Positions 1 through 22,229 of a DNA stretch of 22,229 nucleotides are shown one piece after another; the stretch's first letter is position 1; every line of letters starts with the position of its first letter. The position numbers and the translations under genes were made by a program. Under the pieces are notes generated by a model that saw only the letters and a list, made by a program, of their open reading frames with translations, ran no database searches and was not told where the DNA came from. The stretch comes from a virus, in IMG/VR virus record IMGVR_UViG_3300032323_000048, positions 1-22,229 of that record; one strand, given 5' to 3'.

Positions 1-456
1 AAGGAAGACGGCGACAAGCGCCCACTTCAGGCATTTGCGCGTCATCTGGCACTCTCAAACCCGCCGATCAACCCAGAGCAGATCGTCACCCGCATGAAGT
101 TCGATACCAAAGCGGAGTCGCCCAAGCTGTTCTTTGCCCCGGTTCGTTGGCTGACCAATGAAGAGTACGCCGTGGTCAAGACGCAAGCTGACAGTGCCGA
201 TGCAAACCGCGCCGTAGTAATGACGGTTGCGCAGACAGATGGCGTGAAGAACGCCCCTGCTCTGCTGGGTAAAGCGCCTGTCGTTGAGGCCGAAGAGGAA
301 GCACCAGCACCCAAGGCCAAGACCACCAAGAAGAAAGCTGAAGTCGCCGAGGATGAGTCCGAGCCAGAAGTTCGCAAGGAGTCCGCGAAGCCGTCTGCTG
401 TGCCGGAGAAGAAGTCGAAGCTGGCCGACATCGTGGCTGACTGGGACGACGAGTAA
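1..456 (+). CDS. Probable phage ssDNA-binding protein, C-terminal part (5' truncated by window edge)
   Basis: The reading frame is open from base 1, so the gene starts outside the window and only its last 151 codons are visible. The first ATG in view, at 94, is internal. The visible part has a compact globular end (roughly the first 85 residues, with FDTKAESPKLFFAPVRWL) followed by a Lys/Ala/Glu-rich linker and a very acidic tip, KLADIVADWDDE. A flexible charged linker ending in an acidic Trp-containing tip is typical of phage ssDNA-binding proteins such as T7 gp2.5-like and T4 gp32-like proteins, where the tail recruits replication partners. The primase-helicase on the same strand downstream fits this. 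The N-terminal OB fold cannot be seen, so the assignment is inference. Another acidic-tailed replication or recombination protein is possible. Confidence 0.45.
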   Translation, partial: KEDGDKRPLQAFARHLALSNPPINPEQIVTRMKFDTKAESPKLFFAPVRWLTNEEYAVVKTQADSADANRAVVMTVAQTDGVKNAPALLGKAPVVEAEEEAPAPKAKTTKKKAEVAEDESEPEVRKESAKPSAVPEKKSKLADIVADWDDE

Positions 457-462
457 AGCTAT

Positions 463-636
463 GGGGGAAAGCGGATGCTGTTGCGCGACTCTGCGTTAAG
501 CGGGCTGTAATGCGGGCAGACGCAGCGAGTACCCCACCCTAAAGCCCAGCCGGAGGTGGCGCTAATAACACCGGCAGCGGGGGCTGAGTGATCCTTTCGG
601 AAGTAGTCATTTCGCACTCGGTGACCCCGCACTTTT
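463..636 (+). other. Structured non-coding stretch with three stem-loops (candidate 5' leader RNA or small RNA)
   Basis: The 197 nt between the first gene and the zinc-ribbon gene contain no plausible ORF. Three successive inverted repeats can be drawn. Stem 1 pairs ACT 488-490 and CTGCGT 491-496 with ACGCAG 520-525 and AGT 528-530, with a 2-nt bulge. Stem 2 pairs GCCG 549-552 and GTG 556-558 with CAC 569-571 and CGGC 572-575. Stem 3 pairs GCGGGG 577-582 with CCCCGC 625-630 and, inside it, GAGTG 586-590 with CACTC 615-619. A short TTTT at 633-636 follows stem 3, so that hairpin could also be a weak terminator for the upstream gene. It matches no riboswitch or tRNA that I recognise. No confident promoter is visible. 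Confidence 0.4.
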
Positions 637-653
637 AATTACAGGAGAAGCAG

Positions 654-1004
654 ATGAGCGATATAACCCTTGAGAAAGATTGTTACGACAACGCATTGCT
701 GTGCCCCGTATGTAACGGCAACAACCTGCACCACGTAGCCGTGACCAAGTACAGCGGTACAGAAGATGCAGAGCACGTGCGTGTCACACGCGCAGAAGGC
801 GATATGTTTTCAAGCATCATTGCGCCGCGCAAAACATCAGGTAATCCAAGTTCTCGCCGGGGCGGAATAGTTATCGAATTTTGGTGTGAGAACTGCCACG
901 GCGAATGGAACGAGCGCCCTGCAAATTACGCTGAGAATTTCAAACTGCAAATCCAACAACACAAAGGTACTACTTATCTGGATTGGGACATCCCCAAAAA
1001 CTAA
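654..1004 (+). CDS. Small zinc-ribbon protein
   Basis: A 116-aa protein with two CxxC knuckles, CPVC at residues 17-20 and CENC at 78-81. This is the layout of a zinc ribbon with a roughly 57-residue insertion containing a Ser/Arg-rich loop. Zinc ribbons of this size in phage early regions usually bind nucleic acid or a protein partner, but the exact role is unknown. The ATG at 654 has a good SD sequence (AGGAGA at 643-648). The stop codon overlaps the next start as TAATG, so the helix-turn-helix gene is probably translationally coupled. The gene follows the stem-loop region directly, so that RNA would be its 5' leader if transcription reads through. No family-specific signature was recognised beyond the metal ligands. 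Confidence 0.6.
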   Translation: MSDITLEKDCYDNALLCPVCNGNNLHHVAVTKYSGTEDAEHVRVTRAEGDMFSSIIAPRKTSGNPSSRRGGIVIEFWCENCHGEWNERPANYAENFKLQIQQHKGTTYLDWDIPKN

Positions 1005-1285
1005 TGGCCTACTCTCAAAAAATTATAGATGCCGTCGCAGCAGCGCCTAAGACACCGGGCAACCAGCTTGGGCGCTGGGCTATCTATCTTGACTTTCCTG
1101 TGACCAAGATTGCGTACGTTCTTGGTGTAACTCGACAGACGGTTTACAACTGGATGATCGGTAAGACCGAAGTATTTGTCGGCTACCAAGATCGTGTCGA
1201 ATTACTGCTGAAGATTATGCAGTCATCTAAAACCGCTGATGAAGCATGGAGAAGAATATGCAAGGAATACAACCTCAAAGCCTGA
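1004..1285 (+). CDS. Small helix-turn-helix DNA-binding protein
   Basis: A 93-aa protein from the ATG at 1004, which overlaps the upstream stop as TAATG. An in-frame ATG at 983 would add seven residues but lies inside the zinc-ribbon gene and has no better ribosome site. Residues 32-51 read FPVTKIAYVLGVTRQTVYNW, a clear helix-turn-helix of Cro/XRE-like or terminase-small-subunit-like type: helix, Gly-Val turn, then a recognition helix with TRQTVYNW. Residues 60-90 are a basic helical tail. It may be a phage transcription regulator or a small accessory DNA-binding factor for replication. Its place between a zinc-ribbon protein and the primase allows either. The operator is unknown. Confidence 0.6.
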   Translation: MAYSQKIIDAVAAAPKTPGNQLGRWAIYLDFPVTKIAYVLGVTRQTVYNWMIGKTEVFVGYQDRVELLLKIMQSSKTADEAWRRICKEYNLKA

Positions 1286-1461
1286 CCGACCACGAACTGC
1301 TAAACGCATCTCTTCTGTTGTTTGAACCTGATAAAGGTGCTCCGGTCGCGTTTCAAAAAGAACTCATTCGACGCTTGGCTTCGTATGTAGAAGACGCTCG
1401 AATTAACGCAACAACAGACTACAAAACGTCAGATCCAAATCAACCCCCGCTGTTCGACTAA
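1258..1461 (+). CDS. Small hypothetical protein upstream of the primase
   Basis: A 67-aa protein starting at the ATG at 1258, because GGAG at 1248-1251 gives a well-spaced SD. An in-frame ATG at 1246 has a weaker site and itself overlaps that SD. The start lies inside the end of the helix-turn-helix gene (28-nt overlap in another frame), which suggests coupled translation. The sequence is mostly helical and acidic (TDHELLNASLLLFEPDKGAP, then RRLASYVEDARINATT) and ends in NQPPLFD. The final PPLFD resembles short peptide tails used for docking, such as clamp- or SSB-binding tails, but that is speculation. Function is not recognised. A 17-nt gap separates it from the primase-helicase. Confidence 0.55.
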   Translation: MQGIQPQSLTDHELLNASLLLFEPDKGAPVAFQKELIRRLASYVEDARINATTDYKTSDPNQPPLFD

Positions 1462-1478
1462 AACAATAAAGGATACCT

Positions 1479-4445
1479 ATGAACCCGCTTGATTTTATGG
1501 CGGCGGTTCTCCCACCACCGGGTAACGGGTACTACTGCGTGGCGGAACTAACATCGAAGTACAAAGAGCATGTTTACAAGGAGACACTGGAGGAGCTTGA
1601 GCAGACGATTGAAAGCTGCAAGCTAAATGGGTACGACACGTACTTTGCGCTGGGGACATTTAAAAATCCTGATGACCGTACAGCACCCAATGTGGAGATG
1701 GTCAAGTGCATCGCTATTGATGTGGACTGCAATCACCCACTGGACTTGCCTGATGCAAGCGGCGTAATCAAACAGAAGGGCTACCCGTCCCCCAAGGCTG
1801 GGTTCGAAGCCATCATGGCGTTCATCGATGAGGTCGGGCTGTCAGGTCTTGGCCAGCCTTGGCTCGTCCATTCAGGCGGTGGGGTACACGCATACTGGCC
1901 GCTGAAAGAAGCGTTGCCCAAGTCGGTGTGGAAGCCGGTGGCCGAGCAGTTCAAGCGCCTGTGCTTCTCCAAGAAGCTGGCTATTGACGCGACTGTGACG
2001 GGCGATGCCTCACGTATCCTGCGGGTGCCGGGCACGATCAACAACGGGGTCAAGAGCGGCAAGAAGGTGCGTGGGGTAACTAACGTGCGCTTCATGAACG
2101 AGGGGGACTTGTTCGACATCGAGGACATCAAGGCGCTGGTCACCAAGCATCTGGCCGGTACACCGTACGAGTCCAAGCCCACACCCCCGGCCAACGTGGT
2201 CGAGCTTCCCGGTCAGCGTCCAACGCTACCTGCAACTACGGAAGCAACCGGCACCAGCGTCAAGCTGTTCGAGAACTCGGTGACTAAGTTCCGCAAGATT
2301 GTCGAGCGCACCAAGCAGGGCACGGGCTGCGGTCAACTCGCATACTACATGGAGAACGCCGAGCAGGATGGCATGGAGCCGCTGTGGCGTGGGTTGCTGT
2401 CGATTGCTCAGAAGTGCGAGGAAGCCCCCAAGGCGGTGGTTTGGCTCTCCCAGATGCACCCGTATGACGAAGACCGGATGCACACCAAGCTGCGGGAGAT
2501 CAAGGGTCCGTATCCCTGCACTAAGTTCGACTCCGAGAATCCCGGCGTTTGTACATCCTGTACACACTGGGGCAAGATCACCAACCCGCTGGCACTGGGC
2601 CGGGAGTACGCAGTTGAGGTAGCGCCCAAAGAGATCGATGTACAGGTGGAGAACGAGGCGTATGCCCGCAAGGTGCTACGTCCTGAACCGCCCAAGGGTT
2701 ACGCCTACGGCAAGCAGGGCGGTGTGTTTATCGAGAAGGATGACGAGGACGCTAACGGCAACAAAATCAAGCGCCAGATCATGCTTATCCCCTACGACTT
2801 GTTCCCGGTGGACATCCTGAACTCTGGTGGTGAGCACACGGTACACATGATGGCGATCAGGAACGGCAACCCCAACACCATCACCATTCCCCAGAAGAGT
2901 ATCGTCAGTAAAGACGAGACCATGAAGCACCTTGCCAACCAGAACATTCTGGCGTCCTTCGGCTCGGGTAATGACAAGAACCTGTACGACTACGTCCGTG
3001 CCTGTGTGGAGAAGGTCAGCGTGGAGAAGCGCACAGTCAGTGTACCCACCAGCTACGGCTGGCAGGAGGACGATACGTTCGTCTTTGCCGGGAAAATCTA
3101 CGCCCCCACTGGCCAGATCGAAGTGCCCATGGAAGGGCTGGAGAACATCATTGCCAACACCAAACCCACCGGCTCAATCGAGCAGTGGCGGGCGGTCATC
3201 AACCTGTTCATCCAGAAGAAGATGTGGCAGCACGTGTGCATCATGCTGGCTGGGGCAGGTGGTCCGCTTATGCGCTTCACAGGCATTTACGGTATGACGT
3301 TCCACTGCGGCTCAACTAACTCCGGTACAGGTAAATCGTTGGCGCTGGAGGCTGCGGCTTCTGTCTGGGGGCACCCGGTGCACTACCGCACCAGCAAGGG
3401 AACTTCGCCTGTCGCCATGCAGCAGCGCCTTGGTCTGTTGCACAGCATCCCCCTGATAACGGATGAGATCACCGCGAAGAACCGGAAAGACTTCGGGTGG
3501 TTCTCCGAGTTCGTACTGGACATGACCAACGGGCGGGGCAAGGAGCGTATGGAGTCTGGCTCCAACAAGGAGCGCATGAACCTGTCCACGTGGATGGATA
3601 CGTCCATCATGTCTTCCAATACGTACGTGGTGGACTACTTCACGGGCGCACAATCCCACTCTGCGGAAGGTGAACTACGACGCGTACTTGAGTTTGCAAT
3701 GAACGATGTACTTACGTGGGAGCCGCATGAGATTGAGATCATTAAGTCGCTGGCAAATAATTACGCGGTCGCAGGACACATGCTCGTTGACTATATGGTC
3801 AAGAATGTGGACAAGCTTAAAGAGTTGGTTCCGCAAGTAGTGCGCCGTATGTATGGCGAGTACCGCGCCACCAATGATGAACGCTTCTGGATGGCGGCTA
3901 TTGGTGCAGCGATTGCCGCAGGTATTTTGTTTTCTGATGAGCACTGCGGTGCAATCAACATCCCAATGCAGCCCGTGCTGGATACGTTTGGCAACGCCGT
4001 GCGGTACATGCGTAATGCCATTAACACCGGCACACGCTCTGCTGAAGATGTCCTGAACTCATTTACTCAGGAGTACTACGGCAACTTCATCATCGTGAAG
4101 TTCAATTCGATTGACGGCGTTCTGGCAGAGCTTGGCAACGGCGGGGCGATTGATGCGTCTACAACCAGAACCAAGATCATGGGGCGCATCGAGCACGGTG
4201 CGACTGTCGGGTTCACGGACTACTACATCGAAGAGCGGCTGTTAAAAGCGTTTTGCTCCACCATGAGCTTCGGCTATGCCGACTTTAAGAAGTATCTGGA
4301 GGAGCAGTTCATGGTGTCATACATGCCGAAGAAGGACATGACCGCCAAAACCAAAGGGCCACCGATGCGGGTGTCCGTCATGAAGATAAGCCGACGCTCT
4401 GATGAAGAAGACTTTACAGGTAACGTACCCTTGGTCGCAGCTTAA
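1479..4445 (+). CDS. Primase-helicase fusion: AEP-like primase domain plus DUF927-type ATPase
   Basis: A 988-aa protein with SD AAGGA 5 nt before the ATG. Residues 1-200 look like an archaeo-eukaryotic primase (AEP)-type domain: IDVDC with metal-binding D81/D83, HSGGGVH at 131-137, and SRILRVPGTINN at 178-189, the usual end of this primase core. A cysteine-containing segment follows (C284, C347, C358, C361; GVCTSCTHWGK). From about residue 400 it resembles DUF927 helicase-like ATPases, with Walker A GSTNSGTGKS at 611-620 and Walker B LITDEIT with D662/E663. The protein probably makes primers and unwinds DNA at the phage replication fork, as T7 gp4 does with unrelated folds. It is the last gene of the + strand module. 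The AEP call is strong by motif; substrate and helicase polarity are not visible. Confidence 0.85.
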   Translation: MNPLDFMAAVLPPPGNGYYCVAELTSKYKEHVYKETLEELEQTIESCKLNGYDTYFALGTFKNPDDRTAPNVEMVKCIAIDVDCNHPLDLPDASGVIKQKGYPSPKAGFEAIMAFIDEVGLSGLGQPWLVHSGGGVHAYWPLKEALPKSVWKPVAEQFKRLCFSKKLAIDATVTGDASRILRVPGTINNGVKSGKKVRGVTNVRFMNEGDLFDIEDIKALVTKHLAGTPYESKPTPPANVVELPGQRPTLPATTEATGTSVKLFENSVTKFRKIVERTKQGTGCGQLAYYMENAEQDGMEPLWRGLLSIAQKCEEAPKAVVWLSQMHPYDEDRMHTKLREIKGPYPCTKFDSENPGVCTSCTHWGKITNPLALGREYAVEVAPKEIDVQVENEAYARKVLRPEPPKGYAYGKQGGVFIEKDDEDANGNKIKRQIMLIPYDLFPVDILNSGGEHTVHMMAIRNGNPNTITIPQKSIVSKDETMKHLANQNILASFGSGNDKNLYDYVRACVEKVSVEKRTVSVPTSYGWQEDDTFVFAGKIYAPTGQIEVPMEGLENIIANTKPTGSIEQWRAVINLFIQKKMWQHVCIMLAGAGGPLMRFTGIYGMTFHCGSTNSGTGKSLALEAAASVWGHPVHYRTSKGTSPVAMQQRLGLLHSIPLITDEITAKNRKDFGWFSEFVLDMTNGRGKERMESGSNKERMNLSTWMDTSIMSSNTYVVDYFTGAQSHSAEGELRRVLEFAMNDVLTWEPHEIEIIKSLANNYAVAGHMLVDYMVKNVDKLKELVPQVVRRMYGEYRATNDERFWMAAIGAAIAAGILFSDEHCGAINIPMQPVLDTFGNAVRYMRNAINTGTRSAEDVLNSFTQEYYGNFIIVKFNSIDGVLAELGNGGAIDASTTRTKIMGRIEHGATVGFTDYYIEERLLKAFCSTMSFGYADFKKYLEEQFMVSYMPKKDMTAKTKGPPMRVSVMKISRRSDEEDFTGNVPLVAA

Positions 4446-4480
4446 GCGTGGGCAGGGGTTCTTCGTTCCTTGTCTGGACA

Positions 4481-4508
4481 CGGAGGCCGTCATAAAAGAC
4501 GGCCTCCG
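4481..4508. terminator. Perfect inverted repeat between convergent modules, likely bidirectional terminator
   Basis: CGGAGGCCGTC (4481-4491) and GACGGCCTCCG (4498-4508) form an 11-bp perfect stem with loop ATAAAA. The hairpin sits 35 nt after the primase-helicase stop and just beyond the end of the opposing late module, where a two-way terminator is expected. Neither side has a clean run of U after the stem, so it may work weakly as an intrinsic terminator, rely on another factor, or mainly protect 3' ends of transcripts. Position and perfect symmetry are seen directly; function is inferred. Confidence 0.65.
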
Positions 4509-4515
4509 CAAAGCT

Positions 4516-4572
4516 TTAGCTCACCGTATCTTCCACGCCAAGGCCAGCGTTGGAGTTAAGCGCGGCCTTATT
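4516..4572 (-). other. Possible frameshifted C-terminal extension of the giant polyvalent protein
   Basis: Just before its stop the 2338-aa gene reads AGA CCC CAA TAA on the - strand. A +1 slip on the CCCC at 4573-4576, or loss of one C, opens an 18-codon tail: NKAALNSNAGLGVEDTVS, ending at the TAA at 4516-4518. The tail has protein-like composition and ordinary codons, and its stop lies 7 nt from the terminator-like hairpin at 4481-4508, where a gene end would be expected. Either a programmed +1 frameshift, a recent indel or a homopolymer sequencing error could explain it. It could also be leftover non-coding DNA. Confidence 0.35.
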
Positions 4573-7500
4573 GGGGTCTGGTTTCACCTGTGATCGACAA
4601 GAACCGTTGTGCAAGGCGGTACTGACGGTCATCGATTCTCTCCAGCAGTTCGTCCTTCTCTGCCGTAGTCCGGTTAGATTCCAGTACCTGCCGTTTAATT
4701 TTGGACAGTTCGCCAAGCTGCTGCCTGACTTCTCCCGACACGCTGGCGTTGGCCAGTTTGTTGCGGTACTTATCCAGAAACTCCTGCGCTTCTTCCTTCT
4801 TGCCTGATTCAGCAAGCCGCTTGTACGTGCCCTGCACCTGTTCAACTTCCAGTATGCGCTCGTACGCAGCGTCCAGAGTGCCTCTGCCTTCAACCGGCTG
4901 GAACAACCCGCCGATGAACGGCATCTTGCTGGTCTTCATGGTCGGCTTCTCAACCGCGCTGGCTTCCGTGTTCAGGATAGGGTTGGCCATCGATGCAATC
5001 GCAACACCCAGCGCCCCCGTGTAGCCACGGATCAGGTAGTCAATCTTGATCGGGGTCAGTCCCGCATCGCCTGTGACGCTGCCCAACATCTTGGCAAACT
5101 CAGTCGTCGTGTCACGATACCGCTCCCCCGGCATCATGGTGGTCTGCTCACGCTTAGACTCAATGTCACCACCGAAGAACGAACGGCCAAGGATGACTTC
5201 AGTTGCTGGCTTGATCGCCGCAGGCAACGCAAACGGATTAGATAGCGCCACCAGCTTGCCCATACCCTTGGTGATGTCGCTTGCACGTTCGTCTTCTGCT
5301 GCCATATTGAATACCGCTTCTGGCAATGCCTTAAACAGATACCCCAATTCAAACGGGATAGGTATCTTCATCGGCTCTTTCGAGAACGGGGTGTACACAA
5401 ACCAGTTGCCCAGACGCTCTTCAGGCTTGGCGCGTTTGTACGCCTCGTCATCTTCCATCGCAGCCGCATACGCCAGTGTGCCCGCAGCCAGCAACAACCC
5501 TCTCGTATACAACTTTTGCCTGATTTTTAGCTGTTCACTGTACGGCATCTGTCCTGTAAACGCCCGGTACAGCACATCCAGACCTTGAATCTGCGCGTTG
5601 AAGAACGGGATGACTGTGGAGAGCATCTGCATGGACGGCGACAAACCGCGACGGCTAAAGTTCATCGACTCCAGTGTGCGCATGTACGCCTGCATCTCGG
5701 ACATACCCTTGGCCAGCGAGTCTTTGTAGATCACAGCACGGGTTGCGGCATCGCCCTGCATGGCCAGCGCATCGGCCTTCATCATCAACTTAGTCCAGCC
5801 CGAACGCCCAAGACTCATATCACGCAAAGCTTTGGCCATATCCTGCTCGTCGCCTGTCATGACGTTACTGGAGATAGCGCCTGCCTGCATCAACTTAATT
5901 TCTTCTGGGCTGCGTCCGGCCACCATCTTGCCTAGCTCTTTCATCGAATTAAGCACCGGAACGCCGTCTGTGCCGGTAGTAAACCAAGCAGTTAGCGGAT
6001 CACGGATAGCCTGACGTACAGCGTAAGCTGGGTTGCGAGTGACAAACTGTCTTAACCAATTAGCGGGTAGGCCCATGATCTTAATCGCCATCGGGATGGT
6101 GGTCTTGATGCCTTCCATACCTTTAACAATCAGGTCTGCCGGGATGCCATACATATCCGAGTCAATGACGGCAAAGTTGTCTACGCCTTTGACCTTGTAG
6201 CGAACCGTGTTTGGCCCATCTGGACCTTTACCTTCACCAATCTTGCTTGCGATACCCAGACGGCCCAACAACATGACGTTGTCTTTCATCATCTGGTTAC
6301 GCAACCCCATGCGTGTTAGCACAAACGCATTCTGAGCCGAGCTTGTAAAGATTGGAAGAATTTCCTTGTTGTCGCCAACAAGCTCGTGCAGCATCGGTTC
6401 GCTCTTGATGTCAGCAATCCGAACAGGGCGCTCTTTGTCGACCATCAATTGCAACTCGCCACCTTGCACACGGTAGAACGGTACGTAGTCAATCGCTTTT
6501 AGTTCAGCCGCTTTACTTGGTTTCATGTAGCCGGTCTGCACAAGGAAGTCTATCAGCCCGTTGTTGTACTCTTTGTAAATCTTGGCGGCTTCTTCAAACG
6601 CAGCGCGGGCTTTGTCGTTCCCCTTCAACTCAGCCATAAGCCGGTTGTAGTCTGCTTCTGGCACGGTAGGATCTTCAAAGTTCAGCTTGTTCCACCCCAC
6701 CTGTTTGGCACGTTTACCTGCCGTATAGATGGTAAACATGTGTTCCAACTCGGTGCTGTTCTTAATGCCAGACTTCTCCAGCGCCTGCGCAACCTTGACC
6801 ATGTTGGCACCGGGAGTGCTGCTGTAAAAAAACTCCATGCCGCGCTTAGTCATCTGCTTAACTAGTGACAGCGGGCCGTTAGTCAGCGCCTGTGTAGCAT
6901 AAGCGTTGGCTTGCTGGCCAAAGCGCAGGTAGTAACCTGCCTGCTCGGCTTCCAAGTCAGAGATAACGCCCGCGTCCAGACCTTTCTTAATAGCCGCATC
7001 GAGCGCCGCGTACTGGTCAACGAACTGCACACGACCTGACAAACCGAGGAAGTTGCCACGGAGCTTGTCAATAACGCCTTTCTGGCCACCAACAAAAGAA
7101 CTGCCGTAGCGGCTTGGCTCAGTCTTGGTACGGAAAGCCATCACGCCATCAGCCGCCCGGTAAGGACCGACAGTGCGCTCATTGAAAGCTTTGTTGGCCA
7201 TCTTTATGGCGTAGAACACATCCGACGTAGACATTTCAGCCATGTTCTTAAAACCCATCTGGCGGAGCGCCGAGCGAACCATGCCGACAAGCTCTTGCAA
7301 CCAGCGTCCAGCCTTCTGCTTAAAGTTCTCAGTGATGCGTTGCTGACCGGTGTAGGCAATGATCTCGCGCAGTGCGGCCAGATCAGGATCGCCCTTTTGT
7401 TCCGTGGCAAACGTCATGGCGTCAACAGCATGAGTCCACAATTGGTCACCGCCCAGTTTCTTGGCCAGCTTCTCAAGGTCTGTTGCGCTGGCGTACTTCT

Positions 7501-10500
7501 TCAGGCGGCCCATACCGATCACGGTATCGATGCCGTAGTGGCCGACCATCTCGTGGAACAACGTCTCTTCCAAGTCCTTGATGTTAGTGTGCTGGTCGCC
7601 CACCACAACGATGGTGCCGTCATCCGGCAGCACTACGCCTTTAAATGCAGAGCCGGGCTTGTAACCAAACGCCACCAAACGCTTTAACGTCTCAGGCTTC
7701 ATGCCTTCCAGTGTTGGCTCGTACACCAAGTTCACGCCCTTGGGCAGCTTAGAGAGGGTCTCTACTATCAACTTCTTTGCTTCTGCCGGGTCAACCGGCG
7801 TAGCTGGTGCTTTGGCTGTGCGGAACGCAAGCCCTGCGTCGTCATCGTATTCAGAAACAACGCCTTCGGCCATGTCTCGCGCAAGCTTGCGCTTCTCTGC
7901 GGCTGTTTGTTTTCGCGTAAGCTTTTCTTCTTTGGCTTCTTGACTACCCACACGCAACGGCTCGGCCCTCTTTGATTTTGGGCTTATGTCCGTAACTTTT
8001 TCTTGCTGCGCAAGCGTCCGAGATGCTTTAGCCAAATCTTTAAGATTCTTAGCAGCACTAACGCGCTGTGCTTTAGGCGTAGCTTCTTCCACCGCCTCTG
8101 CTGTTGGCGCAATGCGTGGCTTAGATTCTTTGGTTGTCGTCCAACCAAGGCCCTTAACTGGCTCACGGTCGGCGAACGCACCTGTAGTTTTCTTCCGCTG
8201 CACCGGCAAGCCAGTGCCTTTTTCTTTCATGACGATGCGCTTGCCCGATGGGGTAGTGCGCTCAACCGGCACTACTGTGCGGGTCAACTTCGGCATACCT
8301 TCGCCTGTAGTAATACGGCGCTTGCGTTCTTCCTCCTGCTTGCTTTGCAGTTCTTTGGCTTCACGCAGTTTGCCATCTGCTACGGCAGTATCACGACGCA
8401 GTTTGCCAGCCTCAACCTGCGCTGCACGACGCTCTTCGCCAACAAAATCCACGTCGGCCAGCTTCTTTTCCAGCGCAGCTAAACGCTCTTTGTCTTTGAC
8501 AACGCGCTCATCCGCCGCAGCCAGCAGACTTGCGTTGTCTTCGGTGCGTTCTTGCCTGTCTCGGGCTTCTTTAACAACAGCGCGGGCTTTTGCAATTTCT
8601 TCTTTCAGGTCTTCGGCTTCAGTAAACAGTGCGTCCAAGTCAGGCGACATGCGTCCGCCTTCAGGCATAGAGTCTTTCAACTCAGCCAGCCGCGCTTCAA
8701 ACGCTTGCGCTTGCTGCTCAAACTTCTGGATGATGGGGCCGTACAACGCTTGACCGCGCTGCTCACGAATCTGTACCGTCAAATCGCGGATAGTCTGCAA
8801 GATGCTGACTTCTTTGTTTTTGATCTGATCTTTGAGCTTGGCTGCTTTTGCCGCTGCCTGTGCGGCTGCGTATGGCGGGCGTTTAGCTTCGTTTGCCGCC
8901 TGCATGTCTTTCAGCGTTTGGCGCAGAGCAGCAACCTGCTTTGAGCCAAGGAACTTACGGAAGTTTGCGGCGTTAGCGCGAACGACACCTAAATCTTCTG
9001 CACCAAACAACGACTGCTGTCCGCCCTCAATACCGGGGGCCTGTGCCTGCCGCATGGAACGCAGCGCATCATTTAGCTTGGACAGTTCGTCCTGTGTTTT
9101 TTGCCCGCGCTGTACACGAGTCGCAATATCTTCGGCAAGGTCTAGTACCTCACGTGTGGCAATACCGTCTTCAATCGCCGTCTGTGTCTGCTCAAGCAAA
9201 GCGCGGGTGTTGCGTGGGATGGTGCCTGTCGGTATGACGCGCTCAAGCAGACCACCAACGTAATCGCGCTGACGGCGCAGTTGACCTTCCAGTGTCTGGG
9301 CAGTTTCGCCACGCTCCTCGGCAACGCGTTGCGCTTCACGGTAGTTACTCTGCGCACTCAACGGGCCTTCTGTTGGAAGCCCCTGCTTTCTTAGTTCAGG
9401 ACGCGCCACCAGCAACCGAGCGCGAAGCACGTCCAGTTGTCTAAGCAAAGCGGCTTCAGTAGCTTGGCCGTTTATAAAAGCGTCGAGTACGGCATCTATT
9501 TGCACCGCAGCTTTTGCGGCTTGATCCGTCGTGATAGGCTGCTGCCCCTCCGCCGCACGTTCGTTTGCGACCTGATTCATCACAGCGTCAACATATTGCG
9601 GCTTGGCATCTAGTGCTTGTTGACGAATAATGCCCGAGGTAGCAGAAGCAAACTTACGCATGTCCGGACGGGAGCTATCTAGCGTCTCGCCTTTGGCAAT
9701 CTTGTCCAGACTTTCCTGTATTTTTAACAGCGCATCACTAGCGTTTTGTTGGAACTCTTGTGCTTTAGCGCGATAGTTCTGCTTTTGCAGTCCGGGTTCG
9801 ACTGAAACGCCGGGCTTCATTTCTTCGGCGTAACCTTCGAGCTCTTTCAACAAGTCGAGTTGCGTAGCCGCTTTGGATTCAGGTAGGGGGGCTTCGCTGA
9901 TGCGCTGTAGTGCCGCCTTTTCTTCTTCGACTTGTTCTCTTGTTTTTTCAGCAAAGACACGCCCCTGCGCCATCTCGCCAGCAAGCGACTTTACTTGCAG
10001 CTTTAGGTAGTCGTTAACTTCCCTGTTTTGTTTGGCTGTGAACTCAGGAACTTGTAACTCGCCGCTGTAAACTTTTTGCATCAGCAGCGGATCACGACTG
10101 ATTACGTCGGCTACATCCGGCGGGGTTAGCATGTCAAAGTGGCGAAGGCCGCCCAGCGCCTCATCAAATTCTTTTTGCAGTTGCGTCATGGGGCGCTGCT
10201 GCGCAGCGGCAGCAGTCTGATCCATCCACGCCTGCATCGCATCTTCTTCTGCCTGCGGCTTGGTTTTTTTCTCTTCTGTCTTATAGCCCTGTACTTCTGC
10301 AAAATACTCTTCTGGCGTTAGCCCGGAGACGCGCAACTCTTCCCTCAAGCCGGACAGCTTGGCTTTAATTTCTTTGTATTCAGGCGCAAGTGCTTTAAGT
10401 TGATTGCGAACGCCTTGCAGTTCTTCTGTCTGCTGCGCAAACAGTTCTCGTTGCTCTTCAGTAGCATTCTTACCGGGCTTCTTACCCCGCGCTGCCAGCA

Positions 10501-11584
10501 AGCCTTTCTCTTGTTTTTGCAAAGCCTCAAATTGGTCGCCAATACGCAGCGCATACTCGGGCTTGGCTTTCTCCGCCGCTTCTGCTTCGCGCAGTTCTTT
10601 GGCTTTCTTTGCCGCCTCCAGCGCATCGCCTCTGGCAACTTCTTCTTTTGCCGCACCAACTTGTGCCCTGCGACCAACAACACCGAGAGGACCGCCAAAC
10701 AGTGTTGCACCATAAGCGGCTTCGCTGTACTCCTTCAGAGCGTCGTCGCTCATCAAAGGCATATTGGCTTGCCAACGCTCCAACATCTGCTGCCCAACTT
10801 CAGTTGGAATTTCCCCCAGCAACGCTTTGGGCGTTCCTTTAGCCAGCGATACTGCGAGTCTTTCTTCAGCCAGCTTGCGGGCTGCGGGGGATACCAGTGC
10901 TTGAGCGCCTTCTTTTTCTGCAACGCCCAGTATGCGACTCATCAACTTGCCGCCAAATGGGATCACCATCGAGGCGTATTCCATACCGGCTTGGCCTGTC
11001 GCAGACAGTGCGGTCTTAGCAGGGTCTTGTTGAAGTCCTTCAGCAGCGCGTCGTTCAGCGCCTGCGCCATAAGACTGCAAGAATAGCGGCGAAACTGCGC
11101 CAGCAATACCCAGCACTGTCGAACCCACCGGACCCAAAGGAGCACCGGCCATAGCGCCCAAACGCCCAGCAGTAAACGCTGCCCCCAGTTGAGGGCTCTG
11201 TTCTGCAATGAAGCTGGGTGCTTGACTTATTACTTCTCCCGCAGCGGGGAAGAAGCCTTCTTTTGCGTACTTCTCTTTAACTTTCTCAAGGCTCAGTGCA
11301 GACGGCGTCTTTTCTTCTAGCGCACGGGCACGGGCCAAGCCGGACTGTGCGGCTTCTTCAACACCAAACGGGGTTTCAACCGCCGTACGTATAGAAGAGC
11401 CTAACTTCTTAGCGCCGCCAATACCGCTCTCAATGATGCCGGGTTCTTTTGGTTTGGCTGGCGCTTCTGCCTGCACCCCAAACGCCTGCGGATATTTTTT
11501 GTACGCCTCAAGAAACGCTTGTTGTGCGTTCATCCCCTTGGGGATTTCGTAGTAAGACCCGTCAGGCAGAGAAAGGTATGCCAT
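4568..11584 (-). CDS. Giant polyvalent virion/ejection-type protein with metallopeptidase-like and LPD38-like domains
   Basis: A 2338-aa protein with SD GAGG 5 nt before the ATG. Residues 1-36 form a small domain (SLPDGSYYEIPKGMNAQQAF). About 115-220 is Gly/Ala-rich and hydrophobic and could be membrane-active. About 300-1200 is dominated by Glu/Lys/Arg/Ala helices, probably coiled coil. HEMVGH at 1344-1349 matches the HExxH zincin signature, with a possible third ligand in REIIAY downstream. About 1840-2010 (RNPAYAVRQAIRDPLTAW, then VIPFFNAQIQGLDV) looks like the large polyvalent protein-associated domain LPD38. Such giant multi-domain proteins are carried in phage particles and injected into the host. 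It is the last gene of the late module, after two probable internal virion proteins. Two AFRT motifs flank the peptidase-like segment. Cleavage, targets and enzyme activity are not proven. Confidence 0.8.
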   Translation of the reverse strand: MAYLSLPDGSYYEIPKGMNAQQAFLEAYKKYPQAFGVQAEAPAKPKEPGIIESGIGGAKKLGSSIRTAVETPFGVEEAAQSGLARARALEEKTPSALSLEKVKEKYAKEGFFPAAGEVISQAPSFIAEQSPQLGAAFTAGRLGAMAGAPLGPVGSTVLGIAGAVSPLFLQSYGAGAERRAAEGLQQDPAKTALSATGQAGMEYASMVIPFGGKLMSRILGVAEKEGAQALVSPAARKLAEERLAVSLAKGTPKALLGEIPTEVGQQMLERWQANMPLMSDDALKEYSEAAYGATLFGGPLGVVGRRAQVGAAKEEVARGDALEAAKKAKELREAEAAEKAKPEYALRIGDQFEALQKQEKGLLAARGKKPGKNATEEQRELFAQQTEELQGVRNQLKALAPEYKEIKAKLSGLREELRVSGLTPEEYFAEVQGYKTEEKKTKPQAEEDAMQAWMDQTAAAAQQRPMTQLQKEFDEALGGLRHFDMLTPPDVADVISRDPLLMQKVYSGELQVPEFTAKQNREVNDYLKLQVKSLAGEMAQGRVFAEKTREQVEEEKAALQRISEAPLPESKAATQLDLLKELEGYAEEMKPGVSVEPGLQKQNYRAKAQEFQQNASDALLKIQESLDKIAKGETLDSSRPDMRKFASATSGIIRQQALDAKPQYVDAVMNQVANERAAEGQQPITTDQAAKAAVQIDAVLDAFINGQATEAALLRQLDVLRARLLVARPELRKQGLPTEGPLSAQSNYREAQRVAEERGETAQTLEGQLRRQRDYVGGLLERVIPTGTIPRNTRALLEQTQTAIEDGIATREVLDLAEDIATRVQRGQKTQDELSKLNDALRSMRQAQAPGIEGGQQSLFGAEDLGVVRANAANFRKFLGSKQVAALRQTLKDMQAANEAKRPPYAAAQAAAKAAKLKDQIKNKEVSILQTIRDLTVQIREQRGQALYGPIIQKFEQQAQAFEARLAELKDSMPEGGRMSPDLDALFTEAEDLKEEIAKARAVVKEARDRQERTEDNASLLAAADERVVKDKERLAALEKKLADVDFVGEERRAAQVEAGKLRRDTAVADGKLREAKELQSKQEEERKRRITTGEGMPKLTRTVVPVERTTPSGKRIVMKEKGTGLPVQRKKTTGAFADREPVKGLGWTTTKESKPRIAPTAEAVEEATPKAQRVSAAKNLKDLAKASRTLAQQEKVTDISPKSKRAEPLRVGSQEAKEEKLTRKQTAAEKRKLARDMAEGVVSEYDDDAGLAFRTAKAPATPVDPAEAKKLIVETLSKLPKGVNLVYEPTLEGMKPETLKRLVAFGYKPGSAFKGVVLPDDGTIVVVGDQHTNIKDLEETLFHEMVGHYGIDTVIGMGRLKKYASATDLEKLAKKLGGDQLWTHAVDAMTFATEQKGDPDLAALREIIAYTGQQRITENFKQKAGRWLQELVGMVRSALRQMGFKNMAEMSTSDVFYAIKMANKAFNERTVGPYRAADGVMAFRTKTEPSRYGSSFVGGQKGVIDKLRGNFLGLSGRVQFVDQYAALDAAIKKGLDAGVISDLEAEQAGYYLRFGQQANAYATQALTNGPLSLVKQMTKRGMEFFYSSTPGANMVKVAQALEKSGIKNSTELEHMFTIYTAGKRAKQVGWNKLNFEDPTVPEADYNRLMAELKGNDKARAAFEEAAKIYKEYNNGLIDFLVQTGYMKPSKAAELKAIDYVPFYRVQGGELQLMVDKERPVRIADIKSEPMLHELVGDNKEILPIFTSSAQNAFVLTRMGLRNQMMKDNVMLLGRLGIASKIGEGKGPDGPNTVRYKVKGVDNFAVIDSDMYGIPADLIVKGMEGIKTTIPMAIKIMGLPANWLRQFVTRNPAYAVRQAIRDPLTAWFTTGTDGVPVLNSMKELGKMVAGRSPEEIKLMQAGAISSNVMTGDEQDMAKALRDMSLGRSGWTKLMMKADALAMQGDAATRAVIYKDSLAKGMSEMQAYMRTLESMNFSRRGLSPSMQMLSTVIPFFNAQIQGLDVLYRAFTGQMPYSEQLKIRQKLYTRGLLLAAGTLAYAAAMEDDEAYKRAKPEERLGNWFVYTPFSKEPMKIPIPFELGYLFKALPEAVFNMAAEDERASDITKGMGKLVALSNPFALPAAIKPATEVILGRSFFGGDIESKREQTTMMPGERYRDTTTEFAKMLGSVTGDAGLTPIKIDYLIRGYTGALGVAIASMANPILNTEASAVEKPTMKTSKMPFIGGLFQPVEGRGTLDAAYERILEVEQVQGTYKRLAESGKKEEAQEFLDKYRNKLANASVSGEVRQQLGELSKIKRQVLESNRTTAEKDELLERIDDRQYRLAQRFLSITGETRPQ

Positions 11585-11601
11585 GTAATCCTCGTTATTT
11601 A

Positions 11602-13275
11602 TTACCTACGCACGTTAGCGTTCTGCGGCAACTCACTGACAATCGTGGGGTTCATCATCTGCTCAATAGCAGCCATGTAGTGTTGCGGTGTCGGGTATCT
11701 CTTTTGGAAGTCGCCCAACGTGTCTTTTGCCACCAAGTCATTGTATTCTTTTAAGACAAGTGCGGGGGTAATCTGCCCCCGCGCTCCCAGACCGCCCAGC
11801 CGCGAATTTGCATATATGCCCGCAACTCTTTCTGCCGAAACATTTTGCTCACGCGCCCGTATGTTTTGTTGTTGCTGCTCAAATATAGTCCGGCGATCTC
11901 CAGCAGCCAATGTATTTTGGTTGCTAACAATTTCAGCAGCTGTTTTGAGATCGGTCTTGTACAAGTCTTGCACAGCAGCAATCTGCGCCTGTTTAACGCC
12001 GAGGTCTGCTTCAAACGCTTTTTGTTTGTACTGTTGAGCTTCTTTCCAGTCCCCACGCTCTTCTGCGCGGCGGGCTTCTTCAATCATTGCGCTTTGTTTA
12101 CGGCGCTCCAACGCAGCTGCTTCCAGTTTTTCCAAGCCTTCTTGATACTGCTTGGTACCCACCTGCGCACCTTCTGCGATATTCTGAAGTGCATACTGGG
12201 ACTTGCCTCCAGCAATAGCTAAACCGGAATTAACAATCGCCATGTTGAAATTACGCGCTTCTCTGCCAGCAGCTTTCTCTTCTTCTTTACCCAGCAAAGC
12301 TTCTAAACCAGCGTAGGCTTTGTCTTTTGGTTTGCTTTCTTCTCGGGCGGTTTCTAAATCGGCAAAGCCCCGTGCAATCTTGTTGCTCAGATCGTCATAA
12401 GCCGCGGTGCCCGGATTCATTTTTTGAAGCCGCTTAAGTTCCGCAGTCAAGTCGCCCGGCTGGCTTGGAACAAAGTCTGGTGCTTTTTCAGTACTAGGGC
12501 CTGTCTTTGGTCCTGCACCGGGGCGTGTAGCTGCGCCAGTTTTTGCTTTTGGTGTTTGTGGTGGTGCTTGTGGCGGGGGCGGGGGCGGGGGCGGTGGGTC
12601 TATTGTATTGTCCACACGACGAACATCAGCCCAAGTTGCAGATGGAGTTGGTGAAGTTGGTGCCGCTGCTAGAGTTTTATTGCGTAGTTGTGCTAAACGC
12701 TGTTCCGCAAATTGGCGCTGCGGTTCAAAAAGCGTAGTGGCTAAGATATTCTCCAGCCGTGCTATTTCATCCGCCGTATCTTGGGATGCTGCTTCTCCCA
12801 TCCGGGTTGCAACTGTTTGATTAAAGCTGTTTGCACGAGGCGCTGGGAGCATTTGGTCTCGCCTAAATCCCTGACCTACCAAACTCGGGCCTTCTCCAGC
12901 AAACGCCACCATCCCGCCGCCTGCGTACTCATCTGCGTACGGGTCGCCATATCCGGCAATACCGCCATCAGCCATGCCCTCGACGTTCTGCGCAGGCAGC
13001 ACACCAATGCCTTGCTGTTCGGGTAGTTGTGGCTGGGGTGCGGCTGTTTGTTGCGGCATCGGTGCTGGTGCGCCCATTTGTGCAAGTCTTTGATCTGCTA
13101 TGGTCGGCTGTTTCGCAACTTGTTGCCCCGCTGCACGAAGTTGTTCGCGTCGTTTACTTTCAGAAGATGCCAGCGCCAGTATGTAGGTGTCGGCTTTGTG
13201 TAGCCGGGCGTACTGAAGCAACTGCTCATCCGACATCTTAGCCAAGCGCGAGGTGAGTTCGTTTACGTTCAACAT
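11602..13275 (-). CDS. Low-complexity virion-associated protein with polyproline tract
   Basis: A 557-aa protein whose ATG is 2 nt after the upstream stop, so translation is probably coupled; the GGAG ahead of it is far off (about 11 nt). Residues 1-50 form a helical N-terminal domain (MSDEQLLQYARLHKADTYIL) seen in many environmental phages. DGGIAGYG (about 103-110) and AGGGMVAFAGEG (118-129) are short glycine motifs shared with neighbouring virion genes. Nine consecutive prolines occur at 227-235, followed by a Pro/Thr/Lys-rich linker. About 300-480 is long charged helix, likely coiled coil. There is no enzyme motif. The position between other probable internal virion proteins and the giant polyvalent protein suggests an inner-core or ejection protein. 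Function is not established. Confidence 0.65.
   Translation of the reverse strand: MLNVNELTSRLAKMSDEQLLQYARLHKADTYILALASSESKRREQLRAAGQQVAKQPTIADQRLAQMGAPAPMPQQTAAPQPQLPEQQGIGVLPAQNVEGMADGGIAGYGDPYADEYAGGGMVAFAGEGPSLVGQGFRRDQMLPAPRANSFNQTVATRMGEAASQDTADEIARLENILATTLFEPQRQFAEQRLAQLRNKTLAAAPTSPTPSATWADVRRVDNTIDPPPPPPPPPQAPPQTPKAKTGAATRPGAGPKTGPSTEKAPDFVPSQPGDLTAELKRLQKMNPGTAAYDDLSNKIARGFADLETAREESKPKDKAYAGLEALLGKEEEKAAGREARNFNMAIVNSGLAIAGGKSQYALQNIAEGAQVGTKQYQEGLEKLEAAALERRKQSAMIEEARRAEERGDWKEAQQYKQKAFEADLGVKQAQIAAVQDLYKTDLKTAAEIVSNQNTLAAGDRRTIFEQQQQNIRAREQNVSAERVAGIYANSRLGGLGARGQITPALVLKEYNDLVAKDTLGDFQKRYPTPQHYMAAIEQMMNPTIVSELPQNANVRR
12575..12598 (+). repeat. GGGGGC tandem repeat, G-quadruplex-capable, encoding polyproline on the - strand
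   Basis: Three GGGGG runs separated by single C, followed by CGGTGGG, satisfy the G3+N1-7 quadruplex pattern on the + strand, which is the template strand for the 557-aa gene. Read on the - strand it encodes prolines 227-235. The tract could slow transcription, slip in copy number during replication, and stall ribosomes. Confidence 0.75.
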
Positions 13276-13277
13276 GA

Positions 13278-14276
13278 TTATGCTTTCTCCATGTCATAGA
13301 GCAGCAGTTCAGACAGCCCCGCAGGTGCATCGGATTCTTTAATTGCTCCGCCTTCTTTTCTACCTTGCATCTGACCATACGGATTACCAAACATACCGTA
13401 AGCAGCTAGACCCAGACCGCCAAGCTGAGAAATCGTGGATGGCGCAGCTTGATACATCGTAGAAGCAGACTGCGACAAAGGCAAACCGCGCAGCATGTCT
13501 GACATGAACGCCAACTGCTGATAAGGGTGCTGCCGCTGCGCGGCAAAGTCTGCGTACTGCTGCTCCAATCGCTTTTGTTCCAGCCCCTGCTGTTGCGCTC
13601 CCATGCTGGCTTGGCCCTGAATAACGTCTTTTTGCTGGCCAAACTGCGTCTGCCCTAGCTGGCCCAAAGTATTTGCCATTTGCCCTGCGGTCTGTAGCCC
13701 CTGTAGTCCGAGCGTGGAACCAAACTGCTGTGCTTGGCGGGCTTGCTCAAAGGCGGTCTGCATCCCCCGCCCGTAAATATCTGCTTGTTGCTGCCCAAGG
13801 TTACGCTGGCGCTCTGCTTCCAGCAGTGCTGATCTTGATCCGCCAAATGCACCACTCTGCATAGCGCGAGACTGCTGCTGCAAGCCTTCCATAGATGAGC
13901 GCCGCGCGGCTTCACGCATCTGTGGGTCAAGTGCGTTTTGTACATAAGGCGACATGTACGCCTGCATTGCGTACGGGTTAGTGGCCATGTTCTGGTAGTT
14001 TTGCCCAGCGCCTAGTGCTCCAAGCCCCGCCACACCCCCCATCTGAGTAGCCAACCCTAACTGCTGTGCTGGCTGAAGATTAGCCATCCCCTGTTGCGCT
14101 TGTTGTTGCATGGGCGTAAACCCGGCAATCCGCTCCCCACCATAAGTCTGATAAGGTGCATTTGAAAGTGCTTCGGTTTTTCCGAGCATCTTTTCGACGT
14201 ACGGTTTAGCGTAGTCAGGGATCGATGTTTGAGTGACGTTTTGGCTACTCGGTGCTGGCTGCTGTGGTGCGCACAT
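13278..14276 (-). CDS. Gln-rich virion-associated protein (probable internal/ejection protein)
   Basis: A 332-aa protein with SD GAGGT ahead of the ATG. The N-terminal part (PDYAKPYVEKMLGKTEALS, then YGGERIAGFTPMQQQAQQG) and the central segment AYMSPYVQNALDPQMREAAR with AFGGSRSALLEAERQRN belong to a pattern I recognise from many environmental phage virion proteins. Between about 110 and 260 it is extremely Gln/Ala-rich and helical, probably an extended bundle. The C-terminus has a hydrophobic stretch (GGLGLAAYGMFG) and the glycine motif KEGGAIKE. No catalytic residues are seen. It sits between the GNAT gene and the polyproline protein, two nucleotides from the latter. A role in the internal core or DNA ejection is inferred from position and composition. 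Confidence 0.6.
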   Translation of the reverse strand: MCAPQQPAPSSQNVTQTSIPDYAKPYVEKMLGKTEALSNAPYQTYGGERIAGFTPMQQQAQQGMANLQPAQQLGLATQMGGVAGLGALGAGQNYQNMATNPYAMQAYMSPYVQNALDPQMREAARRSSMEGLQQQSRAMQSGAFGGSRSALLEAERQRNLGQQQADIYGRGMQTAFEQARQAQQFGSTLGLQGLQTAGQMANTLGQLGQTQFGQQKDVIQGQASMGAQQQGLEQKRLEQQYADFAAQRQHPYQQLAFMSDMLRGLPLSQSASTMYQAAPSTISQLGGLGLAAYGMFGNPYGQMQGRKEGGAIKESDAPAGLSELLLYDMEKA

Positions 14277-14283
14277 AATGACC

Positions 14284-14745
14284 TCAGAATGTATATATCA
14301 TTTGAATTGCCGCTTCTTTAAAACCCATTCGCTTCCAAAGTTTGGCGACCCTCAAATCAGTTAGCGCAGCAACCGATGCTCGTTTGACGCCGCGCTCTTT
14401 TAACTCTTCCAGAATAACTTTTACTAACTTTTTACCCACACCATTTCGATGTTCTTTCAGGACAAAGATGGTGTCTTCTTGCGCAATTAAGTCACCGTTG
14501 TGCATGTCATTGGTAAGATAGACGTTACTGTATCCCACCGCGCTGCCTTCAAGCCGCAAAATAAACGTCAGCAAATCACCCCTGTCACCGGCTGCTACGT
14601 ACTGCTCCAATCTTGGGTTGTACGGTGAACACGGTATGCCGTCCGCTTCAAGTCTTTCTGTCATCTCCGCGTAGTGCTGCCGGTATAACGGCTCAAGTTC
14701 TTCGTACGTTTCCTTGAACCTACCAAGATGAAACGTGTAACTCAT
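14284..14745 (-). CDS. GNAT-family N-acetyltransferase
   Basis: A 153-aa protein, the usual GNAT length. Residues 58-68 (LLTFILRLEGS) and 69-79 (AVGYSNVYLTN) look like the central beta strands. HRNGVGKKL at 99-107 is the acetyl-CoA pyrophosphate-binding loop, with His at the first position where Gln or Arg is more common. RASVAALTDLRVAKLWKRMGF at 122-142 is the typical C-terminal strand, helix and GF turn. It would transfer an acetyl group from acetyl-CoA to an amine; the substrate is unknown. The start overlaps the upstream stop as ATGA, so it is translated together with virion proteins, suggesting late expression and possibly modification of virion or host proteins. Confidence 0.85.
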   Translation of the reverse strand: MSYTFHLGRFKETYEELEPLYRQHYAEMTERLEADGIPCSPYNPRLEQYVAAGDRGDLLTFILRLEGSAVGYSNVYLTNDMHNGDLIAQEDTIFVLKEHRNGVGKKLVKVILEELKERGVKRASVAALTDLRVAKLWKRMGFKEAAIQMIYTF

Positions 14746-16430
14746 GCGGGCAGGAGCTTCTCTGCCTTGGTATTACGTGCTACTTGGTTTTTACCCACGG
14801 TCTTGCGTCGTGCTTTCTGCACACGATCCATCATCGCGTAGAGTTTACGGGCACCGGCTTCTGTGGAACCGTTTCCGATTTCGGACACAATACGTGCGGG
14901 TATAACAAACTCACCATCAGCAAGACGAGCAGGTTGCCTGTTACCAATAGAAGCAGGGATAGAATCCGAAACTCCATCGCCGGGTCCTTTCAATAGACGC
15001 CCACCATCAGAGTAATCGCCCAAGTGCGAAATGCCACCACCTGTCGCATACTGGTTAAGCTCATTCAAATCGTACCGCAGGTTGGGAGTTCCGCCATCAG
15101 CAAACTTAATTTCACCCGTGTATGAATCAACCGGCGCATCAATACCTTGCGAAATAACATTCTGTGGCATTGGGCGCTGCGTCATCGGGTTGCTATACAG
15201 CGAAGTCTGAAGCTGCGACTGCGGGTACATTGTGTTATCAGCCAACGCATTCTGAGCAGACATCATTTCCACCGGGCCACCCACCGCCAAACCCATCACG
15301 CCGCCTTCAGCAGCCTTTTTGTACTCAGGACCCGGCGCTTCGTAAGGCGTCTGTGCCGTAAAGATTGGTTGAAAGTGTAGCTGCTCCGCGCTCCCAGTAT
15401 ATGGTTGTGATGCTACGTTGGTTGCGCCGTAGTCAAACTCGTATGGACGGATCAATCCGGGGGACTGATTGGCGCGGCGGCGCATTTCCTCTTCCATTTT
15501 TTCGCGCTTTTCTTCTGCGTAGCTCATGGCCGGGCCAGCAACGCCTGCGGCAACGGAATAGCTTGGCATCGCGTCGTATAAGGCTTTCGCTCCGTCAACA
15601 CCCCCGGCGTATACTTTTTTAGCGCCCTCGCCCACCTGCGACATATATTTAGAGTAGGCAGAAGGGGGTGGGGTAACGGGTGCGCTAGGTGCCACGGGGG
15701 GAGTAAAGCCCCCCAGCGCGGGTTGCGGGCGAGAAAGATCCGCTATTTGCGTTTGTGCTGGCGCAGTCGTTGGAGGTACTACCGATGCTGGTGCAGGCGG
15801 CACTACAGATGGGGGAGGGGCTACTTTTGGTAAGCCACTTGCAAAGTTAACATTTGGATACAGTGGGGTTTGAGTCAGCGCAGAAGATGTCATACCCGGT
15901 GTTGTAGCCCCCGGCGTATTAAACATTATTGATTTCGAAGCAGCGGGGTTGAACGTCGGGTTTACCGAAAATGGATTCGACCCTGTCCCGGCAAAATTTG
16001 CTGCATCGTCTGCAAAACCTGTTATGGCTGTTTGGGCAGCATTAGCTCCTGCTGCCCCCGCTTTAGCACCTGCCGCAGCGCCCATAGCATTTAATCCGCT
16101 TGCCAGACCAGCGCCACCATAAGCGCCGAGACCGGCCAAGAGGCCTTTTTTCAGACTGCCGGTGGCAGCGGTATATCCAGCCCCCGTAATGAGCGCAGCA
16201 GACAGCCCGCCGGTAAATGGGGCCAGCCCAAAGCCAATTAGTGTTGGGAGAAGTGAGCGTAAAAAACTGGCTTCAGGTAACCCCGTTGCTGGGTTGATTG
16301 TGAGGGAGCCGCCATGTGCCATGGCAAGAGATTGCAAACCGCCGACTTCACCGGGGGTCATATGCACGAGGACTTTATCGTCTCCGCGCCCGGCGCTCTG
16401 TACGTGGTTGGCTAGTGTGTGGAGGCTCAT
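14742..16430 (-). CDS. Glycine-zipper virion protein with conserved C-terminal domain (probable internal/tail protein)
   Basis: The ATG at 16430 is chosen because GAGGTAGCG precedes it; a TTG at 16445 would add five residues without a good site. The 562-aa product begins with VLVHMTPGEVGGLQSLAMAH, a pattern recurring in environmental phages. About 55-135 is a Gly/Ala-rich hydrophobic stretch (LLAGLGAYGGAGLASGL) with glycine-zipper spacing, likely membrane-active. The middle is Pro/Ala/Thr-rich and disordered. The C-terminal region (IGNRQPARLADGEFVIPARI, then GNGSTEAGARKLYAMMDRVQ) is a compact domain widely repeated in phage virion genes, preceded by several DGG/GGG motifs. A role in tail or inner-core assembly or genome ejection is inferred. 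The stop overlaps the GNAT start. Confidence 0.65.
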   Translation of the reverse strand: MSLHTLANHVQSAGRGDDKVLVHMTPGEVGGLQSLAMAHGGSLTINPATGLPEASFLRSLLPTLIGFGLAPFTGGLSAALITGAGYTAATGSLKKGLLAGLGAYGGAGLASGLNAMGAAAGAKAGAAGANAAQTAITGFADDAANFAGTGSNPFSVNPTFNPAASKSIMFNTPGATTPGMTSSALTQTPLYPNVNFASGLPKVAPPPSVVPPAPASVVPPTTAPAQTQIADLSRPQPALGGFTPPVAPSAPVTPPPSAYSKYMSQVGEGAKKVYAGGVDGAKALYDAMPSYSVAAGVAGPAMSYAEEKREKMEEEMRRRANQSPGLIRPYEFDYGATNVASQPYTGSAEQLHFQPIFTAQTPYEAPGPEYKKAAEGGVMGLAVGGPVEMMSAQNALADNTMYPQSQLQTSLYSNPMTQRPMPQNVISQGIDAPVDSYTGEIKFADGGTPNLRYDLNELNQYATGGGISHLGDYSDGGRLLKGPGDGVSDSIPASIGNRQPARLADGEFVIPARIVSEIGNGSTEAGARKLYAMMDRVQKARRKTVGKNQVARNTKAEKLLPA

Positions 16431-16481
16431 CGCTACCTCATCCAATAAAATTTGTCAAAGTTTAACACTTCACTACCCGAA

Positions 16482-16802
16482 TTACCCAACTTTCCAGTTG
16501 GTGCCGTCTGAATAAACCGGCACTTTGCCGCTGCCGCCGCCTGCCACCGTGGTACCAAATGTTGTTACCGACGAGTCAATGACAAACGCTCTAGCCCCCG
16601 CACCTAGTGTAGCCGCGCCGGGCAGCGTTGCTACTTCGTAAACGCCGCTTAAACAGAACTGTGCTGCAAGGCTGTCGATGGTGGCGAAGTACTGGCGCAG
16701 GATGTTGTTAAGCGTGTCGTGGTAGTTCCGGTCGTACTCTACCGGTGCAAATGGCATTAGGGGCGCTTTAGTAAGCGCAATTGTTTTAGTCCGTACTGTC
16801 AT
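16482..16802 (-). CDS. Small tail-associated protein
   Basis: A 106-aa protein. Its SD AGGAGG (16811-16816) partly overlaps the stop codon of the upstream 740-aa gene, linking the two. Residues 22-50 (VEYDRNYHDTLNNILRQYF) are helical and conserved-looking. The C-terminal half is Gly/Ala/Thr-rich and ends in VPVYSDGTNWKVG, a strand-turn ending often seen at the tip of phage tail proteins. Position directly after the nozzle-type gene suggests a small tail or connector component. No function is recognised with certainty. Confidence 0.55.
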   Translation of the reverse strand: MTVRTKTIALTKAPLMPFAPVEYDRNYHDTLNNILRQYFATIDSLAAQFCLSGVYEVATLPGAATLGAGARAFVIDSSVTTFGTTVAGGGSGKVPVYSDGTNWKVG

Positions 16803-16807
16803 TTGTA

Positions 16808-19030
16808 TTACCTCCTGCCGTCAGGCCGCACATCGAGTCTCGGCACACCTAACTGCCACTGTGTACCTAGCGTATCTGACTCAATCTTGAATGCCATCTG
16901 CCGTCCGCGTACTCGGCTATACACAATCTCGGTGAACTCCTGCACGTTGTATACCTGCTGCCCGGCGTAAGACTGCGCTGACTGAACGGTAGGACGTGGC
17001 GCAACACCATAACCAGAACCGGGGTTCTGCCGTGGGCGAACCACAAACTTGACACTAGGTGTGTTTGGCGCGGGTGTCGTAGAGTTATCAAAGGTGATGT
17101 CCGGCAACATGCGCCACACAAATCCATAATTGTGTCCGTCGCCAATATCAAAATCTGACGTTTGAATGTAAGCGCTGATTGGGCTGGGCGGGTTTGTACT
17201 GCCGTCATCCACTATGGCCTCGTGATACACCAGCAGGTTAGTAGCTGTTGCTGCCATCGGGAACTGACGCAGTGGGCTGTCCAGCCACGCTGTGCGACCT
17301 ATTGTGCCGTAGTACCACACGCGGTCGAGGTAGTTAAAGATGACGTAGCGGTCGATGACATCGGAATTAGCCGAGCAGTAGAACCACCAGACTTCTGAGT
17401 AACCTTCGTTCGTGCCAGAAAAGAACTGCTCCTGCTGGTCACGGTTGATGTCTTCAAACACATATTGTCGTACTGAGCACGGCAATGTTTCAACCCGACC
17501 GGAGTAAATATAAAACTTGTCTACGCCCATCCAGTAAATGACACCCGACGCGGTTGCCATTGCATTTTGCGAAGCAATCGAGATGTTGTCAGCAAGCAAA
17601 ATAATCTGCCAGACTTCTGGCGCACCAATAAACTGCATCGCGTAAATGGCTGTATCTGTCCAGATTGCAATCTCTTGCCGCGTTTGCAATGCCCCAACGA
17701 TGTATGAGCCGTGTGACAGCCGCCTGTCTCCGGCAAAGTTGGTGGCGATGTTGGGGTCCCACACAGTGTAGTCTTCTGCATTCGACCAGCGAATCTGCAT
17801 AGGATCAAGCGTCGTGGAAGCGTACGTGCCTGTTGGGTCATTACAGCCAAACGCAATCAATATGCGGGCCTGATCTGATACAAGGATTTCATTAACTTCT
17901 GTAGGGCAGTAAGCATCTGTTACCGTCGAAGTCCACCCTACCGGGGTAGAAGAGGTGGGCGATAGCACGACGCCACGAACAGTAAAGCTGGGGCTTGCTG
18001 CTACTCCGGGTTGCCAAATGTAAATAGACCCGCCACGTGGGTTAAACAGTAGGTACTCACCAAAGTTAGATTGGCTCCATAGTCGCAAAGCAACTTCAAC
18101 ACCTACTGCTGTCGGAAAACCTTCGCCCCATCCGGGAAACGCTGTTGACTGCGAAACCAAGTCACCGCTGTTATGAGACGCAGCAGTCGTGCCATCAGCG
18201 CCGCGAACACAACCAGTGAAGTCAGTCGCAGTTTTACCTGAATAGGTAATGTACTCGCCGTCAATCCAAATGGCACCGCTGGCAGTGAAGGTGGAAGTGC
18301 TTACTACGGTAATGGTTGTTACAGAACTATTGATTGCGCCATTAAGTGTAGAGGAAGGGCTACCCGGAATGAATCCGCCCCACGGCGAGACACCCCACCC
18401 TGTACCGGTAGTGTTAAGTGCTGGGCCTACACTAATCTGATACGCCGCATCAGTGGCAGCGCCGCCAGTACCGCTATCGGAAGCATTAGAAAGTACTGCC
18501 GCGCCGGGAGTGCCAATTGGAGATACTGCACGAGCCGAAATGGTGTACGAAGTGCCAGAGATAACAGTAACAATCTGATATTCCTGATTAAGCACTGCCG
18601 CTGTTATGTTGCCCCCTAGACTCGCAGCTTGTGAGAACGTGACAAAATCCCCTGCCTGTAAGGCAGAAGTTGCCGTATCAGTAACTGTGATAATAGAAGA
18701 CGGCGTTACCGTATTCGCAGCAAACGTAGTTGAGTTAGTTGTGGTTAAGCGTATCGGTGTAATGTCGTAGTACGCGCCCCCGTTCTCTAAATAGAACTTT
18801 AAGTTAGTTCCAACACCCGCAATGTTAAATCCCTTGAGTGTTACCCAGTTCCACAAGGACCGGCATACACCAAGAAATGTGTTGTACGACAGTGCTGCCC
18901 AACCACCGATTTTCTCAGGGTAGCCAGAACGAAAACGCACCTTGTCGCAGTCGTACCAGCCACCTTCGTTGGCAAGCGTGGTTCCTTCGCGGTTAACGCC
19001 CGGCTTGAACTGAAGTTTCTGTAATGGCAT
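16808..19030 (-). CDS. Probable tail nozzle / tail tubular-type structural protein
   Basis: A 740-aa protein beginning LQFKPGVNREGTTLANEGGW and VRFRSGYPEKIGGW, a signature of a family often annotated as phage stabilization or tail protein in podovirus-like genomes; it resembles the tail tubular B/nozzle role in T7-like phages by size and place. Two beta-rich modules appear inserted: about 108-175 (ITVTDTATSALQAGDFVTF) and about 229-296 (SSVTTITVVSTSTFTASG), both of a type reused across phage virion proteins. The rest is rich in Trp/Tyr and beta strands, consistent with a beta-propeller, but this is inference. The ATG lies 2 nt after the previous stop with a poor SD, so coupling is likely. A collar or stabilization role is an alternative to nozzle. 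Confidence 0.6.
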   Translation of the reverse strand: MPLQKLQFKPGVNREGTTLANEGGWYDCDKVRFRSGYPEKIGGWAALSYNTFLGVCRSLWNWVTLKGFNIAGVGTNLKFYLENGGAYYDITPIRLTTTNSTTFAANTVTPSSIITVTDTATSALQAGDFVTFSQAASLGGNITAAVLNQEYQIVTVISGTSYTISARAVSPIGTPGAAVLSNASDSGTGGAATDAAYQISVGPALNTTGTGWGVSPWGGFIPGSPSSTLNGAINSSVTTITVVSTSTFTASGAIWIDGEYITYSGKTATDFTGCVRGADGTTAASHNSGDLVSQSTAFPGWGEGFPTAVGVEVALRLWSQSNFGEYLLFNPRGGSIYIWQPGVAASPSFTVRGVVLSPTSSTPVGWTSTVTDAYCPTEVNEILVSDQARILIAFGCNDPTGTYASTTLDPMQIRWSNAEDYTVWDPNIATNFAGDRRLSHGSYIVGALQTRQEIAIWTDTAIYAMQFIGAPEVWQIILLADNISIASQNAMATASGVIYWMGVDKFYIYSGRVETLPCSVRQYVFEDINRDQQEQFFSGTNEGYSEVWWFYCSANSDVIDRYVIFNYLDRVWYYGTIGRTAWLDSPLRQFPMAATATNLLVYHEAIVDDGSTNPPSPISAYIQTSDFDIGDGHNYGFVWRMLPDITFDNSTTPAPNTPSVKFVVRPRQNPGSGYGVAPRPTVQSAQSYAGQQVYNVQEFTEIVYSRVRGRQMAFKIESDTLGTQWQLGVPRLDVRPDGRR
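16811..16816 (-). promoter_or_regulatory. Strong ribosome binding site AGGAGG
   Basis: AGGAGG on the - strand, 8 nt before the ATG of the 106-aa gene. It lies at the very end of the 740-aa coding sequence, next to its TAA stop, so ribosomes ending one gene are placed to start the next. It is the best SD in the late module. Confidence 0.75.
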
Positions 19031-19032
19031 TT

Positions 19033-19521
19033 TTACACCGTCGTAAGTACTACTGCGGCTGAACCTTCGGGAACAACTACTGAAACATTCGAATCGCTGC
19101 GCAACGCCACATATTTAGTAGCTTCAATCGTCGTGTCATTACACTGTATCGATCCGTCTAAACACAGGATATAGCGACGCTTCTCTGCGCCTTGTACCGT
19201 CTTTGATGCACCACCCGCTAGGAAGTCGGCATCAAAACGAGACGTATCTGGCACGGGATTGATAGCCACCCACATAGTGGGGTCGCCCAACAAGGTAAAC
19301 GTAAATTCTTTACCCATGTACTTCGTCAAGTCGAGCAACTGCTTGCCCGGCAATACATCGGACATTTCGCCGTTGGATACTGTGCCGTGCCCTTTGTATG
19401 CGTAGGCATACTGGATTGCTACACCGTCACCCTTGTTAGGCTGTACAAACACGTCATTTTGCAAGCCGCTACCGACGCACAGCACGAACCCACGGCAAGC
19501 AGTCGTCTTGTAACTGATCAT
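19033..19521 (-). CDS. Virion-associated protein, possible cupin-like beta sandwich
   Basis: A 162-aa protein whose ATG overlaps the previous stop as ATGA, so it is coupled to the 113-aa gene. The C-terminal half (EKRRYILCLDGSIQCNDTTI, then YVALRSDSNVSVVVPEGSAA) has the strand-turn rhythm of a cupin-like beta sandwich, including a VPEG turn. The usual cupin metal-binding histidines are not evident, so it is more likely structural than enzymatic. The N-terminal half carries Cys residues and a Gly/Tyr-rich stretch. It lies between the adhesin and the nozzle-type gene, so it may be part of the tail tip or fibre attachment. The fold is an inference by eye. Confidence 0.5.
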   Translation of the reverse strand: MISYKTTACRGFVLCVGSGLQNDVFVQPNKGDGVAIQYAYAYKGHGTVSNGEMSDVLPGKQLLDLTKYMGKEFTFTLLGDPTMWVAINPVPDTSRFDADFLAGGASKTVQGAEKRRYILCLDGSIQCNDTTIEATKYVALRSDSNVSVVVPEGSAAVVLTTV

Positions 19522-19859
19522 AGAGTTACCTCGTTCAGATAGCTGCCGTCAGCGTGAACATCTTCCAGCGCACAGGTAAACTGTTCTCCAACTAATGACA
19601 TAACAGCCGCATTCCTTGCCGGGTCGGCGTCCGCTGCTTCTTTGGCTTCTTGGGCTTGCACAATACCCACACCCATTTTGGCGATGGACAGTTTGATCTG
19701 CTCAACATCCGCGCTTGAACCCCATCCCGTAGCTTGTATGGCGTAGGCTGGGTAATCGGCAGGGTCTTGCGACTTGGTTTTGTCCGATGCAAACGACACC
19801 AGCAAAGACTGTGATGCCTCGTCGTACCCAACAACTTTGACCTTTATTGTGCTCATCAT
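19518..19859 (-). CDS. Small hypothetical tail-region protein
   Basis: A 113-aa protein with two adjacent ATG codons at 19859 and 19856; AAGGA upstream serves either. Residues 1-26 (TIKVKVVGYDEASQSLLVSF) are beta-rich, followed by a stretch with GWGSSADVEQIKLSIAKMG and an Ala/Glu/Asp-rich helix. The pattern of a small beta domain plus helix is seen in many phage tail-tip accessory proteins, but I recognise no named family. It is flanked by the adhesin and the cupin-like protein and overlaps the latter by 4 nt, so the three are probably produced together. Fibre chaperone or baseplate accessory are possible roles. Confidence 0.5.
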   Translation of the reverse strand: MMSTIKVKVVGYDEASQSLLVSFASDKTKSQDPADYPAYAIQATGWGSSADVEQIKLSIAKMGVGIVQAQEAKEAADADPARNAAVMSLVGEQFTCALEDVHADGSYLNEVTL

Positions 19860-19867
19860 TTATTCCT

Positions 19868-20812
19868 TTAACCAACTTGACCAAGTCGAGTACCGTTAAC
19901 CACCCATGTGACGTTTGAATTGCCCACGATGTAGAAGCCTGCTGCACCGCCAGCACCGCCCGGTTGGTTGTTAGTAGAGTTACCCGCAGCACCCGCGCCA
20001 CCTGCCGCACCCTGACTACCGCCAGATCCACCAAAACCCGCCCGGTTTCCGCCGGTACCGCCGCCCGGCACACCAGTACCCCCACCCGATGTTGCTGTAC
20101 CACCAGAACCCGCTGTACCCGGCTGGTTAAGTTCCTGACCAAACGCTGGCCCACCAGCACCCCCACCACCTGCTACGGTACCCGCACCCCCACCGCCACC
20201 AGCACCGCCCTTGGCATCATCTTCTTTACCGCTGTAGTACGAAGCCCCGCCACCACCGCCACCACCGCCACCACCGGCAATCGTGCCGTTATTGGTTACA
20301 GATAGTGTGCGTTGGGTACGCAGTGCCGTACCACCTGCACCACCGGGACTGCCGGGTTGTGGGCCTTGACTATTACCTATACCACCGGCACCGCCCGCTC
20401 CACCAGCGCCTCTAATGGTGCCGTTGTTGATAAGCGAAACCGTGTCGGTTGAAAGAAACGAAGAACTGACAGTAAAAGAGTTAGAGGATGTATTGGCAGA
20501 ACCAATGACTACGCCCGCGTTAATCGTATAGGTAAGATCAGAAACACCAGCTACGTATCCGCCCGTACGGTTAGCGTAAGCATCGTAGTTGTTTGAGCTT
20601 GATGAGATCGTGACCAAAATCGGCACCCGCCCGTAGGTGTTGTAAAAATTGTTAAGTGCAATTACACCAGATGTCGGGATCGTATTGTTAACCGCCGTGT
20701 TCGTAACAAAGCCGCCACCTCGATAGTATTCACTAAGCGAAATAGGATTAGTCCCCCCAAACTGCGATTGGAGGTCTGAAAAAGACAGGGGGCCAGAACT
20801 TGGAAGCGGCAT
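19868..20812 (-). CDS. Glycine-rich tail adhesin / receptor-binding protein
   Basis: A 314-aa protein with a strong SD AAGGAG 6 nt upstream. Residues 1-60 (PLSFSDLQSQFGGTNPISLS and VIALNNFYNTYG) are an N-terminal domain common to phage tail-tip proteins. Residues 62-132 are Ser/Thr-rich beta. About 133-293 is dominated by glycine runs, including a stretch of ten, broken by short loops, then a closing segment FYIVGNSNVTWVVNG. Such glycine blocks resemble the polyglycine-II sandwich of the T-even gp38 adhesin (phage S16 is the known structure), where the loops contact the receptor. Host-range determination is therefore likely. Low-complexity glycine coding is prone to recombination and misassembly. 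Receptor unknown. Confidence 0.7.
   Translation of the reverse strand: MPLPSSGPLSFSDLQSQFGGTNPISLSEYYRGGGFVTNTAVNNTIPTSGVIALNNFYNTYGRVPILVTISSSSNNYDAYANRTGGYVAGVSDLTYTINAGVVIGSANTSSNSFTVSSSFLSTDTVSLINNGTIRGAGGAGGAGGIGNSQGPQPGSPGGAGGTALRTQRTLSVTNNGTIAGGGGGGGGGGASYYSGKEDDAKGGAGGGGGAGTVAGGGGAGGPAFGQELNQPGTAGSGGTATSGGGTGVPGGGTGGNRAGFGGSGGSQGAAGGAGAAGNSTNNQPGGAGGAAGFYIVGNSNVTWVVNGTRLGQVG
19935..20415 (-). repeat. Glycine-codon low-complexity repeat region in the adhesin gene
   Basis: The + strand here is largely (CCACCACCG)n and (ACCGCC)n-like, the reverse complement of GGT/GGC/GGA glycine codons. These imperfect short repeats code for the glycine blocks of the adhesin and can recombine or slip, changing loop order or length. 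Confidence 0.8.
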
Positions 20813-20822
20813 TTACTGCTCC

Positions 20823-21533
20823 TTATACCGTACCGTATGCAGTTACGTTACCTAAGACAGTCAAGTTACCAGACGCATCTATTTTTGCTATGTTGGTAGC
20901 GCCGTTCTTTATAAACAAAACCCCACCAACTTCAGTAAATGTGTAGTTAGTCGTGCTGATGGTGCCCGCGCCTGCCGAGACGTTGCCTGTCAAGTTACCT
21001 GTGACATTACCCGTTACGTTGCCTGTAACACCGCCCGGTGCGCCGACCGCGCCTGTTAGCGTGGATGCGCCAGTCACGTTCAGTGTTCCGGCTACGGTTG
21101 CATTACCGCCTACGCCAAATTGGCCGACCACATAATCAAGCTGCTCAATAACATTTGTGCCATCACAACGTAAGAGCGCCGTTTTGTTTGGTGGAATTAC
21201 TATGCCTGATCCCGCCGCAGTCCTAACAGTAACTGAGTAGGTACTATTTACGTTATCGACAACATACAATTTTGTTACCGTAGGAACTATGACAACGTAG
21301 TTTGCGCCAGTGCTTGTGTTTAACTCAAGCGCCGCAGCGCGAGATTCATCCGCTGCGCCATTGAATGCAGTTAGCGTGTACGGGCTAGTAACGGTGGTAA
21401 CTGAAGTTTTACCTGAAATAGCATCCTCAATCAGCGTACCAAGGTTAGTGTTGGTCGTAGAACCCCACGTACCAGATTGCTCACCATTAGCAATCAGTTC
21501 AATTCGTAGGTCTGGGCTGTATGTACTCGGCAT
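20823..21533 (-). CDS. Tail-fibre-like protein with TGN repeats
   Basis: A 236-aa protein. Its SD AAGGAA lies across the stop of Rz, and the Rz1 stop falls in the spacer before the ATG. Residues 1-45 (DLRIELIANGEQSGTWGSTT, then NTNLGTLIEDAI) are a recurrent phage tail-fibre N-terminal pattern. Residues 60-135 are beta-rich (VVIVPTVTKLYVVDN). About 167-185 contains repeated four-residue TGNV/TGNL units, which suggest a trimeric beta-helical shaft. The C-terminal end (GVLFIKNGATNIAKIDASGN) fits another fibre repeat. It is probably a tail fibre or its base, working with the glycine-rich adhesin encoded immediately downstream. No enzymatic motif is seen. Confidence 0.65.
   Translation of the reverse strand: MPSTYSPDLRIELIANGEQSGTWGSTTNTNLGTLIEDAISGKTSVTTVTSPYTLTAFNGAADESRAAALELNTSTGANYVVIVPTVTKLYVVDNVNSTYSVTVRTAAGSGIVIPPNKTALLRCDGTNVIEQLDYVVGQFGVGGNATVAGTLNVTGASTLTGAVGAPGGVTGNVTGNVTGNLTGNVSAGAGTISTTNYTFTEVGGVLFIKNGATNIAKIDASGNLTVLGNVTAYGTV
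20980..21027 (-). repeat. Four 12-nt direct repeats encoding TGN(V/L)
   Basis: On the + strand four imperfect 12-nt units (such as ACGTTGCCTGTC, AAGTTACCTGTG, ACATTACCCGTT, ACGTTGCCTGTA) run in tandem without spacers. On the - strand they encode TGNV-type repeats of the fibre protein. They are in frame, so copy-number change would keep the reading frame. Confidence 0.8.
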
Positions 21534-21535
21534 AG

Positions 21536-21790
21536 CTATTCCTTACTTTTGCCTGACGGCGTTGTATTGGTTGTAGCACTGTTTGAGGGCGGCTCTGAGT
21601 TCGTCTGCTTCGGCAGCGATCCTTGTAAGAAACTCTCCATCCTCTTTAAAAAGCTCTCTTCCACTACAGGCTGCGGGTCGAGCGCCGGTAGTACTGGACA
21701 CGGCACTTGCTTCGGTGGGGCGGGTTTGGCGGTCGCGCAGGCTGTTAGTAAGAGCGGTAGCACGAGCGTTAATGTTGCGTATTTCTGCAT
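21536..21790 (-). CDS. Rz1: Rz1-like outer-membrane spanin lipoprotein, embedded in Rz
   Basis: An 84-aa product starting at the ATG at 21790, preceded by GGAGAGAAAG. It has a signal sequence (ATLTLVLPLLLTAC) with lipobox L15-T16-A17-C18, then a Pro-rich mature part (AKPAPPKQVPCPVLPALDPQ) typical of Rz1 o-spanins, and a Ser/Thr/Asn-rich tail. It is read in a different frame within the 3' half of Rz and ends 7 nt beyond the Rz stop, the classic embedded arrangement. The frame stays open further upstream to 21982, but that part has no signal and no lipoprotein logic, so the short start is preferred. It would join Rz to bridge the periplasm and disrupt the outer membrane at lysis. Confidence 0.85.
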   Translation of the reverse strand: MQKYATLTLVLPLLLTACATAKPAPPKQVPCPVLPALDPQPVVEESFLKRMESFLQGSLPKQTNSEPPSNSATTNTTPSGKSKE

Positions 21791-22019
21791 CTTTCTCTCT
21801 CCGCAGCTTGTCTGCCGCCTGTTGCATTTCTTGCTCACGTTGCCGGGCTTCTTCCTGCCCCTTGGCATAAGCGGCGTACTGCTCTGCCTTCTCTTTATCC
21901 CACGCCTGCCGCACCTCTGCTTGACCCGCAGAATTGCCTTTATAATACCCGCCCCCAGCTGCACCGGCAATCGCCAATACAAGCGTCAACAGCACCCACG
22001 GGTTGAAGAACGCAGTCAC
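21543..22019 (-). CDS. Rz: Rz-like inner-membrane spanin
   Basis: A 158-aa protein starting with GTG at 22019, overlapping the upstream stop as GTGA. Residues 8-27 (WVLLTLVLAIAGAAGGGYYK) are an N-terminal membrane anchor. The remaining periplasmic part (about 35-100) is a charged Gln/Glu/Arg-rich coiled coil, followed by a Cys-containing C-terminal helix region. This is the architecture of Rz i-spanins, and the embedded Rz1 lipoprotein confirms it. The pair fuses inner and outer membranes in the last step of lysis of a Gram-negative host. Holin and endolysin are not seen in the window and probably lie beyond the right edge. Confidence 0.85.
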   Translation of the reverse strand: MTAFFNPWVLLTLVLAIAGAAGGGYYKGNSAGQAEVRQAWDKEKAEQYAAYAKGQEEARQREQEMQQAADKLRREKDAEIRNINARATALTNSLRDRQTRPTEASAVSSTTGARPAACSGRELFKEDGEFLTRIAAEADELRAALKQCYNQYNAVRQK

Positions 22020-22201
22020 TTAGTAGGTACCTTGGTAGCGTCTAGCTTCTTGTGGACTCGGACTTCTTTGCAAACCTGAACTTCCTTACCCTTCTTGTCC
22101 TTCTGGGCGTTGCAGACCTTCTTGGTCTCGGCAGCGTGAATCTGGAAAGCCAAGACAGCACTTAGTAAAACAGTAACAGCCATGCGTAGGTAGATAAACA
22201 T
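22016..22201 (-). CDS. Small exported Lys-rich protein upstream of the spanins
   Basis: A 61-aa protein. The ATG at 22201 is supported by GGAG about 8 nt upstream; an internal ATG at 22183 lacks an SD. Residues 1-23 (YLRMAVTVLLSAVLAFQIHA) look like a signal peptide with cleavage near HA-AE. The mature part is only about 38 residues, very Lys-rich, with two cysteines (KKVCNAQ and VQVCKEV) that could form a disulphide in the periplasm, and ends VHKKLDATKVPTK. It overlaps Rz by GTGA, so it is co-translated with the lysis genes. A lysis accessory or periplasmic superinfection factor is possible; the function is not recognised. Confidence 0.6.
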   Translation of the reverse strand: MFIYLRMAVTVLLSAVLAFQIHAAETKKVCNAQKDKKGKEVQVCKEVRVHKKLDATKVPTK

Positions 22202-22229
22202 TACGAAATCTCCGGGTGAGGTGGTTGTA
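22201..22229 (-). CDS. Possible end of an upstream late gene (truncated by window edge)
   Basis: On the - strand the frame entering from the right edge reads PPHPEIS and then TAA at 22203-22201, overlapping the next ATG as TAATG. Such 1-nt overlaps occur elsewhere in this window. Only about eight codons are visible, so product and even reality are uncertain. In this position an endolysin, holin or other lysis gene would be expected. Confidence 0.25.

Follow-up and report, generated by a model that had tools for sequence, protein, structure and literature searches.

The window, a 22,229-nucleotide stretch of viral DNA, carries an open reading frame whose translation is a giant protein of 2,338 amino acids (4568..11584, minus strand; phrog_18222). 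Its conserved C-terminal region holds an LPD38 domain (residues 2046–2224; 4913..5449, minus strand; Pfam PF18857, E=3.6e-28), the sole domain that Pfam recognises in the protein, and because this domain is clear we place the protein among the phage polyvalent proteins, as Iyer et al. 2017 use the term (PMC5512222). It is a very large LPD-type protein among phage structural and ejection-type neighbours: upstream of the giant gene lie head and tail genes and a gene resembling that of a phage DNA ejection protein (13278..14276, minus strand; phrog_4287, E=4.7e-13). A GNAT acetyltransferase gene (14284–14745) also sits amid these structural and ejection genes.

Alignment and structure modelling reveal a folded HExxxH metallopeptidase-like domain at residues about 1258–1468 (7181..7813, minus strand), most blocks of which reach a pLDDT of 80–96 in an AlphaFold2 model covering residues 1229–1528. 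The first-pass annotation had labelled its signature HEMVGH (residues 1344–1349; 7538..7555, minus strand) as HExxH; this was a miscount, and the label was rejected, as three residues separate the glutamate from the second histidine and the motif is HExxxH. The accompanying suggestion of a third ligand in REIIAY fared better. H1344, E1345 and H1349 are invariant in an alignment of 43 sequences (alignment A3), and so is E1407 of REIIAY (7364..7366, minus strand), the predicted third zinc ligand. An HE-x(3)-H motif with a downstream glutamate ligand is the signature of zincin-like peptidases of the HExxxH subset, which has been described among polyvalent peptidases together with a prediction of autoproteolysis (PMC5512222). 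Like the polyvalent proteins described there, the window protein is giant and apparently multidomain, combining LPD38 with a putative zincin-like peptidase. A BFVD structure search matched the HExxxH fold to other polyvalent proteins (E=4e-8), neither Foldseek nor a sequence profile gave a significant PDB match to the domain, and a second-look structure list consisted mostly of zincin-type metalloproteins at weak Z scores of up to 5.2.

Two copies of the tetrapeptide AFRT flank this domain, around F1254 and F1484 as first reported. The N-side copy (residues 1253–1256, context DDDAGLAFRTAKAPA, codons GCG TTC CGC ACA; 7817..7828, minus strand) lies at the low-confidence edge of the model (block mean pLDDT about 56), and the C-side copy (residues 1483–1486, context YRAADGVMAFRTKTEPS, codons GCT TTC CGT ACC; 7127..7138, minus strand) falls in a disordered linker (block mean about 38). 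Low-confidence linkers therefore border the folded HExxxH domain, which agrees with the first-pass description of motifs at the edges of a catalytic-looking domain, and the model places neither motif reliably at the active site. The protein contains exactly these two copies of AFRT, compared with about 0.03 expected from composition. Judging the pair by repeat count alone was nevertheless dropped, since repeated 4-mers are about as frequent in this protein as chance would give (71 observed versus 61 in shuffles); conservation and position were used instead, and it is by these, not by the existence of a repeated 4-mer, that the AFRT pair exceeds chance.

When 29 sequences of the window family were aligned with MAFFT, without anchoring the motif, R1255 and R1485 proved invariant (29/29), with F or Y at position 1254 in all 29 sequences and at position 1484 in 28. 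G1480 is likewise invariant, and the surroundings are variable, with a mean entropy of 1.88 bits over the remaining linker columns. The two edges vary together, as in the variants GTAYRLRE/GQTAFRLR and GTAYRTRE/GQIAFRTK, and the third residue is the same at both edges in 9/18 (P=0.008, in a test from which phage relatedness was not removed). In the close relative L007, a YkuD-type L,D-transpeptidase module has been inserted further upstream (residues 1286–1425), and it lies between an additional tag of its own, DDAGLAFRG, and DSGMVFRT. At the DNA level, the two AFRT copies have only one of four codons in common (1.3 expected), so the constraint acts on the protein; DNA duplication as the source of the pair was rejected on the same codons. 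Conserved as they are and lying outside the fold, the two motifs are, as judged from sequence, very probably a joint tag of some kind.

Similar peptides recur at module borders in other giants. We collected 160 LPD38 loci, which yielded 131 non-redundant giant proteins, and defined module borders as the ends of local homology (BLAST ends). With homology collapsed by window identity and phylogeny only partly controlled, the motif [RKLMIV][FY]S[LRKV] occurs at homology breakpoints of these 131 proteins in 51% of 79 independent cases versus a background of 24% (p=4e-7), and scrambled versions of it are not enriched at the borders of LPD38 giants. A blind border scan of about 4,000 tripeptides placed YSL at the top, with LYS, RYS and KFS also high and FSR and FRT alone showing only nominal enrichment. 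The motif, fixed beforehand, was then applied to a replication set of 64 independent giants fetched via the ART-PolyVal domain (set B, ART tails excluded), where it is found at borders in 31% versus 15% (p=0.002), again with phylogeny partly controlled. In set B the FR-type motif alone shows no enrichment at breakpoints (p=0.45), and we therefore tie the FRT wording to the window's family. An alignment of homologues had been proposed at the outset as a check on the motifs; it finds them conserved in relatives, and in polyvalent proteins at large equivalent motifs stand where modules meet. The first-pass annotation had named poor conservation, or a position within folded domains, as grounds against its reading, and the two motifs show neither.

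Only the placement of the motif carries the signal, because its bulk density is barely higher in giants than in other ORFs (0.89 versus 0.78 per 1000 aa). There is no C-terminal enrichment of the motif at extreme ORF termini, and N-terminal matches were set aside, as they come largely from one conserved 519-aa protein family. LNFSRRG near LPD38 was likewise excluded as a joint: the consensus NFSRRG recurs in aligned distant LPD38 relatives and is part of the conserved region.

Measured from Pfam borders, the F/Y of the motif lies 9 aa past the end of ART-PolyVal in 6/6 proteins and 9–12 aa past the end of LPD1 in 6/7, and the Kinase-PolyVal domain of L246 stops 5 aa short of KSGRS (within KLKSGRS). 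The wording of the tag differs between phages and recurs inside one giant protein. Where the window protein has AFR[TS], L204 has K[ST]xDR (seven matches), L260 a KSADR-type tag (four), L194 [FY]QR (five), L231 [FY]Q (seven), L218 RFAV (five), L246 LKSGRS (four), L265 FMP[TA] (three) and L098 an LPTFSR-type tag (five exact copies, with six FSR in all). Neighbouring ORFs were also examined at twelve loci; none was found to repeat a tag, and the recurrence is confined to the giant ORF. These tag classes were partly picked after the data had been seen, and the two tests that follow hence permute against other phages. With ART regions masked, a protein's own ART-tail tetrapeptide is found elsewhere in that protein 1.5 times as often as the tails of other phages (p=0.0006), compared with 0.99 and 1.19 for two letter permutations and 1.27-fold for the reversal (p=0.026). 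In seven proteins, the tails of LPD1 and ART, which are unrelated domains, agree at 18 of 21 positions, the permutation mean being 11.3 (P=0.0008).

The constant +9 spacing past ART-PolyVal, and the NPDI that ART tails retain ahead of the variable tag, would fit tags that have no separate function, being simply where the conservation of each domain runs out (in a terminal strand), or a linker bias. We regard this as improbable: homologous ARTs vary in tag between phages, yet each agrees in tag with non-homologous domains of its own protein, and the ART tail is of low confidence in the structure model (pLDDT 50–57).

Codon identity bears on a further possibility, namely that the copies mark recombination joints in the DNA, where the shuffling of modules has left behind short stretches of homology. 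Tags do coincide with homology breakpoints, and in L098 the copies have 43/50 codons in common versus 27.6 expected. L098 and L218 are exceptions, however, and their repeats with the same codons may be partly duplicated modules. At most repeated tags, codon identity is near the codon-usage expectation: besides the low count for the window pair, codons in common number 1/10 in L265 (3.4 expected), 10/33 in L246 (9.9) and 18/40 in L231 (17.3). Peptide-level selection is for this reason the simpler account, and DNA recombination is already unlikely as a general cause of the tags; we give this explanation very little weight.

As for what might read the tags, an HExxH/HExxxH motif is present in 123/123 full-length LPD38 giants (the window gene at 4568–11584 and loci L019–L177), mostly 620–900 aa upstream of the conserved PFFNA core of LPD38. 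This suggests that the peptidase and the C-terminal region are an obligate unit in LPD38 giants. The embedded peptidase is our leading candidate reader, both because the motif is present in all of these proteins and because such processing has already been proposed. We infer that the tag is read by a peptidase, probably this one in proteins that have it. That the tags are proteolytic processing sites is a reading we hold tentatively, at a little under an even chance. In the model that we favour, the tags would be short protein-level recognition motifs in flexible linkers between the modules of a polyvalent protein, which would combine several effectors and is probably ejected. Any one phage would have its own tag wording, reused at several unrelated joints of one polypeptide, and the polyprotein would be divided at the tags, either ahead of its delivery into the host or afterwards. 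The cutter would probably be the zincin-like HExxxH/HExxH peptidase embedded in the chain, in those proteins that have one. Taken whole, this explanation (joint tags that are most likely processing sites and probably read by the embedded peptidase) seems to us about evenly balanced.

The first-pass annotation had gone further and proposed that the motifs release the peptidase from the polyprotein, by itself or by a phage protease. Self-cleavage by the embedded peptidase is in part borne out, in that conserved linker sites do lie at module borders; similar sites stand at exposed module joints and are consistent within a protein. Against it, the giants of L246 (2656–16203) and L198 (4876–14571) lack both an HExxH/HExxxH motif and any recognised peptidase, yet carry repeated tags (LKSGRS and FSV), so a peptidase in cis does not accompany every tag. 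Release of the peptidase alone is in any case too narrow a role, for tags are found beside modules of every sort. Among phage proteases that act on polyvalent cargo, P1 Pro is the best documented, and its site in the major capsid protein is E120/S121 (PMC9024508); the tags, as F-R-T/S, have no glutamate at the likely scissile position and do not match cleavage after Glu.

Tags in giants without a zincin motif would suit a role in docking or packaging, in which hydrophobic-F-[RS] peptides bind a virion component and so hold modules in the head or feed the ejection channel. The tandem tags at some joints, such as FSRTDALYSK in L137, are also in keeping with such a role. A precedent comes from DarB, a polyvalent cargo protein of phage P1, which is packaged via an N-terminal signal of 30 aa whose deletion-mapped core is residues 6–10 (PMC9024508). 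This core (L178, complement 10469–17236) reads MGVFR in MNKLSMGVFRCSS, and GGVFS in Cronobacter phage JK004, and both resemble the joint peptides GMVFRT and GAVFRT. The DarB signal is thus also a short V-F-R peptide in polyvalent cargo, but it is a single N-terminal copy acting in packaging, not a module joint. The likeness is moreover one short match, DarB of phage D6 does not have it, and the authors caution that the DarB truncations may disturb folding (PMC9024508). If the tags were a shared docking site, they might also be expected to recur in ORFs beside the giant gene, and none was found to do so at the twelve loci examined. We therefore consider docking rather unlikely, though less so than domain-end residues or recombination joints, and prefer processing sites.

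Processing by their own zincins has been proposed for polyvalent proteins, a widespread phage cargo, since 2017, without sites at which to test it. A readable phage-specific tag would supply predicted cut or docking sites in many of these proteins, would let modules be delimited from sequence alone and would open the question of processing versus packaging to direct experiment. Polyvalent proteins may be self-labelled polyproteins, with a phage-specific cleavage code at unrelated joints and the cognate peptidase often in the same chain, so that modules recombined in would have to adopt the local code; we put this forward as a possibility somewhat short of even. Eukaryotic RNA virus polyproteins, to which Iyer et al. 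(PMC5512222) also likened polyvalent proteins, combine several functions in one polypeptide and repeat a virus-specific cleavage consensus at its joints, but they have no homology to the window protein, and the sites described here are predicted from sequence. In N4 virion RNA polymerase, too, a domain with a zincin motif precedes a large helical C-terminal region (PMC12633501); this polymerase is packaged uncut (PMC5512222), and its two linkers have no F-[SR] joint tag. The text of PMC5512222 contains neither 'linker' nor 'FSR', we found in it no account of a recurring joint motif or of phage-specific tags, and we found no described joint or linker motif in the open-access literature searched, which is weak evidence of novelty.

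Two further phages carry comparable peptides. A Dolichospermum jumbo phage (L184) has the similar joint tags ITFSRSD and IRFSRAA, and a Bacteroides phage (L185) has IRFREV as well as VRFRSI 86 aa before HEVVGH.
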